This document shows, one piece after another, positions 1 to 64,000 of a DNA stretch of 64,000 nucleotides (position 1 is its first letter; every line of letters starts with the position of its first letter). The translations under genes were made by a program, and so were the position numbers. The notes under the pieces were generated by a model. The model saw only the letters and a program-made list of their open reading frames with translations. It searched no databases and had not been told where the DNA came from. The stretch covers positions 1 to 64,000 of the forward strand of contig PCCP01000110.1 in the NCBI GenBank assembly GCA_002731775.1. The letters run 5' to 3'. The DNA comes from Gammaproteobacteria bacterium. GTDB taxonomy: Bacteria; Pseudomonadota; Gammaproteobacteria; Pseudomonadales; Pseudohongiellaceae.

Positions 1-88
1 AAAAGAAGTAGAACTGAAATTACATAACTGTAAAATTTACTCTTCATTAGTTACTGCCTCATTTTTTAGAGTTAATGAAATAAACGTA

Positions 89-154
89 TTAGCAGATGAG
101 TATGCCGATAGCAGCATAACCCAAAATAATCATCGCCATAACTCTAGCTAGCAT
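89..154 (-). CDS. Putative small hydrophobic membrane peptide (21 aa)
   Basis: A 21-codon frame starts with ATG at 154 and ends with TAA at 89. A strong ribosome binding site, GAGGTG, lies six bases before the ATG. The peptide is almost entirely hydrophobic (Met, Ile, Leu, Ala, with one Arg near the start and a final Cys), as expected for a single-span membrane microprotein. It lies downstream of a transposase remnant on the same strand. No family is recognised. The good ribosome binding site is the main support, and chance cannot be excluded. Confidence 0.35.
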   Translation of the reverse strand: MLARVMAMIILGYAAIGILIC

Positions 155-221
155 ATGAATCACCTCGGGTATTGGGGAGACTCGATAGATTGAGCCATGC
201 CGCCATGGCTGACTCTTCCAA

Positions 222-299
222 TTAGCGATAATACGACATTTCCAACTCCGCCGGGGAAATGTTGCCGATGGGCTCCAGTAGCCGGCGGTGATTGTAACA
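222..299 (-). pseudogene. IS3-family transposase C-terminal remnant
   Basis: Read on the minus strand, this segment encodes a YNHRRLLEPIGNISPAE-like stretch ending at a TAA at 222-224. That is the recognisable C-terminal tail of IS3-family integrase-type transposases. Nothing upstream continues the frame, because the next bases belong to an inverted repeat element. It is a dead fragment and shows that an insertion sequence once occupied this site. Confidence 0.6.
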
Positions 300-350
300 A
301 ATGGGGGAACTTCAGAGTAAAAAGACTGTATTTTTACTCTGACCCCATTT
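298..350. repeat. Inverted repeat element, TGGGGTCAGAGTAAA type, copy 1
   Basis: The left arm AAATGGGG...CAGAGTAAA and the right arm TTTTTACTCTGACCCCATTT pair around a loop containing ACTGTA. The left arm carries a six-base insertion compared with copy 2 at 902-952. A half copy ending in CTGACCCCATTTATTA lies at about 1005-1020. Similar GGGGTCAG palindromes are common dispersed intergenic elements in gammaproteobacteria, possibly REP-like. Their source here is inferred. Confidence 0.6.
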
Positions 351-392
351 ATCCTGTTTGTGCTTCTTAAACACCAACACGGAGGAAGCTCA

Positions 393-890
393 ATGAGCAA
401 GTGTAAGATCACCGGGATCGCGACCGGAGTGGTACTACTGGTCGGAGTGCTGAGCTGGATGTTCACGGCGCCGTATCTCGGCAACCAGGGACTTTCTCGT
501 ACGCCCGGGGTGATCATCGGAGGGACGGATACTCCGGCCCCTGGCGACTTCACACCGCTCAATGATATCTCGGGCCCCTTGCTCATGAAGCAAAGTGGCT
601 TCCCGCCGGTGGTCGTCTATCTGTCGTATGTTGGCACTCCGGAAGGCGTGATTACAGCCACCCGCCCGGACGGAGGGTACTGGGCGCAGCGCGTGAGGGA
701 CCGTGGTGGTGACGGATGGCTGCGCATTGGCGACGCGACATATGCGATGGAGGCCACCGAGGTTATAGGTGACGCACGCATACCCTTGCTCGAGCAGTAC
801 TCGGCCAAGGGGGGCATGCCGATGGACAGGGCAGTCGGTGGCCCGGAACCGCTCCGCGACTGGGAGGTCTTCTTCTGGACGCCTAGATAG
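393..890 (+). CDS. Membrane-anchored split-barrel (deazaflavin nitroreductase-like) protein
   Basis: A 165-residue protein, started at ATG 393 because GGAGGA lies six bases upstream. Residues about 5-27 form one membrane segment or uncleaved signal. The rest, with VVVYLSYVGTPEG and the region around residues 85-140, resembles the PNPOx-like split beta-barrel of 'nitroreductase family deazaflavin-dependent oxidoreductases'. This is a resemblance recalled by eye, and cofactor use is unknown. The gene sits alone between two palindromic repeats and beside a transposase remnant, so it may have arrived by transfer or lie at an insertion hotspot. Confidence 0.75.
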   Translation: MSKCKITGIATGVVLLVGVLSWMFTAPYLGNQGLSRTPGVIIGGTDTPAPGDFTPLNDISGPLLMKQSGFPPVVVYLSYVGTPEGVITATRPDGGYWAQRVRDRGGDGWLRIGDATYAMEATEVIGDARIPLLEQYSAKGGMPMDRAVGGPEPLRDWEVFFWTPR

Positions 891-901
891 GGCGAGAGAA
901 T

Positions 902-952
902 AAATGGGGTCAGAGTAAATATACTGTACTGTATGTTTACTCTGCCCCATTT
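902..952. repeat. Inverted repeat element, TGGGGTCAGAGTAAA type, copy 2
   Basis: A nearly perfect palindrome: AAATGGGGTCAGAGTAAA, then about 16 bases containing ACTGTACTGTA, then TTTACTCTGCCCCATTT. It lies just after the stop codon of the preceding gene and could act as a transcription terminator stem, though no T run follows. With copy 1 it brackets that gene. A third half-site lies at about 1005-1017. Confidence 0.65.
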
Positions 953-1033
953 ACTTTATTCCGCACAAAGACAAGCAGGCTGTAGTCTGTTCAACTTTCA
1001 AGACCTGACCCCATTTATTAAAGGAACGAGAGC

Positions 1034-1501
1034 ATGTTCGAACAGCTCGAGAATACTTCGGTCGCGCTCTGGGTCGGTGAATCCTTGTGGGGCTATCCCT
1101 TTCTTTTGAGTCTCCACGTTATCGGGCTAGCCGTCGTTGTCGGTATTTTTTCGATGCGCGATATGCGCCTGCTTGGACTGTTCAGCGGAATTCATCCGGC
1201 GGCGTTTTTGCCGCTGAGTAAGTTGGGCCGAGTCGGATTCATCATCAACGCAATTTCCGGGATTCTTCTGTTTACATCACAGGCAGTGACCTTTGTTAAC
1301 AACACACCATTCCTGCTGAAAATCAGCTGCGTTGCAGCCGGCATGGTATTGGCGGAAGTCATTCAGTCACGACTACGCAGTGAATTGGCCCTGGCTACGG
1401 GTGAGCTTAAAATTAGCGGATCAACCAGGCTTATCGCTCTGGTCTCCCTGTCATGCTGGCTGGCTGCGATCGTCGCCGGTCGCCTCGTTGCTTACTTCTG
1501 A
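1034..1501 (+). CDS. DUF6644-like integral membrane protein
   Basis: A 155-residue protein with four predicted membrane helices (about residues 25-45, 65-85, 95-112 and 130-150). It begins with the ENTSVALWVGESLWGYP pattern that I associate with DUF6644 proteins. A purine-rich ribosome binding site precedes the ATG. The next gene encodes a second protein of the same architecture 12 bases downstream, so the two probably form one operon and perhaps a heteromeric complex. No function is established for the family. Confidence 0.8.
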   Translation: MFEQLENTSVALWVGESLWGYPFLLSLHVIGLAVVVGIFSMRDMRLLGLFSGIHPAAFLPLSKLGRVGFIINAISGILLFTSQAVTFVNNTPFLLKISCVAAGMVLAEVIQSRLRSELALATGELKISGSTRLIALVSLSCWLAAIVAGRLVAYF

Positions 1502-1513
1502 TCGGGGGTATTC

Positions 1514-2002
1514 ATGCTGGAATCATTTGCATTCTCAATTGTCGACAGCTCCCTGACCGAATGGATACAGCTTAGCTACTGGCTGTGGCCGGTGCTGGAG
1601 ATCATCCACTTTATTGGTCTTTCGCTATTACTGGGTGGACTGATTGTTGTCGATCTGCGCATGGCTGGCCACTTCAGGACCCTGAATCTTGCGGCGACAC
1701 ACAAGCTATTGCCACTGGTGCTGGTCGGCTTCGGCCTCAACCTCATAACAGGCGTGTTGTTTTTCTATGGCGACCCCCTGCGTTACTCGGTGAATATCGG
1801 TTTTCAGATCAAGATGGTGCTGGTCATTCTGGCAGGACTGAACACTCTGATTTACTACTGGAAAATAAAACCAATGATGGTCACATGGGATCCCCATGCC
1901 GATTCTCCGGCCCTTGCGAAGTTCGTTGCTTACGCGTCATTGTCGGTGTGGACCGGCGTGCTGTTGTGTGGGCGCTTGATACCCTACGTCGGCACTGGCT
2001 AG
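1514..2002 (+). CDS. DUF6644-like integral membrane protein, paralogue
   Basis: A 162-residue, four-helix membrane protein related to the preceding gene. Both share an N-terminal WxxxSxWxxPxLExxHxxG-type pattern, a middle GFGLNxITGxLFF helix and a final helix with GRLxxY. Here FQIKMVLVILAGLN is the most typical family segment. The adjacent related pair suggests an old tandem duplication. It converges with the gene ending at 2051, and the 48-base gap contains only imperfect dyad symmetry. Confidence 0.8.
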   Translation: MLESFAFSIVDSSLTEWIQLSYWLWPVLEIIHFIGLSLLLGGLIVVDLRMAGHFRTLNLAATHKLLPLVLVGFGLNLITGVLFFYGDPLRYSVNIGFQIKMVLVILAGLNTLIYYWKIKPMMVTWDPHADSPALAKFVAYASLSVWTGVLLCGRLIPYVGTG

Positions 2003-2050
2003 AAGGTTTTAGTCTGAACCCTTCTTCTACCCTAGCCTGCCTGCCACTGC

Positions 2051-2800
2051 TTATTTGTATTTAGAAACATAAAAGCGCACCGAGGCTCGCGCAGCTTCTG
2101 GATCGCAATCGTAGGCGGCCAGCTTATAGCCCTCACGAGCAGGGGTCCATCGAGTTGTGTAAGACGTCGGTTCACGCAGAAACACGGGGTCGGCTACTGT
2201 CACCGTTACCCGCAGATCTTCGCCGTCCATCCAGTAGCGCTCGCTAACAACCTTCTGTGACGAAGAGGGTATGCCGTTGTAGTCGTCGAAACCGGCGATG
2301 TCGAAGACAAAGTGCGTGGTCTCAACCAGTAGCGCTCCGTCTTCGTAGTGACCGACCGAGAATCCCTGGATACTGAAATCCACCGAGCTCGGCTCCCGCC
2401 CGTCAAGCCATACGATACGTAGCTGGTCGTCTTTCTCGTACCTGAGCATCACTCTATCTGGCCATTGCACCAGCTCCATGTGGTAGGGGTCGTACTGAAT
2501 CGCTGGCGACGACGCTGGCTGACAGTCGTACTTGGGCGCCATGATTTCTTCCCACACTTGCTGATAGGCGAGTGCGCGTTCATTCAGTACCGGAAAGTTC
2601 TCCTCACCCCAGGGCACATGCTCACCGTTGACAGGACGCGCCCCAAAACCGCCATCCCAGATGCCTGCCAGATCCGGGACCTCATTGTCCGCCGACTGCG
2701 CACTCAGCTGCGGGATACCAGTTGCCATGAGCAGCGTAAGCATTCCCGCAGCTACGGCATTTCCTTTTATGAACACTGTGGCCTTTATAATTGTTTGCAT
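2051..2800 (-). CDS. Secreted hypothetical protein of the 'PDLAGIW' type
   Basis: A 249-residue exported protein with a signal peptide of about 35 residues ending near LSAQS. The mature part starts with PDLAGIWDGGFG and contains the conserved-looking blocks CQPASSPAIQYDPY, MELVQWPDRVMLRYE and GFDDYNGIPSSS. I recognise these from an uncharacterised secreted family often found beside DUF6152 genes in marine gammaproteobacteria. The next minus-strand gene upstream is a DUF6152 protein, which fits that association. The fold may be an all-beta periplasmic barrel, but that is only a guess. Confidence 0.8.
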   Translation of the reverse strand: MQTIIKATVFIKGNAVAAGMLTLLMATGIPQLSAQSADNEVPDLAGIWDGGFGARPVNGEHVPWGEENFPVLNERALAYQQVWEEIMAPKYDCQPASSPAIQYDPYHMELVQWPDRVMLRYEKDDQLRIVWLDGREPSSVDFSIQGFSVGHYEDGALLVETTHFVFDIAGFDDYNGIPSSSQKVVSERYWMDGEDLRVTVTVADPVFLREPTSYTTRWTPAREGYKLAAYDCDPEAARASVRFYVSKYK

Positions 2801-2935
2801 AATTTTCCTGCCTTCAGATTTAATTTCGCAGATGTTCCTGCCTTCGATGCCGATTTCCTAATAAGTATCAAAGGTTTGATTTAAAGGTAATTCACCAGGC
2901 GACATCATCGAGACTGAGGCTGTGGTGCTGGCGGT

Positions 2936-3361
2936 TTAGCGGGGTGGCTGTTGCCGCTCCTCGACGCGACCACCCTCGAGCACAGGGCTGCCGTCGGCTT
3001 TCGTCATACGTACGCAGCACAGACCACGTGAGCCCTCGGCTCGGGATGGGCGGCCCGAGGCCTTCACCATCAGGCCCAGAGGCAGCGAGTCAGGTGTCCA
3101 GCCAGTGCGTCTGAGACTCACCGGCGCGCCAAGCTCGATCTGCCACTCAGTTGTTTCCCCATTCGCCCCGCTTACGTCGAGGTACAGGAACGCATGGGGA
3201 TTTCTGAAGACGAATCGTGTCACCTTGCCCTCGATCTCGACGCGTTTCTCCTGATCGTAAAAAGGCGCGCTGGAGTGGTGGGCGACGACTGGCGCAACCA
3301 CGAGTGCGAGTCCTGTGCCGGCCGCTGCCGTGGCGGCTGCTATCCATCGGTTGATGCGCAT
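2936..3361 (-). CDS. DUF6152 family exported protein
   Basis: A 141-residue exported protein. The signal peptide covers about residues 1-27 (ending PVVAH), followed by HHSSAPFYDQEKRVEIEGKV and the FRNPHAFLYLDV block that defines DUF6152. The His-His-Ser at the mature N terminus could bind metal, as could the Cys-Cys near residue 115, but neither is proven. It lies 135 bases upstream of the secreted 'PDLAGIW' gene on the same strand, so the two probably belong together. Confidence 0.85.
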   Translation of the reverse strand: MRINRWIAAATAAAGTGLALVVAPVVAHHSSAPFYDQEKRVEIEGKVTRFVFRNPHAFLYLDVSGANGETTEWQIELGAPVSLRRTGWTPDSLPLGLMVKASGRPSRAEGSRGLCCVRMTKADGSPVLEGGRVEERQQPPR

Positions 3362-3574
3362 TAACTTCTCTCCTTAGCTGATAGTCATCGGTTGTTCAGT
3401 CTGAAAGAAGATTAATAACTATCATCGCATTAGTCAACGCCACCACAATAAGGCTGGCGCCCATGGAGTTTTTCACCATAGCCCAGATGTTCTGGAAACC
3501 GGTTCTCAGGATCAGAAATTCAATTACTGATGAATCAATCCACTAGAATGTGAAAGGAGTATCTGAAACCATGA

Positions 3575-4759
3575 TTATTTGACTATCGACGTCGCTACGA
3601 CCTCTGAACGGGATAGCCTGGGATTTGAATCATGGGCATTGACAGTGACTTCGTTCCAGCCCATCACAAATCCTGTTCCGAATGAACTGATTGAGGGAAT
3701 CAATGAGTCTGCTCTGGTCCTGCTGAGCCGTTGAATTTTCGATTTTGGCTTGCCCACTGCATTGAGTTCCTGGAAATACACTTCGTGTTGCTCCTCGTCA
3801 CTGTCACTCCAGGCAAGGCCCAGTTTAGCTCCGTTCCATGCCAGGTACGAGCCAATCGAATTACCATCGGTACTACTGATGCGAATAGCTCTCGATTCCA
3901 GATTTTCTCTAAGTCGTGGACTCGAAATTTCGGTGAGTTCACGAACAGTGACATAGATTTCATTATTGCCAGACAGCTCATCGAACCAGGTCAGTGCAAT
4001 CTTGCCTTGCCGCAGCGCTATGTCCGGGTATTTTGAGGCGTAGCCATCATCGGCGCTGAGCCGATTGACCGATATGCCTGCATCGGAAACCCGGGCAACA
4101 TAGAGTTCGCTGGCAACAGTCTCATGCTCGGCATCAAAGGCCAGTAGCGCCGTAGCTGAGACGTCGTCAGTTTCTATGGCTAAATTGAGATTCCAGGTGG
4201 TGGTGCTGGCTGTGGCAACGAAGAAGGGCTCGGATTTATTGGAGCCGGCGGCGTCTATCCGGACAGCGACCACCGCAGCGGCACCGGGCTGACCGTTAGT
4301 ATCGATGGCAGTTTCTAACCAGGCAACAAACAACTCTGCGCCCACCGTTTCGAGCACTGGAATTCGGGCATCGATATCGGCAAGTGTGAGGTTCCTGATC
4401 CACAATTGCTCACCCTGTCGATTCCAGAGACCGAGCCTCACCACACCGTGGTCGGAGGCATCTAGTTCATACCAGGTGGCAGCGATGTTTGCACCCAGCG
4501 CCACAATGTCGACTTCGTACGATTGCGCATCATTTTCGCTGAGTCGGAATTCGGTAGAAATCGGTTTCAGCTGATGGTCCAGCAGGCGCAGGTATATTTC
4601 AGCTTGCGGATGACGCGTATCGTACCAGGCCAGGGCCACCGTATTGTCATCCAGGGATTCAATATCGGCTTCGAAGGCACCATAGCCACTGTTACTAACC
4701 TGAGTGATTCCATTACACCCTGGTAGCAATACGAGTAGCAGGTAGATCAGATTCCGCAA
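3575..4759 (-). CDS. Propeller-like lipoprotein at the end of the Hmu-like operon
   Basis: A 394-residue lipoprotein. The signal is followed by a lipobox (LLPGC), predicting lipidation at Cys15. The mature chain has at least five repeats of about 50-65 residues with a common A-x-x-W-[YF]-[DE]...E[IV]Y core (ALAWYDTRHPQAEIY, ALTWFDELSGNNEIY, GLAWSDSDEEQHEVY), suggesting a beta-propeller. The gene starts four bases after the CobN-like stop codon, so it is probably the last cistron of that operon. By position it could be the surface or periplasmic substrate-binding partner, comparable in role to HmuY but unrelated in sequence. That role is inferred. Confidence 0.8.
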   Translation of the reverse strand: MRNLIYLLLVLLPGCNGITQVSNSGYGAFEADIESLDDNTVALAWYDTRHPQAEIYLRLLDHQLKPISTEFRLSENDAQSYEVDIVALGANIAATWYELDASDHGVVRLGLWNRQGEQLWIRNLTLADIDARIPVLETVGAELFVAWLETAIDTNGQPGAAAVVAVRIDAAGSNKSEPFFVATASTTTWNLNLAIETDDVSATALLAFDAEHETVASELYVARVSDAGISVNRLSADDGYASKYPDIALRQGKIALTWFDELSGNNEIYVTVRELTEISSPRLRENLESRAIRISSTDGNSIGSYLAWNGAKLGLAWSDSDEEQHEVYFQELNAVGKPKSKIQRLSRTRADSLIPSISSFGTGFVMGWNEVTVNAHDSNPRLSRSEVVATSIVK

Positions 4760-4763
4760 GATT

Positions 4764-7700
4764 CTAAACCGCAGTGGGGCGATTCATTCTGCGGCGGAAC
4801 CACCAGAATAATAGTAGTAATAATACCAGGCCCTGGAAGATATAAGCGAAGCTGCTATTTTCCAGTGCAGAGAGGTCGATTTGCAGCGGCTGGGCCTGGG
4901 GCTGCTCTATGGGCTCCATGGCGAAGCCTTGCAGCGTCGCAGCGGTTTCATATAGCTCGGCGATGCGGGCATCATTATTGTTGGCGAAATTCTCGGCGGC
5001 GCGGGCAAGCGTTTCGATGCTGGCCTGAATCGCAGTTTCCACAGCCTGTCGAAACTCCGACAAATCCAGGCCCGACAAGCCGCTGTTTTCACCCTCGAGC
5101 AGGACGTATTCCATCAGTCGCGGATTATCGCAGCTGACTTCGGTGCAGTTGATGCCGTGCTTATTAACCGAGTCGACATAGGCTTTGAGCAATTCGGTCA
5201 AGGTCTCCTGATCGGCATCCCAATATTGCTTGCGAATCGTTTCCAGCATTCGCACCGACAGATCCTGAAACGCATAGGGTGAATTGTCGTCAAAAAATTC
5301 TTCCATGCCCAGTTCGTACTTGTCTTGCACGTAGACAGCGAACGACTGTTGCCACATATTATCATCGATGGTTTCCGACACCGTAGCATCCCAGCCCCAC
5401 ATATATTCCACGAACTCAACCATGTTGCGGGCGCCGGCATAGCCTTCGGCCTGCATGCCCCGTATCCAGGTAGGATTGATGTAGCGGGTATTGAATTCCA
5501 TGCCGATAAATTTATCGATACTGGACATTTCCGGTTGTGAGGGATTGCGGGTGTTGGTCACTAACAGATCGGGCGCGTCTCCATCCACAGTCTTGATGGC
5601 GGCGGCCAGGCCTCCCATGTACATGAAGAAGTCATCATTATCCAGCGCCCCGTAGAGCATGGTTGAACTTGAGTGCACGACCTTATCCACGCCGGCCAGG
5701 GCGAGCTTGAATACGTCCTGCATGGGCTCGCCCCAGAAGCCGTTGCCAAAACCGTGCCCCATCTTGTTGATATAGTCATTGACCATGCCAAGATCTGAAT
5801 CCCAGGTACCGCTGGCCGCAGCGATATTTGAAGTATTCAGGCTATAGGTGCCAGGTGGCTCATCAAATATGCGTACACCGGCTCGCCGGTCGGCATCCTC
5901 CTCGGAATATCCTGAATCCATAAGCGCCGCTCTGGTGGCAAGGTAGTGATCGCGAACGAAATTCTCGGTTTCCTGCAGGGCCTTAACTTTTTGCACGGCC
6001 TGATCCATCAGCACGGTCACATTGTTGAACATGCCCTCAGCCGCGCTGGCGATGATGATATCAATCCGGGGCCGACCGAGTTCCGAGGCGGCAATGACTT
6101 CGATGCCAACCACCTTGTCGCGGCCATCCCATACCGGTCGCGTTCCCAGCAGATAAAAAATCTGTGACTCCACGATGCCCTCATGACGCATGGTCTCGTC
6201 GCCCCATATCACGAAAGAAATTTTTTGCGGATATTCGCCGTGCTCAGCGAGGTGATCTGCAAGCATCTGGTCTGCCAGTTTGACGCCTAACTCCCAGGCC
6301 GCCTTCTTCGGCACCTTGTCTGGATCGATACCATAGAAGTTTTTGCCAGTGGGGTAGGCATCGGGATTTCGTATCGGTTCACCACCGCTGCCTGCGCCGA
6401 CAAACCCTCCAGACAGGGAATTGAGCAGGCTGCCTATCTCTCTACCGGCTGACTCTATGATGCTGTCTTCGATTTGTTGGGAATAATAGAATTCTGATTC
6501 AGGTAGCTGGGAGCGGTCAGCCGCGAAAATCGCCGCTACCGTGGTCCGCCGCATTTCTTCGGTCGGTAGTTCGCCAAAGGTATGCAAGCCGTAGGGAATG
6601 AACTGGCTTCGTAGTGCCACCATGTGGTCCTGAATCTCATGCAAGAGCTCATGCTCCAGCAAGTCGCTGGCATCTAGGGTCAGCGCGATGCCCAGGCTCT
6701 TGGCGATGCCGGTAGCCTGTACCTGTTCGACGATCTGCCGGGCGTAGATTTTCGCCAGCGCCTCGTTCTTGTGGAGATTGTTGTGATAGTCATTAATGGA
6801 TTCGCTCAAAGCCGCCAGATCGCTGTACAGATCGCTGGCGATAAAAGGGGGCACCATGTGATCTACCAGGGTCGCCATGCCGCGACGCCGCGCGATCAGG
6901 CCCTCACCTACCACATCGACGTTGTAAATATTGATGTTGGGTATGTCGGCGAGCAGGGCGTCGGGCGCGTCCTCTGCACTCAGACCGGTATCTTTACCAT
7001 CCAGCCACTCCAAAGTACCATGTGTCCCCATATGGATAATGGCGTCTATATCAATCTCATGGCGCAACCAGGAATAGGCGGCTACGTACTGATGGTGCGG
7101 TGCCAGATCATCGGCGTGATAAAGCTTCTCCAGGTCCTCACTCCAGCCCCGCACCGGTTGCGGCATCAAGATAATATTGCCGTATTCGAGTCGCGGTATG
7201 ACAAATATCTTGTGGTTTTCAAGCTGATAAGTCATCAGATCTTCTTCGGCGGGGTCTCCCCAATCCTGCAGAATTTTGTTGCGTAGTGACGGCTCTAGGG
7301 CATCCAGCCAGGTGTTATAAGTCTCCACTGTTACCGTGTCAAAGCTGTTGAAGGCCAGCATTTCCTCCATATCTCCCGGGGCATAACTGCCAATGTTGCG
7401 GGCCCTGGAGGTGATGTCAGCAAGAATACTGTCGGCACTGAGATCGGCATCGCCGAGGTCGTAACCGGAATCTCGCATCGCCGAAAGAATATTCTCCAGA
7501 GATTCGGCAATATTGAGATAGCTGGCGCCGATACTGGCTTTGCCGACCGGATAATTGTAGAACATCATCGCGATGCGCCGGTCCTGCATTGGCTTCTGCG
7601 CCAGGCGTGCATAGCGCAGGCCACGCATTACAGCCATCTCAATACGTGGAGCTATTGGCTTGTCTACCACGATGGAGATATTGGTGGCGGCGTCAAATTG

Positions 7701-8780
7701 CCGCTCGCGAGAGCCAACGACGGTGGGCGCAATCAATCCCGCCAATTCCGGTACTGCCACCTGAAAGGTGCCTTCAAACAGCGAAAGACCCGTAGATGAT
7801 TGCCGCCATTCCTGCTCAGAGCGCCCGTAAAGTGTTGCCAGATTGATGATCGGGATATTGATATTGGCCAGGGATCGGGAAGAATCGAAGTTGGCGAAAC
7901 GCATCAGAAAACTCAGGCCGACATCCGCCCGCGCCGCACCGTTTTCATCGATCAGCATGTGTTCGAACGCAAGGTGGCCGGGGAAGCCAAAGAAGGGAAT
8001 TGCGATCGCGCCGGCGCGCTCTATTTCGGCGATGATCGCATCCACCACTTCGGTTTCGCTGCCGTAAAACGTTGACTTGTAAAAGCCAATAGCAACCCGA
8101 AGCTTGTTTGCCTCCATCAAGCCTCGCCCATGCATCCAGGCCGCAAACTCATCCCAATCTTCGAACGCCTGTCCGCCAGCATCACCGGGGTAGTAGTAGG
8201 CGAAATCCAGGCTGGGCTGAGGCGGGGGGATGGTCAGGCCTGTTACTCCGGCCAGTTGCAGGGAAAATTTCAGTAAAGACAACTGGTTTTGCTGGCCACC
8301 GTTCTGCCAATAAGCCAGCGCGGTTTCATCCCATACCGCACCTTGGCCAGTGAAATAGTCGAGTGGCTGCACGCCGCTTCCTACCGCAATCACCGCGCCG
8401 TCTGTGGTGACCTCATTGATCAAATCGATGTCGTGGGCCGCATTAAATCGATCCAGTATCGACTGATTCATCATATCCAATACTAAAACGTCAGAATTGG
8501 AAATTACCCCAGGGTCGGCTTCAACCAAAAAAGACTCGGTCAGAAATTGCAGGGAGATGCGCCCGTCCAGATCCGGGTTTTGGCGAATCAGGCTGCGATA
8601 GGCCTCCAGAGTTCCGATCATGTTGCCGTCTGAAAACAGGTAGCTAATGGTTATTTGATCGTCACTCGGGTCGGCGTTCGGCTCAGTCTGGGCAGCAGCA
8701 GGGGCTATGAGTAGCAGACAAGTCAGGGACAGCAGCAGGGGCAATAAAGAGGATGACCTTGTCGAAAGGGATCGAAGCAT
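4764..8780 (-). CDS. hmuS: HmuS-type secreted CobN-like chelatase/dechelatase
   Basis: A 1338-residue CobN/BchH-family protein. Unlike cytoplasmic CobN of B12 synthesis, it has a signal peptide (residues 1 to about 31, ending APAAAQ) and a C-terminal membrane anchor (about 1310-1328, then RRRMNR), so its catalytic body lies in the periplasm. The family signature HMGTHGTLEWLDGK is intact, with H583 and H587. No cobS, cobT or other cobalamin genes are nearby. Neighbours are ExbB-like and DUF2149 genes and a TonB-dependent receptor, as in the hmuYRSTUV loci of Bacteroidota, where HmuS acts on heme. Removal of metal from an imported tetrapyrrole is the likeliest role; the actual substrate is inferred. 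Confidence 0.85.
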   Translation of the reverse strand: MLRSLSTRSSSLLPLLLSLTCLLLIAPAAAQTEPNADPSDDQITISYLFSDGNMIGTLEAYRSLIRQNPDLDGRISLQFLTESFLVEADPGVISNSDVLVLDMMNQSILDRFNAAHDIDLINEVTTDGAVIAVGSGVQPLDYFTGQGAVWDETALAYWQNGGQQNQLSLLKFSLQLAGVTGLTIPPPQPSLDFAYYYPGDAGGQAFEDWDEFAAWMHGRGLMEANKLRVAIGFYKSTFYGSETEVVDAIIAEIERAGAIAIPFFGFPGHLAFEHMLIDENGAARADVGLSFLMRFANFDSSRSLANINIPIINLATLYGRSEQEWRQSSTGLSLFEGTFQVAVPELAGLIAPTVVGSRERQFDAATNISIVVDKPIAPRIEMAVMRGLRYARLAQKPMQDRRIAMMFYNYPVGKASIGASYLNIAESLENILSAMRDSGYDLGDADLSADSILADITSRARNIGSYAPGDMEEMLAFNSFDTVTVETYNTWLDALEPSLRNKILQDWGDPAEEDLMTYQLENHKIFVIPRLEYGNIILMPQPVRGWSEDLEKLYHADDLAPHHQYVAAYSWLRHEIDIDAIIHMGTHGTLEWLDGKDTGLSAEDAPDALLADIPNINIYNVDVVGEGLIARRRGMATLVDHMVPPFIASDLYSDLAALSESINDYHNNLHKNEALAKIYARQIVEQVQATGIAKSLGIALTLDASDLLEHELLHEIQDHMVALRSQFIPYGLHTFGELPTEEMRRTTVAAIFAADRSQLPESEFYYSQQIEDSIIESAGREIGSLLNSLSGGFVGAGSGGEPIRNPDAYPTGKNFYGIDPDKVPKKAAWELGVKLADQMLADHLAEHGEYPQKISFVIWGDETMRHEGIVESQIFYLLGTRPVWDGRDKVVGIEVIAASELGRPRIDIIIASAAEGMFNNVTVLMDQAVQKVKALQETENFVRDHYLATRAALMDSGYSEEDADRRAGVRIFDEPPGTYSLNTSNIAAASGTWDSDLGMVNDYINKMGHGFGNGFWGEPMQDVFKLALAGVDKVVHSSSTMLYGALDNDDFFMYMGGLAAAIKTVDGDAPDLLVTNTRNPSQPEMSSIDKFIGMEFNTRYINPTWIRGMQAEGYAGARNMVEFVEYMWGWDATVSETIDDNMWQQSFAVYVQDKYELGMEEFFDDNSPYAFQDLSVRMLETIRKQYWDADQETLTELLKAYVDSVNKHGINCTEVSCDNPRLMEYVLLEGENSGLSGLDLSEFRQAVETAIQASIETLARAAENFANNNDARIAELYETAATLQGFAMEPIEQPQAQPLQIDLSALENSSFAYIFQGLVLLLLLFWWFRRRMNRPTAV

Positions 8781-8786
8781 GGGGCA

Positions 8787-9134
8787 CTAGTTGCCGTTTT
8801 CCACTTCCGGGACGTAGATAACCTGGCCATCGGGGAGGCGGTAAGCAATGCCCAGGCGGACTCCATCACCACCGGATATGGCATCGGCAGTCACTCTGTA
8901 GGCTTCAATTTCCGTACCCCGTCGGGTGATGATCTCCTGATCGCCATTGGGGTTGGTTAACACCATGGTGACTTCCGTTTCTGGATTCAATAAGCCTCCC
9001 ATGCGATAAACCGAGAACAAGGAGATCATCAGGCCGACGATAAACACCACCGATACGTCGAATAGATTGGCGATTCCCGCCAAGGGATCTTCTTCGATTT
9101 CTTCGGGCATCGGCAATTTTAGAAATTTGCTCAT
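8787..9134 (-). CDS. DUF2149 protein (HmuV-like, ExbD-like topology)
   Basis: A 115-residue protein. A short cytoplasmic start containing EEDPLAGIANLFDVSVVF leads into one membrane helix (about residues 25-45) and a periplasmic domain of about 65 residues. The DPLxGxANLFD stretch is the hallmark of DUF2149. The topology copies ExbD/TolR, which partner ExbB-like channels, and the preceding gene encodes such a channel seven bases upstream. It probably forms the rod subunit of a proton-driven motor serving the CobN-like protein or the receptor. Confidence 0.85.
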   Translation of the reverse strand: MSKFLKLPMPEEIEEDPLAGIANLFDVSVVFIVGLMISLFSVYRMGGLLNPETEVTMVLTNPNGDQEIITRRGTEIEAYRVTADAISGGDGVRLGIAYRLPDGQVIYVPEVENGN

Positions 9135-9140
9135 GAGTTA

Positions 9141-9758
9141 TTATGCAGCCGTTTCCGCTAATATCCGTTCGGCGATAAAGCGTAGCTCTCTAATGGCCTC
9201 ATTAGCCCATCCCTGCCGAACCATGTTGATGACATAGGCGCCGGTACCGCAGGCGAGCCCGATAATGGTAGTGGTGAAGGCGACAACCATTTGCCCTGCC
9301 ATGGCTTCGAGGTTTCCTGCTGCCATGGCGGCAAGAGATACTCCCATGGGGATCAGGGTTCCCAACAGGCCAAGACTTGGGCCTACCTTGATTAACATCT
9401 TTGATGGATTAAGCTCGTGCTTCAACTCTTCTTCGGCCTCCATCACCAGATGTTCCAGGCCGCCGTCCTTCAGCTCGCCTGCCGCCTTATTGTGATGCAC
9501 AGCTTCGACAAAATTTTTCAGGAAGGCTGGCAGGTGGGAAAACTCTGTGGCGTCGGGATTGAGAATTTCCACGTCTTGCAGCCAGACCTTTATATTGAAG
9601 CCAGTTCGTTCCTTGCGCCTCGATAAATATTCGATGAGGCAGACCCCGGCCATAAAACACACGGAAGCGACGCATACCCATAACAGGAGCATCACCGGAA
9701 ATCGCAATACCTGGCTCAGCCCGAATAAACCACCCTCGAGGATACCTAATAAACTCAT
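9141..9758 (-). CDS. ExbB/TolQ/MotA-family proton channel subunit
   Basis: A 205-residue protein started at ATG 9758, which overlaps the TGA of the upstream gene as ATGA, implying translational coupling. It has one N-terminal helix (about residues 17-38), a cytoplasmic loop, and two C-terminal helices. The GPSLGLLGTLIPMGVSLAAM and MVVAFTTTIIGLACG segments are typical of the MotA/TolQ/ExbB family. Longer in-frame starts exist but would run into the upstream coding region. It is followed by the DUF2149 gene and is presumed to harvest proton motive force with it. Confidence 0.85.
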   Translation of the reverse strand: MSLLGILEGGLFGLSQVLRFPVMLLLWVCVASVCFMAGVCLIEYLSRRKERTGFNIKVWLQDVEILNPDATEFSHLPAFLKNFVEAVHHNKAAGELKDGGLEHLVMEAEEELKHELNPSKMLIKVGPSLGLLGTLIPMGVSLAAMAAGNLEAMAGQMVVAFTTTIIGLACGTGAYVINMVRQGWANEAIRELRFIAERILAETAA

Positions 9759-10351
9759 CGCACCTTCCATTTTGCATAGATGCCACCCAGCACAAGAAAG
9801 GCGAGGGACAAAATTAGTACTCCGACATTGGCGTAGGTCTCGGTTTGACCCGCGTCCAATGACTGTAAATTTGAGGCTACCTGCCAACCCGAAATAGCTG
9901 TTGGTACAATGCTGACTACCAGTGACAGGGCTATGACAATTAGAAGTGCCTCATCACGTAGCTGACTCGATCCGAAATCTTTTTTGTGTATGGCGCAATA
10001 AAATGTGATTGCCGCAACCAGGCTAACAGCAACTGTCACTATCGACCCCGGATAACCCAATGTGACCAGAGCATTTATCCACACTGCCCCCATCATGCCG
10101 CCCAATACTACCGCTGCGGAACGCCATTTTCCTTTATGCAGAATGGTAAAAGCAGCCAGAGCCAACACGGTAGCGAGATGTGTCGGCTCGATTACAACTA
10201 GCCCACGGCCTTGATCCATCCATGTGCCAATTAACAATAGCACTGGAATAAATCCGCTCAGCCAATGAATTCCCTGTCTGCGATGATGCACACAGGCAGT
10301 AAAACTAACTGTTGCAAGCCCACATAATAGAGGGAAAAGCTGATAAGCCAT
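9755..10351 (-). CDS. Polytopic membrane protein, first gene of the Hmu-like operon (HmuT-like position)
   Basis: A 198-residue protein with about six membrane helices and little soluble sequence. I do not recognise a named domain. It is the first cistron of the operon that continues through ExbB-like, DUF2149, CobN-like and lipoprotein genes, and its stop overlaps the next start. In Bacteroidota hmu loci a comparable small membrane protein sits next to the ExbB-like and DUF2149 genes, so it probably belongs to the same complex. Confidence 0.75.
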   Translation of the reverse strand: MAYQLFPLLCGLATVSFTACVHHRRQGIHWLSGFIPVLLLIGTWMDQGRGLVVIEPTHLATVLALAAFTILHKGKWRSAAVVLGGMMGAVWINALVTLGYPGSIVTVAVSLVAAITFYCAIHKKDFGSSQLRDEALLIVIALSLVVSIVPTAISGWQVASNLQSLDAGQTETYANVGVLILSLAFLVLGGIYAKWKVR

Positions 10352-10472
10352 TTAAAAAGTCCCGGCTAAAAGTTTTTGTACTGTACGTACCTTACGGGGT
10401 TTTAGCTATGCCAATTCTCCACGGCGTTGGCTGAGGCAGGTGGCTAGCTAGATATCCTTTATATATCAACTA

Positions 10473-10503
10473 GTTAAATTAGTGTGAACAACGTTAATTT
10501 AAC
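10473..10503. promoter_or_regulatory. Palindrome in the divergent hmu-like/receptor control region
   Basis: The 308-base gap between the minus-strand operon (start 10351) and the plus-strand receptor (start 10660) is AT-rich in its middle. It contains a perfect nine-base inverted repeat, GTTAAATTA / TAATTTAAC, separated by 13 bases. Such symmetry between divergent genes is typical of a repressor or activator site. It does not look like a Fur box, and no cobalamin riboswitch box was found. The regulator is unknown. Confidence 0.4.
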
Positions 10504-10659
10504 GGTTAAAAACAAACTTTACATACGCAACAGCTAAAAATGCGAGTAACATGCGAGCCGTCGTAGAAAAGGTGGAACAGCAGTTGAGGCTTTTACTACC
10601 CACTTTTTTGCCAAACAGCGTCAATTCGCCCCGTGTCACTCGATAACAAGGGAACACCA

Positions 10660-12531
10660 ATGCAAGGATTAAAGCTGGGGTTATTTACCCTGGGCATCGC
10701 TACCGGTTTATTTTTGAACAGCGCTGTTTATTCCCAGGAATCCTCTAGTCCGCTAGAAGAAATCATCGTCACTTCCAGTCTGATACCGATACCCATGCGC
10801 CAGATAGGCACTTCGGTTTCGGTGATAACGGAGACTGAGATTAACGCCCACGGCAATCTGTTATTGGTGGACATATTACGGCAGATGCCTGCGATAGCCA
10901 CTAGTAACAATGGCGGTGCCGGCAAGGCAACGTCACTTAGAATTCGTGGCGAAGAAGGGTTTCGAACCCTTACGATTTTTGATGGTATGCGTCTGTCGGA
11001 CCCCGCCAGCACCCAGATTGGTTCCCAACTCGAACATCTAATGAGTGACGGTATAAGCCGGGTAGAAGTGTTGCGTGGGCCACAGGGATTAGCCTACGGT
11101 GCCGACGCCGGCGGTGTCGTGAATATCAGTTCACGCTCCGGCGAAGAGGCTTTTTTTGCCAATATCGATGCCCAGGCTGGAGAGTTAGGCACTAATCGGC
11201 TCGGCGCTAACGTGGGAGGCGGCAACGACAGGGTCGATTATTTTCTATCGGTGAGTGATTTTGAAACCGATGGCTACAACACACGGCAATCGGATTCTGT
11301 GCTCAGAGATGACGATGGCTATACCAATACTACCATTCACGGCAGGTTGGGAATTGCTCTATCGGAAAATCTGCGTGTGGATCTGGTGCATCGACAGGTT
11401 GATGGGGATTCCCAGTTCGACGGCTGTTTCTCCGGTACCACGGTACATGACTGTGCATCGGACTATGAGTTGAGAGCGTCACGCGCCGCATTGGAATACA
11501 GCTCAGATAACTTCACCCACTCCCTGTCTTTCTCCAATACAGAAACGGACAGGGAAAACTTCGCCCTCGGTGTTTCCGCCTTCACCGCAAATGGTCAACT
11601 TAAGCGCTGGGAATACCTTGGCAGTGCTACCAATCTGCCTGGTTTCGATCTGGTCATTGGCATCGACCATGAGCAGGCCAGCAATAATGGTATCAGTCGC
11701 GATAATGACGGCTACTACCTGGAATACCTGAGTGATTTCTCCAATAACTTTTATATCACCGCCGGGATTCGTCATGACGACAATGATGATTTTGGCAGCA
11801 ACACCAGTCATCGAGTTAGCATGGCCTACCTGATTGATCTGCCCAATAACGGTATCCTGAAGTTCAAGAGTAGTCTTGGAACCGGGTTTCGTGCTCCCAG
11901 CCCTTTTGAAGTTGCATACAACGCCGGTCCATTTGCATTTCCTCCAGCCGCCCTGGTTGCACTCACTCAGGAACAGAGTGAGGGTTATGAGTTCGGGGTT
12001 GAATATGTGCTGGGGAACCGCGTGCGCCTGGAGGCTGTATATTTTGATCAGGACGTGGAGGATGCTATATTTTTTGACCTGGCGGGATTCAGCGGATACC
12101 TGCAAGACGTGGGCACCAGCACCTCCAAGGGAGTAGAAATCACGGCTGACCTGCAATTGAGCGATAGCTTGCGACTGACTTCTAATTACACATACAACGA
12201 CACGGAACGGCCCAATGGCCTACAACGGCGTCGTCGGCCAGAAGACTTGATGAATATTGGCCTGGCGTATACAGCTTTGGGCGATCGCTTGAATATCAAT
12301 GGATTCTATCGAATTTCCCGTGATGCAACGGACGAGATTTTTGGTAGCCCGGTTGATCTGGATGATTTCGAGGTGCTGGATATCAGCGCCAGCTATCGGT
12401 TCACGGATAATTTCAGCATTTATGCCAGGCTGGAAAATGCCTTCGATGAAGACTATGAGGAAATAACCGGTTTTTACTCTCCAGACCGGGCCGCTTACCT
12501 TGGCTTCAAGCTAAACTTCTCGGCAAACTGA
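10660..12531 (+). CDS. BtuB/HmuR-like TonB-dependent outer-membrane receptor
   Basis: A 623-residue receptor started at ATG 10660, with AAGGGA six bases upstream; a GTG at 10633 in the same frame lacks such a site. The signal peptide ends near YSQE. A TonB box-like EEIIVTS follows, then a plug domain (IPMRQIGTSVSVITETEI, LRIRGEEGFRTLTIFDGMR, RVEVLRGPQGLAYGADAGGVVNI) and a 22-strand-type barrel ending in a hydrophobic strand. The size is close to BtuB and HmuR. It is divergent from the CobN-like operon and is the obvious importer for that system's tetrapyrrole substrate. Confidence 0.88.
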   Translation: MQGLKLGLFTLGIATGLFLNSAVYSQESSSPLEEIIVTSSLIPIPMRQIGTSVSVITETEINAHGNLLLVDILRQMPAIATSNNGGAGKATSLRIRGEEGFRTLTIFDGMRLSDPASTQIGSQLEHLMSDGISRVEVLRGPQGLAYGADAGGVVNISSRSGEEAFFANIDAQAGELGTNRLGANVGGGNDRVDYFLSVSDFETDGYNTRQSDSVLRDDDGYTNTTIHGRLGIALSENLRVDLVHRQVDGDSQFDGCFSGTTVHDCASDYELRASRAALEYSSDNFTHSLSFSNTETDRENFALGVSAFTANGQLKRWEYLGSATNLPGFDLVIGIDHEQASNNGISRDNDGYYLEYLSDFSNNFYITAGIRHDDNDDFGSNTSHRVSMAYLIDLPNNGILKFKSSLGTGFRAPSPFEVAYNAGPFAFPPAALVALTQEQSEGYEFGVEYVLGNRVRLEAVYFDQDVEDAIFFDLAGFSGYLQDVGTSTSKGVEITADLQLSDSLRLTSNYTYNDTERPNGLQRRRRPEDLMNIGLAYTALGDRLNINGFYRISRDATDEIFGSPVDLDDFEVLDISASYRFTDNFSIYARLENAFDEDYEEITGFYSPDRAAYLGFKLNFSAN

Positions 12532-12580
12532 TTGTGTAGCGCCGATGGCCTTGCGGGTCCATCCGCAATTACCTGGTCTA

Positions 12581-12614
12581 AAAAGGGGTGATCTCAGGAT
12601 CGCCCCTTTTTTTG
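12581..12614 (+). terminator. Rho-independent terminator of the receptor gene
   Basis: AAAAGGGGTGATC, the loop TCAG, then GATCGCCCCTTTT with further T residues. The stem has at least nine pairs including one G-T pair and is followed by a run of seven or more T. It lies about 50 bases after the receptor stop codon. Confidence 0.8.
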
Positions 12615-12914
12615 TTTGTTCAACTGGGACAGCCCCCGGCATTGGTAGTAGTGCAATTGCAAACAATGAGGGATCATGCTTTGATTAAGAATTCTTGCCC
12701 AACAATTAGTTGAATGATCAGAATAATGTTGAAACTGCGCTAGCGGGTGTTATCGATGCTATTGCTGCGCTTGCTAAGCTGAATGGGGGCAAGCTGACAA
12801 TGCAGAGAATTGATTAACGCCGGCTGTATTGTATCTCAGGGCTTCGATGCGGTGCGTACTCCACTGCACCTCACCATTTTCCAGTAGACACCAAACCCAA
12901 TGGAGATTAGAAAG
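12615..12914. other. Intergenic region with a possible coding remnant
   Basis: No gene is evident. From TTG 12710 to TAA 12817 an open frame of 35 codons reads like protein (alternating Ala/Ile/Leu, then LNGGKLTMQRID) but has no ribosome binding site. It may be the 3' end of a lost gene. The final bases hold the leader of the VOC gene. Confidence 0.3.
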
Positions 12915-13484
12915 ATGGGTATTGAATTTGATGGAATACATCACATGGCGTTGGTATGCAAAGACATGGAAAAAACAGTGGACTTTTATACCAATATCCT
13001 TGGCATGAAATTGGTGAAGGGATTCGATCTTGGCATGGGAATGGGCCAGCATTTCTTTTTCGATATGGGCGGCAATAATTTATTGGCTTTCTTCTGGTTT
13101 AACGGTGCCCCCGAGTCGGCGCCGGGCATTGCGTCGGTTGAAAACCTTATCGGCAATGGGGGCATTAGCTCTGCTCATGGCTCTATGAACCACGTGGCCT
13201 TCCATGCGCCACTGGACAACATCGAGGCCTTCAGGGAAGAACTGGTCGATAAGGGTGTGGAATGCTCGAAGATGATCAACCACGCCGATGTCGAAGCAGT
13301 TGCTGGCGACACGCGCACCACCGAGGAAGTTGAAGCCAGCACCTGGGTTCGGTCCTTCTATTTTCTGGATCCGGACGGGATCATGTTGGAATTTTGTGCC
13401 CCGGTGACGGCGGGTACAGACGAGCTGACTCTACCGGTGAATGCGCAAGGACAGAAGGCAGATGGCAGTAGTTTGAGCGCTTGA
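12915..13484 (+). CDS. VOC-superfamily protein (glyoxalase/extradiol dioxygenase fold)
   Basis: A 189-residue protein started at ATG 12915, with GGAG nine bases upstream. It has two beta-alpha-beta-beta-beta repeats. The first carries GIHHMALVCKDMEKTVDFYTNILGM; the second has MNHVAFHAP and ends in the classic DPDGIMLEF strand. His at about position 10 and Glu in IMLEF are plausible metal ligands. An alpha/beta hydrolase follows 43 bases downstream, resembling ring-cleavage or lactone pathways, but the substrate is not indicated. Confidence 0.87.
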   Translation: MGIEFDGIHHMALVCKDMEKTVDFYTNILGMKLVKGFDLGMGMGQHFFFDMGGNNLLAFFWFNGAPESAPGIASVENLIGNGGISSAHGSMNHVAFHAPLDNIEAFREELVDKGVECSKMINHADVEAVAGDTRTTEEVEASTWVRSFYFLDPDGIMLEFCAPVTAGTDELTLPVNAQGQKADGSSLSA

Positions 13485-13527
13485 ATCTGTCTGCTTGACT
13501 GGCGGCCAAGTCATTGGAGTTTGCAGC

Positions 13528-14643
13528 ATGAGCGGTATCGAGCGTCACTTTATATCGATGGAATCGGCCACGGCGCCACGCAACGGTGCTGGCTATTACC
13601 CCTGCCAGGGTCTGTACCACACCCGCGCTGGTGAAAAACCCAAAACGGCTTTTATCGCCACTCACTACAATGTGGATTTCAGCGAACACTACCTGGCCGA
13701 ATATATGGCAACACGAGGTTTCGGCTTTCTCGGTTGGAATACCCGATTTCGTGGTGCCGAGGCCTATTTTTTGCTGGAACACGCGTTGGTGGACATCGGC
13801 GTCGGTGTGCGCTGGTTGCAACAAGAAGCCGGGGTGGAGAATATCGTGATCCTCGGCAACTCCGGCGGTGGGTCGCTGATGGCTGCTTATCATTCCCAGG
13901 CGGTTGATCCGGTTCTGGAAGCGACACCGGGTCTGAAGGTGCCCGCGGCGGCGAAGGAGTTAATACCGGGTGACTACTACATCTCACTCTGTGCCCATGC
14001 CGGCAGGCCCGAGGTGCTGACCGACTGGATGGACCCATCTATAATCGATGAAACCGATCCTGCCTCCATCGATGCTGCACTGAACATGTATGACCCGGAA
14101 AACGGGCCGCCTTATTCTGCCGAATTTATTCAATGCTATCGCGCCGCACAAGTGGCCAGAAATGACAGGATAACTGCATGGGTCTATTCAGAACTTGATC
14201 GCCTGAGACAGGTCGGCATGTTCGACCGGGCCTTCAATATGCACCGAACCTGGGCGGATCTGCGCTTGATGGATGGCAGCATCGATCCATCGGATCGCCC
14301 CGTGGGCCAGTGCTATGCGGGTGATCCAAAAGCGGCTAATTTCAGTCCACGGAGTATCGGGCTGAATAATACCTTGAGAACCTGGTTATCCATGTGGAGC
14401 CTGATGAGCTCGCCCTGTCGTGGTGCGCCACATCTGGCGAAGATAAAATTACCCGCATTGGTGATGCAATCGCTTTCCGACACAGGGGTTTTTCCGGGTG
14501 ATGCGAAAAATATCTATGAGCTGCTCGGCAGCACCGACAAGAGCCTGGAACTCATGGCCGGTGATCACTATTTGCTGGAACCCCATGACGCCCGTGATAA
14601 TTACGCCGACAAGATTGCAAGCTGGCTTGGTGCGAGGTTGTGA
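13528..14643 (+). CDS. Alpha/beta-hydrolase
   Basis: A 371-residue cytoplasmic hydrolase. ATG 13528 is preferred over an upstream TTG because GGAG lies eight bases ahead of it. The nucleophile elbow is GNSGGGS with Ser112. A plausible acid is the Asp in SLSDTGVFPG, and the His is in AGDHYLLEP near the C terminus. There is no signal peptide. It probably forms an operon with the preceding VOC gene, so the two may act in sequence on an aromatic or lactone intermediate. That pairing is inferred from position. Confidence 0.82.
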   Translation: MSGIERHFISMESATAPRNGAGYYPCQGLYHTRAGEKPKTAFIATHYNVDFSEHYLAEYMATRGFGFLGWNTRFRGAEAYFLLEHALVDIGVGVRWLQQEAGVENIVILGNSGGGSLMAAYHSQAVDPVLEATPGLKVPAAAKELIPGDYYISLCAHAGRPEVLTDWMDPSIIDETDPASIDAALNMYDPENGPPYSAEFIQCYRAAQVARNDRITAWVYSELDRLRQVGMFDRAFNMHRTWADLRLMDGSIDPSDRPVGQCYAGDPKAANFSPRSIGLNNTLRTWLSMWSLMSSPCRGAPHLAKIKLPALVMQSLSDTGVFPGDAKNIYELLGSTDKSLELMAGDHYLLEPHDARDNYADKIASWLGARL

Positions 14644-14772
14644 TCGTTAGTCGTCAACAATCGTGCAAGACCTGATAAAGGTTGTGGAGCTGAGAGAAGT
14701 TGCTGTTCCACCGCGAGGAATTACAAGTCGCCTGCATTTCTCTCAGGTGAAAGATGCTACCGGGGATAAGCG

Positions 14773-15522
14773 CTAACGCGGCAACCGCCAGTCGAATCGA
14801 AACAATACGTCTTCAACCTGAACCGGTACATCGGAGACTATTCTTGGGTCAAATCGCAGTCTGGTGGCGGCAGCAAGCGCCTCGTTGTCAAATATTCCCG
14901 GCGGCTCGCTTGCATCGATTACGATATCCTGAACCACGCCTCTATCGGTGACTGTAAATCGTACGATGACATAACCTTCGATACCCCGCTGCTCTACGTC
15001 GGGTGGGTAATCAGGCGTAATCAGCCGTAGCGGGAGAAGTTCTCGAAACTGAATATCCACCGATGGGGGTTCAACTCGAAACTGGTTGGACTCTTCCAGT
15101 TCATAGCGAAACACGTATCTCACATCTTCCACCGTTTCGCCCCTGGTGTTTTCAAACCTAAGCCGTCGTGCGGCGGTGACGGAAGCGAGTTCAAAATATC
15201 CGGCTGGCTGTTCTTCTACCGTCTGAATTGTATTGTTTATCACCGCGCCACTTTCATCGACCGAAAAACGCAGCATTACCCAGCCTTCGATTCCCAGATT
15301 TTTTGCGCGCAAGGGATAGAGCGGCTCCACGGTTCTTCTCGCCAATAAGCCGCGGGTAAAATTAGGTGGAGGTTCCGCCTCGAACGATGTATTGGATGTC
15401 GCCTTCCGGGCGTTAGGCGCTGCAGCCTCGCAGGCCGTTAAGGCGATCAGAGTAACGGTCAACAGATACAGCCTTAACGGGCGCTTGGGCGCAGTAAAAA
15501 TTTGTAGTATGAATAGTCCCAT
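14773..15522 (-). CDS. Lipoprotein with two tandem TonB C-terminal domains
   Basis: A 249-residue protein with two TonB_C domains (about residues 55-145 and 160-249). The first has YPLRAKNLGIEGWVMLRFSV and the second YPPDVEQRGIEGYVIVRFTV. The N terminus has a basic region (KRPLR), a hydrophobic core and the lipobox LTAC, predicting lipidation at Cys31. Residue +2 is Glu rather than Asp, which would favour outer-membrane sorting. The usual proline-rich spacer and the conserved TonB anchor helix are absent. The upstream minus-strand gene is a TonB-dependent receptor, its probable partner. An uncleaved anchor instead of lipidation remains possible. Confidence 0.82.
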   Translation of the reverse strand: MGLFILQIFTAPKRPLRLYLLTVTLIALTACEAAAPNARKATSNTSFEAEPPPNFTRGLLARRTVEPLYPLRAKNLGIEGWVMLRFSVDESGAVINNTIQTVEEQPAGYFELASVTAARRLRFENTRGETVEDVRYVFRYELEESNQFRVEPPSVDIQFRELLPLRLITPDYPPDVEQRGIEGYVIVRFTVTDRGVVQDIVIDASEPPGIFDNEALAAATRLRFDPRIVSDVPVQVEDVLFRFDWRLPR

Positions 15523-15671
15523 AGAGAAGATTCTGCCACCTTGGGTGTAAAAATTACCACGTCATTCGTTCACAATCACGTAGTTAATTGTTGCTGCAAG
15601 CTGTTTTACCGGTGCTGTCTCTTACGTTTTCTCTAGTATCCATTATTAGCCGCCCTGGTTGTGGCCGGCAC

Positions 15672-17768
15672 TCAAAAGGTAGCTCTTGCCTTAAACACGA
15701 GTTTTAAGCCATTCCCCGAGCAGAAGTCTTCTATTTCTTCGACTACTCCTGCCGCTGTCGCACCCACGAATCGGGTACGTGTTCGACAGAACTCATTGTC
15801 GCTAAGATTCTGTGCGTCGAATCTGAAGGTAATATTGCCAAAGGCCTTTTTTTCGATGAAAGCAGACAGGTTCGGCTGATTCTTCCTCTGTTCTATATCG
15901 ATTATGTCAATTGCCACTCTGCCGCTACTGTCGTTGGAATTGTTTGAGTAGAACAAGCCATAGCTTAGGGCAAGGTCCGTGATATCGTGTCTGAAACTCA
16001 TACGGGTAGACCAACGGCCGTTGTTCCTCATTCTGCGCTTGATGCCCAGAAAGGGGTCAGTCACCTCTGAATCGCGCAGCCCGAGCCCGGTTGTCAATAG
16101 AGCATTTGGTAGCCCCAGCATTGCCAGTCGGACACTGACATCCAGGTTAAGACCGTAACGCGTGCCATCGCCAATATTACCTCTTGCCGACTGCAAGTCA
16201 TCCGGGTTGGGAGAGACATCGATGCGATCGATGACATCTTCCATATCTCGGTAAAAGAATTGGGAATTGACCACGCCAATGTCATCAGGTAGGCGTAACT
16301 CGAGATTTACTTCATAGCGCCAGGATTGCTCCTGGGAGATCTCGGGATTACCAGCCTGTGTGTCCTGGTCTTCATCGGAACCGTCAACGGAGGCACTGAA
16401 ATCCGAAAAGCTGAGTTGGGAAACGTCTTTCTCCAGTCCCGCACGTAACTGCAAGCTCGGTGTGATATCGAAGCGATAATCCAGCTTGGGTTTGACAAAA
16501 TTGAAATCCCGTTTGTTACTAACATCACCGGATTGCTCTATGGTAGAGGTTTCAATAATCAGTGAACTCTCGAGGGACATTTTTGGATTGAGCTGCCAGT
16601 TGTGTGCGGCAAAAGTTTCATAGCGCAGTTCTTCCACGGTGGAACCACTGTTATTTATGGCAACGGGTACCAGGTTTCCATAGTCGGGGGATTGTGTGCC
16701 AGCAATGTCCAGACCCAAACGTAAATTCGAATCTCTTATAGTTTGTGCGGCTTCGACGCCGAGCTCAACGCCTTGGGTATCGCTAAGATTCCAGGTGTAG
16801 GAAGTCCGTGCTATGCGTTCCCGATCCCGACCCAGATTGGCCAAAAACAGGTTCTTGCTCTCAGCGTCACTCGACACATCGAAGCGCTGGCGGCTAAATT
16901 CAAATTCCCGGTCGTTAACGATGAAAAGGAATCGGTACTTGCCGCCATTGGCAAATGCGTACTCGTAATCACCACCTATTTCCCAGTTGCTGCGGTCAGC
17001 CTGGTTGTCCTCCCGTTGTCGTCTGCTGGTGCCGCTCTCAAAGTCATGAATGGTTCGAGTCAGATCCGAGGGCGGATTACTTTTGCCGTAGAGGGCATTG
17101 AATTGGAGCACGCTGGTTTCGAAGGTATAGCCCAGGTTCATGCTGGTTTGATAATCGGCCTGATCCCGGTTGCTTTCTTCTTGTCGGGTTTCGAGCAGAT
17201 TGTAATCTGGATCGAAGCTGAATTCCTTGCTCAGGCGGTTACTGGAACGAGATTCCGCTTCGACATGGAACAGGTAATTGAAGGTGCCGGTCTGGCCACT
17301 GAAACTGACCTGGCCGCCCGGGTCCAGGGTGCCATCACGCAGGCGATCCGCATTGACTTCAATCGTGGTGTTGGAGCGGGACGGGGTATCCAGCAGCACC
17401 ACGTTGATCACCTGACCCGAACCCCGTATGTCCAGTTCTTCCGACGTGCCGCGTATGATTTCGATGTAATCAACCTGATCCGCTGAAATTCGACTCAGCA
17501 GACTCTGGCCGGTATTGCCCTTGCCAGTAATGCGCTGGCCATTTATCAGTATCTCGCCTTCACCTGAGCCCAGTCCGCGACCACCGCCGCCACGGCCCCG
17601 ACGCATGGCCAGACCAATACCGGGTATACGACTTATCATGTCACTCGCAGAAGCTGGTAAGAATTCCGCGAAATAGTCTGCGCGATAGATCACCGTGGAA
17701 TCGTTGATGGGGTTTTCCAGACGATCCAGTTGTGCCCAGGCCAGGGGTGCGACTAGTATCGCTATCAC
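15672..17768 (-). CDS. TonB-dependent receptor with OMP_b-brl-type barrel
   Basis: A receptor of about 698 residues. The plug contains SASDMISRIPGIGLAMRRG, a glycine/arginine-rich run, GEILINGQRITGK and DYIEIIRGTSEELDIRGSGQVINV, followed by a long barrel typical of 'outer membrane beta-barrel family' receptors. The start is uncertain. GTG 17768 gives a signal peptide without basic residues, whereas the frame stays open upstream to a TAG and would add KRTIIKLLIQPVAIV, a proper signal start. No ATG, GTG or TTG lies there, only ATT codons near an AAGAGA motif and a CTG at 17789. The double-TonB lipoprotein gene lies 149 bases downstream. Confidence 0.85.
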   Translation of the reverse strand: MIAILVAPLAWAQLDRLENPINDSTVIYRADYFAEFLPASASDMISRIPGIGLAMRRGRGGGGRGLGSGEGEILINGQRITGKGNTGQSLLSRISADQVDYIEIIRGTSEELDIRGSGQVINVVLLDTPSRSNTTIEVNADRLRDGTLDPGGQVSFSGQTGTFNYLFHVEAESRSSNRLSKEFSFDPDYNLLETRQEESNRDQADYQTSMNLGYTFETSVLQFNALYGKSNPPSDLTRTIHDFESGTSRRQREDNQADRSNWEIGGDYEYAFANGGKYRFLFIVNDREFEFSRQRFDVSSDAESKNLFLANLGRDRERIARTSYTWNLSDTQGVELGVEAAQTIRDSNLRLGLDIAGTQSPDYGNLVPVAINNSGSTVEELRYETFAAHNWQLNPKMSLESSLIIETSTIEQSGDVSNKRDFNFVKPKLDYRFDITPSLQLRAGLEKDVSQLSFSDFSASVDGSDEDQDTQAGNPEISQEQSWRYEVNLELRLPDDIGVVNSQFFYRDMEDVIDRIDVSPNPDDLQSARGNIGDGTRYGLNLDVSVRLAMLGLPNALLTTGLGLRDSEVTDPFLGIKRRMRNNGRWSTRMSFRHDITDLALSYGLFYSNNSNDSSGRVAIDIIDIEQRKNQPNLSAFIEKKAFGNITFRFDAQNLSDNEFCRTRTRFVGATAAGVVEEIEDFCSGNGLKLVFKARATF

Positions 17769-17889
17769 AATGGCAACTGGTTGAATCAGGAGTTTAATAA
17801 TTGTTCTCTTCGCGCTGTTCTACGGGGCCGCATTGTATAGACAAACGCTTTGGGAGTCTGTGACAATTTGTCTATCTTTCCTTGTCCTG

Positions 17890-18432
17890 TCATTTAATCT
17901 TGGCTGACGATCTGGCACAGTTTGTTTTATCTGGATTCCCCGGACAAATTAACCAGGTGGATACCCTCGTCACCACAACATCCATATCCTGAGCAAGCAT
18001 ATGATCGCTGCTGGCAAATTGAGCGTTTTCATTTTTAAGTACGTAGTTATCAATAGTTCCCGGTTGCGATGCTTCCCAGTTACTCTCATCTTTAGATTGT
18101 GCGCCGGCCTGGTATGTATCATTCGTTAGTGAATGCACCATCACCTAGTCGGCGGTTAATATTTCGGTGCAGGGTTTCTCTTGTTTGCTGATGTAGTTAA
18201 CTAATTCCTGCGGCTGTCTATGCACGAAACGGCTTGCACTCCCATCTCTGGCATTCAGAGCTGGGTCTTCATCGCCGGTCTGGAGGTATATCAAGTGAGA
18301 ATAGGCCCATCCATCGATAAAGCGATCCGGAGAAAACCCATCTGAAATTTCCTCAGCGTCATTAGTTAACAGGATGGCATTGATGCTCGCCTGCTGTGCC
18401 AGGCTCGAAATCGAATAGCCAGGTGGCGGCAA
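17890..18432 (-). pseudogene. Amber-interrupted remnant of a large secreted protein (DUF1592-like)
   Basis: One continuous frame is broken only by a TAG at 18145-18147. The residues around it, TEILTAD-stop-VMVHSLTN, match the FTEILTADYVMVN-type motif I associate with DUF1592/DUF1588 proteins, where Tyr occupies the stop position. A single TAC or TAT to TAG change would explain it. The frame also begins immediately after a TAA at 18433, so the N-terminal part is missing. At about 180 codons it is far shorter than the usual length of several hundred residues. Family assignment is from memory and moderate. Confidence 0.5.
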
Positions 18433-18585
18433 TTAACAGGCCTTAAACTCTACGAAAATGAAAGTTGCACGAATTGACGGAGTTCTCTGCTGCTGTCATA
18501 ACCGAAGGTCCTTATTCGGCACAACCTTATCAGTCAATTGGGTGTTTCCAGTTGTAAAAACCCGCGACAGATGCGCCGCAAGTAT

Positions 18586-18735
18586 TTAAAAAGCTATGCC
18601 AGTTCCCACGTTGTATTTGGCACAATCATTCTTGTCATTGCTAATAACTACCCACAGCCGAAGTGCACTATCGCGCCCAAGAGTGTCGGTTTTTGAGATC
18701 TGGTCTGCATTTTCAATAAAATTATTCAGCGGGTA
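18586..18735 (-). pseudogene. Possible 3' remnant of an outer-membrane beta-barrel gene
   Basis: The 375 bases between the amber-broken remnant and the hydrolase hold no intact gene. On the minus strand, 18735 to the TAA at 18586 reads as about 49 codons ending DCAKYNVGTGIAF, with alternating hydrophobic residues and a terminal Phe as in outer-membrane barrel C-terminal strands. The frame opens after a TGA and has no start. It looks like the tail of a deleted gene. Support is weak. Confidence 0.3.
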
Positions 18736-18807
18736 TCAGCTCACCTTTATATCTCAGCCAAAAGAGGACACGGGATTCCTGCAGTCCTTTTTTCCTGAAA
18801 GATTATT

Positions 18808-19740
18808 TTATGGATTGCTCAGATAGGTCGAATACTTTGCCGCCATGTCTGCTTCCATATCAGCATCGATATAGCTCGCCAGATTATCTCTTCCGTCGAG
18901 ATGCACTTTAAGGAAGGCCAGGGAAGCCATGCCCAGTGTTTGCAGATCGGGTCCGCCATTGGCTGGCAGGTTGTGACTGCCGGTGGCAAATTCCATATAC
19001 ACTTTCGCAGTTGACGCGGGGATGGCATCGTAGAGCATGCGCGCATGATCTGCCGGAGGCGCCACAGTGTCCTCGGCGCTGGCAATTATTAGTGTGGGCA
19101 CAGTAAGTGCGCTGAGGTCGCCGGCATAGGGTTGTCCAGGTTCACAACAATAGGGCGTTAGCGGAATAACTGCCTTTATACTGTCGCCAAGCTCCACCGC
19201 TGCTTCCAGCGCACCGCCGGCACCCATGGAGTGGCCCATGATAGCGATCTTTGAGCCGTCGATTTTGTTATTCAGTGGACTGTCACTGTTATTGTTTTCA
19301 TTCTTCAAAAATTCGACACCGGCTATCAAAGCCTGTTTGCGATCGTCCAGGGAAGAATCGGGTGCGTTGGTATCCACAATCATCACCACATAACCCAGGG
19401 AAGCGAGTGCCGGCCCCCACCATTCATAGTTATCCTTGCTGGCAAGATATCCCGGCACGAAGGCGATGGCGCCGTTGGGGGCATCGAAGCTAAGGGTCAG
19501 AGGATAGAATATTGTTGCCGACGCGAACTCGGCGACGTCGACGCTTGGGTCATAGGTGCGAACTTCAAAGATTCGTTCGTCAAACTCTCGGCCTGCGGCA
19601 AAGCCTATTTGCCTGCCCTCCGGGCGATATCTGCCGGCGCTATTGTCCTGGGCAAAGCTGCTTTGGGCCAGAGTAGCTGCAAGTAAAAATGTGAGGGAAA
19701 TCAGGGCGCCGCCCAGAATCCGGCTGGTTCTTGAAATCAT
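18808..19740 (-). CDS. Secreted PETase/cutinase-like polyester hydrolase
   Basis: A 310-residue exported alpha/beta hydrolase with a signal peptide ending at about SSFAQ (residue 31). The layout follows the polyesterase-lipase-cutinase family. AIAFVPGYLASKDNYEWWGP carries the oxyanion Tyr98. GHSMGAGG carries nucleophile Ser171 and Met172. ASAEDTVAP carries Asp224, and TGSHN carries His256. The DTN motif after the second strand is also present. The position of PETase Trp185 (in APWD) falls here in TPYCC with adjacent Cys198-Cys199. A natural polyester or lipid ester is as likely a substrate as PET. Confidence 0.85.
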   Translation of the reverse strand: MISRTSRILGGALISLTFLLAATLAQSSFAQDNSAGRYRPEGRQIGFAAGREFDERIFEVRTYDPSVDVAEFASATIFYPLTLSFDAPNGAIAFVPGYLASKDNYEWWGPALASLGYVVMIVDTNAPDSSLDDRKQALIAGVEFLKNENNNSDSPLNNKIDGSKIAIMGHSMGAGGALEAAVELGDSIKAVIPLTPYCCEPGQPYAGDLSALTVPTLIIASAEDTVAPPADHARMLYDAIPASTAKVYMEFATGSHNLPANGGPDLQTLGMASLAFLKVHLDGRDNLASYIDADMEADMAAKYSTYLSNP

Positions 19741-19933
19741 TCCAGTGACCTCGCTTTAGTCGATCTTTTTATGAATAATTGGGTTGATAACATCTAATGA
19801 GTAGCTCGAATATAGCAGAGTGTCTGATGCTTAGAAAACCCATTGGACGATTCATCCACGGAAGCCAATAGACCTCCGATGCAATACCGATTATCCTCGT
19901 CGTTCACAAAAAACTGAAATTCCTTCGAACGCT

Positions 19934-20740
19934 ATGATATCTCTTATAAAAAACCTACCGAACTGCCAATTTTTCACGCATTTCCGAAACTATGTTCCGT
20001 TGCTACTACTGGCTGGATTGCAGCAGGGCCTGGCACAGGAATTCGGCGATCATCAATATACCACCGAGGCGATAGAGGCGGGTTCCCGGGTCTATACCCA
20101 ACAATGTGCTCTCTGCCACGGGCCCCAGGGCGCCCTCGTTGATGGAGTCGATCTACGACGAGGCCAATTTCCGACGGTGCGCTCCGATGCGGACCTTCGG
20201 AATTTGATCAGTTCCGGGGCCGGGGAAGGTCGCATGCCTGCGTTCGAGTTGCGGCAGGAAGAGATGAATGGCGTGATCGCCTACCTCCGGGCCGGATTCG
20301 ATCCCGACGGCATCGCCGTCAAAATAGGTGATCCGGGCAGGGGGCAGGTCCTGTTTCGGGGCAAGGGAGAATGTGCAACGTGTCATCGGGTCAACGGGAT
20401 TGGTCCTCGGACTGCGCCCGATCTCAGTTTCATCGGCGCGATTCGTACACCGGTATCCCTACAGCGCAATCTACTGGATCCAGGTACCGCGCTTCTGCCT
20501 ATTAATAAGCCTGTGCGTATCGTTACCCGCAATGAGGAGACCATTGTCGGCAGACGCCTCAATGAGGATACCTACACGGTTCAGGTGATCGATTCCCAGG
20601 AACGGCTGCGATCATTGAAAAAATCTGACCTGGTCAGCTACGAGATCAGCGATGCCCCATCCAAACAACCCACTACGCTTTCCAGCGATGAGGTGGCCGA
20701 CGTCATCAGCTACCTGCTTACTTTGAGAGGTCTGCAATGA
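19934..20740 (+). CDS. Diheme cytochrome c, electron acceptor of the adjacent quinoprotein
   Basis: A 268-residue periplasmic protein. After an N-terminal signal segment ending near GLAQ, it has two cytochrome c domains with heme motifs C58-ALC-H62 and C147-ATC-H151. Likely axial Met residues lie at EGRMPAF in the first domain, while the second is less clear. A C-terminal segment ends VADVISYLLTLRG. The stop codon overlaps the start of the following PQQ dehydrogenase gene as ATGA, so both are made together and this is the probable electron acceptor. Confidence 0.88.
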   Translation: MISLIKNLPNCQFFTHFRNYVPLLLLAGLQQGLAQEFGDHQYTTEAIEAGSRVYTQQCALCHGPQGALVDGVDLRRGQFPTVRSDADLRNLISSGAGEGRMPAFELRQEEMNGVIAYLRAGFDPDGIAVKIGDPGRGQVLFRGKGECATCHRVNGIGPRTAPDLSFIGAIRTPVSLQRNLLDPGTALLPINKPVRIVTRNEETIVGRRLNEDTYTVQVIDSQERLRSLKKSDLVSYEISDAPSKQPTTLSSDEVADVISYLLTLRGLQ

Positions 20741-22398
20741 AAGTTATTAAACCGATCTGGCTTACGATCTGCATAGCTACCATGTTGATTGTGGCCCTGA
20801 ATGTTTCTGCACAGGTCTCTTACCAACGTATTCTGAATGCCGCCGACGAGCCCGGGAACTGGTTAACCTACAACGGTGGATACTCAAGTCAGCGCTACAG
20901 TCGACTGGATCAGCTTACGCCGGAAAACGTAGACCAATTGCAATTACAGTGGACTCTGCAGAACCAGGTGTTCGGTGCCTGGCAGTCAAATCCCATTATC
21001 GTCGACGGTATTATGTATGTCACCGAGAGACCTAACAGCGTGATGGCGCTTGATGCCATCACCGGTCGCGTGTTCTGGAAATATCGCCACGTGCCCGCCG
21101 ATAATGCACTGGTCTGCTGCGGTGCCAACAACCGCGGTGTAGCCGTGCTTGGTGACAAGGTCTTCATCGGGACCCTGGACGCCCGCCTGGTGGCCCTGGA
21201 CCGCATCAACGGTCAGCCACTTTGGAACGTTGAAGTGGGCGATGTGAGTCTGGCGTACTCGGTCACCATGGCGCCATTGGCAGTGAAAGACAAAATCATC
21301 GTCGGTGTGGGCGGTGGTGAATATGGCATCCGTGGCTACGTCGCCGCCTATGATGCCAATACCGGCAAACAAGCCTGGAAGACCTACACCATTCCTGGTC
21401 CTGGTGAACCCAATCATGACAGCTGGCAGGGTGACGACTGGAAGCATGGCGGTGCGCCAGTCTGGATCACCGGCTCTTTCGATCCCGATCTGAACCTGAC
21501 TTATTGGGGGGTCGGTAACCCGGGGCCGGATTGGAACGCCGGCCAGCGTCCGGGGGACAATCTCTACTCAGACTCGGTGATCGCGCTCGATGCCGACACC
21601 GGGGAGCTGGAATGGTATTTCCAGTTCACGCCTAATGACGGTTACGACTACGATTCCGTACAGGTTCCTGTACTGGCGGATATCGTGTTCAAGGGCACAC
21701 CCACCAAGGTTATGATGTGGGCGAATCGCAACGGCTACTTCTATGTGCTTGATCGCGTCAGCGGGGAATTCCTCGTCGGCAAACCCTATGTCACCGTGAA
21801 CTGGTCCAGCGGCCTGGATGAAAACGGTCGGCCGATAACAACACCTCAGCCGGAGGGCATGCCCACTTATCCGGGTAACCAGGGCGGTACCAACTGGTAC
21901 CCACCTTCCTACAGTCCACGCACAGGCTTGTTCTACTTCAGTGCCTGGCAAGACTACGCCACAATTTATCGGGCAGAGGAATCCGAATATGAACCCGGCC
22001 GCGCATTTCTCGGGGGCGGTTTTTCCGTGCTGGCACCGGCGCCAGGTGCACCTACTATTGGTATTGGTCGTACCAACCCGATAAATAACTGGACCAATGA
22101 AGTCGGCCATGCCTCGCTCAAAGCTATGGATCCACAGACCGGTGAAGCAGTCTGGTCCTACGATCAGTTCGATGTCAGTGACAGCGGCATGCTGACCACG
22201 GCTTCGGATTTGTTGTTCACCGGCGGTAGGGAAGGCTACTTTCACGCCATCGATGCCCGCAGCGGTGACTTGTTATGGCATGTCAATCTCGGCGGGCAGA
22301 TCGTGATGGCGCCGGTTACCTACATGGTGGATGGGGTGCAGTACGTGTCGGTTATCTCCGGTCATGCCTTGTCCACATTTGCACTTCGCGACAGCTAA
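20737..22398 (+). CDS. PQQ-dependent (quinoprotein) alcohol dehydrogenase
   Basis: A 553-residue exported quinoprotein with a signal peptide ending at NVSAQ. It has eight-bladed propeller repeats with tryptophan-docking sequences (ALDAITGRVFWKY, AYDANTGKQAWKT, ALDADTGELEWYF, AIDARSGDLLWHV). The adjacent cysteines C127-C128 form the vicinal disulphide that covers PQQ in methanol and ethanol dehydrogenases. It is translationally coupled to a diheme cytochrome c. The lanthanide or calcium preference is not decided here. The substrate is probably an alcohol or aldehyde. Confidence 0.9.
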   Translation: MKVIKPIWLTICIATMLIVALNVSAQVSYQRILNAADEPGNWLTYNGGYSSQRYSRLDQLTPENVDQLQLQWTLQNQVFGAWQSNPIIVDGIMYVTERPNSVMALDAITGRVFWKYRHVPADNALVCCGANNRGVAVLGDKVFIGTLDARLVALDRINGQPLWNVEVGDVSLAYSVTMAPLAVKDKIIVGVGGGEYGIRGYVAAYDANTGKQAWKTYTIPGPGEPNHDSWQGDDWKHGGAPVWITGSFDPDLNLTYWGVGNPGPDWNAGQRPGDNLYSDSVIALDADTGELEWYFQFTPNDGYDYDSVQVPVLADIVFKGTPTKVMMWANRNGYFYVLDRVSGEFLVGKPYVTVNWSSGLDENGRPITTPQPEGMPTYPGNQGGTNWYPPSYSPRTGLFYFSAWQDYATIYRAEESEYEPGRAFLGGGFSVLAPAPGAPTIGIGRTNPINNWTNEVGHASLKAMDPQTGEAVWSYDQFDVSDSGMLTTASDLLFTGGREGYFHAIDARSGDLLWHVNLGGQIVMAPVTYMVDGVQYVSVISGHALSTFALRDS

Positions 22399-22415
22399 TC
22401 ATGAACCTGATTTTG

Positions 22416-22567
22416 GGGACGGCTGCAACTTAGCAACTTTAGAATATTTGTCGAAAATTAAATAGTTTATTTCGACAATCCCCAATACATCGAAGTGAGT
22501 TTGAGAAGATTCTCTAAGCGATGGGGGTTTTAAGTTTGGTGACTAGTTACTAAGTTGCAGCCGTCCC
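22416..22567. repeat. Inverted-repeat element (GGGACGGCTGCAACTTAG)
   Basis: Perfect 18-base arms GGGACGGCTGCAACTTAG (22416-22433) and CTAAGTTGCAGCCGTCCC (22550-22567) enclose 116 bases. A further near match exists inside (AGCAAC...GTTACT, and TGTCGAAA...TTTCGACA at about 22451-22478). It fills the space between two convergent genes. The form suits a MITE-like or REP-type dispersed element and could also act as a bidirectional terminator. Confidence 0.7.
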
Positions 22568-22577
22568 TACTGTCTTG

Positions 22578-24815
22578 CTAAAAGTTTTCGACGCGTAATA
22601 GCTCCGCTGCAATCTGCTCATCGGTGAACGGCAGACTGATCCATTGGCTCTTCGAATACAACCTGGTCATGTCTGCGTAATGGTCTGAATCCGGCTCCGG
22701 AGACTGTGAATAGGTGATAATGGCGCGAGCATCGGGCGACCCATCTTCATTCCAGCTTACAGCCTGAATATAGCTATTACCGTGGGTAATGGGGTTGTAG
22801 CCCTGTGTTTCGGCATCCAGTCGGGCAGTGATGACACTGAACATGCCACTGCCACCACCACCGCCGGGAATACCGATTTTTTCGCCGTTACGCAGTGCAA
22901 ATTGTACATCGCCCCATTTTGCATCCAGTGAAACATTGGCTTCTTGCAGTCGTGTGACTGCGGTGGTCAGGGCGGCATCTATGAAATCCTGGGTTTCACT
23001 GTTATCGATGGTGAGCCCCCTGGGAGTATGCACGGGATCGTCTACGTCGAATGGCACTGCGAAATGTGCATTGATACCGCGAGCGGCGGCAATCCAGAAT
23101 TCATTATAAATGTGGGCGCCGACACTGGTCACATCTTGTCGACGATCCCAGTTGCTAAGGATATCGCAGGCTTCAGTCAGCTCGGAGTTGTGCTTGAGTT
23201 GACAGACCTTGAGAATGTCATCGAGCAATAATTCGGCGCCATAGTTGCGGTGTTCGAACAACATGTCCTGCACCATCGACTGGTTAACTGGTTCGCCTGA
23301 ATTCAAAATCTCCTCAACCAGATTCAGGCCGGCTCGAGTACGCAGCGATCGCGTTGATTGCTCGTTACCAATAATTGGCGAGAAGCCTTCCAGGCGCATG
23401 TCCGGGTTGGATAGCCAGTAAGAGTCATTGCTATTGGTAACATATTTTTCTGTAATCAGATTGGGCTGTTGTGAGGGTGGCATCAGCCCGGGCGCGGCAG
23501 CCTCCGGATCCACCTGCCAATCACAACTGGGGTCGGAGCCGTTCAAGGTGATTATGCGTCCACCGTCACCGGCATCACAGCGTTCCAGTAATTCTGCCGA
23601 GACATTGGGGATGGCCGACATATCCGCATAAAGCGCGCCGCCAGAGCTATCTGCAGCGATGGTGTTTACAAATGCGGCGCCCTGGTACTTGCCTAAAGCT
23701 GCTTTCAGTTCGGCCACGTTGTGGGCCTGCTGTATGGCCTGATACTGATCGCCACCCCGATAGTTCTCATAGTTCACGTCCCGCATTACATACACGTACT
23801 GGTCTGTCCATGGCGTAGTGTCACTGGCAACAACCGGTCCGAGATGGGTCATGTAGGCGGTTCTGTTTACTAGCCCAGAGGGCGTTTCAACCTCTACGTC
23901 TATGACTTCAATATTCCTGATTTCATCACCCAAGCTGTAAGCCATGGGATCGCCCGGCACCAGGTCTAGCCGGAACATGGTAAATCGCAGGGCAGTGGAA
24001 ACTGTATGACTCCAGGCTATTTCCGAGCTAAAGCCGATGGCGATACGTGGACTGGCGATGAGTCCAACCCCCATCACGTCCAGTTCTCCAGGCAGGGTCA
24101 GGTGTGCCAGGTGAAATCTGGAAGCGCCCTGCCAGGGATAATGCGGATTACCCAACAGGATACCGCGGCCGTTATCGGTTAATTCCCTGCCGAAGGCGAC
24201 GGCATTGCTACCGATGGTCTCGACGTCGACTTGCAGATCGAGTGGTGTTAGCGCGGCCAGGGCAGTGCCCGGTGCAGCCGTCACTATTGCTTCAGTGACC
24301 CTGCCCAGGCCATAGCGGATGCCGGTACCGATAGCAAGGCGGGCCAGATCATTCAGATCTATAGCCTTGACCCAGGGCTGGTTATTGCAGGTTGCGGGAA
24401 ACTGGCCCTGATGAGAGCTAACAAAATGGTTATAGCCATCCACAAACCCCCTATCCATGGATTTGCTCTCATCCGAACCATAATTCAGATACTCATCAAG
24501 CTTAGCCGAGTGCAGCAGTGCTTTATGAAAGGCGTCATTGTTAATGTTGCGCTCACTGTCGCCAAAGTACCTGGCCTGTTCGCCCCGGACTGTGATCAGC
24601 TCCCGCGCCAGCACGCAGACTGTATTGGTAGCCACGGCACTGGCCAGGCCGAAGCCGAGGCCTTCCCAGTTTTCGGCCTTGATGTGAGGAATACCATAGC
24701 TGGTCCAACGAATTTCGACACCACGGGAATCGACGGCGGTTTGCGTGACTGGTTCCTCAGAACAAGCCGAGAGGAGGGCGAGTGACGCTACCGAGGCACA
24801 AACTAATTTACGCAT
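22578..24815 (-). CDS. Penicillin-acylase-family lipoprotein (PvdQ/AHL-acylase type)
   Basis: A 745-residue N-terminal-nucleophile hydrolase. The signal ends in the lipobox LSAC, predicting lipid-modified Cys18. The precursor has an alpha chain (about residues 30-190), a linker, and a beta chain beginning at the nucleophile Ser203 in ETIGSNAVAFG. The beta chain carries GNPHYPW and WSHTVS motifs typical of the acylases for acyl-homoserine lactones and lipopeptides. Autocatalytic cleavage before Ser203 is expected. Neighbouring genes are unrelated, so the substrate is open: quorum signals, fatty amides or other amides are possible. Confidence 0.88.
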   Translation of the reverse strand: MRKLVCASVASLALLSACSEEPVTQTAVDSRGVEIRWTSYGIPHIKAENWEGLGFGLASAVATNTVCVLARELITVRGEQARYFGDSERNINNDAFHKALLHSAKLDEYLNYGSDESKSMDRGFVDGYNHFVSSHQGQFPATCNNQPWVKAIDLNDLARLAIGTGIRYGLGRVTEAIVTAAPGTALAALTPLDLQVDVETIGSNAVAFGRELTDNGRGILLGNPHYPWQGASRFHLAHLTLPGELDVMGVGLIASPRIAIGFSSEIAWSHTVSTALRFTMFRLDLVPGDPMAYSLGDEIRNIEVIDVEVETPSGLVNRTAYMTHLGPVVASDTTPWTDQYVYVMRDVNYENYRGGDQYQAIQQAHNVAELKAALGKYQGAAFVNTIAADSSGGALYADMSAIPNVSAELLERCDAGDGGRIITLNGSDPSCDWQVDPEAAAPGLMPPSQQPNLITEKYVTNSNDSYWLSNPDMRLEGFSPIIGNEQSTRSLRTRAGLNLVEEILNSGEPVNQSMVQDMLFEHRNYGAELLLDDILKVCQLKHNSELTEACDILSNWDRRQDVTSVGAHIYNEFWIAAARGINAHFAVPFDVDDPVHTPRGLTIDNSETQDFIDAALTTAVTRLQEANVSLDAKWGDVQFALRNGEKIGIPGGGGGSGMFSVITARLDAETQGYNPITHGNSYIQAVSWNEDGSPDARAIITYSQSPEPDSDHYADMTRLYSKSQWISLPFTDEQIAAELLRVENF

Positions 24816-24946
24816 GATGATGGTCCCGTGTGGGCTTTATATTCATAAAAGCGGTGTCTCGGCAGTATAAGGCGGAGCTCTGCCCGGTTTCAATGGAAAC
24901 AGGAAGTCCATATAACAGATCAAAACAATAACTTTTTGGAGAAAAC

Positions 24947-25084
24947 ATGATGCAGTCATTAACTGCCTCGAGTCTGCTCCCTGGTTTGTCCGGCAATCGC
25001 GGCTTTGCGGTCGGCGAGCATGTGCGGGATGGTTTTAATCGTGCGGTCAGGGTTGATACGTTGCGCAGCTTGCCCCCATCGTAG
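24947..25084 (+). CDS. Small open reading frame in the leader region of the next PQQ gene
   Basis: The 462 bases between the acylase and the PQQ gene contain a 45-codon frame with ATG 24947 and GGAG five bases upstream. It is moderately polar and resembles no family I know (it ends VDTLRSLPPS). It may be a small protein, a leader, or the start of a broken gene, since protein-like sequence continues in another frame near 25091. Otherwise the region holds only the ribosome binding site of the gene at 25278. Confidence 0.25.
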   Translation: MMQSLTASSLLPGLSGNRGFAVGEHVRDGFNRAVRVDTLRSLPPS

Positions 25085-25277
25085 CCACATTTGGGAGTCA
25101 GACCGGCGCAATTCTTCCTGGCACTGGCGGGGGCCGAGGCAGCTGGGTCTTACACAAGCAGAAAAGCGTGGTCTGGGACCTTATATTTCGGTACTCTTCG
25201 GGGCTGGGATATTCAGTCGCAAGCTCGTCCATGTTTCGCCACTGTAATTTCACCGTTAATTATTACTGGAGGAGTTT

Positions 25278-27299
25278 ATGCATACTCTAATTACAAAAAG
25301 AATTTCACTGCTTGCAGCTGTCCTGGTGGTGTTTTCTTCGAATCTGGTAGTCGCTCAAGGCACCACCGAATGGCTAACCCTGGGTGGCGATTATGCCCAT
25401 ACCCGATCTACACTAGCCGACGAGATTACGGCAGAAAATTTTGCTGAGCTTGATGTCGCCTGGGAGTGGGATGGCGCCAGCTTCGGCGCTGTGAGCGGAC
25501 GCTCTACTCCTTCCTTGATCGACGGCAAGCTATATACTGTGGCTGGTAACAAGCGCTATGTAATCGCGCTCGATCCCAAAACCGGCGAAACCATCTGGTC
25601 GTATCGCGAACCCGATACCCCCCGTGGCGAGTACTCCATGCGTGCCGATTATGGCAAGGGCGTGGGTTATGCCAAGATCGATGGCAGGGGTGTGATTTAT
25701 ATCATCTCACCCGGATTTTTCCTGACCGCCCTGGATGCCGAGACCGGTGTTCCTATTGAAGGCTTCGGTCGACCCGTTCCTATCGACGGCTTCCCGCAAA
25801 CCGGCGTTGTCGATTTGTTGGCTGATCTGGGACATCCCTATGACCCTTATGAGGGGCTGCCTCTGGAAACCGGTTATATCACCTCCTCCTCTCCACCGCT
25901 GGTGGTTAATGACGTGATTATCGTCGGCAACTCGGCGGAGCAAGGTTACCATCAGTCCCGTATCGAAAATGTGCCGGGTGACATCCTGGCCTATGATGCT
26001 CACACCGGTGCCCTGAAGTGGAAATTCAACGTGATCCCACAGCCAGGCGAGTACGGCCATGAGACCTGGGAAAATGATGCCTGGGAATGGACGGGCGATG
26101 TGTCTTCATGGGCGCCTCTATCCGCCGATCCTGAAAACAACCTGGTTTTTATTCCCACCAATAGCGCCACCATCGATTACTATGGTGTCTTCCGACCTGG
26201 AGATAATCTCTATGGGGCGAGTATCATCGCGCTTGATACCCGTACCGGGGAACGGGCCTGGCATTTTCAGATGGTTCATCATGAAGTCTGGAATTTCGAC
26301 AATCCGACAGCACCGGTGCTGCTCGATCTGAACATGCCGGGTCGAGGCAGCGTACCTGCTGTCATGCAAGTGACGAAGCAATCCTGGGTCTATGCCTTCG
26401 ATCGCATTACCGGTGAGCCCCTGTGGCCAATCGTGGAGCGACCCGTGCCTGCGTCCATCGTCCCGGGCGAGGTGCTGTCTCCGACGCAACCCCATGTTAC
26501 GAAACCAGCCCCTTACGACATACAGGGCATAACTATCGACGATCTGGCGGATTTCACACCGGAGATCCGGCGCCAGGCAATCGAAGCCCTGGCGGATTAT
26601 CAGATGGGGCCACTGTTCAACCCACCCATTCATGCCGGCAATTCAACCGGCAAATTTGCCGCCATGAACTGCCCCGGTGGTGGTGGCGGCGCCAACATCA
26701 CCGCGCCTGCGGTGGCTGATCCTGCTACTGGAATGCTCTATATTTCCTCCCACAGTTCCTGCTTCGCGCTGCGTCTGATTCCCGGTGAGGAAGCTGACCT
26801 GCTGTATCCAAATACTACGGGTGCAACACTGTCTGAGTGGGCGAATGCGGGTCCCGGTGCGACTGCAAGGCCGCCGCGACATCCGGCAGGCATCCCCATC
26901 TTGAAGCCACCCTATAGTCGCATTACCGCTATCGATATGAACACCGGTGAACATGCCTGGATGATTCCTACTGGGGAAACCTCGGACCGAATCCTGAATA
27001 ATCCAGCCCTCGCTGGCATCGATATCGGCAACACCGGCACCGGTGCACTGGTGCCGATGGTAGTCACTGCCAATATGCTGGTTTATTCAGATTCCGCCCA
27101 TGACGGCACGCCGATGCTGTACGCCATCGATAAGGCCAGTGGTGAAATCATGGCACAGACAGAAGCACCGGCACGTAGCAGCTATGGCATGAGTTCATGG
27201 GTGCACGATGGTCATCAGTACATCATCTTACAAACCGGCTCCAAGCTGACAGCGATGGCATTACCCGGTGCGATGGTGGAGGCAGGCGCCGCCCACTAA
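25278..27299 (+). CDS. Secreted PQQ-dependent dehydrogenase
   Basis: A 673-residue exported quinoprotein of the glucose dehydrogenase-like class. The signal peptide ends VVAQ, and a GGAGGAG ribosome binding site precedes the ATG. Propeller motifs include ALDPKTGETIWSY, AYDAHTGALKWKF, ALDTRTGERAWHF and AFDRITGEPLWPI, plus NCPGGGGGANI. The vicinal Cys pair of alcohol dehydrogenases is absent. It lacks a cytochrome domain and has no cytochrome gene beside it, so its electron acceptor lies elsewhere. A strong terminator follows, indicating a single-gene transcript. Confidence 0.88.
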   Translation: MHTLITKRISLLAAVLVVFSSNLVVAQGTTEWLTLGGDYAHTRSTLADEITAENFAELDVAWEWDGASFGAVSGRSTPSLIDGKLYTVAGNKRYVIALDPKTGETIWSYREPDTPRGEYSMRADYGKGVGYAKIDGRGVIYIISPGFFLTALDAETGVPIEGFGRPVPIDGFPQTGVVDLLADLGHPYDPYEGLPLETGYITSSSPPLVVNDVIIVGNSAEQGYHQSRIENVPGDILAYDAHTGALKWKFNVIPQPGEYGHETWENDAWEWTGDVSSWAPLSADPENNLVFIPTNSATIDYYGVFRPGDNLYGASIIALDTRTGERAWHFQMVHHEVWNFDNPTAPVLLDLNMPGRGSVPAVMQVTKQSWVYAFDRITGEPLWPIVERPVPASIVPGEVLSPTQPHVTKPAPYDIQGITIDDLADFTPEIRRQAIEALADYQMGPLFNPPIHAGNSTGKFAAMNCPGGGGGANITAPAVADPATGMLYISSHSSCFALRLIPGEEADLLYPNTTGATLSEWANAGPGATARPPRHPAGIPILKPPYSRITAIDMNTGEHAWMIPTGETSDRILNNPALAGIDIGNTGTGALVPMVVTANMLVYSDSAHDGTPMLYAIDKASGEIMAQTEAPARSSYGMSSWVHDGHQYIILQTGSKLTAMALPGAMVEAGAAH

Positions 27300-27327
27300 T
27301 CGCCAGTCGAAAATGATGGATGATCGC

Positions 27328-27366
27328 AAGGGCTGGAGAGACTCTTTTCTCCAGCCCTTTTCTTTT
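27328..27366 (+). terminator. Rho-independent terminator after the PQQ gene
   Basis: An 11-base perfect stem, AAGGGCTGGAG / CTCCAGCCCTT, with a ten-base loop is followed by TTTCTTTTC. It lies 29 bases after the stop codon. Confidence 0.85.
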
Positions 27367-27378
27367 CTGCCAGCTATA

Positions 27379-27629
27379 AAAATAGGGACGGGGGCTGAAG
27401 TATCCCCACAAAATATCCAGTCCGATTTTTTGGAAGTTGGTGCGTATAACGGGGCTTGGCAAGGGGTACTGTTTTTCCGTTCGGTTGGGCCGTCCCTGGC
27501 GCTACTCACTACAAAACAGCACCCCTTACCAATCCCCTATAGAATTCAGTGTTCTATTCGAACTGCAATTCCCATTGCTTTTGCAGGAATGTCGCAACAG
27601 TGGTTAGTCATTCTCTCCGTCCCTATTTT
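27379..27629. repeat. Inverted-repeat element (AAAATAGGGACGG ends)
   Basis: Perfect 13-base terminal arms AAAATAGGGACGG (27379-27391) and CCGTCCCTATTTT (27617-27629) enclose about 225 bases. Inside are an additional GGGCCGTCCC at about 27488 and a second pair, GGGGTACTGTTTT / AAAACAGCACCCC. The GGGACGG core is shared with the element at 22416. It fills the gap between two convergent genes and has the look of a non-autonomous mobile or REP-type element. Confidence 0.65.
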
Positions 27630-27641
27630 GCTGTTTGCGCC

Positions 27642-29261
27642 CTAAGCGGCCAGTTGCGGTCCTGCTGCCACCAGCCCTTTGCCCTCATCGGTGTCGGTGA
27701 ATTTCACGAAGTTGGCTATAAACAGCTCGGCCAGGCTGCGCGCCTTTTCATCCCATTCATTGGCATCGGCATAGGTGTTGCGCGGATCCAGGATATCGCC
27801 CTCTACAGAATCGATAGCGAGGGGCACCTCGAGATTAAAATACGGCAGGCTGAAGGTTTCCGCCTTATCGATGGAACCGTCGAGAATTGCGTGGATGATG
27901 GCCCGGGTCGCCTTGATTGAGATGCGCTTGCCGGTGCCATTCCAGCCGGTGTTGACCAGGTAGGCGGTAGAACTCGCCGCTTCCATGCGCTTGACCAGTT
28001 CATGGGCATATTTGGTTGGGTGCAGTGACAGGAATGCCGCACCGAAACAGCTTGAAAAAGTAGGCGTAGGTTCGGTTATGCCGCGCTCGGTGCCGGCCAA
28101 TTTTGCGGTGAAGCCAGACAGGAAGTGGTACTTGGTCTGGTCCGGTGTGAGCTTGGACACTGGCGGTAGTACACCGAAGGCGTCTGCGGTGAGAAAGATT
28201 ACCCTTTCCGCATGGCCGCCCTTGGATACGGGTTTTACGATATTATCGATGTGATAGATCGGGTAGGAGACACGTGTATTTTCGGTCTTGGAGCCATCGG
28301 CGTAATCAATCACACCCGCCTCATTCACCGTAACGTTTTCCAACAGCGCATCACGCCGAATAGCCCGGTGAATATCAGGCTCGCTTTCCTCGCTGAGATT
28401 AATGGTCTTGGCGTAGCAACCGCCTTCGAAATTGAACACGCCGTCGTCATCCCAGCCATGTTCGTCGTCACCAATAAGCGCACGCTCGGGATCGGTGGAC
28501 AACGTGGTCTTGCCGGTGCCGGACAGGCCGAAGAAGATGGCGGCATCTCCATCTTTGCCAATATTGGCAGAGCAGTGCATGGAAGCCATGCCGCTTAGCG
28601 GCAACAGGTAATTCATCATCGAGAACATGCCTTTCTTCATTTCTCCGCCATACCAGGTGCCACCGATGAGTTGCATCTTCTCGGTAAGGTTGAAGGCAAT
28701 AAAGTTCTCGGAATTGAGACCCATGCTTTCCCAGTCAGGATTGGTGCTCTTGGCGCCATTCATGACGATGAAATCGGGCTCGAAATTAGCCAGTTGCTCG
28801 GGGCTGGGTCGAATAAACATGTTTTTGACGAAATGTGCCTGCCAGGCCACTTCCATGATGAATCGTACTTGTAAGTGGCTGTTTCCATTGGCTCCACAAA
28901 TCGTGTCCATCACATACAGCCGCTTACCACTCAGTCGCTCGGCCACAATTGACTTCAAGTGATCCCAGGTGTCCTTATCGATAGGCTTGTTGTCGTTCTT
29001 ACCCTGATCTGACCACCACACCGTATCTCTGGAGGTGTCATCGCGGACGATATACTTATCTTTCGGTGACCTGCCGGTAAAAATACCGGTGTCTACGGCG
29101 ACCGCGCCGCACTCCGTGATCGTGCCTTTCTCATAGCCTTCCAGATCATCCAGGGTCTCTTGTTCGAACAAAAATTCATAGGAGGGGTTGTAGTAGATTT
29201 CCTCTACGTCACTAATACCGTATTGTCGCAAGTCGGGCGCGGGGGTTTGATTCTCTGTCAT
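27642..29261 (-). CDS. pckA: Phosphoenolpyruvate carboxykinase (ATP)
   Basis: A 539-residue cytoplasmic enzyme that converts oxaloacetate and ATP to phosphoenolpyruvate, carbon dioxide and ADP, the first committed step of gluconeogenesis. Visible signatures are [12 protein letters not shown] (substrate site), [14 protein letters not shown], the P-loop [11 protein letters not shown], and the metal-binding [24 protein letters not shown]. The length matches the bacterial ATP-dependent type. A full set of motifs shows it is intact. It stands alone, which is usual for this housekeeping gene. Confidence 0.97.
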
Positions 29262-29399
29262 ACTGATAGGCCTTTTACGATCGCTTGGAGAAGGAGTCAG
29301 CGCTCAAAATTGGAGCGTCGAGGGTATTGTACCTTCGGGGAAATTATTTTCCAGCGATGATGTCGTTAGCACCCAATATTTCCTGAGTCCGAGGGGTCT

Positions 29400-29425
29400 G
29401 GAGTTGGCATCAGCATTCCAACTCC
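29400..29425 (-). terminator. Hairpin overlapping the uup stop codon
   Basis: GGAGTTGG and CCAACTCC form a perfect eight-base stem with a ten-base loop spanning the stop codon of uup. No T run follows on the minus strand, so this is a weak terminator candidate or an RNA-stabilising hairpin. Confidence 0.35.
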
Positions 29426-31326
29426 TCCCAACGCCGATAGGCTTGCTCAAGCTTTGCCTGATTATCGGCTAGTTCTTTCAGTGTTAGCTGAATTCTATCC
29501 TGATCCTGATGATAGAAATCCGGATTGGCTATTTGTGCTTCGAATTCACGCTGCCGCGTTTCCAATTGCTCAATTAATTCAGGCAATGCGTTCAACGCTT
29601 GTTGATCCTTATGGGAAAGGGTCTTCCGTTTACTACCTGGTTTGCGACTTCCCGGCTGCGAACTGACTCGGGAGTTCGAGGATGATTTGTGTTTTTTTGC
29701 TCCGGTATCTGCCAATAACTCACTGTCCTGCAAGCCTTTTAGGCGGCCACCGCCGGCCACCCAGTCGGCGTAGCCCCCCACGTATTCCTTAACCCGCGCA
29801 TCGCCTTCGAATACCATCACGCTGGTGATGACGTTATCCATGAATTCTCGATCGTGACTGACCAACAGGACTGTGCCCTTGAATTTCAGCAGTATATCTT
29901 CCAGTAATTCCAGGGTTTCTATGTCCAGGTCATTGGTGGGCTCGTCGAAGACCAGGATATTTGCTGGCCGTGTGAAGAGCTTCGCCAGGATTGCCCGGTT
30001 TTGTTCGCCGCCGGACAGGGCCTTCGCCGGTGTACGAATTCGATCCGGCGCAAACAGGAAATCGCCGAGATAGCTGATGGCATGCTTTCTCTTGCCATCA
30101 ATTTCGATGAATTCCTGGCCACCACAGACGTTATCGATGAGGTTTTTCTCCGGATCCAGGGTCTCCCGTAGCTGATCGAAATAGGCGATCTCCAGTTTAC
30201 TGCTTAGTTTGACCGTGCCGGATTCCGGGGTCAGTTTTCCCAGCAGAATTTTTAACAGCGTGGACTTGCCAGCACCATTGGCGCCGACGATTCCAATCCG
30301 GTCGCCTCGCAAAATGGTAGTGGAGAAATCTTTGATGACAGAGAGCCCATCGAAGCCATGAGACACCTCGATAAGCTCGGCCACAATTTTTCCGGAAGCT
30401 GCGGCCGCGTCGACCTTGAAACTGGCGCTGCGCTGTAGCTCCCGTCGTGCACTGCGTTCACTGCGCAGCGCCTCCAGGGCCCGCACGCGACCCTCGTTGC
30501 GGGTTCGTCGTGCCTTTATTCCCTGGCGTATCCACACTTCTTCCTGGGCGAGTTTCTTATCGAATAAGGCGTTTGCTCTCTCTTCCGCTGCCAGTTGTTG
30601 CTGCCGATAACGGAGGAATTTGTGATAGTCACCTTCGAACTGATAAAGCTGCCCTCTATCGAGTTCGACGATGTGATTAACGACCTGCTGCAGGAAATTG
30701 CGATCGTGAGTCACCAGCAACAGCGCACCCCGATATTCCTGTAACTGCGTTTCCAGCCATTCGATCGCCGGAATATCCAGGTGGTTGGTTGGTTCATCGA
30801 GGAACAGGACCTCCGGTTCCCGCACCAGGGCACAGGCCAGTGCCACCCGCCGGCGCCAGCCACCAGACAGTTCCGACATGAGCTTGTCCGGGGGCAATTG
30901 CAATTGGCTGATTACCGTATCCACCTTCTGACTCAGATTCCAACCGTCCCTGGCCTCGAGCTGAGCCTGTACCAGCTCCAGCTTTTTCATATCGGCGTGA
31001 TCAAAATCAGCGATCAGGTGGTGGTATTGAGTCAGCAACTCTCCAAGCTCGGGTAATGCGCCGGCTACCATGTCATACACCGACTGCTCGGTGGCTGCCG
31101 GTAATGATTGATCCAGCCATGCTATTTTTACGCCGGGTCGCAACCAACGTTCACCGGCATCGGGCACCATCGACCCGGCAATTATTTTCATCAGCGTAGT
31201 CTTGCCGGCGCCATTACGACCCAGCAGCCCGATCTTGGTGCCCTTATGCACGGTGAGGTCAACCGCATCCAGCAGCACATGGCTGCCGAAGTGAATTGAA
31301 ACCTTGTCGAGACGAAGCAGCGGCAT
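29410..31326 (-). CDS. uup: ABC-F ATPase Uup
   Basis: A 638-residue soluble protein with two ATP-binding cassettes and no membrane part. Cassette one has GRNGAGKTT, LSGGWRRR and LFLDEPTNHLD. Cassette two has GANGAGKST, LSGGEQNR and VFDEPTNDLD. A C-terminal coiled coil (about residues 560-635, rich in Glu, Gln and Leu) is the Uup hallmark that separates it from EttA. Family members act on ribosomes or DNA branch structures. The gene stands alone near pckA. Confidence 0.93.
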   Translation of the reverse strand: MPLLRLDKVSIHFGSHVLLDAVDLTVHKGTKIGLLGRNGAGKTTLMKIIAGSMVPDAGERWLRPGVKIAWLDQSLPAATEQSVYDMVAGALPELGELLTQYHHLIADFDHADMKKLELVQAQLEARDGWNLSQKVDTVISQLQLPPDKLMSELSGGWRRRVALACALVREPEVLFLDEPTNHLDIPAIEWLETQLQEYRGALLLVTHDRNFLQQVVNHIVELDRGQLYQFEGDYHKFLRYRQQQLAAEERANALFDKKLAQEEVWIRQGIKARRTRNEGRVRALEALRSERSARRELQRSASFKVDAAAASGKIVAELIEVSHGFDGLSVIKDFSTTILRGDRIGIVGANGAGKSTLLKILLGKLTPESGTVKLSSKLEIAYFDQLRETLDPEKNLIDNVCGGQEFIEIDGKRKHAISYLGDFLFAPDRIRTPAKALSGGEQNRAILAKLFTRPANILVFDEPTNDLDIETLELLEDILLKFKGTVLLVSHDREFMDNVITSVMVFEGDARVKEYVGGYADWVAGGGRLKGLQDSELLADTGAKKHKSSSNSRVSSQPGSRKPGSKRKTLSHKDQQALNALPELIEQLETRQREFEAQIANPDFYHQDQDRIQLTLKELADNQAKLEQAYRRWEELEC

Positions 31327-31513
31327 TTGCGAGTGGTCGGAAGTGAATCAGGGGACTCGGGTGTGAGCCCAGGCACCTCTAAATAATGGCATACGGCCTC
31401 TGCGTGATCTGAAGGCCAGAGACCATATGACATCATTCAGAGCTGCCTCAAGCTGTCGGAGTATACTCGACAATACTGCGGCGTGTTTATTAATTCTGTG
31501 TATGCTGCTCGCT

Positions 31514-32491
31514 TTAGAAACTGACCTGAATACCGATCGCCGTGCTGAAATCGGTATGGGAACTTACCGTTTCATCCCTGTCATTCTGCACGTAATTGAA
31601 AAACACGAAAACATCGTTACTGATAATACGATCTATGCCAACTGCAAGCTGCTTGTCTTTGTTGTCGAGCAGGCTGTACTCGGTGATGCCAAACTGGCCC
31701 TTGATGCGCCAGTTGTCGTTGATTCTGTGTTCGGCGCTTATGAACCATGATTCCTCATCGGCGGCTATATCGATGCGTTCCGCTTGTTGCCAAATGAAGC
31801 CAATTTCAGTTGCGCCGATGTAAAAATTTGACATCACCCGGGTGAGATCCTGTTTGTCTATATCATCGTTGTTGACGATCGAAGCCCTGACAAAATCGTT
31901 AGAATAATCCAGGGAAATCGTGGAACCCTCGGCGAGACCACCCCCATCGTCAACCGCACTTGAGTCGTCATCTGTAATTATTCCTGCACTAACAGAAAAA
32001 CCCTTCCAGCTTGGTGTCGTGTATAGAACCAGGTCGCTTACGCGGTCCTCGCCTTCCATGAAGCCTTTGATATCACCAAGTACCTGATCGTTGAAGCGAT
32101 CCACTTCACGACCCACAGTCTTAGCAATGCTGTCATATTTGCCAGCAATAATTCGACCGAAGCTGCCTTGCAATCCGATATAGGTGTTGCGGTTTTCAAT
32201 TCTGTCCTTGCCTCTGGCGGTAGAACTGATGTGGTCATTAAAGTTGATTTCAATTTCGAGCTGATAAATTGCTTCCAGCGTCTCGCTAATCTGATAGCTA
32301 CCCCTGAAGCCGAGTCGAGAGGCGTTGCTGTTGAGTTGCCAATCCTTCGCCAGCGGATTCGAGGCTCCGAGATCGGTATAGTTCACTGAGACATTGGCTC
32401 TACCATATAACTGGTTTTCAAATTGCCCACAACTGGTTCCACTCATAGCGGTTAAAACTACCGCTAATAGAGCCAGGCCAATTTTCTTCAT
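31514..32491 (-). CDS. Gram-negative porin
   Basis: A 325-residue outer-membrane protein. The start at 32491 (MKKIGLALLAVVL) is chosen because GGGGA lies about eight bases upstream and it gives a normal signal peptide ending near GTSCGQ; an earlier ATG at 32521 only adds ten unlikely residues. The mature chain opens with QLYGRANVSVNYTD and has the porin strands YQISETLEAIYQLE and NTYIGLQGSFGRIIAGKYDS. It ends with a C-terminal Phe (IGIQVSF), the barrel-assembly signal. Probably a general diffusion trimer. Confidence 0.9.
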   Translation of the reverse strand: MKKIGLALLAVVLTAMSGTSCGQFENQLYGRANVSVNYTDLGASNPLAKDWQLNSNASRLGFRGSYQISETLEAIYQLEIEINFNDHISSTARGKDRIENRNTYIGLQGSFGRIIAGKYDSIAKTVGREVDRFNDQVLGDIKGFMEGEDRVSDLVLYTTPSWKGFSVSAGIITDDDSSAVDDGGGLAEGSTISLDYSNDFVRASIVNNDDIDKQDLTRVMSNFYIGATEIGFIWQQAERIDIAADEESWFISAEHRINDNWRIKGQFGITEYSLLDNKDKQLAVGIDRIISNDVFVFFNYVQNDRDETVSSHTDFSTAIGIQVSF

Positions 32492-32905
32492 TTTTCGTTT
32501 CCCCATTAATAATAGGATCAAGTGATTGTGCGTATTATCCCCATGGAATTATACGCGGGAAAGTTTAGCTATCGGTAGGATTGAAATAAATCAGCCATTT
32601 CCGCTTATCTCCGCCTGATGGGAGTGTTCACTCCATTTTTCGTTATAGGACTATAGCGCTTCTTTAGGCGGCTATTAAAGAAGCACAGAGGCGAGCGGAG
32701 AGAGATTGTGACGGACAAATTACGAAGTTAGGGTTTCGCGCATAGGGAAATTATTCCCGACACGGTTCACAATACATCGCAGTATGCTAACAGCCGCGCG
32801 GAACTTTCACATCAACCAACACGAGTGAGAAAGCCGGAATATAGAGCGACAATAACTCGATTTTCCTCGGCTTAGTTGGTTAACTTGTCAATTCCGACTA
32901 ATTGC
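32492..32905. other. Intergenic region with hairpin
   Basis: No gene is visible. It contains the porin promoter and leader and a hairpin GCTTCTTTA / TAAAGAAGC at 32658-32684 (nine-base stem, nine-base loop) without a T run, which could be a terminator remnant or protein site. Confidence 0.4.
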
Positions 32906-33202
32906 TTATCCCGGCATCACAAACTCATCCGCGAACACCATGCTTCCCTCACTATTGTCGGTACGGTGATGAATTATTGCCTGGTACTCGGGTGAATCGT
33001 ACCAACCCTGTAATGCGTCACGTGTTGGAAATTCCAAAACTACCGTTATCGGATCGGGATTGCCTTCAATGGCTGTACTATCCGGTCCGGCCACCAGAAT
33101 CTTGCCGCCATGGGCGAAAACAGTCGCGCCAACTGTGGCGGTATAGGCTGAATACCCTTCTGGGTTGGTAATTTTGTAGTTCGTTACTAAATAGCTTGCC
33201 AT
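32906..33202 (-). CDS. DUF1330 family protein
   Basis: A 98-residue cytoplasmic protein with the dimeric alpha/beta-barrel pattern of DUF1330: YLVTNYKITNPEGYSAY at the start, a central HGGKILVAGPDS block, and LEFPTRDALQGWYDSPEYQAIIHHRTDNS near the end. The length is normal for the family. Its biochemical function is unknown. It is a single gene with no clear partner. Confidence 0.92.
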   Translation of the reverse strand: MASYLVTNYKITNPEGYSAYTATVGATVFAHGGKILVAGPDSTAIEGNPDPITVVLEFPTRDALQGWYDSPEYQAIIHHRTDNSEGSMVFADEFVMPG

Positions 33203-33544
33203 GCTTCGATCCTTCTCTGTCGGGATTACTAAAACTTAAGAGTAACTTAGCTACTGACCTAAGGGGAAGTTCTACGCACTAATCCGTAAAGATTTGTTAA
33301 CCAAAATTAGTGTTCGAGGTTCGACCGGCAATCCCTCACTAATAATGACATTCAAAAATCGCAGTGAGTTTCATCGGATTTAGCAGCCCCGATGAGGAGT
33401 GAAGTGGGTGGTATCTATAACGAGTGTATCTCTTTCCCAGGTCCCCATCAGTCTAGTAGCTCGTTCCGTAAGTGAGGTGATGGGCTTGAGATTTATCCGC
33501 AACGAAGAGACCACCAATGAAAACCAACCATGTGATTATTTTCA
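33203..33544. other. Intergenic region without a recognisable gene
   Basis: I see no coding sequence with a plausible start or family, no strong hairpin, and no repeat shared with the rest of the window. It presumably holds the promoter of the DUF1330 gene and downstream sequence of the cytochrome gene. Confidence 0.4.
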
Positions 33545-34087
33545 TCAATTCTCTGTAGTACAACGAGGGTCGCTATTTTGCACACCGCGAATTTGTTCAC
33601 GAGTGAAGGGAAGTGCTGCGCAGCCATGGTCAACGCCGCAAACCAGGTCCCACTGCGGACGCGCTAACTGGTGACAGCCATAGCAACTGCCGGCGCGATT
33701 GCCGACTTCTTCGGTGCCACGTGCTGCAATCTTGCTGCCTTCAGCGGAAACATCCAGCAGGAAAAATTCCCAGTCATTGGTGCCCGGATTCCATCCTTCG
33801 AGATGTTTGATCATCACCTCATTCGGCACCAGAGTCACTAGCGAGCCTGCTGGATATTTGCCACCTTCGTCAGAATTGGCGACTGCCAGGGTCGCATCCA
33901 GATTTCCGAGAAGATTATCAACGAAGAAGGCGCCACTAGCAGTCAGCTCGGCCAGACATTTGAAGGCAGATTCAGGAATTTCGAGCTTCTTGCTATCGTT
34001 GGCGGAGTCGCTTTGGCCGATGAACGAAGTTGAGAGTAAAATCAGGAAGCAAGTCTTGAGTTTAGAGCTAAAAATTTTGGAACACAC
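33545..34087 (-). CDS. Cytochrome P460-like periplasmic heme protein
   Basis: A 180-residue exported protein with one c-type heme motif, C135-YGC-H139, and extra cysteines near the C terminus. The stretches PAGSLVTLVPNE and GWNPGTNDWEFFLLDVSAEG, followed by the heme site, resemble the cytochrome P460 domain, in which the heme lies at the C-terminal end. The lysine cross-link that defines true P460 cannot be judged here. GTG 34087 is the only start in frame and its ribosome binding site is too close, so the N terminus is uncertain. Two PQQ dehydrogenase genes lie upstream on the same strand, and it may accept their electrons. Confidence 0.7.
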   Translation of the reverse strand: MCSKIFSSKLKTCFLILLSTSFIGQSDSANDSKKLEIPESAFKCLAELTASGAFFVDNLLGNLDATLAVANSDEGGKYPAGSLVTLVPNEVMIKHLEGWNPGTNDWEFFLLDVSAEGSKIAARGTEEVGNRAGSCYGCHQLARPQWDLVCGVDHGCAALPFTREQIRGVQNSDPRCTTEN

Positions 34088-34231
34088 CTTTGCGAAATGG
34101 AGTCATGGTTAATATACAGTAACGGAGAACTCTTGAGGGAATAAATTGTGATCAGTGACTCATTGCAGAAAGTGTTCAACTGAGCTAATGAGTGGATCAG
34201 GGAATCAATGCCGCCTGCTCTGCAGAATAGC

Positions 34232-36193
34232 TTAAGGCAGCGCAAACACGATCAACTCGGCATCATCATCACGGCCACCCCCGGCTACTGCAATGTATTG
34301 CCGACCCTCATGCATGTAGCTCATGGGTGCGCCATGTAATCGCTGTTCTACCATGACCGTCGCCACCAGCTCGCCGGTGGCTTTGTCGTGAGCCACCAGG
34401 ATCGAGCCGTGGGCGCTTTCATCGATTTCGTCTTTCTGCGCCAGGTAAGAAACCAGTAAGGTTCTGGTGATGAGGATGCCACCTTCCGCTACCACGTCAT
34501 CATAAACACTACCCAGCGGACCGAGATCGAGATGGGCGATCAACGGGTGATCCGTAGGACCCTTGCCAAAAGGAATTTGCCAGATATGTTCGCCGCTATT
34601 CAAATCGATCGCCGTTATGCGTCGGTAGGGTGGCTTCAATAGCGGCAAGCCGAGGGGACCTACCCGCCTGTCCATCTGAATCACATAGGGCCAATCGGAG
34701 CTGCCTTGCGGAGGTACTATCAGCGACATACCCATGGGTCGAGTCGCCGAGGGAATGTAGAGAATCTGGGTTTCTGGATCCATGGTAGCTCCCGGGAAAT
34801 TTGCGCCGCCACCGGCGCCGGGCACCACGAAAGTGGCGCGCTTGCCATTTGCACCTCTTACTATGGGAGGCGTGAAAATCGGTCCCAGCACGAACTCGGA
34901 AGCGAGTTCCAATGCCGCTGCCTTTATTTGGGGAGTGAAATCTATGAGGTCATCTTCGCTGACTCCGATGCGGTCAAAGGGTAGGGGCCAGGTTGGGTGT
35001 GGTTGTGTTGGACTGGCTCGCTCGCCCGGCACCGTGCTGGGGGCCACATCCCGTTCTTCGATTGGCCATACTGGCTCGCCAGTAACGCGATCGAAGACGT
35101 AGGTGAAACCGGTCTTCGAGACCTGGGCTACGGCCTTGATTTCCCGGCCGTCGACGGTGATATCGATGAGGTTGGGAGCCGAGGCGATATCATAGTCCCA
35201 GAGCCCGTGATGTACGGTTTGAAAGTGCCAGACCCGCTCTCCAGTCTCAGCGTCGAGGACCACCAGGGACTCGGCATAGACATTATCACCGAGTCGCATG
35301 CCACCCCAGTAATCGTTGGTCGGGGTGGAAACCGGCAGGTAGACGAGGCCGAGTTCATCGTCGGCGGCCATGAACGTCCAGACATTGGTGTTGCCGGCGA
35401 TCCTCCAGGAGTCATCCTCCCAGGTCTCCACAAATTCTTCGTCGCCCTGGGGAATGGTATTAAAGCGCCACTTGAACTCACCGCTGCGGGCGTCGTAACC
35501 CCGCACATGCCCCGGTGGGCTTCTGTTCTGCATGGCGTAGTCGAATATTTTTGAGCCAATAATTACTGTATTTCCCACGGCAATAGGCGGTGCGCCATGG
35601 GTGATGTTACGAATCTCAAATTCGAGTCGGCCCAGGTTCTCCTTCAAATCGATGAAGCCACTGTCACCGAAATCGGGATCGGCGAGCCCGGTCGCCACGT
35701 CGATAGAGACTAGTTGTTTGCCCAGGGTAGCGAGAAAGATGCGCTCTACTTCGCCATCGGTCCAATACTCGATGCCTCGAGTCTGCACCGGAGAAAAATT
35801 AGGCGGTCCCAGGCGGTAACTCTCAGGATCGAAAAGCCAGAGTTCTTCACCGCTGGCGGCATCCAGTGCTACCACCTGGCCGTGATTGGTGACCGTGTAA
35901 ATCCGCCCTGCAACCATCAGGGGAGTAGCCCGATAGTCTCCAGTAAAATACAGTAGATCCCCATCGATTCGGTAATCGGCAGACTTCCAGCGCCAGGCCA
36001 CTTCAAGTTGATCGAAATTGCTGGCGTCGATCTGGTCCAGATCGGCATATTTTGACGAGGCATGATCGCCACCATGGTGGCGCCACTCGCCGGCTGTACC
36101 AGTCGGGCTCAGATCATCAGAGTTCGGAGCGCAGCCAACAAAAAAAACCACTACCAGGAAATTTGCTATAAGCATCCGAGTTAATCGAGTCAT
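34232..36193 (-). CDS. PQQ-dependent dehydrogenase lipoprotein, copy 2 of tandem pair
   Basis: A 653-residue quinoprotein with a lipobox (FVGC, predicted lipid at Cys21). Propeller motifs include ALDAASGEELWLF, GYDARSGEFKWRF, VLDAETGERVWHF and VFDRVTGEPVWPI, and it ends GGGRDDDAELIVFALP. It lacks the vicinal Cys pair of alcohol dehydrogenases and resembles glucose- or sorbosone-type enzymes. It lies 47 bases downstream of a near-identical gene (36241-38199), a clear tandem duplication. Lipidation should tether it in the periplasm. Its substrate is not indicated. Confidence 0.9.
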   Translation of the reverse strand: MTRLTRMLIANFLVVVFFVGCAPNSDDLSPTGTAGEWRHHGGDHASSKYADLDQIDASNFDQLEVAWRWKSADYRIDGDLLYFTGDYRATPLMVAGRIYTVTNHGQVVALDAASGEELWLFDPESYRLGPPNFSPVQTRGIEYWTDGEVERIFLATLGKQLVSIDVATGLADPDFGDSGFIDLKENLGRLEFEIRNITHGAPPIAVGNTVIIGSKIFDYAMQNRSPPGHVRGYDARSGEFKWRFNTIPQGDEEFVETWEDDSWRIAGNTNVWTFMAADDELGLVYLPVSTPTNDYWGGMRLGDNVYAESLVVLDAETGERVWHFQTVHHGLWDYDIASAPNLIDITVDGREIKAVAQVSKTGFTYVFDRVTGEPVWPIEERDVAPSTVPGERASPTQPHPTWPLPFDRIGVSEDDLIDFTPQIKAAALELASEFVLGPIFTPPIVRGANGKRATFVVPGAGGGANFPGATMDPETQILYIPSATRPMGMSLIVPPQGSSDWPYVIQMDRRVGPLGLPLLKPPYRRITAIDLNSGEHIWQIPFGKGPTDHPLIAHLDLGPLGSVYDDVVAEGGILITRTLLVSYLAQKDEIDESAHGSILVAHDKATGELVATVMVEQRLHGAPMSYMHEGRQYIAVAGGGRDDDAELIVFALP

Positions 36194-36240
36194 CTTATTC
36201 TGACCTCATAATGAGTTGCGTTTCTGAAACCCGTTATATC

Positions 36241-38199
36241 TCAAGGTAGGGCAAATACGATGAGTTCCGCATCATCATCACGTCCACCACCCGCTACCCC
36301 GATGTATTGCCGACCATCGGTCATATAGCTCATGGGGGCGCCGTGCAGGCGTTGCTCCACCAGTAATTCTGCCACCAATGCGCCGGTGTCCTTGTCGTGT
36401 GCGCGCAGAATCGAGCCATGTGCGTTTTCATCTATCTCATCTTTTTGCGCCAGGTAGGAAATCACCAGGGTTTCGGTAACGAGGATGCCGCCCTCGGCGA
36501 CAACGTCGTCGAACATGGAACCCAGTTCACCCAGATTCAGGTGGGCGATGGCCGGGTGTTCGCTCGGACCCTTGCCGAAAGGAATCTGCCAGCTATGTGC
36601 GCCGCTGTTCAGGTCAATCGCCGTTATGCGCCGATAAGGTGGCTTGATCAGCGGCAGACCCCGGGGTCCTTCAGTGCCGACATATTGAATGACATAAGGC
36701 CATGCCGAAGTACCTGCCGGCGGCTCGATAAGGGACATACCGATGGGCCGTGTCTGTGATGGGATATAGAGTGTAGCGGTAGTGGGGTCCATGGAGGCGC
36801 CCGGAAAATTCGCGCCACCGGCAGCACCGGGCACCACATAAGTTGCCCGCTTGCCGTCCTGATCCTTGACTATGGGCGGGGTAAATATCGGACCGAGGAC
36901 GAACTGTTTGGATATCTCCAGTGCTTCGGCTCTTAACTCCGGAGTGAAATCGATCAGCTCGTTTTCGCTAATGCCGATCTGCTCGAAGGGCAGGGGCCAG
37001 GTGGGATGGGGTTGTGTCGGATTAGTCCTCTCACCGGGCACCGTGCTCTGGGGCGTCGCCCGTTCTTCGATTGGCCACACCGGCTCGCCAGTAACGCGGT
37101 CGAAGACATAGGTATACCCGGTTTTGGAGACCTGGGCCACGGCCTTGATTTGACGACCATCGACTTCGATGTCGATGAGGTTTGGGGCCGAGGCGATATC
37201 GTAATCCCAGACGCCGTGATGGACGGTCTGGAAATGCCAGACCCGTTCGCCGCTTTCTGCGTTGAGCACAAGCAGGCTTTCGGCGAACACGTTCTCGCCA
37301 TGACGCAGGCCGCCCCAGTAATCGTTGGTCGGCGTGGAGACCGGAAGGTAGACCAGCCCCAGTTCATCGTCTGCTGACATGAATGACCAGACATTGGTAT
37401 TGCCTGCGGTTCGCCATGAATCGTTCTCCCAGGTTTCAACAAACTCCTCACCGGCCTGGGGAATGGTGTTGAAGCGCCACTTGAACTCACCGCTGCGGAC
37501 ATCGTAGGCGCGTACATGACCCGGTGGGCTTCGGTTCTGCATGGTGTAGTCGAATATCTTCGAGCCGACGATGACGGTATCGCCGACGGCAATCGGTGGG
37601 GCGCCATGGGTGATGTTGCGAACTTCAAACTCCAGACGACCCAGGTTAGCCGTCAGGTCGACGATGCCGTTATCGCCAAAATCGGGATCGGGTCGCCCAG
37701 TGGCAATATCGATGGAGATCAGTTGTTTGCCTAAGGTGGCGATAAAGATTCGCTGGTCGGTGCCATCTGTCCAATATTCGATGCCGCGAGTCTGTACTGG
37801 AGAGAAATTAGGTGGCCCCGCCCGATAACTTTCCGGATCATAGAGCCACAATTCTTCACCGGTGGCTGCATCCAACGCCACCACCTGGCCATGATTCGTC
37901 GTCGTATAAACGCGACCGCCGATCATCAGCGGAGTAGCGCGGTAGTCACCGGTAAAATACAGAAGCTCTTCGGTGATTCGATAATCGGCAGATTTCCAGC
38001 GCCAGACGATTTCGAGTTGATCGAAATTACCGGTGTCGATTTGACTCAGTGCTGCGTATTTTGTCGACGCATGGTCGGCGCCATGATGGCGCCATTCACC
38101 CAGCGATGTTGCCGGACTCTCCCTGTCGGTGTCAGGCGCACAGGCAGCCAGCAAGGCTAACAGCAATAATGGCCCCGCTATCATCTCAGTTGTCTTCAT
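36241..38199 (-). CDS. PQQ-dependent dehydrogenase lipoprotein, copy 1 of tandem pair
   Basis: A 652-residue quinoprotein, probably lipidated at Cys20 in LAAC. Almost every block matches the next gene, including THGAPPIAVGDTVIVGSK, NRSPPGHVRAYD and STPTNDYWGG. Differences cluster in the signal peptide, in DRES/DDLS linker regions and in the segment after PPAGTSAWPYVIQ. Retention of two intact copies suggests different substrates, expression or gene dosage. It is the first gene of the pair, and a P460-like cytochrome follows the second. Confidence 0.9.
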   Translation of the reverse strand: MKTTEMIAGPLLLLALLAACAPDTDRESPATSLGEWRHHGADHASTKYAALSQIDTGNFDQLEIVWRWKSADYRITEELLYFTGDYRATPLMIGGRVYTTTNHGQVVALDAATGEELWLYDPESYRAGPPNFSPVQTRGIEYWTDGTDQRIFIATLGKQLISIDIATGRPDPDFGDNGIVDLTANLGRLEFEVRNITHGAPPIAVGDTVIVGSKIFDYTMQNRSPPGHVRAYDVRSGEFKWRFNTIPQAGEEFVETWENDSWRTAGNTNVWSFMSADDELGLVYLPVSTPTNDYWGGLRHGENVFAESLLVLNAESGERVWHFQTVHHGVWDYDIASAPNLIDIEVDGRQIKAVAQVSKTGYTYVFDRVTGEPVWPIEERATPQSTVPGERTNPTQPHPTWPLPFEQIGISENELIDFTPELRAEALEISKQFVLGPIFTPPIVKDQDGKRATYVVPGAAGGANFPGASMDPTTATLYIPSQTRPIGMSLIEPPAGTSAWPYVIQYVGTEGPRGLPLIKPPYRRITAIDLNSGAHSWQIPFGKGPSEHPAIAHLNLGELGSMFDDVVAEGGILVTETLVISYLAQKDEIDENAHGSILRAHDKDTGALVAELLVEQRLHGAPMSYMTDGRQYIGVAGGGRDDDAELIVFALP

Positions 38200-38488
38200 G
38201 CTTTTTTCGCCTCTCGTAACTTGTGCACTCTATTATGTCGGTAGTAATCGAGAAAAAGCCCGTCGAATTGAGTCCTGCCAACAGTTTATTGTATGCAGTA
38301 AGCAAATTGCTGATCTGCTCTCATATTCCAGGATTATAATGAGCCAACTTCATCTGTTATCAAAATGACATCTTCCGTGACGCGTTGGCTCTTGAATTTA
38401 GCAATGCCAAGGCCGCCGGGGATGATGCCAATTACGATGGTTTTACGATCAGTAGTTAGCGAGAACAATGCCGGCATTTTGATCCCGC

Positions 38489-39568
38489 TCAGTCCTGGCT
38501 TGGAAGTTCCTTGATGTAGAGATCCTGTTTGGAATAAGGGATTTCTATATTGTGTTCCATAAATTTATGGTAAATCTCGCAATTCAATCTATCCACCACA
38601 CTGCCGCGTAAAACCGGTTTGCTTATCCACACCAGCAAATCAAAATCCAGACTCGATGCACCGAACAGACGAAATCTCACCTTGGGTTCGGGGTTGGAAC
38701 AAACAATATCTTCCGCATCAGCAATGTCTAGCAAGATTTTACGGACTTTGTCGATGTCGGTGCCATAGGCGACACCCACAGAAATCCGACAACGATATTT
38801 TTCGTGGGGTCCGCCAGATTCGTTGATGATCTTGGTATTGCCCATGACCGAGTTTGGGATAGTTACCTCGACGTCGGCGCGGGTCAATATGCGCGTACTG
38901 CGAATGCCGATATGGGTTACTTCGCCGCGCTCACCTGTATCCAGCACGATGAAATCACCAATTTTATACGGTGCGTCGGCCATGATAAATACACCCGAAA
39001 ACAGATTCGCCAGCGTATCCTTGGCCGCAAAACCCACCGCTATACCTACGATGCCGGCAGATGCCAGCCAGGCGGTCATGTCGATATGCCAGGCAGAGAA
39101 CAGGAAGTAAACTGCCATGACGACAATGACGATATTGATCAGGTTGAGAAACAGGGGAAGTGTTTGCGGGTGTACCATTTTTATTTTGCCTTCGATCCTG
39201 GCAATGCGGGTCAGCAACATGCGGTTGGCGCGCAGGAAGAAGGTGGCCCAAACCATCAGGGCAATGGTTTGGATCACGGAGAAGATGATGTTCAGAGTCA
39301 ACTGGGGCGGTGACAGGATCAGGCTTGCGCTGGCCAGGCCCAACAACAGGATGCTGTTATAGATAGGTGAGTGTAATAGGTCGAATAAATGGTCATCGAA
39401 CTCGAAATGGGTCTTTAGCGCCAGTTTCTTCAAACCAGTGATAATGACGCGGTTGAATATCCAGGCCGCTACAAAAGACAATGCCACAGCCAGTAGTGCC
39501 TGGATGTACCGGTCATCACCAAATACAGTCAATGCCGGTGAAATGAATGATTGAAATTGTTCAAACAT
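38489..39568 (-). CDS. MscS-family mechanosensitive channel
   Basis: A 359-residue inner-membrane channel. It has about five helices in the first 190 residues. The pore-lining helix and adjoining beta domain carry GIVGIAVGFAAKDTLANLFSG and then GDFIVLDTGERGEVTHIGIRSTRI, the conserved MscS core. A soluble C-terminal vestibule ends near residue 350. It releases solutes under osmotic downshock. It is longer than E. coli MscS (286 residues) because of extra N-terminal helices. Confidence 0.93.
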   Translation of the reverse strand: MFEQFQSFISPALTVFGDDRYIQALLAVALSFVAAWIFNRVIITGLKKLALKTHFEFDDHLFDLLHSPIYNSILLLGLASASLILSPPQLTLNIIFSVIQTIALMVWATFFLRANRMLLTRIARIEGKIKMVHPQTLPLFLNLINIVIVVMAVYFLFSAWHIDMTAWLASAGIVGIAVGFAAKDTLANLFSGVFIMADAPYKIGDFIVLDTGERGEVTHIGIRSTRILTRADVEVTIPNSVMGNTKIINESGGPHEKYRCRISVGVAYGTDIDKVRKILLDIADAEDIVCSNPEPKVRFRLFGASSLDFDLLVWISKPVLRGSVVDRLNCEIYHKFMEHNIEIPYSKQDLYIKELPSQD

Positions 39569-39694
39569 GATGCTTACTCATCGCCGATTTCCCAGAATTC
39601 AATGACTGAGTGTACTTGAATACAATTTTTTTGAAAGTTAATGGGTGTCGAGCGGGTTTGAAGGTATAAAGGGATTCGACTTAAGGTAATTGCC

Positions 39695-40360
39695 ATGTGG
39701 AAAATAACTATACTGCTCGTGGTCTCATTCTCGTTGTGCAACTTGAGTATTGTCTATGCCGATGTCGAATGGCGACTTCGAAAAGACGAGGACAACATTC
39801 AGGTGTACAGCAGGAAAGTGGACGGCTCGCCCTTCGATGCCGTGAGAACAGTTACCGTAATGCAGGATGTCAGGCTGTCGGCGTTGGCTGCACTAATCAT
39901 CGACGCAAATGCCTGTGCGAATTGGGCCAGCCGTTGCATGGAATCTTATATTTTTCGCCGCCTGAACGATACCGAGGCCTATGTTTATACCCACAGCAAT
40001 ATGCCGTTTCCGATCAAGAACCGGGACATGTTGACGCATGCGATCTGGAGTCAGGATGCGACCAGCTTAACGGTCAGGGTCGATAGTGAAGCCACCACCG
40101 AAATTTTGGATGATATCGCCGGCAGGCTGCGGTTGACCCAGGTAAAATTAGGCTGGATTTTCAGACCGCTGGAATCGGGTGCCGTTGAGATCAGTAATGA
40201 AGCCCACATCGATCCGGGATCAAACTTGCCTGGCTGGATTAGCAATTTGTTATTGCTAAGCACCCCCTATGAAACCATGCGGTCATTTGTGCTTGAAGTG
40301 GCCAAACCCGAATACCGGGATGCGGTGGTTAGTTTTGTCAGGGAGCCACCGGCGCGGTAA
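39695..40360 (+). CDS. Exported START-domain protein
   Basis: A 221-residue protein with a signal peptide (about residues 1-22, ending VYADV). It is followed by one START-like lipid-binding domain: WRLRKDEDNIQVYSRKVDGSPFDAVR, then NACANWASRCMES and the NMPFPIKNRDMLTHA block typical of bacterial START proteins. It probably binds a hydrophobic ligand in the periplasm. It is divergent from the mscS gene, with a 126-base shared promoter region. Confidence 0.88.
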   Translation: MWKITILLVVSFSLCNLSIVYADVEWRLRKDEDNIQVYSRKVDGSPFDAVRTVTVMQDVRLSALAALIIDANACANWASRCMESYIFRRLNDTEAYVYTHSNMPFPIKNRDMLTHAIWSQDATSLTVRVDSEATTEILDDIAGRLRLTQVKLGWIFRPLESGAVEISNEAHIDPGSNLPGWISNLLLLSTPYETMRSFVLEVAKPEYRDAVVSFVREPPAR

Positions 40361-40773
40361 TAAGCCCTTCATTACCTCAGCTTCTAATTTGACTCGGTAG
40401 CGGATGCGCCGGGTTCCAAAATCCTCCGGCCCGAATGATTCCATTTTGCACTGTAATAGCCAGTTTCAAATTAAATAACAATCGTCATAGAACTCGGTAC
40501 AAGCTACAAAATTTGAGGATTCAAGCCAGGTTGGAACTGGCTGAAGTCCCTGCTCCTCTGGCTCCATGTAACGACGAAAGATAAGGTTTGCTGTAGAGTG
40601 TAGCCTTCGATTCAAGTGTATACGCGGATTCGCTAAGCGCGGTGATGGAATTCAAGTTGGATAGCCTTTATCCTTGCTATTACATAAGCAGCGATTAGTT
40701 TTCTAGGTCATGAAGCCAGCTGGAACCCTTCTATTAAGCGCAAGAGATTGAAATCAGGGAATCACCGAAGTAT
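40361..40773. other. Intergenic region without a recognisable gene
   Basis: No coding sequence or strong terminator is evident in this 413-base gap. The last part is the leader of the aminotransferase gene, whose ribosome binding site is weak. A purine-rich stretch near 40750-40765 is the nearest candidate. Confidence 0.4.
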
Positions 40774-41952
40774 ATGTTCAAATCAAACTCCTACCAGGCC
40801 GGCAGACATTTTCTGCAAATTCCGGGACCGTCCAATGTGCCGGAGCAAATTCTTCGAGCTATGGCCCGGCCAACTATCGATCATCGTGGTTCGGAGTTCG
40901 CCGAGCTGACACTGCGGATTCTGGACAAACTGGCTCTGGTGTTCAAAACCAGCTCTCCTGTATTCATCTTCCCAGCGTCCGGAACCGGCGGCTGGGAGTC
41001 TGCACTGCTGAATACTCTATCACCGAGGGACAAGGTGTTAGCTTTCGAGACTGGGCATTTCGCCACCCTCTGGAAAGATGTTGCCGAGAAGCTGGGTTTG
41101 GAAGTGGAGTGGGTTACCGGTGACTGGCGCCATGGAATCAATCCAGCAGTGGTCGAAGAACGATTGCGGGCCGACAAGGGAAATGAAATCAAGGCAGTGC
41201 TGGCGCTGCACAACGAAACGTCCACTGGAGCTACGAGTCGGATAAAGCAAATTCGAGCAGCGATGGATGCCGCCAATCACCCGGCACTGTTAATAGTGGA
41301 TGCGGTCTCCTCATTAGCCTGCGCTGAGCTGCGCCACGATGACTGGGGCGTGGATGTAACCATCAGCGGTTCGCAGAAAGGACTGATGTTGCCACCGGGA
41401 CTGTGTTTTAACGCAGTCAGTGAAAAGGCACTGGAAGCGAGTAAGGCATCGAGATTCCAGCATTCCTACTGGAGTTGGGAGGCGATGATCGAGCCTAACC
41501 AACAAGGTTATTTCCCCTACACGCCCAGTACCAACCTGTTGTATGGTTTGGATGAAGCTTTGAACATGTTGCATGCCGAAGGCATGGACGCCGTAATCCA
41601 ACGCCATGGGCGCCTCGCGCAGGCTACTCGATTGGCTCTTGAGGCCTGGGGTCTGGAGAATCTCTGTCTCAATGCCGACGAATATTCTAATTCCACCACG
41701 GCGGTAGTTTTGCCCGAGGGACACGATGCCGATAAATTGCGCGCTATTATTTTGGAGCGTTTTAATATGTCGCTGGGCATGGGTCTGGGCAAGGTAAAAG
41801 GCAAGGTATTTCGCATCGGGCATATTGGCGACTTTAATGATTTGATGCTGGCAGGCACCCTGGCTGGTGTCGAGATGGGTCTGGGTCTGGCTGCGGTCCC
41901 CCATAACAAAGGTGGCGTGATTGCAGCTATGGATTATCTCACGTCCCAGTAG
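40774..41952 (+). CDS. Class V glyoxylate aminotransferase (SGAT/BhcA-like)
   Basis: A 392-residue PLP enzyme of fold type I. The start HFLQIPGPSNVPEQILRAMARPTIDHRG is typical of serine-, alanine- and aspartate-glyoxylate aminotransferases. The cofactor Asp is in LLIVDAVSSLA and the Schiff-base Lys202 is in GSQKGLM. It makes glycine from glyoxylate with an amino donor. A D-threonine-aldolase-like gene and a GntP permease nearby bring to mind BhcA, the aspartate-glyoxylate enzyme of the beta-hydroxyaspartate cycle, but bhcB and bhcD are not in the window. The amino donor is therefore open. Confidence 0.9.
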   Translation: MFKSNSYQAGRHFLQIPGPSNVPEQILRAMARPTIDHRGSEFAELTLRILDKLALVFKTSSPVFIFPASGTGGWESALLNTLSPRDKVLAFETGHFATLWKDVAEKLGLEVEWVTGDWRHGINPAVVEERLRADKGNEIKAVLALHNETSTGATSRIKQIRAAMDAANHPALLIVDAVSSLACAELRHDDWGVDVTISGSQKGLMLPPGLCFNAVSEKALEASKASRFQHSYWSWEAMIEPNQQGYFPYTPSTNLLYGLDEALNMLHAEGMDAVIQRHGRLAQATRLALEAWGLENLCLNADEYSNSTTAVVLPEGHDADKLRAIILERFNMSLGMGLGKVKGKVFRIGHIGDFNDLMLAGTLAGVEMGLGLAAVPHNKGGVIAAMDYLTSQ

Positions 41953-42003
41953 TGGAACAGCGAGTTACTCCAGTAAATAATAAGAACAGAAAACGGAGAT
42001 TCC

Positions 42004-43365
42004 ATGGATCCAGCAACAGCGGTTACTACCAGCCCGGCATTATCCCTGATTGGTTTCGCAGCCGTCATTTTTCTCTTGCTTTTCCTGATCGCCAAATGGA
42101 AGTGGCACGTTTTTTTCGCGCTGCTAATCCCCATTCTTCTGTTCGGCGTCTTGCCTGGAATTCAACGCAATAATTTCATCGATGCATTCGAGACCGGCTT
42201 CGGTAATACCTTAGGTTCGATCGGCGTAGTCATAGTGCTTGGCTCTATTATTGCCGAAGCGCTAAAGCACACCGGTGCCATTCAGGTTATCACTCGATCT
42301 ATGGTGAAGTTGATCGGTTCGAATCGAATGCCGCTGGCATTAACTATGACCGGGTTCATCATTGGCGTCGCGATTTTTTCCGATGTGGCCTATGTCATCT
42401 TGAATCCCCTGGTGCATTCCGCCGCCAAGACCATGGGTGTCGGCATCGCCGTGATGTCCACCGGTCTGGTCGGTGCGCTGCAACTAACCCATGCCATCGT
42501 GCCGCCCACGCCAGGGCCACTGGCAGCAGCGGCGCTGTTGGGTGCCGACATCGGCAAGACCATTATTTTCGGCAGCATTGCCTGCTTGTTTGGATCCATG
42601 AGTTGCTGGGCATGGGGAGTCTATGTCGCCGGCCCAAGGATCAAGACCCAGGCCTCGGATGATTTCGATGGTCGCAATTTTGACAGTGCCGAAGAGGACC
42701 TACCCAGTACCCTTAGCTCCTACACACCTATTATTATCCCCATCGTACTAATCGGTACCCAGAGTGTCGTCAGTCTGTTGTTCGATGAGGGACATATTCT
42801 GCGAATTATTTTCTCCTATCTGGGCTGGCCGGTTATCGCCCTGTCCATCGGTGTGTGGTTGGCCTATCGCAACATCAAGAGCGAGGATGCGAAGGACAAG
42901 GCCAAGGACGAATGGGTTGAAGCGGCATTAAGAACTTCGGCCATGATCCTGGTTGTGACCGGCCTCGGCGGATCGCTCAGCGCCATCTTACGCGGCACGC
43001 CTGCAGTAGATTACATCGCCATGTTGTTCACCGAATATGGCCTGCCAACGATCATGCTGCCTTTTCTAATAGGTATCATTGGAAATATGATCACGGGTTC
43101 CACCACCGTTGGTGTCATCACGGCGGCGTCACTGGTGGCACCGATGTTGGGAGGTCTTGGTTTATCACCGGAAGCGGCAATGCTGGCAGGTGCCAGTGGC
43201 TCGGTCATCATCAAGTACGTGAACAGCAGTTACTTCTGGGTTTGTACTTCGCTCACCAAGTTGAGCGTTACCGATGCGGTATTCAGCTACGGCGGAGCGA
43301 CCATGGTGGGTGGTTTAACATCATTCGCCGTTGTCTGTGTCATGTGGGTTGTTGGATTGATTTAG
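42004..43365 (+). CDS. GntP-family permease
   Basis: A 453-residue inner-membrane transporter with about 12 helices and a GGAG ribosome binding site six bases before the start. Family blocks include GFGNTLGSIGVVIVLGSIIAE, TGFIIGVAIFSDVAYVILNPL, the HAIVPPTPGPLAAA loop and GNMITGSTTVGVITAASL. GntP proteins import gluconate and related hydroxyacids with protons; some carry D-serine or glycerate. It follows the aminotransferase by 51 bases on the same strand, so it probably delivers the hydroxyacid or amino acid used by this module. Confidence 0.92.
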   Translation: MDPATAVTTSPALSLIGFAAVIFLLLFLIAKWKWHVFFALLIPILLFGVLPGIQRNNFIDAFETGFGNTLGSIGVVIVLGSIIAEALKHTGAIQVITRSMVKLIGSNRMPLALTMTGFIIGVAIFSDVAYVILNPLVHSAAKTMGVGIAVMSTGLVGALQLTHAIVPPTPGPLAAAALLGADIGKTIIFGSIACLFGSMSCWAWGVYVAGPRIKTQASDDFDGRNFDSAEEDLPSTLSSYTPIIIPIVLIGTQSVVSLLFDEGHILRIIFSYLGWPVIALSIGVWLAYRNIKSEDAKDKAKDEWVEAALRTSAMILVVTGLGGSLSAILRGTPAVDYIAMLFTEYGLPTIMLPFLIGIIGNMITGSTTVGVITAASLVAPMLGGLGLSPEAAMLAGASGSVIIKYVNSSYFWVCTSLTKLSVTDAVFSYGGATMVGGLTSFAVVCVMWVVGLI

Positions 43366-43386
43366 ACCTGTGCTTTAGCAGATTCT

Positions 43387-44628
43387 TTAAGCCGACATAC
43401 CGCGAGCAGATATAGGCCATATTGCTTCTACTCGGTCATTGCGGATCGCGTACATCTGATCGTAGAGATTAACCACCGGATCGCAGTGAGAAACGATGAG
43501 TTCCAGTTTGTCGCCTACCTTGTAATTGCGGGACGGATCATCTTCATAAATGATGGTGCCGAATTCGTCGGATCCGGAGCGATAATGCATGCCAGTCTCG
43601 CCCTTGATTATTGGCCAGGGCTGATTGATGGTGCAGGCTTTAGCGCCAGCATCGGAGGTGGCACGGCCGGCGTGTTGTGCGTTGAGTACGGTGGCCATGA
43701 TCGTCAGTGAGGTGTGAAAGTCGGAATAAACCTCGCTGTCCGTCTCACCACCGATACTAATATACTGGGCGTCCATGAAAACATAACTGCCGACTTGTAC
43801 GTCGGTCATGCCCCTGGTGCCATGGTCTATGTTGTAAGTGCCGGTGCCGCCGCCACTGAATATTTCTGTGTTTAATCCCGATGCCTGCATCAACTCAAAG
43901 GTGTCGGTGGCGGCAGCCATACGCTCGAGTGTCTGTGCCTTACGGGTCTCGAAGCCGACCACATGTTGCGCCGCCGCGTCATAACACAACATGCCCATTA
44001 GTCGTAGGCCGGGCAATTGATCCACCAGTTGTGCCAGTTGCAGGGCGGGCTGACCGAAGGGAGTTCCGGTACGCCGAATCCCCGGATCAACATCCACCAC
44101 CACATCGGCAACGAGTCCCTTGGCCACGGCAGCCGCAGATAACAAGCGTGCGTTCTCGGGCGCATCCGTGGCCTGAATAAAGCCCGGACACTGCTGTCTC
44201 AGATTCATGGCGCGGTTGATCTTTGTCGGCGTTACATTGCCAGTGGTATTGAGTATTCGATCGATGCCATTTTGGAACATGGCTTCCGCTTCGCTCACCT
44301 TGGCGGTACATATACCTACCGAGCCCCGATCCAGTTGCATCTGCGCAATGATTGGACATTTGTGAGTCTTTGCGTGGGGCCGGCTCGCAATGCCATTGCT
44401 GGACATCGTCTGCGCCATTTTGTCCAGGTTGGCCTCCAACAGATCCAGATCGACGCACAGCGCCGGGGTATCCAGCTCCCACTTGGAGACGTTAACAGAC
44501 ATCTCGCCACTGGCGTAGAACGCGTGCATTTCTGCAGAGGTGTAAGCCACCACGGAAGACGGAGCCCAGATGGCGGCGGTGCCACTGGCTTGCAGGAAGT
44601 GACGACGGGAGAGGGAGTTTGTATTCAC
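43387..44628 (-). CDS. Tat-exported D-threonine aldolase/BhcC-like PLP enzyme
   Basis: About 413 residues. The N terminus has a twin-arginine motif SRRHFLQA and a hydrophobic segment, so it should be exported folded. GTG 44628 follows a GAGGTG site; an ATG four codons earlier is the alternative (417 residues, used for numbering). It has an alanine-racemase-type PLP barrel with Lys91 in RPHAKTHK and GGGTGTY for phosphate. The C-terminal metal motif is S-H385-C-D387-P. The His-x-Asp spacing agrees with D-threonine/3-hydroxyaspartate aldolases rather than the His-x-Cys of D-serine dehydratase. A periplasmic location is unusual for such a reaction. It converges on gntP with only 21 bases between. 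Confidence 0.87.
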   Translation of the reverse strand: MNTNSLSRRHFLQASGTAAIWAPSSVVAYTSAEMHAFYASGEMSVNVSKWELDTPALCVDLDLLEANLDKMAQTMSSNGIASRPHAKTHKCPIIAQMQLDRGSVGICTAKVSEAEAMFQNGIDRILNTTGNVTPTKINRAMNLRQQCPGFIQATDAPENARLLSAAAVAKGLVADVVVDVDPGIRRTGTPFGQPALQLAQLVDQLPGLRLMGMLCYDAAAQHVVGFETRKAQTLERMAAATDTFELMQASGLNTEIFSGGGTGTYNIDHGTRGMTDVQVGSYVFMDAQYISIGGETDSEVYSDFHTSLTIMATVLNAQHAGRATSDAGAKACTINQPWPIIKGETGMHYRSGSDEFGTIIYEDDPSRNYKVGDKLELIVSHCDPVVNLYDQMYAIRNDRVEAIWPISARGMSA

Positions 44629-44854
44629 GGTGCACCTCACGGTTGTTTAATCGCAAATAGGATCGAACCGGATCTTATCACAGCCCCGATTTTATGGCTG
44701 TGGGCTATCTTAGGCCATATTTTTTGTGTATGTACGAAGAATGTGGTTCTAATCCAAATTAAAATGCAAGAATTACCAGCATTCACATGATTGAGCGGAG
44801 TCGAGCTGGGCAGCCTCCTTCGCGGACAAACTACACCCAAATTGCCTGGCCCCT

Positions 44855-47758
44855 TTATTCAGAAAGGGCCATTTCTAGTACTCGTGCTACGTGCATGGCT
44901 TCTCGGCCGGTGCCGTCACGTATTTGATTTCTGCAACTGGTGCCGTCGGCTATGATGAGAGAATCTTCATCCGCCGCCCTGACCGCAGGCAGGAGATTCA
45001 ACTCTCCCATCTTCATGGATGTCTCGTAGTGCTTGGCATCGTAACCGAATGCACCAGCCATACCGCAGCAACTCGATTTTATGGTCTCCACTTCGAGTTC
45101 GGGTATCAGCGCCAGCACCTGTTGCACCGAGGACATGACATCGAAGGCTTTCTGGTGGCAGTGGCCGTGCAGCAGGGCTCGCTTTACGGGCAGGGATTTA
45201 AGCTTTAGATTTAGTCGGCCTTTTCCATTTTCGGCGGCGAGGAATTCTTCCAGTAGAAAGGCATTTTCGGCCAGTTCGGCAGTGTCGGTCCCCGGTAGCA
45301 GGGATGGGAATTCATCACGTAGTGTTAACAGGCAAGAGGGTTCCAGACCGATGATCGGCACGCCGCGCTCGACGAATGGCATCAATGTATCGATCATTCG
45401 TTCGGCTTCAACGCGAGCCTCGTCGACCAATCCGCCGCTGAGGAAGGTGCGTCCACAACACAGGGGTCGACCCTTGTCGAGTGGGCTGGGACATAAAACC
45501 TTGTAGCCGGCGGCAGTCAGTACCGCCAACGCAGCTCGCGCGTTTTCCGGTTCGAAGCAGGTGTTGAAGGTGTCCACTAACAGCACGACTTTCCTTGCAT
45601 TTTCTTCGCCTGTCGATTTTTTTGGAATTTCCTTCTCTGCATTGAATCGGTCACGCCGCCACCTCGGTAGTCGGCGCCGACTGCTGAAACCCAGTAACAA
45701 TTCAGACAATTTTGCCAGTCCGGGAATCTGATCCCGCAGGTTTAGCAGCATAGAAAAATTTCCCGCCCAATGGGCGTAGCGGGGTAGGAAAGCCGCCAGG
45801 TATTCCTTTATTGGCAATCGATGTTTTCCATAGTACTGGTGTAGAAACTCGATCTTCATCTTGGCCATGTCCACGCCGGTTGGACATTCCCGTTTACATC
45901 CCTTGCAACTAACACACATCGCCATGGTGTCGTACATGGCTTCTGACACCAGCGCATCGGCGCCGAGCTGCCCGGTAATAGCTAGTCTAAGGCTGTTGGC
46001 ACGGCCCCGTGTCAGGTGCTGCTCAGCACCGGTGACCCGATATGAGGGACACATAACGGCAACATCTGCCTTGCGGCAGGCACCGTTGTTGTTACACATT
46101 TCAATGGCCCGGTTGAAACCACCCCAGGTCGACCAGTCCATGGTTGTGGCTATGGGCTGCGCGGCGTAACCCGGTGCGAATCGAAACAGATCGCGATCGT
46201 CCATCTTCGAGGCTCGCACAATCTTGCCTGGGTTGAAGGTGCCTTCCGGGTCGAAGCTGTCCTTGATTTCTTCGAACGATGCTACCATCCGGCGTCCGAA
46301 CATGGATTCATGAAATTCCGATCTGGCGAGGCCATCGCCGTGCTCTCCAGAGTGAGATCCCTTGTATTCCCGCACCATTTCCAGGGTTTCTTCGACGATG
46401 GCCCGCATCTTGGTGGCGCCGGATGCTTGCTTCATATTAAGTATGGGGCGGACGTGCAGGCAGCCAACAGAGGCGTGGGCATAAAAGGTGCCGGTTGTCC
46501 CGTGTTTGTGAAAAATGTCCGTCAGCCGCCTTGTGTATTCAGCGAGATCCTTAAGATCGACGGCACAATCTTCGATGAAGGAGACGGGCTTGCCATCACC
46601 TTTCATCGACATCATGATATTGAGACCGGATTTTCGTACTTCCCAGATCGATTGCTGAAATTCCGTGTCAGTCGCCTCCACTACTGCGTCGGGGAGGCCC
46701 AGTTCAGCCATGAGTTCGACTAACTGCTGCAGGCTCTGTGGTTGCTGGGCCTGGTCCTCCCCGGCAAACTCAACCAGCAGCAAGGCCTCGGGCTCGCCCT
46801 GCACGAAGCGATCGACAATGGCTGCATACATGGGAATTTCCCTGGCCAGGTTAATCATGGTGCGATCCACCAACTCAACTGCCGAGGGTTTTAGTTCGAC
46901 GATGTGCTGGGTGGCATCCATCGCCTTGTAAAAACTGGGAAAGTGACACACGGCCAACACCTTATGTTCTGGTATGACTTGCAGATCCAGGTGTATGCGC
47001 TGGAAGAAGGCGAGGGTGCCCTCCGATCCTACCAGCAAGTGAGACATGTTAGGTTTATCTTTGGTGAGTACGTCGATGTTGTAACCACCGACTCTTCGTA
47101 ACAGATTTGGAAAGCGTTTCGCTATCTCCGCGGCTTCTCTTTCTCCGAGATCGAGCAATTTATTGAATAACTCCGCATGGCTGGCGCTTTCCCCATTGAG
47201 TCGTCTCGAAGCCAGGGAATTGAATTGGACCTCGCTGCCATCCGCCATCAGGGCATCGATGGCGCGCACGTTGTGTACCATGTTGCCATAGCGGATAGAA
47301 CGGGAGCCGCAACTGTTATTGCCGGCCATGCCACCGAGGGTAGCGCGATTGGCGGTGGATACATCCACGGGGAAAAACAAGCCGTGGGGTTTTAGATAAT
47401 GATTGAGTTGATCCAACACCATGCCCGGTTGTACACACACGGTGCGGTTTTCGGCGTCGAATTCCAGCACTTGGTTGAGGTATCGGGTGGTGTCCATGAT
47501 CAGGGCCTCACCGATGGCCTGACCAGTCTGCGAAGTGCCGGCTCCGCGGGGTAAAACCGGAATGCCCTCGTCAACCGCTATCTGCAGCGCGGTCTGCACA
47601 TCCTCTGCGTTTCTCGGCACGGTAACGCCGATAGGCTGTATCTGATAGATAGAGGCGTCGGTGCTGTAGCGACCGCGACTGAAATCATCGAAGTACACAT
47701 CACCCTGCAGTTCTCGTCGAAGTCGAGTCGCTAACGCACTTTTGGTGCCGTTGGACAT
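44855..47758 (-). CDS. FAD- and FeS-dependent D-2-hydroxyacid dehydrogenase (YdiJ/GlcD-GlpC fusion type)
   Basis: A 967-residue fusion. Residues about 1-480 are a PCMH-type FAD domain and oxidase C-terminal domain, with the FAD segment PRGAGTSQTGQAIGEALIMD and GNNSCGSRSIRYGN. Residues about 560-650 hold cysteines for iron-sulphur clusters (CNNNGACRK...MCPSY and CVSCKGCKRECPTG). Residues about 715-960 are CCG domains (PLCCGRTF, HGHCHQKA, SSCCGMAGAFG). Homologues oxidise D-lactate, D-2-hydroxyglutarate or glycolate and pass electrons to quinone or another protein. It lies on the same strand as the Tat PLP gene and could supply glyoxylate from glycolate, an inference from context. Confidence 0.92.
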   Translation of the reverse strand: MSNGTKSALATRLRRELQGDVYFDDFSRGRYSTDASIYQIQPIGVTVPRNAEDVQTALQIAVDEGIPVLPRGAGTSQTGQAIGEALIMDTTRYLNQVLEFDAENRTVCVQPGMVLDQLNHYLKPHGLFFPVDVSTANRATLGGMAGNNSCGSRSIRYGNMVHNVRAIDALMADGSEVQFNSLASRRLNGESASHAELFNKLLDLGEREAAEIAKRFPNLLRRVGGYNIDVLTKDKPNMSHLLVGSEGTLAFFQRIHLDLQVIPEHKVLAVCHFPSFYKAMDATQHIVELKPSAVELVDRTMINLAREIPMYAAIVDRFVQGEPEALLLVEFAGEDQAQQPQSLQQLVELMAELGLPDAVVEATDTEFQQSIWEVRKSGLNIMMSMKGDGKPVSFIEDCAVDLKDLAEYTRRLTDIFHKHGTTGTFYAHASVGCLHVRPILNMKQASGATKMRAIVEETLEMVREYKGSHSGEHGDGLARSEFHESMFGRRMVASFEEIKDSFDPEGTFNPGKIVRASKMDDRDLFRFAPGYAAQPIATTMDWSTWGGFNRAIEMCNNNGACRKADVAVMCPSYRVTGAEQHLTRGRANSLRLAITGQLGADALVSEAMYDTMAMCVSCKGCKRECPTGVDMAKMKIEFLHQYYGKHRLPIKEYLAAFLPRYAHWAGNFSMLLNLRDQIPGLAKLSELLLGFSSRRRLPRWRRDRFNAEKEIPKKSTGEENARKVVLLVDTFNTCFEPENARAALAVLTAAGYKVLCPSPLDKGRPLCCGRTFLSGGLVDEARVEAERMIDTLMPFVERGVPIIGLEPSCLLTLRDEFPSLLPGTDTAELAENAFLLEEFLAAENGKGRLNLKLKSLPVKRALLHGHCHQKAFDVMSSVQQVLALIPELEVETIKSSCCGMAGAFGYDAKHYETSMKMGELNLLPAVRAADEDSLIIADGTSCRNQIRDGTGREAMHVARVLEMALSE

Positions 47759-47933
47759 TAGTCGCTCTCTAGTCGTATGGTCCGATTGTATCCATCCTGC
47801 TGTGCAGTGTAGACACTTGGTTTGTAAACTGATACGCCGGCAGGCATAGATTATCCCGGGTCAGGCTATTCTGAAGCGGACCGCGGATTTTTTAGCTGCC
47901 AACAACCGATCTAAATTGCAGCACGAAACTCAG

Positions 47934-48443
47934 CTAGACCAAACCTGCAATTGAAGCTACGCCGTACTGAAGTCGCATGTTCGGAGATAAAGTGCCTGCC
48001 AGTATCAACAACCCTACAGTCGACAGATACAGCGCTATCGACCAGTCACCAGTATTGAATCCCCGCAGCATTGGACCAGGCAGAAAAGCGACTGAAAACG
48101 CCAAAAGAAAAGGCACCCGAAGAGTCTGGTAACGTTCCGTGATTTTGTGGAATTCACCCTCACTCGAGATGAGTAGCCTGGTAGCAATAAAAAGGAAACA
48201 AGGAACCTGTAGTAAGATAATGAACTGCGAGAGGTTAAAAACCTCGTCTCTACTACTGCCCCATAGACTGAACCACCAGCCGACATGCGTCAGCAGAAGA
48301 AAGGAAAACCAGATCAAGAATAACCGCGAGTGTTCTGTTTGTTTGCGATGCTGGATCAGGTCGGCGTAACCACCGAGTATTCTAGCTATACCCAATGCGA
48401 TAACGATCGAGATAAGGGTTATGGTAAATTCGAATGGACTCAT
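47934..48443 (-). CDS. Hypothetical membrane protein
   Basis: A 169-residue protein with about five membrane helices, starting SPFEFTITLISIVIALGIARILGG. The pattern ALGIARILGGYADL early, and conserved-looking aromatic residues (THVGWWFSLW), recur in uncharacterised small bacterial membrane proteins, but I cannot name a family. It is divergent from the multicopper oxidase gene across 188 bases. Function unknown. Confidence 0.65.
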   Translation of the reverse strand: MSPFEFTITLISIVIALGIARILGGYADLIQHRKQTEHSRLFLIWFSFLLLTHVGWWFSLWGSSRDEVFNLSQFIILLQVPCFLFIATRLLISSEGEFHKITERYQTLRVPFLLAFSVAFLPGPMLRGFNTGDWSIALYLSTVGLLILAGTLSPNMRLQYGVASIAGLV

Positions 48444-48631
48444 GTTGTTGAAGCTCTTGCCATAGGACGGGCCTTCTTATTGTATTGAAGAATAATGAAT
48501 TTAGGGTGTTGTGTAAAAACTAATTGGTTTCGTTTTATGGAGAGGAAATTTGTCTCTGTTTTACTCATCGACGCCAATTTGGTTTTTCTGCATAATAGTC
48601 CTTCTAAAGGTTTAAAACTGGTGCGCAGGGA

Positions 48632-50173
48632 ATGATTACACGACGCAAGGCGCTGAAAGCCCTCGGCATCAGCTCGTTGGGAGCTGGCACAGGGCTTTGT
48701 ATCCCTTCGCTCACCTCCGCGCAAGGGAATTCGGACAGCGGCAATCCCCTCAAGATTCCACCGCTGGCTGAAGGTGAGTTCACTGGCAACGCACGGCAAT
48801 TTCAGCTGCGTCTGCGACGGGGAAGCAGTAATTTCTTTGCCGACACCGCCACTGCCACCTTTGGAATCAATGGGGATTATCTCGGGCCCACCCTGCGATT
48901 TCGTCGTAACGAGGCAGTCTCTCTGCATATCCAGAACGCCTTGGGTGAACCCACTACCTTGCATTGGCACGGATTTCACTTGCCCACCAGCGCAGACGGC
49001 GGACCGCACGAGGTGATCGCAATCGGGGACACCTGGAACCCACAGTTTACTGTGGTGCAGTTTGCCGGCACCTTCTGGTATCACTCACACATGTTGAACA
49101 CCGCAGGTGAACAGGTATACAAGGGCCTTGCGGGCATGATTATCGTCGAAGATGATGAGCAACAGATCGACCTACCGTCTACCTATGGTGTCGATGACAT
49201 CCCGCTGCTTATCCAGGACCGCAGCTTCAACGATGATGGTTCTTTTCGCTACATGTCTGGCTATGAAGATACCGTAGTGGGGATGCGTGGCGACGTTATC
49301 TTGGTCAACGGCACCAGGCACCCCTATTTTGTGCCCACGACGAAGCTGGTTCGGTTTCGTCTGCTCAATGCGGCGAACGCCCGCACCTTCGTTTTCGCCT
49401 TTAGCGATGGCCGCGAATTTCAACAGATCGCCAGTGACGGCGGCTACTTGGAATCAGCCGTGACCATGAACCGTCTGGAGTTGTCCCCCGCAGAGCGGGC
49501 AGAGATCGTGGTAGATTTTAGCGATGGTCAGGATGTTCGCCTGATCAGCGTTGGCAAGGTGTCCAACTTTCCTGAATTTCCCGGTGCCATGAGCGTCATG
49601 ATGAGGTCGCTGAATACACAGAATTTCGACATCCTCGACATTCGTGGACAGGGACGACTACAAGATAGTGCGCCAGTACCGGATCGACTCGCTTCTATCT
49701 ATCGCCTACCGGAGGCAGCCGCCACCAACACCCGAACATTCAGGCTATCCATGGGTGCAGGCATGCGTAGCGGCGACGACCGCGGTCCCGGCACCGGTAG
49801 TCGTAATGGCAATGGCGGCGGCCATGGTGGCGGCAATTTTTCCATTAATGGTCGGCGCATGGAAATGAATTACATCAACGAGAGGATTCAATTCAACACC
49901 ACTGAAATATGGGAGTTAACTAACAACTCTCCTATGATGCATCCCTTTCACGTACATAATGGACAGTTTCAAGTGCTAGATCGTAATGGTCAACAACCAC
50001 CGGCAAACGAAATGGGCTGGAAAGATACGGTCAGGGTCGGGTCGGGCGAACTGGTGCGCATCATCATGCGTTTTACCGACTTCATTGACGACAAAAACCC
50101 GTACATGTATCACTGTCATATTCTGGAACATGAGGACCGCGGCATGATGGGGCAGTTCCTGATTATAGAATAA
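48632..50173 (+). CDS. Tat-exported multicopper oxidase (CueO/bilirubin-oxidase type)
   Basis: A 513-residue, three-domain oxidase with a twin-arginine-like start (ITRRKALKALG). Copper ligand motifs are all present: H111-W-H113 in HWHGFH, WYHSHM, HPFHVHNG, and H494-C-H496ILEH500 followed by EDRGMM, giving type 1 Cys and axial Met and the trinuclear centre. A glycine/histidine-rich insertion of about 15 residues (SRNGNGGGHGGGNF) precedes the last domain, shorter than the Met-rich insert of CueO. It oxidises metal ions or phenolics with reduction of oxygen to water. The physiological substrate is unknown. Confidence 0.92.
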   Translation: MITRRKALKALGISSLGAGTGLCIPSLTSAQGNSDSGNPLKIPPLAEGEFTGNARQFQLRLRRGSSNFFADTATATFGINGDYLGPTLRFRRNEAVSLHIQNALGEPTTLHWHGFHLPTSADGGPHEVIAIGDTWNPQFTVVQFAGTFWYHSHMLNTAGEQVYKGLAGMIIVEDDEQQIDLPSTYGVDDIPLLIQDRSFNDDGSFRYMSGYEDTVVGMRGDVILVNGTRHPYFVPTTKLVRFRLLNAANARTFVFAFSDGREFQQIASDGGYLESAVTMNRLELSPAERAEIVVDFSDGQDVRLISVGKVSNFPEFPGAMSVMMRSLNTQNFDILDIRGQGRLQDSAPVPDRLASIYRLPEAAATNTRTFRLSMGAGMRSGDDRGPGTGSRNGNGGGHGGGNFSINGRRMEMNYINERIQFNTTEIWELTNNSPMMHPFHVHNGQFQVLDRNGQQPPANEMGWKDTVRVGSGELVRIIMRFTDFIDDKNPYMYHCHILEHEDRGMMGQFLIIE

Positions 50174-50193
50174 ATCGGTCCATTTTTTTATGG

Positions 50194-51012
50194 TCAGACA
50201 TATACGATAGTCCCTACATGCTCGCCATTGACCGCGCGGGCAATATTCTCCGGCTTGCGACCATCAACCAGCTGAAATTCGTGGACCAGTTGGGCAGTTT
50301 CGAGTACCTCGAGTAAGATCTCATCGAAGGGCAGGGTGGGCAAGTTTTCCTGCTTTAGTTCGGCCACACTGATGCGATCGATAAACTGAGCTGCCGGATT
50401 CACTTTCGGATCTTCCGTGTACAGTCCCTGCACGTCTTTGACCAGGATCGTGGACTTGCAGCCAAAACACTCCGCCAAAATCAAACAGCCAGTGTCGGTT
50501 CGATGGGGCGGGATTTTCCCCAGCGCCGGCGGATGCTCCCACAGCGAATAGGGGGGCACTCCGTTGAAGATGACGCCGGGGGCGGAATGGATAAACAGGG
50601 GCAGCAGATGGCCGAATATTTCCGGTGGAATGGCGACGACACCGTGAGGTGCCAGCAGCGTGCCGAGAATATGGGCGTTGCCGAGGGCATCTGCCATGGA
50701 AAGCTGGGCCAACACGCCGGTGGGCAGTTCCAGATCCAGGCCCACGGCGAATACATGGCGAGAACGAGCGCCACCACCGACACCGAGGATGAGTTTCTCC
50801 TTCTTCAGTATCTTTCCGAGCATTTCAACTACGGGTAACACGATATCGCGCCCGGCTTCCAGGATCGACCGACTGCCAATTTTCACCACATGAACATCTG
50901 GCAACATGCTCACGACTGGCGTGTCCGTAGCGGCCATGACATCTTTATCGAGCAGACTCTCTCTTGCCAGCAGAGAATTCATATGATGTTGATAGTCAAA
51001 ATACTTTGCCAT
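50194..51012 (-). CDS. mosA: Molybdenum storage protein subunit, MosA-like
   Basis: A 272-residue protein of the amino-acid/UMP-kinase fold. VHVVKIGSRSILEAG replaces the usual KxGG loop, GVGGGARSRHVFAVGLDLELPTG follows, and ADTG-like HRTDTGCLILAECFG and VKDVQGLYTEDP bind nucleotide. The order and wording match the alpha subunit of the Azotobacter molybdenum/tungsten storage protein, as I recall it, rather than PyrH. It lies 41 bases downstream of a related MosB-like gene, as required for the alpha3beta3 cage that packs polyoxometalate clusters using ATP. Confidence 0.82.
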   Translation of the reverse strand: MAKYFDYQHHMNSLLARESLLDKDVMAATDTPVVSMLPDVHVVKIGSRSILEAGRDIVLPVVEMLGKILKKEKLILGVGGGARSRHVFAVGLDLELPTGVLAQLSMADALGNAHILGTLLAPHGVVAIPPEIFGHLLPLFIHSAPGVIFNGVPPYSLWEHPPALGKIPPHRTDTGCLILAECFGCKSTILVKDVQGLYTEDPKVNPAAQFIDRISVAELKQENLPTLPFDEILLEVLETAQLVHEFQLVDGRKPENIARAVNGEHVGTIVYV

Positions 51013-51053
51013 GATCGGCTATTCCTGGTTTGCCCGATGATAAAAAAATGAGT

Positions 51054-51869
51054 TTAGTCCGCGGTGATGATGGTCCCGACGTCTTCATCATTCAATGCCC
51101 GGGTCAAATTTCCTGCTACCAGGCCGTTGATGATGCGGATGGATCTGGTGTTCTTCGCGTTCTCCATCATCTCCAGCACGCTGTGTTCGATAACCAGGTC
51201 TGGTAAATCCATGGCCTTTAGTTCCTGTACTGTAATTCTGGGAATGAATTTCGCATTTCGGTCCTTCTTGGGGTCGGCAGTGTAAAGGCCATTTTCATCC
51301 TTAACATAGATCATCGATCGGGTGCCGAACGTTTCACTGACCAGATAAGTGCCGGTATCTGTGCGGTTGGGGGGAATACGGCCCACTCTTGGGTTCGGTT
51401 GCCAGAATGTATAGGGTGGCATGCCAAAGAAAATAACTGCCTGTCGCTCTGCCAGATACAAGGGGAGTTGCGGAAATTGAATCGGCTCGATAAAGGGGAT
51501 GCCCTGATCGGCCAGTAGATAATGCAGCATTCGGGCATTCTGCATACTGACAAAGGTGCCAAGTACACTTAATACACCGGTGGGCATTCCCAGCTCAATA
51601 CCGACACTGTAAGCGTGGCGCGCCCGGGTGCCTGCACCCGTACCAATTATCATCTTGTGATGGGGTAGATTTGTCTTAATTTCTTCGATGAGGGGGAATA
51701 CTGCCTTGCGACCCCTATCGATGAAACTCTGGCCACCGATCTTCACCACATTGGCATCGGGCAGAATTTGCATAGTGTGCGGACGGTCGGTCCAGGCCAG
51801 CAGTGACTTGTCCGTGAGGTTGCCATCGACCAGTGCCGAGCCCAGTTCGCTGAGTAGTGTGTTCTTCAT
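51054..51869 (-). CDS. mosB: Molybdenum storage protein subunit, MosB-like
   Basis: A 271-residue partner of the next gene. ANVVKIGGQSFIDRGRKAVFPL and IGTGAGTRARHAYSVGIELGMPTGVL are close to MosB of Azotobacter as I recall it; GMPPYTFW, RIPPNRTDTGTYLVSETFG and VKDENGLYTADP complete the fold. The two subunits differ at the nucleotide loop, as MosA and MosB do, which argues against simple UMP kinase duplication. The AGGAG sequence abuts the ATG directly, unusually close. No nitrogenase or molybdate transporter is in the window; a molybdenum hydroxylase lies about 6 kb away. Confidence 0.83.
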   Translation of the reverse strand: MKNTLLSELGSALVDGNLTDKSLLAWTDRPHTMQILPDANVVKIGGQSFIDRGRKAVFPLIEEIKTNLPHHKMIIGTGAGTRARHAYSVGIELGMPTGVLSVLGTFVSMQNARMLHYLLADQGIPFIEPIQFPQLPLYLAERQAVIFFGMPPYTFWQPNPRVGRIPPNRTDTGTYLVSETFGTRSMIYVKDENGLYTADPKKDRNAKFIPRITVQELKAMDLPDLVIEHSVLEMMENAKNTRSIRIINGLVAGNLTRALNDEDVGTIITAD

Positions 51870-51889
51870 CTCCTAATTCTTTTTATCCG

Positions 51890-52642
51890 TCAATCGATGG
51901 CGAAGCAGTAGAACAAGCCGGCGCCACCTGTGCTCACCAGATCCTCCTGGCTACAACCACTCGAGGAGTGCGCAGAATTCCATGAATTGCCGGTTTCTCC
52001 ACGCCCCATCTTGTCATGGTGGCCCACCTGGGCGCGACCTTCAGCGCTCGAAGTCCAGTTGTCACAGCTGCGCCCATCATCCCCCGGGAATGCGGTGCCG
52101 TCGGCTTGTGAGCCGGTAAGGATGTCATGCCTATTGGGGGTATCACCGACGCCGTTGACAGGATTGAGCGATTCCGTTGCGGCCTTTTCCTTGCTGATGC
52201 GGTTGCCAGGCCCATGCAGAACCTCGATGTTTGCCGCGATGAGTAAACCTTCGGCGTTGTACCAGGGGCCATCGCCGATACGGTCACGGGCATTAATGGC
52301 GTCTTCATTGCCCCTCGCCGTGGTGCTGAGATAGGCGCGCCAGGTATGGTCTCCCGCATATTCGGCCGCCGCCAGCGCCTGGCAGTGCGCATCGGCGCCG
52401 TCGAGGCCGCCAAGATTGGCACCGCTACCAAGTCCGCGGCTGGTAATAAAGAAGCTTGTCACCGACTTGGCTCCGCCCATGGCCAGTTCTTCGGGAACAT
52501 CTTCCGTGGGAGTGGAGAGTGGATTGTCGGTCTTGCTCTCGGCTGCCCCAAGCTGGCTACAGGCGAGGACGACGCAGCTGATACATACGGTTTTCAACAG
52601 ACTGATCGTGCTACATATCCATTGTTTCATTATCTTGCTCAC
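51890..52642 (-). CDS. Secreted lectin-like lipoprotein (endostatin/C-type-lectin-like fold)
   Basis: A 250-residue exported protein. A lipobox-like LAC near residue 28 suggests lipidation. The mature domain (about residues 58-250) reads FFITSRGLGSGANLGGLDGADAHCQ, then TWRAYLSTTARG, GPWYNAEGLLIA and a four-cysteine C-terminal part with CDNWTSS and FYCFAID. I recognise this arrangement from bacterial 'lectin' or DUF1554-like secreted proteins. ATG 52630 is an alternative start to the GTG at 52642. It follows the same strand as the molybdenum storage genes but gives no hint of shared function. Confidence 0.75.
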   Translation of the reverse strand: MSKIMKQWICSTISLLKTVCISCVVLACSQLGAAESKTDNPLSTPTEDVPEELAMGGAKSVTSFFITSRGLGSGANLGGLDGADAHCQALAAAEYAGDHTWRAYLSTTARGNEDAINARDRIGDGPWYNAEGLLIAANIEVLHGPGNRISKEKAATESLNPVNGVGDTPNRHDILTGSQADGTAFPGDDGRSCDNWTSSAEGRAQVGHHDKMGRGETGNSWNSAHSSSGCSQEDLVSTGGAGLFYCFAID

Positions 52643-52776
52643 GTCTATCTGCTATCCGAAGGAAGAAAGCATAAACGGTTCTGTCCCAAAAAACTCTATA
52701 ATAAGGCACAGCTTGCCAAAGGGAATTATGCGACAGACTACAATTGAGGGTGCCCGAAAATGCGGCACAGGATAAT

Positions 52777-53868
52777 TCAAAACATGGCAATGGGGTTCAC
52801 CGGTGAGCCGGTGCCATTGGGTATCGGCAGCGGGGCTATGGTTAGCATGAACTCCCATCTTCCCTGCGCCTGTGCCATCTCGCTCAGTGCAGCAAGATCG
52901 GCGCGGTCGATTAGATGAATGCCCAGCATAGTCAGGGCGAAGTCATGGAGGGCCAGAGTGGGCAGATCGCCTTCGGGGCGCGGGGTGTAACCGGGAGTTT
53001 CCCAGCCCAGGATGGCGATGTCTCTCTCCTTCAGCCATGGAATTACCTCGTTGTCGAAGCCTGCGGCTTCGGCCCAGGTATCGAAGGGGCCAACTGCCTC
53101 GCGCCGCGCCCATCTGCCCCAGCGCAATAACATAGCATCACCCGGGCCAACACTGACACCGGTCTTTGCTTCCCAGGCCTCAAGATCGGCTATGGTGATT
53201 CGCGTGCCGGGCTCCAGGTAGGGAACGCCCTTGAGTTTGGGAATATCGTACAACACGCCACGCGTGATGATGCCGTCCTTCATCGTCAGCACTGCATTCT
53301 TCGACGCACCCCCTGACATTGTCACCGTATCTGCGACTGGGTAGCCGTTCCACATCTTGCCGCCGAAGAAGCGATGTGCGAAACCATCGATGTGTGTGGT
53401 GCCGGCGCCATGGATGCATTCGTAGTTTATTCTGTCGCTGGCACCACCGGCATTGGCATTGATCATCTCCCAGCGTACCGGACAGGGATTATCAACACTT
53501 GCTACGGTATCAGCGTTCCTGGCCAGCGAAACGGTAACGCCGGCCTGCACCAGGGCCGCCGCTTCCCTTCTCTTTTGCGGCGTGATCAAGTTCAGTGCGC
53601 CGAGTTCGTCATCCGGACCCCAGCGTCCCCAGTTTGAGAGATCCTCCTGCCACTGCAGGAACAGTGCATCGGAGATGAAGGTGCCGGCTTCGGGACCATT
53701 GGTGCTGGCTACCACAGCACTGATATTAGCGTCGGCGCTCGCTGTCGGGACGGCTGCGGACTGCGTCGCCGCGGACTGGGCAGGTTCTTCGCTGCCACAG
53801 TTCGCCAGTCCAACAAGTACTAGGGTGAGCATTACGGGCTGTGCTAACTGGCTGATTTTTACTCTCAT
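52777..53868 (-). CDS. Cyclase-family lipoprotein (kynurenine-formamidase-like)
   Basis: A 363-residue protein. The start at 53868 is preferred over 53922, because GGGGAGC lies seven bases ahead and it yields a lipoprotein signal (LANC). The core contains the metal-binding motif IHGAGTTHIDGFAHRF, matching HxGTHxDxPxH of the Mn-dependent cyclase/formamidase family (PF04199), and GDAMLLRWGRWAR. The family hydrolyses amides or lactone-like rings. Periplasmic lipid anchoring differs from cytoplasmic KynB, so the substrate is likely external. It is divergent from the TPR-like gene. Confidence 0.87.
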   Translation of the reverse strand: MRVKISQLAQPVMLTLVLVGLANCGSEEPAQSAATQSAAVPTASADANISAVVASTNGPEAGTFISDALFLQWQEDLSNWGRWGPDDELGALNLITPQKRREAAALVQAGVTVSLARNADTVASVDNPCPVRWEMINANAGGASDRINYECIHGAGTTHIDGFAHRFFGGKMWNGYPVADTVTMSGGASKNAVLTMKDGIITRGVLYDIPKLKGVPYLEPGTRITIADLEAWEAKTGVSVGPGDAMLLRWGRWARREAVGPFDTWAEAAGFDNEVIPWLKERDIAILGWETPGYTPRPEGDLPTLALHDFALTMLGIHLIDRADLAALSEMAQAQGRWEFMLTIAPLPIPNGTGSPVNPIAMF

Positions 53869-54002
53869 GGCGTGCTCCCCGTTGCATTGCTGTTGGCAAG
53901 TCATTTTGACCGATGTTTCCATTGGAAAACAAGACGCTAGCCATGAATTTGATCTATTATGTTGCAGCCGAAATGAATAATATCAAGCGTCCGGAGCTGA
54001 CT

Positions 54003-55586
54003 ATGCCAAAGTACGCGAAATCTTTTCTGTGCCTGTGTCTGCTCGTCTTCAGTATTCCCGCTGCCGCCCAGGTTTACCAGAACTGGAATCTGGTCTTCCC
54101 CACCTCGCAATCTGGTGAGGCGCAGGAGCATTTCCTTGACGCCGTTACCTACATGCACCTGCATATGTTCGAGGATGCCGAAGAGCAATTTCGCGAGGCA
54201 CAGACCCTGGCACCGGATTTCGTCATGGCCTATTGGGGCGAAGCCCTCACCCAGCATCGCACCATCTGGAATATCCACCGTCTGGATGTAGCTCGCGAGG
54301 TACTGGCGCGATTGGGCGCCACGCCTGCGGAGCGCGCGGCCAAGGCACCGAGTGCAAGAGAGAAAGCTTACCTGGCAGCGGTCGAGACACTGTTCGGTGC
54401 AGGCGAGTTTCGGTATCGACAGAGCGCTTACTCAGATGCCATGCGAGATCTGCGGCGAGCCTATCCGGATGACATCGAGGCATCTGCGTTGTATGCCCTG
54501 TCGTTAATGCGGGAAACGCCCATCGATATGACACGGCAGCAGACTCGTTCATTGATGGCCACAATTTCCATGCAGGTGTTGGCACAAAATCCCCGACACC
54601 CTGGCGCCAATCGCTATCTGATCCAAAGCACGGACGATCCGGAAAACACCGACATTGGATTGTTGGCGGTAAATAACCTGCGCCTTATCGATACGGATGC
54701 CGCGGAGGCATTGCACATCCCATCCCATTACTACCTCCAGCACGGCATGTGGGAAGCCGTGGCCGACTCCAATATGCAGGCGTTTGAGTCATCCATGGCC
54801 TGGGTGGAGGAAAATGATTACTCGTTGCAGGATTTGAATGCCCACAACTACGGTCACCTGGTGCAGTTTGCTAACTATGGCTACCTGCAGGCAGGTAATT
54901 TAAACCAGGCAGAGAAGATTCGTGAGCGTGTCCGCAGCGACTATATCGCCAGTGGCCTGGCAGCAGAAATAGAAACACCATTCGCCGACGTGTACGCGCG
55001 CTGGATCCTGGATCTGGAAAGATGGCAGGACGCAGAGCTATTGGCGGAGTTGGCCAGTGAATACTCGATTCGCAGTCCCGGACTGTGGCAGGCAATCGGC
55101 ATCGCCGCGGCCCGCTCTGGCAATCTGGAACTGGCAAACGAAGCGGTGAATTTACTTGCCTCTCTCAGCGATAATCCCGCCAGCCAGGCTGTCAATTCTT
55201 CTCGGCAGGTCGATGGCCTGATCCATCTTGCCCAGGGACACAATGATATCGCCCTGGGAATTCTCAGCGCGGCGGCGCAGTTAAACTGGGCGCAACCAGT
55301 CACTCTGTTAGGCGTACCGCCGCGCCCCTTAAAACCTGCTATGGAGACCTATGGTGAGGCCTTGCTGGAAACCGGCGACGCCGGCGCCGCGCTGGTGCAA
55401 TTTCAGCGGGGTCTAACTCGCTATCGCGGCCGCAGCAATGTATTGCTAGGCGCAGCCCGCGCCGCCGAGGTGCTGGGCCGAGACGACCTCGTTAAACGCT
55501 ATTATTCACAACTGGCGGAAATCTGGCAGCGCGCCGATAGCAGTCATCCCTTTATTAGTGAAGTACGCACTAAAACTTCCAGGTAA
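54003..55586 (+). CDS. Secreted TPR-like helical repeat protein
   Basis: A 527-residue exported protein started at ATG 54003, with GGAG seven bases upstream; the signal peptide ends PAAAQ. The chain is alpha-helical with TPR-like pairs such as HLHMFEDAEEQFREAQTLAPDFVMAYWGEALTQ and a C-terminal LGAARAAEVLGRDDLVKRYYSQLAEIW. Conserved His and Trp residues (HNYGH, HIPSHYY) may matter. Proteins of this style are common, uncharacterised periplasmic proteins in marine bacteria. It precedes an NHL-repeat gene by 56 bases on the same strand, suggesting an operon. Confidence 0.8.
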   Translation: MPKYAKSFLCLCLLVFSIPAAAQVYQNWNLVFPTSQSGEAQEHFLDAVTYMHLHMFEDAEEQFREAQTLAPDFVMAYWGEALTQHRTIWNIHRLDVAREVLARLGATPAERAAKAPSAREKAYLAAVETLFGAGEFRYRQSAYSDAMRDLRRAYPDDIEASALYALSLMRETPIDMTRQQTRSLMATISMQVLAQNPRHPGANRYLIQSTDDPENTDIGLLAVNNLRLIDTDAAEALHIPSHYYLQHGMWEAVADSNMQAFESSMAWVEENDYSLQDLNAHNYGHLVQFANYGYLQAGNLNQAEKIRERVRSDYIASGLAAEIETPFADVYARWILDLERWQDAELLAELASEYSIRSPGLWQAIGIAAARSGNLELANEAVNLLASLSDNPASQAVNSSRQVDGLIHLAQGHNDIALGILSAAAQLNWAQPVTLLGVPPRPLKPAMETYGEALLETGDAGAALVQFQRGLTRYRGRSNVLLGAARAAEVLGRDDLVKRYYSQLAEIWQRADSSHPFISEVRTKTSR

Positions 55587-55642
55587 AAGCTGGAAGCCGC
55601 AAACCAGGTTTGTTTCACATTGCCAATGCAGAGGTAAGCTCA

Positions 55643-56695
55643 ATGTTTGTTATTAGATTAGTTTTTATAGTCTGTATTTCCACTCCGGTTTGGGCGCAGC
55701 AATCGGTGCCGGAGATACCATTCGAAACCGTTCCCAACTTTCTCAAGTATTCACCGGATATGAACCTCGGTGAAATTCTGGGCGTGGCTGTTAATTCCCA
55801 AGGGAATATCGTTGTGCTTAATCATCCGGGAAGCGCGAATCTTGGGCCCATTTGGTCCAACTCTACGACACAGCTCCTCGAATTCGACAAAGCAGGCCGT
55901 TTCCTGCGGGAAATCGGTAAGGGAGTCTATGGCATCGCGTATTCGCACCAGGTGCGGTTCGATCAGTATGACAATCTCTGGGTCGTCGATAAGGGCGCCA
56001 ACTCGGTGATGCAGTTTGATCCTCAGGGTTATGTGTTGATGAATATTGGTCGGCGCGAAGAGGGCTACCACGGTGATGTGGAACTGGCATCCCAGGCTGA
56101 GGCTAGAGCCTTCGGCGGTTATTTTGGCGGACCCACCGATGTGGCCTGGGACAGTGACAACAACATCTACGTCAGCGATGGGTATGTGAATTCGCGCATG
56201 ACAAAATTCGATCCCGACGGAAATTTTCTAATGGACTGGGGTTCATTCGGTACTGATATCGGTCAATTTGATCTTCCCCACGCGCTGCAAATAGACCGCA
56301 ACGATAATATTTATGTAGCGGACCGTGATAACAGAAGAATACAGGTGTTCGATACCGACGGAAATTATCAGCGCATGATCGTACTGGACGTTCCCTATCC
56401 ACCCGATTACCAACCGCCCTTTAGCGCGAAGAATCCCGATCGAGCCATCAGGGAGACGCAGCCCTGGGCCATGTGTATTACCAATACCACGCCACAGTAT
56501 CTGTTCGTGGCAGACAACGAGCCTGGCCGTATCTACAAGATCAGTACTGATGGCACCATACTCGGCTGGTTGGGTAAGTCTGGTCGACGGGATGGGCAAT
56601 TTAACTGGGTTCACGGGCTGGATTGTTCCCAAGAAGACGTACTCTATGTCGCCGATATGAACAACTGGCGCGTGCAGAAGCTGTTGCTGAAGTAA
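55643..56695 (+). CDS. Secreted NHL-repeat propeller (PAL-like)
   Basis: A 350-residue exported protein started at ATG 55643 after GAGGT; the signal ends PVWAQ. It has six-bladed NHL repeats, for example DNIYVADRDNRRIQVFDTDG, NNIYVSDGYVNSRMTKFDPDG and DVLYVADMNNWRVQKL. The pattern DVAWDSDNNIYVSDGYVNSR with GQFDLPHALQIDRNDNIYVADR is the kind seen in peptidylglycine alpha-amidating lyase. A PHM-like copper protein lies 3.4 kb downstream. A general scaffold role cannot be excluded. Confidence 0.83.
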   Translation: MFVIRLVFIVCISTPVWAQQSVPEIPFETVPNFLKYSPDMNLGEILGVAVNSQGNIVVLNHPGSANLGPIWSNSTTQLLEFDKAGRFLREIGKGVYGIAYSHQVRFDQYDNLWVVDKGANSVMQFDPQGYVLMNIGRREEGYHGDVELASQAEARAFGGYFGGPTDVAWDSDNNIYVSDGYVNSRMTKFDPDGNFLMDWGSFGTDIGQFDLPHALQIDRNDNIYVADRDNRRIQVFDTDGNYQRMIVLDVPYPPDYQPPFSAKNPDRAIRETQPWAMCITNTTPQYLFVADNEPGRIYKISTDGTILGWLGKSGRRDGQFNWVHGLDCSQEDVLYVADMNNWRVQKLLLK

Positions 56696-56714
56696 GTGTT
56701 AGAAGGGGGGATTA

Positions 56715-56791
56715 GGGGTACAGACCACATTTTCTCGTTAAAATAGGTTCGACTATTCAGGTAATCTATCGAGAAAACGTAGCCTGTCCCC
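56715..56791. repeat. Imperfect inverted-repeat element, GGGGACAG family
   Basis: Left arm GGGGTACAGACCACATTTTCTCG (56715-56737) and right arm CGAGAAAACGTAGCCTGTCCCC (56770-56791) pair with a few mismatches around a 32-base loop. The outer GGGG-ACAG / CTGTCCCC matches the hairpin at 63600 and is akin to the GGGACGG elements at 22416 and 27379. It lies between an NHL gene and a molybdoenzyme operon. Confidence 0.6.
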
Positions 56792-56899
56792 GTTTTACCC
56801 TTGGACTTCGTTCGGGATAGCTTTTATCCTCCATAGTACCTGTGCTTGCATAGTCAGGAACCCGCTTCCCCACAATCGATAAAAAAGGGGTGAAACCCA

Positions 56900-57490
56900 G
56901 TGAATTCAAGACTTACCCGCAGACATTTCATCAAAGGGGTGATATACAGCAGCGCCGCTGCCACCTCAGGTGCCGGCTTTTATCTCGCCAATGCAGCATC
57001 AAATCGGCAGCCCGGCGCTGTCGAGCGACTGATTGCTATCAACGTCAACGGTCGTACTCGAAGAGTCGATGTACAACCCCAGGAAACCCTGGCCCATACC
57101 CTGCGCAACCGTCTGAACCTGACCGGTACCAAAGTCAGCTGCAATCGGGGTGAATGTGGCTCTTGCACGGTATTGATCGACGACAAGGCTATTTACTCCT
57201 GCTCGATCCTGACCCAACAAGTCAAGGGCAAGGAGATAACTACAGTGGAAGGATTGAGAGCCGCAGATGGCAGCTTGCATCCGGTGCAGCAGGCCTTTAT
57301 CGAAGAGCTGAGCCCCCAGTGTGGTTTTTGTACACCGGGCCAGGTGATGTCGGCAGTTGCCCTGTTGCGAGCCAATCCCAACCCGACTCGGGAACAGGCC
57401 CGCCTGGGATTATCCGGCAATCTGTGCCGATGTGGCGCCTATGATCATTATCTCAATGGCGTGATGCGCGCTGCGGAGCTTATCTCATGA
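56900..57490 (+). CDS. Tat-exported 2Fe-2S subunit of a xanthine-oxidase-family enzyme
   Basis: A 196-residue small subunit with a twin-arginine signal (RLTRRHFIKG, GTG start). A plant-type cluster uses Cys81, Cys86, Cys89 and Cys101 (CNRGECGSC...C). The second cluster uses Cys141, Cys144, Cys176 and Cys178 (CGFC...CRC). All eight cysteines are present. The stop overlaps the start of the molybdopterin subunit as ATGA. As in PaoABC, the Tat signal would carry the whole complex to the periplasm. No FAD subunit gene accompanies it, as in isoquinoline oxidoreductase-type enzymes. Confidence 0.92.
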   Translation: MNSRLTRRHFIKGVIYSSAAATSGAGFYLANAASNRQPGAVERLIAINVNGRTRRVDVQPQETLAHTLRNRLNLTGTKVSCNRGECGSCTVLIDDKAIYSCSILTQQVKGKEITTVEGLRAADGSLHPVQQAFIEELSPQCGFCTPGQVMSAVALLRANPNPTREQARLGLSGNLCRCGAYDHYLNGVMRAAELIS

Positions 57491-59925
57491 CTTATATGCA
57501 TATAGGAAAAGATTTCGTTCCACCCGATGTCGAAGGCAAGGTGACTGGCGAGGCCAAATATGTGGAGGATTTCCGCCGCGAAGGCCTGGTATTCGCCAGA
57601 TTACTGACCAGCCCCATGCCCAGTGGCAGAATATTGAGTATCGATGCCACGGCAGCACTGAGAATGGACGGAGTGCTGGGCATCATCACGGCAGATGATT
57701 TGCCGCCTTCCACGCCGCCTGAAAACCCGATGCTGGCGAGGGACTACGTGACCTACGTGGGGCAGCCGATTTTGGCTGTCGCTGCGTTAACGGAACAGAT
57801 CGCCGAAAACGCCCTGGCCAATATCAAAGTGGAGTTTGAACGCAGAGATTTCGTTGTGGACCCCTTGACCAGCCTGGTTGAGGGTGGGCCCGATGCCTAC
57901 CCGGAAGGTAATGCCATGGTGCGAGAGATTCCCGAAACCGAGGATGAAAATGCCGAGGTTGTGGGGGCCATTCGACCAGTAAAGTGGCCCGCCGCGGAAA
58001 TTGAGAGATTTCGCGCCGGCAAGGAGCCGATGGGCGTCTCCTTCACCGACGGTTGGGAATATGGCGAGCTGGATGCACGCTTTGCCGAGTGCGAAGTTGT
58101 TGTGGAGGAGTCATTTGTAACGGCGGGCACGCCCCACCATTGTATGGAGCCCCGCACCAGCATGGTGTATTGGGAGAATGGCAAGTGCTATTTCCATGCC
58201 TCAACCCAAAGCCAGAGCGCTGTCGATGAACCCCTGGCGGCGCAACTGGGAATAGACCCGGCAGATCTGTGCATTATCAATGAGAACACCGGCGGTGGTT
58301 TTGGCTCCAAAGGTCGGAACTACCCCACCATGGGCGTGACGGGCAATCTGTCCCGATTACTCAACCGTCCCGTACAACTGCGTATAACCCGGGAAGAAGA
58401 GTATTACATCGGTGTTGGGCGGCCCGGCATGCAGGGCTGGATCAAGGTCGGCCTGCGGGCCGATGGCACGGTGGCGGCGGTAGACCTGATCATCGTCAGT
58501 GACGGCGGACCCGGTGGGCGTGACAGTGCCTCCTCGTCGGCTGGACATATATCCGTGCTGTTTCAGCCCGATGCCATGCGCCTGAGAAATATCCCCATCT
58601 TCACCAACACCGCACCCCGTGGTGCCCAACGCGGCCCAGGCCAGAACGAGATGGCGGCAGCGTTGTCGCCGATTATGGACAAAGCGGCGAACGCGCTGGG
58701 CATGGATCGAGTGGAATTCCGTAAGCTCAATGCACCCAATAGCGATTCCGGGATCTACCAGGCCCAGGGTCCGGTGACCAGCGCCTTCATGGCGGATACC
58801 ATCAGCAAGGGAGCCGAACTATTCGACTGGGAAGGCAAACGCAATCAGCCCAAGCGTCGGGGCAACAAGCTCCGAGGTATCGGCGTGGGCCAGGGCTACC
58901 ACGGCGCCGGCGGCTATGGTTACGACGGCCTGGTGCGCATCCTGCCGACAGGGAAGATTCAGCTACACTGCGGCGTGGGAAATTTGGGTACCTATTCGTA
59001 CGCCGCCACCGTCAGGGCGGCAGCGGAAGTGCTGCAGGTGGACTGGGAAAACTGTGAAATTGTACGCGCCAGAACTGACCGCCATCTGCCCTGGAGTTCC
59101 ACCCAGGGTGGCAGCAATACGATCTTCACCCACAGCCGAGCCAACTATGTAGCCGCCATGGACGCGCTGAAGAAATTGAAGGAAATCGCAGCCGCCGAAT
59201 TTGGCGGTACCGTGGAAGAATATGATATCGCCGAGGAACGGGTCTTCAAGGTAGCCGATCCCACCCTGGGAATGAGTTACGGCGAAGCCGCGCAGAGGGC
59301 GATCGGCATGGGTGGCCACTACAGCGGCGCCGAATACCCCGAAGATATTCATCCCATCACCCAGCGCGCAGTGCAGGGTGTTGCTGGATCCGGCCTGATT
59401 GGCGTTGCCAAAGACAATCTACCGAGAAAGGGGACACCCCCAGGCATGATTGTTGGCTATGTCGAGTTAGAAATCGATGTCGATACCGGTAAGTTTGAGA
59501 TTTTGGAATATGTGGCGGTGGCGGATTGTGGCACGGTCATGCACCCCCAGGGTTTTTCTCAACAGATGAATGGTGGCGGTGTCTGGGGCATCGGTATGGC
59601 GGGTTACGAACGCCATGTTTATGATCCACAGAATGGTCTGCCGGCCAACGCCGGATTCTATCAAGCCAGGCTTCCGACGATGATGGATGTGCCTGCCAAC
59701 ATGGTGAATGCGGCGGTAGATATTGCCGATCCGTTCAATCCGATGGGAGGCAGAGGCATCGGTGAGCCTTCTCAGGGTTGTGCGGTAGCCGCCATCACCA
59801 GCGCTCTGGCCGATGCCCTGGACGGTCATCTGTTTAACCGGGTTCCGGTGACTGCAGATATGATCGTCAATCATCTGGCGCAGAACGGATTTGGACCTGA
59901 GTCGCTTAAGTTAAATACGTTCTAG
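57487..59925 (+). CDS. Molybdopterin-binding subunit of a xanthine-oxidase-family hydroxylase
   Basis: An 812-residue catalytic subunit. It has an N-terminal a/b hammerhead domain (about residues 15-125, VEGKVTGEAKYVEDF) and molybdopterin domains with GGGFGSKG, PRGAQRGPGQNE and the catalytic Glu760 in GGRGIGEPSQG. It has no signal of its own and is expected to be exported with the Tat-bearing small subunit. The likely chemistry is hydroxylation of an aldehyde or N-heterocycle. The downstream heme c/copper protein gene could provide the electron acceptor. Confidence 0.92.
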   Translation: MTYMHIGKDFVPPDVEGKVTGEAKYVEDFRREGLVFARLLTSPMPSGRILSIDATAALRMDGVLGIITADDLPPSTPPENPMLARDYVTYVGQPILAVAALTEQIAENALANIKVEFERRDFVVDPLTSLVEGGPDAYPEGNAMVREIPETEDENAEVVGAIRPVKWPAAEIERFRAGKEPMGVSFTDGWEYGELDARFAECEVVVEESFVTAGTPHHCMEPRTSMVYWENGKCYFHASTQSQSAVDEPLAAQLGIDPADLCIINENTGGGFGSKGRNYPTMGVTGNLSRLLNRPVQLRITREEEYYIGVGRPGMQGWIKVGLRADGTVAAVDLIIVSDGGPGGRDSASSSAGHISVLFQPDAMRLRNIPIFTNTAPRGAQRGPGQNEMAAALSPIMDKAANALGMDRVEFRKLNAPNSDSGIYQAQGPVTSAFMADTISKGAELFDWEGKRNQPKRRGNKLRGIGVGQGYHGAGGYGYDGLVRILPTGKIQLHCGVGNLGTYSYAATVRAAAEVLQVDWENCEIVRARTDRHLPWSSTQGGSNTIFTHSRANYVAAMDALKKLKEIAAAEFGGTVEEYDIAEERVFKVADPTLGMSYGEAAQRAIGMGGHYSGAEYPEDIHPITQRAVQGVAGSGLIGVAKDNLPRKGTPPGMIVGYVELEIDVDTGKFEILEYVAVADCGTVMHPQGFSQQMNGGGVWGIGMAGYERHVYDPQNGLPANAGFYQARLPTMMDVPANMVNAAVDIADPFNPMGGRGIGEPSQGCAVAAITSALADALDGHLFNRVPVTADMIVNHLAQNGFGPESLKLNTF

Positions 59926-60044
59926 TGCTGGATTTGATAGTGGGCTTAACAAGCAGCACTTGGCTGTTGACAGTTCGGGCTGTAATATATAATTTGTTAC
60001 CTGGATATTATGCTGTCTGTTCCAGAATTTGGGAGAATCCGTTG

Positions 60045-61397
60045 ATGAAAAGCAATTTTAGATTTCGGGTAGGAATTTTTGATGCCTCCCGACCAGCCTT
60101 GCTGCTCGCCTGCCTGCTGCTTCCGTGGAATACACAGGCGGCAAAATCCGCTCCCACCTTCGCCGCGGATGTTGCGCCGATACTGTTTGAAAAGTGTGCC
60201 AGTTGCCATAACCCTGAAGGCATCGGGCCGATGCCGCTGCTTGACTATGCCGATGTCCAGCCTTGGGCAGGCTTGATAAGTTACAAGGTACAGGCTAGAG
60301 AAATGCCGCCCTGGCACCTGGACAAGACCACCGGCATCCAGAACTACAAGAATGACATCTCGCTCTCGGATGAGCAGATTGCCACTATCGTGGCCTGGGC
60401 AGAGTCCGGTTCTCCAGAGGGCGATCCATCAGCGTTGCCACCTATGCCGGCTTTGCCTAACGGCGCCCAATGGCAGATGGCCGAATTGCTCGGTCCACCG
60501 GATTTCGTCGTCAAGGCGCCTCCCTACACGATTGCCGCCAATGCACAGGATCAGTGGTGGGTGCGCAACACTCCATTTGAGGGTTTGATCGATGAGCCGC
60601 GTTATGTGCGAGCCACAGAATTAAAAGGAAGTTATCCTCTAGGTGTCAAAGTACTTCACCACGGTCACGCGACGCTCACATCGCAAGATGCCGATGGCCT
60701 GCGTGTCTCGGGGCCGGTTGGAAGGCAAGGCGTCGGCAAAAGTGGTGACCTGTTTGCTGAAGGCACCGGCATGCTAATCCATCCAAGCGGCCAGATTACC
60801 TGGAATCTGCACTATTTCCCCATCGCCCAGGAAGTTCGAAACGAGCAGGCCGAAGCCGCAGTCTGGCTCTACCCCGAAGGCTATAAACCGGATTTCGAGA
60901 CCAGGGGGGAGCAATTCTTCGCCGCCGATACCGGGCCCGGTGGTTTATGGGCAGGCGATCTATTGTTGCCGCCTCATACCATTAAATCCCAACAGGGTGT
61001 CCGGGTCCTGAATCGACCGGCACTCATCACCAGCTTCCGGCCGCATATGCACATGCGTGGCCGAGCCCAATCGCTGGAAGCCGTCTACCCCGATGGCCGC
61101 CGTGAAATGCTGGCCCGCGTGGATAAATATAATCATAGCTGGCAGATCTCCTATAAATTTGATGATGACGCGGCGCCATTGTTACCCAAGGGAACCATGC
61201 TGATGATTACCTCAACCTGGGACAACACCGCCGACAACCCCAACAATCCGGATCCTCGACAATGGGTAGTGTTTGGCCAACGGGGGGTGGATGAGATGTC
61301 CCATTTGTGGCTGGGCATCACCTATCTGACGGACGCGCAGTTTGAACGCTTAAGCGCCGAGCGACGAGGCAGATTGACCGCACAAAACGGACCCTAG
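60045..61397 (+). CDS. Cytochrome c fused to a PHM-like copper monooxygenase domain
   Basis: A 450-residue exported protein. ATG 60045 is chosen (GGGAGA eight bases upstream, proper signal ending TQAAK). An N-terminal cytochrome c domain has heme site C51-ASC-H55. The rest resembles the peptidylglycine hydroxylating/dopamine beta-monooxygenase fold, with H205-H206-G-H208 in VLHHGHATL and H334-M-H336-MRG. The ending has TSTWDNTADNPNNPDP, typical of this bacterial family. Its reaction is unknown. It is 119 bases after the molybdoenzyme operon on the same strand and followed six bases later by a secreted partner. Confidence 0.82.
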   Translation: MKSNFRFRVGIFDASRPALLLACLLLPWNTQAAKSAPTFAADVAPILFEKCASCHNPEGIGPMPLLDYADVQPWAGLISYKVQAREMPPWHLDKTTGIQNYKNDISLSDEQIATIVAWAESGSPEGDPSALPPMPALPNGAQWQMAELLGPPDFVVKAPPYTIAANAQDQWWVRNTPFEGLIDEPRYVRATELKGSYPLGVKVLHHGHATLTSQDADGLRVSGPVGRQGVGKSGDLFAEGTGMLIHPSGQITWNLHYFPIAQEVRNEQAEAAVWLYPEGYKPDFETRGEQFFAADTGPGGLWAGDLLLPPHTIKSQQGVRVLNRPALITSFRPHMHMRGRAQSLEAVYPDGRREMLARVDKYNHSWQISYKFDDDAAPLLPKGTMLMITSTWDNTADNPNNPDPRQWVVFGQRGVDEMSHLWLGITYLTDAQFERLSAERRGRLTAQNGP

Positions 61398-61403
61398 TCA
61401 GTA

Positions 61404-62270
61404 GTGGGAAGTAAATACAAAAGCGCAACACTGCTGTTGCTCACCCTGTGGGTGAGCACTGCTGGCTTGTTATCGGCGCAGACCTCCTCAAGCCTCGATC
61501 TGTTCAATGCAGCGCCTTTGCGAGCTAGTGGACAGAATGTTATTCCTCTGTTCGATGGCTGGTTTCCCAATGCCGATGGAACCTATACACTCTGTTTCGG
61601 CTATTTCAATATGAACACCGAACAGTCGCTGGATGTTCCTCTTGGCGAGGGAAACAGGATCGAACCAGCGATCTATGATGGTTCGCAACCCACCCATTTC
61701 GACCCGGTACCCAAGCCAACTCTCACCCGCCTCTTCCGTCACCACTGGTGTGTTTTCTCGATAATCGTACCGGCAGATTTCGGCGACTCAGAAGTCATTT
61801 GGACGCTTGAGTCCCAGGGTGACAAGTTGTCAGTTCCCGGCTGGCTCTTGCCGACGTATGTCCTCGACGAAGAATCAACCACCGGGCGTGGCGCCGTGGC
61901 TCCGTATTTGAGTCTAAACGATGATCCACCGAATTTTAGAGGACGCAGGGGGCTGTGGGAAGGCCCCCGCATTGCTAAAGTGGGAGAACCGGTACCATTG
62001 ATCGCTCGTATCATGCATCCCGAATCGGGTACCTGGTTGGGCTGGACCTTGCATCAGGGTTCGGGACAGGTAGAATTCAGTTCGGCGGAGCTACGACTGG
62101 ATGCAGCGAATGGGGCAGCGACGACCACAGCAATTTTTAGTGAACCGGGTTCTTACGTCGTTCGTGTGCAGGCAATCAATGACACCGAGCGGCGAGGGAA
62201 TCCGACCTACGGGTTCGAGTTTTATTGCTGTTGGACTAACGGCTATGTCAGGATCGATGTGGTCGAATAG
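61404..62270 (+). CDS. Secreted protein following the PHM-like gene
   Basis: A 288-residue exported protein (GTG start; signal ending LLSAQ). The mature part is mostly beta and contains VIPLFDGWFPNADGTYTLCFGYFNMN, TFDPVPKP-like and FRHHWCVFSIIVPADFG blocks, a C-terminal Ig-like segment (GSYVVRVQAIND) and YCCWTNGYVRIDV. I cannot assign a domain name, but I have seen this type beside cytochrome c/copper proteins such as the preceding gene. The six-base spacing argues for co-expression and a joint role. Confidence 0.75.
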   Translation: MGSKYKSATLLLLTLWVSTAGLLSAQTSSSLDLFNAAPLRASGQNVIPLFDGWFPNADGTYTLCFGYFNMNTEQSLDVPLGEGNRIEPAIYDGSQPTHFDPVPKPTLTRLFRHHWCVFSIIVPADFGDSEVIWTLESQGDKLSVPGWLLPTYVLDEESTTGRGAVAPYLSLNDDPPNFRGRRGLWEGPRIAKVGEPVPLIARIMHPESGTWLGWTLHQGSGQVEFSSAELRLDAANGAATTTAIFSEPGSYVVRVQAINDTERRGNPTYGFEFYCCWTNGYVRIDVVE

Positions 62271-62348
62271 GAATAGAACCGGCAGGGGTACCCAGTGGAC
62301 CAGGGGGCTTGAGGCCGAAACATTCTTCAATCAGGAAAGGAGTCAGAA

Positions 62349-63590
62349 ATGACTGAGAAATACCGTTTTACCAAGTTCAATGCATTCTTGATGGCAGTGC
62401 TTATCGTCATCGGCGTGTCCACGGCAAATGCCGACATAGAGCAAGGCCGGCTCGACGCGATCGCCGCCGATTTACAGGCGCGGGTAGACGCAGGCAAGTT
62501 ATCCGGTGTGGTTGCCGTGGTAGCCAAGGACGGCGAGATTCAGATGAATCAAGCCTTCGGCTATCAGAACGTGGAAGATGAGGTACCCATGAGCACCGAT
62601 GCTATTTTCCGGATATTTTCCATGACCAAGCCGGTGACCGGCACCGCGCTGATGATGCTCTTCGATGAAGGTAAGTTTCAACTCAGTGACCCGGTCGAAA
62701 AACACCTGCCCCAGCTTGCTGGCATGACCGTCTTCAAGTCGCAAAACGAAGATGGTTCTTTCGAAACTGAAGCTGCCGGTCACGCCATGACGATTCGTGA
62801 GCTGATGAGCCACACCGGCGGTTTGCTGTATACCCCACCCCTGTCCCGGGGACCAGTCGCCGCAGCCTATTCCAAGGCAGGCATCAACAATCTGCCCAAC
62901 TATACCCTGGCCGAGAGTATTCCGGCGCTGGGGCACATTCCATTGGGCTATCAGCCGGGAAGCCAGTGGGTTTACAGTATTTCTGTGGATGTGCAGGGCT
63001 ACCTCGTTGAAGTACTCTCGGGCCAGACCTTCGACGTGTTTCTGCAGGAGCGCATCTTTGGCCCACTGGGCATGGTGGATACCAGCTTCTATGTCGCTGC
63101 AGATAAAGCGGATCGATTGGCACGACAGTACCGTCCAGGCAATGACGGCGAGCTCACCCGCACCGATAGGGGTGCGTTTTTAATCAAGCCCAAGTTCTTT
63201 TCCGGTGGCGGTGGCCTGACTTCGACTGCTGGCGACTATATGAAATTTGCACAGATGCATTTAAACGGTGGCAGCCTCAATGGCACTCGTATTCTTTCCG
63301 AAGAGGCGGTTCAGATCATGCGCTCGAATCAATTGCCGGACGCGGTGGAAAACATCGGCCAATTGTATCCGGGTAATGTGTTCGGAGTTGACTTTGCCAT
63401 CGTTAATGATTCCGAAAGTTACAATGGGGCGCCAGTCGGTACACATTGGTGGTGGGGCATAGCAGGATCCTGGTTCTGGATCGATCCCGTGGAAAATGTC
63501 GTCTTTGTGGGCATGATTCAGAACGACGATATCCTCTACTCGCTGCAGGTGCACGCCGCCATGCGGGAGCTGATATACAATCCTCTGTAA
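62349..63590 (+). CDS. Exported serine beta-lactamase-family hydrolase (EstB-like)
   Basis: A 413-residue class C-like serine hydrolase with a signal peptide ending ANADI. The SxxK motif is S91-M-T-K94 in FSMTKPVTG. A YSxS-type second motif lies in WVYSISVDVQGYL. A third HxG-type site appears as HWWWGIAGSW, the form found in esterases and D-aminopeptidases rather than true beta-lactamases, which have KTG. An ester or amide substrate is likelier than antibiotics. An AAAGGAGT ribosome binding site precedes it. Confidence 0.88.
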   Translation: MTEKYRFTKFNAFLMAVLIVIGVSTANADIEQGRLDAIAADLQARVDAGKLSGVVAVVAKDGEIQMNQAFGYQNVEDEVPMSTDAIFRIFSMTKPVTGTALMMLFDEGKFQLSDPVEKHLPQLAGMTVFKSQNEDGSFETEAAGHAMTIRELMSHTGGLLYTPPLSRGPVAAAYSKAGINNLPNYTLAESIPALGHIPLGYQPGSQWVYSISVDVQGYLVEVLSGQTFDVFLQERIFGPLGMVDTSFYVAADKADRLARQYRPGNDGELTRTDRGAFLIKPKFFSGGGGLTSTAGDYMKFAQMHLNGGSLNGTRILSEEAVQIMRSNQLPDAVENIGQLYPGNVFGVDFAIVNDSESYNGAPVGTHWWWGIAGSWFWIDPVENVVFVGMIQNDDILYSLQVHAAMRELIYNPL

Positions 63591-63599
63591 AAGGGTTAT

Positions 63600-63623
63600 G
63601 GGGACAGGCTCGAATCTGTCCCC
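63600..63623. repeat. GGGGACAG / CTGTCCCC hairpin
   Basis: Perfect eight-base arms with an eight-base loop lie nine bases after the hydrolase stop codon. The arms match the outer ends of the element at 56715-56791. It may terminate transcription or be a short member of a dispersed REP-like family. Confidence 0.6.
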
Positions 63624-63636
63624 GCTTTCTGCAATA

Positions 63637-63744
63637 TACCGGAAGCAGGATGGCGAAGTAGTCAGAAGTATCCTGTTGTCCTGGTTGATCACTCTACCTG
63701 TTGCTGCCCTGACAAGTGCCGTGGTCTATGCGCTGATCGCCTAA
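63637..63744 (+). pseudogene. 3' remnant of a PiT-family phosphate transporter gene
   Basis: An open frame with no start ends at TAA 63742-63744 and reads VVRSILLSWLITLPVAALTSA followed by VVYALIA. The W-I-T-L-P-V-A pattern in a final hydrophobic helix is typical of the extreme C terminus of PiT phosphate permeases. Only about 35 codons remain, next to a GGGGACAG hairpin. The rest of the gene has been lost or displaced. Confidence 0.45.
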
Positions 63745-63942
63745 ACTGCTTCACTACTTGTCAGCAACCTTTTTCCCAACGATGTTTTTCTTAGATTTAT
63801 CTCGGCAAGGAGTGATATTGCAGCCTAAGTTGTAATTAAGTTTTACAAGTTATGGTCAATTTAAGGCGTTTGTGCCGATAATCCCTGCACCTAACTGCTG
63901 TCTTTGGCGTCAATAAGTGAGTAATCACAGGATCCCTGCATA

Positions 63943-64000
63943 ATGATGTTGAATTTCCGAAAACTGACGCTATCCGCGTCTATCGCAGTGTTTACCTGCA
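63943..64000 (+). CDS. 5' end of an exported protein, cut by the window edge
   Basis: ATG 63943 (or 63946) opens a frame that runs off the window. Its first 19 residues, MMLNFRKLTLSASIAVFTC, form a typical signal-peptide start with a basic residue and a hydrophobic core. The AT-rich 200 bases upstream would hold its promoter. The product cannot be named. Confidence 0.5.
   Translation, partial: MMLNFRKLTLSASIAVFTC

Follow-up and report, generated by a model that had tools for sequence, protein, structure and literature searches.

Introduction

HmuS, the CobN-like protein encoded in the hmuYRSTUV loci of Bacteroidota, has recently been shown to dechelate heme, and any locus for an exported CobN-like protein therefore now invites the HmuS label. 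A characteristic motif of HmuS, LSLDHxxEFMGG, includes His1209 and Glu1212 (PMC12583661). The BtuS family (Rodionov et al. 2003, as cited in PMC6460266) is described as related to CobN while being neither CobN nor ChlH, and its predicted role is the salvage of metalloporphyrins. For the B. fragilis members export and anchoring are predicted, and the studies of these proteins (BtuS1/2) concern heme iron. The cobN cluster of Trichlorobacter (Geobacter) lovleyi pSZ77/pGLOV01 encodes a receptor, ExbB, DUF2149 and a CobN-like protein behind cobalamin riboswitches, and a link to cobalamin metabolism was already proposed by its authors (PMC3403914). The Zur-controlled PA1922-PA1925 genes of P. aeruginosa represent another arrangement of this kind. 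CobN of the CobNST cobaltochelatase, on the other hand, is a cytosolic protein driven by ATP through CobS/CobT that acts in de novo synthesis.

Here we describe a locus found in a stretch of 64,000 nucleotides (contig PCCP01000110.1, hereafter the window) from a gammaproteobacterium of the Pseudohongiellaceae. An earlier note on this DNA took it for an Hmu-type locus that strips the metal from an imported metallo-tetrapyrrole. Several lines of evidence presented below predict a corrinoid as the substrate.

Organization of the locus

The operon was found as first described, with all its genes on the minus strand and divergent from a gene for a TonB-dependent receptor. The features are:

9755..10351, minus strand, polytopic inner-membrane protein (198 aa, five strong hydrophobic segments by hydropathy)
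9141..9758, minus strand, ExbB-like proton channel (open reading frame 9887-9141; PF01618, E 1.9e-11; likely start ATG 9758)
8787..9134, minus strand, DUF2149 protein (PF09919, E 5.9e-25; one transmembrane helix, then a beta domain)
4764..8780, minus strand, exported, C-terminally anchored CobN-like class I chelatase homologue (1338 aa; PF02514, E 6e-296)
3575..4759, minus strand, beta-propeller lipoprotein (TTG start; LLPGC near the start)
10352..10632, no strand, divergent intergenic region (no cobalamin riboswitch found)
10633..12531, plus strand, BtuB-type TonB-dependent receptor (plug and barrel domains; likely start ATG 10660)
12580..12611, plus strand, terminator-like hairpin of 14 pairs followed by a T run, 3' of the receptor gene (consensus scan)

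The tight spacing claimed for the operon was borne out: the genes for the polytopic and ExbB-like proteins overlap by 4 bases when the latter starts at ATG 9758, and the following gaps are 6, 6 and 4 bases. This start is backed by the same-genus genome G638, where the open reading frame of the homologue opens at the equivalent Met. The divergent receptor, at first described as of BtuB/HmuR size, has plug and barrel domains. A consensus scan of the region gave 7 terminator-like sites against a shuffle mean of 9.2, hence no enrichment, and promoter-like sites were also below their shuffle mean.

All six proteins recur in two genomes of the same genus, G646 (receptor 91% and CobN-like protein 94% identical) and G638 (CobN-like protein 72% identical, receptor cut by the contig end). 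Every protein of the set except the polytopic one was also found at a distant locus, L063. Because of these recurrences the gene set is more than a chance assembly. The pairing of the receptor with an exported, anchored class I chelatase homologue that has its own ExbB/DUF2149 pair is supported.

The CobN-like protein

The signal peptide and C-terminal anchor ascribed to the CobN-like protein agree with two hydrophobic stretches (residues 12-30 and 1310-1328), as judged by hydropathy only. At the site of the LSLDHxxEFMGG motif it reads LDNDDFFMYMGG, a sequence that does not match the motif: Asp1050 and Met1053 sit at the positions of HmuS His1209 and Glu1212 (LDHxxE), and most other rows of the alignment have Gln, Glu or Asp where Met1053 stands. 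The His-Gly-Arg around His254 of HmuS heme site 1, a site to which Met79 also belongs, was absent from the aligned stretch. His587, in a GTHG sequence, corresponds to HmuS His538 of the HFG(T/A)HG motif. It was conserved in all 66 aligned rows and, being common to the whole superfamily, is not diagnostic of HmuS. The position that discriminates is that of Asp1050, which is Asp in the window protein and in 4/4 cytosolic CobN rows and His in 7/7 HmuS and 4/4 BchH rows, a rule that is based on few characterized enzymes, with Asp also carried by proteins of unknown substrate.

The best PDB match of the protein was HmuS (9d26, 448 bits), about equal to its score against CobN (427 bits). A genuine HmuS from the same genus, in which four other genomes have genuine HmuS loci, scored 1018 bits against 9d26 and 356 against CobN.

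In a 66-row tree (34 rows of unusual letter make-up) the protein grouped neither with HmuS, for which the Bacteroidota sequences came from plasmid records, nor with cytosolic CobN. It belonged to a separate exported clade (99), many members of which are B12-linked, and a clade with PA1923-like proteins neighbored its wider clade (90). This tree and that of the receptor came from quick searches in which branch support was by SH-aLRT, without bootstrapping. The signature being absent and the tree placement lying elsewhere, membership in HmuS was rejected, also by an AU test (p = 0.0003; 27 rows under the simpler LG+G4 model). The earlier note had held that a grouping with cobalamin CobN rather than HmuS would refute its reading; the protein did fall outside HmuS, but not with cytosolic CobN either. 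An ordinary CobNST cobaltochelatase was also rejected, since the protein is exported and anchored by hydropathy and neither CbiC nor CobT was found in its own genome (90% complete, which makes these absences soft). The window protein nevertheless shares with CobN of CobNST the PF02514 domain and the discriminating Asp.

Like BtuS, as that family is outlined in PMC6460266, the protein is exported, anchored and related to CobN without being CobN or ChlH. It differs from the B. fragilis BtuS1/2 proteins and their heme iron in belonging to a clade of which many members are B12-linked. The best reading is that it represents a corrinoid branch of exported CobN-like proteins of the BtuS type.

The receptor and the gene neighborhoods of its orthologs

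The best NCBIfam match of the receptor was TIGR01779 (TonB-B12) at 228 bits, under the cut-off of 600, and a hemin receptor model scored 109. A strong ortholog (at least 590 bits), one per genome, was present in 48 of 84 same-genus genomes, its own included. Sixteen receptor loci were fetched from relatives whose genomes lack a chelatase of the window type; in ten of them the receptor adjoins a CobO gene, with BtuF, BtuC or CobQ nearby, and all ten carry an upstream cobalamin riboswitch (6) or its exact core (4). The window receptor fell in one group with these btu-operon receptors (100) in a tree that carried a long-branch warning, L063 being among the long branches. It is thus an ortholog of receptors in riboswitch-controlled btu operons. 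Its own sub-branch of 10 rows (96) has none of the btu-operon receptors inside, and for this reason the window receptor may have changed role. In three of the four chelatase genomes (G000, the genome of the window, G646 and G638; G630 was left out) cobO occurs without a receptor, in the order btuF-cobO-dxs in the first two and as cobO-cobQ in G638. The own genome also encodes CobO, BtuF, a B12-binding protein of MetH size, a mutase-MeaB fusion and the RACo corrinoid activator, a gene content indicating that it is B12-using.

Cobalamin riboswitches

No Rfam family was detected in the window. A permissive search of positions 8500-13500 returned only one chance-level MicX match, and no cobalamin riboswitch core was found with up to 3 mismatches allowed, nor a cobalamin riboswitch among the 108 candidates scored in the own genome. 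There was also none at the receptor in G630, G646 or the three nearest receptor loci (L174-L176). In G638, however, the same gene set has a cobalamin riboswitch (64 bits) ahead of the receptor, and a riboswitch heads the operon in 8/20 loci of the clade of the CobN-like protein (G638 and seven more) versus 0/7 HmuS loci. The other 12 of the 20 had none ahead of the operon; the contigs of L062, L064 and L078 end too early to tell, and L071, with a riboswitch on the opposite strand, was left out of the count. Thirteen of the 17 rows in the neighboring PA1923/TTDD/TNDD/SSDD clade were scanned (L039, L043, L051 and L095 were left out). There, L044, part of a cobalamin-gene cluster, has its receptor preceded by a riboswitch, and in L107 a riboswitch and the gene for DUF2149 are some 6 kb apart.

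The ExbB/DUF2149 pair, the polytopic protein and the lipoprotein

Asp26, in the transmembrane helix of DUF2149, was invariant in 18/18 and 29/29 aligned sequences (overlapping sets). The predicted model of DUF2149 had a pLDDT of 78; a fold search returned nothing at E 0.001, with no ExbD among the matches listed, and the hhalign probability against ExbD was 1.5%. Both ExbB and DUF2149 were encoded within 3.5 kb of 71 of the 78 anchored CobN-like proteins having 2.5 kb flanks, a figure that leans to DUF2149-linked loci because the search started from proteins linked to DUF2149 and only its best 80 matches were kept. Some cases are in archaea and Carboxydocella. The CobN-like protein is probably energized by this pair.

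The polytopic protein stands in the place of HmuT or DUF2162 of related operons. It matched no Pfam family over the cut-off, and BLAST showed no similarity between it and the protein that takes the HmuT position in Bacteroides finegoldii; homologues were found in G630, G646 and G638 and, weakly, in L061 and L062. A literature search for DUF2162 with cobalamin returned no paper. The lipoprotein had no Pfam match, HmuY included, up to an E of 0.1. Its AlphaFold2 model (pLDDT 72, built from two sequences) is all-beta and was matched by Foldseek with CylK, sialidases and kelch propellers (E of the best match 2.4e-8), in agreement with the view that it is propeller-like and not HmuY. Homologues occur in L173, L202 and L063.

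Discussion

The locus resembles the hmuYRSTUV loci in combining an exported, anchored CobN-like protein with a polytopic protein, ExbB, DUF2149, a TonB receptor and a lipoprotein. It differs from them by a CobN-like protein without the HmuS motif and in a separate clade, a BtuB-type receptor, a propeller lipoprotein instead of HmuY, and a polytopic protein in which no similarity was found. The T. lovleyi cluster has its CobN-like protein in the same clade as that of the window. It differs in having DUF2162 as its polytopic protein, ExbB-ExbD-TonB and a second receptor, and the annotation of the stretch covered shows no propeller lipoprotein.

On balance it is probable, though well short of certain, that the locus handles corrinoids through BtuB-type uptake, a periplasmic CobN-like protein and an ExbB/DUF2149 drive, the insertion or replacement of a metal being the likeliest reaction. 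Counting against this reading are the lack of a cobalamin riboswitch in the window, the sub-branch of the receptor and its TIGR01779 score, the clade members with no riboswitch at the head of the operon, the presence of one at L044 in the neighboring clade, the narrow base of the His/Asp rule, and the absence of any similarity between DUF2149 and ExbD in the profile comparison and among the listed fold matches. Cobamides or corrinoid precursors would enter the periplasm through the receptor, and the membrane-anchored CobN-like protein would hold the corrin in its class I chelatase cleft on the periplasmic side. The ExbB-like/DUF2149 pair would drive it by the proton gradient, in place of the ATP-driven CobS-CobT motor. 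We infer that the central metal may be inserted or replaced in corrinoids that are cobalt-free or wrongly metallated, this reaction and its direction both being suppositions, and that the corrinoid would then be handed to BtuF and an inner-membrane importer.

The first reading, heme import by the receptor followed by HmuS-like removal of the iron by the CobN-like protein, draws on the match in gene types with the Bacteroidota loci and on the narrow lead of 9d26 among the PDB matches. It appears improbable, since LSLDHxxEFMGG and His-Gly-Arg are absent, the HmuS clade was rejected and a real HmuS of the same genus prefers 9d26 by a wide margin. The orthologs of the receptor sit in btu operons, and corrinoids are indicated by the receptors, gene order and riboswitches found in relatives, so that neither the Hmu-type label nor the heme interpretation is supported. 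Harvest of zinc or another metal from a tetrapyrrole would make the locus a relative of PA1922-PA1925, genes that encode the same four core types in a gammaproteobacterium (receptor, CobN-like protein, a channel annotated as ExbD, and DUF2149) and that were 45 to 147-fold up in a znuA mutant (PMC4542158). The neighboring position of the PA1923-like clade fits this view. Yet the STDHPFE motif is missing from the window protein, and its clade is a different one, as judged with Stutzerimonas L122 and other loci of similar gene order in place of PA1923. A zinc function is very unlikely.

Cobalt scavenging, in which the CobN-like protein would strip imported corrinoids of their cobalt and the polytopic protein would carry Co2+ inward, has the analogy with HmuS in its favor, and CbiK-like and DUF2162 "predicted transporter" genes are beside the CobN-like gene in L033, L068 and L075. 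We regard it as unlikely: an intact corrin gives up its cobalt only with great difficulty, and CbiC was not found in the own genome, where B12 synthesis would hence have little use for free cobalt. The CobN-like protein might also perform no metal chemistry and act as a corrinoid-binding holdase between BtuB and BtuF, with ExbB/DUF2149 energizing the receptor. Its catalytic activity is only putative, and heme dechelation persisted in B. fragilis btuS1 btuS2 mutants (PMC6460266). The unusual Met1053 is consistent with such a role; the conservation of the GTHG His throughout the alignment speaks against it. Moreover, ExbB/DUF2149 is also found beside anchored CobN-like proteins in archaea and Carboxydocella, which have no outer membrane and therefore no TonB receptor to energize. 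A holdase thus seems a poor prospect.

The corrinoid-handling reading can be extended to a wider family, in a proposal that we consider tentative and rather doubtful. Proton-driven ExbB/DUF2149 would replace the ATP motor of the class I chelatase, and each branch would handle one metal: iron in HmuS, zinc in the PA1923-like proteins and cobalt in the B12-linked branch, where a periplasmic cobaltochelatase would complete or repair scavenged corrinoids directly behind BtuB. Porphyrin users and corrin users would be told apart by one position of the cleft, His or Asp.

The HmuS label can mislead even inside one genus that holds both types, and sequence and gene-order criteria are now given to tell the HmuS type from the corrinoid type. 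We know of no current model of B12 salvage that includes an extracytoplasmic metal step. If the corrinoid branch does perform metal chemistry, B12 salvage would gain such a step, and a class I chelatase would be driven by the proton gradient.

Organization of the Operon and Its ExbB-Like Channel

The operon described in the earlier note was borne out: five minus-strand genes follow one another in the order proposed, and the receptor gene is divergent from them. The features are as follows.

10351-9755, minus strand: polytopic protein, no Pfam family over the cut-off
9887-9141 (ORF; likely start 9758), minus strand: ExbB-like channel, PF01618
9134-8787, minus strand: DUF2149 protein, PF09919
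8780-4764, minus strand: CobN-like protein of 1338 residues, PF02514
4759-3575, minus strand: lipoprotein, no Pfam family over the cut-off
Divergent from the operon: receptor with plug and barrel domains (Pfam)

In gene order the spacings are a 4-base overlap followed by 6, 6 and 4 bases, and the CobN-like protein carries one hydrophobic segment at each end. The model of the lipoprotein, built from a two-sequence alignment (pLDDT 72), resembles propellers of various kinds (lowest E 2.4e-8), and homologues of the protein were found in loci L173, L202 and L063. No similarity was detected between the polytopic protein and the Bacteroides finegoldii protein at the HmuT position. A DUF6152 protein is encoded next to the operon (2936-3361), and the divergent region contains a palindrome, GTTAA-T-TTAAC (10493-10503), that is present in the same-genus genomes G630 and G646 too; it could be an operator and is short enough to occur by chance. 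Elsewhere the window encodes a molybdopterin hydroxylase subunit (57487-59925) and, in a stretch of 18 kb, three propeller proteins of the PQQ-dehydrogenase type (PF01011; 20737-22398, 25278-27299 and 36241-38199).

Among the matches listed, 78 CobN-like proteins had a C-terminal hydrophobic anchor and a 2.5 kb flank. ExbB and DUF2149 genes were both found within 3.5 kb of 71 of them, a sample biased towards DUF2149-linked loci because the query was built from such proteins. Six of the seven exceptions come from methanogens or Carboxydocella, and the other is L124. Several archaea and Carboxydocella, too, have the pair together with an anchored CobN-like protein. Since these hosts have no outer membrane, we infer that the CobN-like protein is a target of the pair, which would then serve more than TonB uptake. 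DUF2149 has a single transmembrane helix and an invariant Asp, and neither profile nor fold comparison tied it to ExbD. Proton drive of the CobN-like protein, as the earlier note had it, is plausible. Two to four CobN-like genes stand in tandem in L080, L085, L086, L092 and L136, loci of a deltaproteobacterial MAG, of methanogenic archaea and of Carboxydocella, and have ExbB and/or DUF2149 genes in their vicinity. DUF2149-like neighbors also accompany the long CobN proteins of L045-L049 and L052 (1433-1568 aa, DNNDxxDYLGG), several of which adjoin cobalamin-synthesis genes; these are possibly cobaltochelatases with a proton-driven partner.

Relationship of the CobN-Like Protein to HmuS

The Hmu-type label given to this locus is not supported, because the HmuS signature is absent and the tree topology that it implies is rejected. 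According to PMC12583661, the signature of HmuS, the Bacteroidota heme dechelatase, is LSLDHxxEFMGG with His1209 and Glu1212, and the heme site consists of Met79 and His254, the latter within a His-Gly-Arg motif. The window protein has LDNDDFFMYMGG at the position of the signature, and the alignment to HmuS showed that it lacks His-Gly-Arg. Comparison with solved structures gave 448 bits for HmuS and 427 for CobN and, therefore, no clear preference; as a yardstick, L050 from the same genus scored 1018 bits against HmuS and 356 against CobN. In a 66-sequence tree, all seven HmuS proteins, four of them from the window's genus, formed one group (support 100), and the window protein and six relatives formed a separate group placed elsewhere (support 100). 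A clade uniting the window group with HmuS was rejected by the AU test (p = 0.0003, 27 rows). In the HmuS-type loci of this gammaproteobacterial genus (L050, L205, L206 and L207, from G022, G636, G635 and G622), the LSLDHVYEFMGG motif occurs together with a polytopic gene. Two of these genomes also encode a BchH-type magnesium chelatase beside a BchL-like gene (G636, L203:6799-10806; G635, L204:4621-8661); this adjacency suggests that some members of the genus may be phototrophic.

At the position of HmuS His1209, the alignment has His in HmuS (7/7), BchH (4/4) and PA1923-like rows (7/7), and Asp in cytosolic CobN (4/4), long CobN (5/5) and the window group (7/7). As BchH and HmuS take porphyrins and CobN takes a corrin, the Asp suggests, judging from few characterized enzymes, that the window group acts on a corrin. 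Asp is not confined to these groups: all nine TTDD and TNDD proteins have it as well.

The relatives in the window group are G646 and G638 (same genus), three Acidobacteriota MAGs and one Altererythrobacter MAG. This group is sister to the anammox pair of Jettenia and Brocadia (support 100), and both nest in a 20-row clade that includes sulfate reducers and Trichlorobacter (support 99). A same-strand cobalamin riboswitch heads the operon in 8 of the 20 loci (L033, L065, L066, L067, L068, L075, L240, L202). The other 12 include the window; the contigs of L062, L064 and L078 end too early to tell, and the region is intact and free of a cobalamin riboswitch in L173 and the window. Operon-head riboswitches were found at none of the seven HmuS loci and at 1 of 13 scanned loci of the neighboring PA1923/TTDD/TNDD/SSDD clade (L044). 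L033 additionally encodes a BtuF-CbiZ fusion and CbiK.

The Receptor and Cobalamin Use

The top curated match of the receptor was the BtuB model (TIGR01779) at 228 bits, far under its cut-off of 600; the hemin model scored 109. Orthologs scoring at least 590 bits occur, one apiece, in 48 of 84 same-genus genomes including its own (G000). Sixteen ortholog loci were fetched from genomes without a window-type chelatase (L166, L174-L186, L189, L190). In 10 of them a CobO gene, identified by Pfam in G012 and G025 and by likeness in the remaining loci, adjoins the receptor, with BtuF, BtuC or CobQ close by. All 10 of these receptors have upstream a riboswitch (six, Rfam) or the exact 16-base core (four). 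For the other six loci, the core was found upstream in L166, L181 and L185 and was not found upstream in L174, L175 and L176. The window receptor and all fetched orthologs form one group (support 100), within which its sub-branch of 10 rows (support 96) includes no receptors from btu operons. A second, distant riboswitch-linked BtuB-like receptor, 27-30% identical to that of the window, was observed in G022 and G033 (L187 and L188).

Comparison of G000, G646 and G638 showed a conserved btuF-cobO-dxs stretch without the receptor in the first two and cobO beside cobQ, again without it, in G638. The genomic place of the receptor thus varies among relatives, and in these three genomes its neighbor is the chelatase operon. 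G646 has the riboswitch core ahead of cobO (L231, near 9591), the receptor's place in other members of the genus; the 78-base cobO-dxs gap of G000 (L229) holds no core. G638 retains a riboswitch at the receptor and chelatase operon (64 bits), and none was found there in G000, G630 or G646. A search of all of G000 (108 candidates scored) found no cobalamin riboswitch, and the lack of a detected sign of B12 control in the window itself is the main weakness of the corrinoid reading.

G000 encodes CobO with BtuF beside it, the corrinoid activator RACo and a FecCD-type permease. Among its five matches for B12 binding, of which four pass the cut-off, are a mutase-MeaB fusion and a 1244-residue frame with the size of MetH. 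CbiC and CobT were not found in this MAG (90% completeness). This gene content suggests that G000 makes use of corrinoids that it imports.

Discussion

The window shares its four core gene types with P. aeruginosa PA1922-PA1925. The name BtuS reportedly traces to Rodionov 2003. PMC6460266 describes BtuS as predicted for metalloporphyrin salvage, and PMC4542158, PMC9431628, PMC8531726 and PMC11761036 place PA1922-PA1925 under Zur. A protein from the wider clade around the window group is encoded by G. lovleyi pSZ77. The authors of PMC3403914 suggested that it is associated with cobalamin metabolism and with the transport of siderophores, B12 or corrinoid precursors, reported CobS and CobT missing, and considered the biochemical role unknown. 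Besides that paper, the partial texts searched, few of them from subscription journals, yielded no recognized corrinoid role for CobN-like proteins of this kind.

The earlier note read the locus as stripping metal from an imported metallo-tetrapyrrole. Handling of corrinoids is probable. The locus is a real, conserved gene set of a known kind. Its novelty lies in its branch, which is linked to B12, is related to HmuS and pairs with a BtuB-type receptor, and which occurs in a genus that also has true HmuS.
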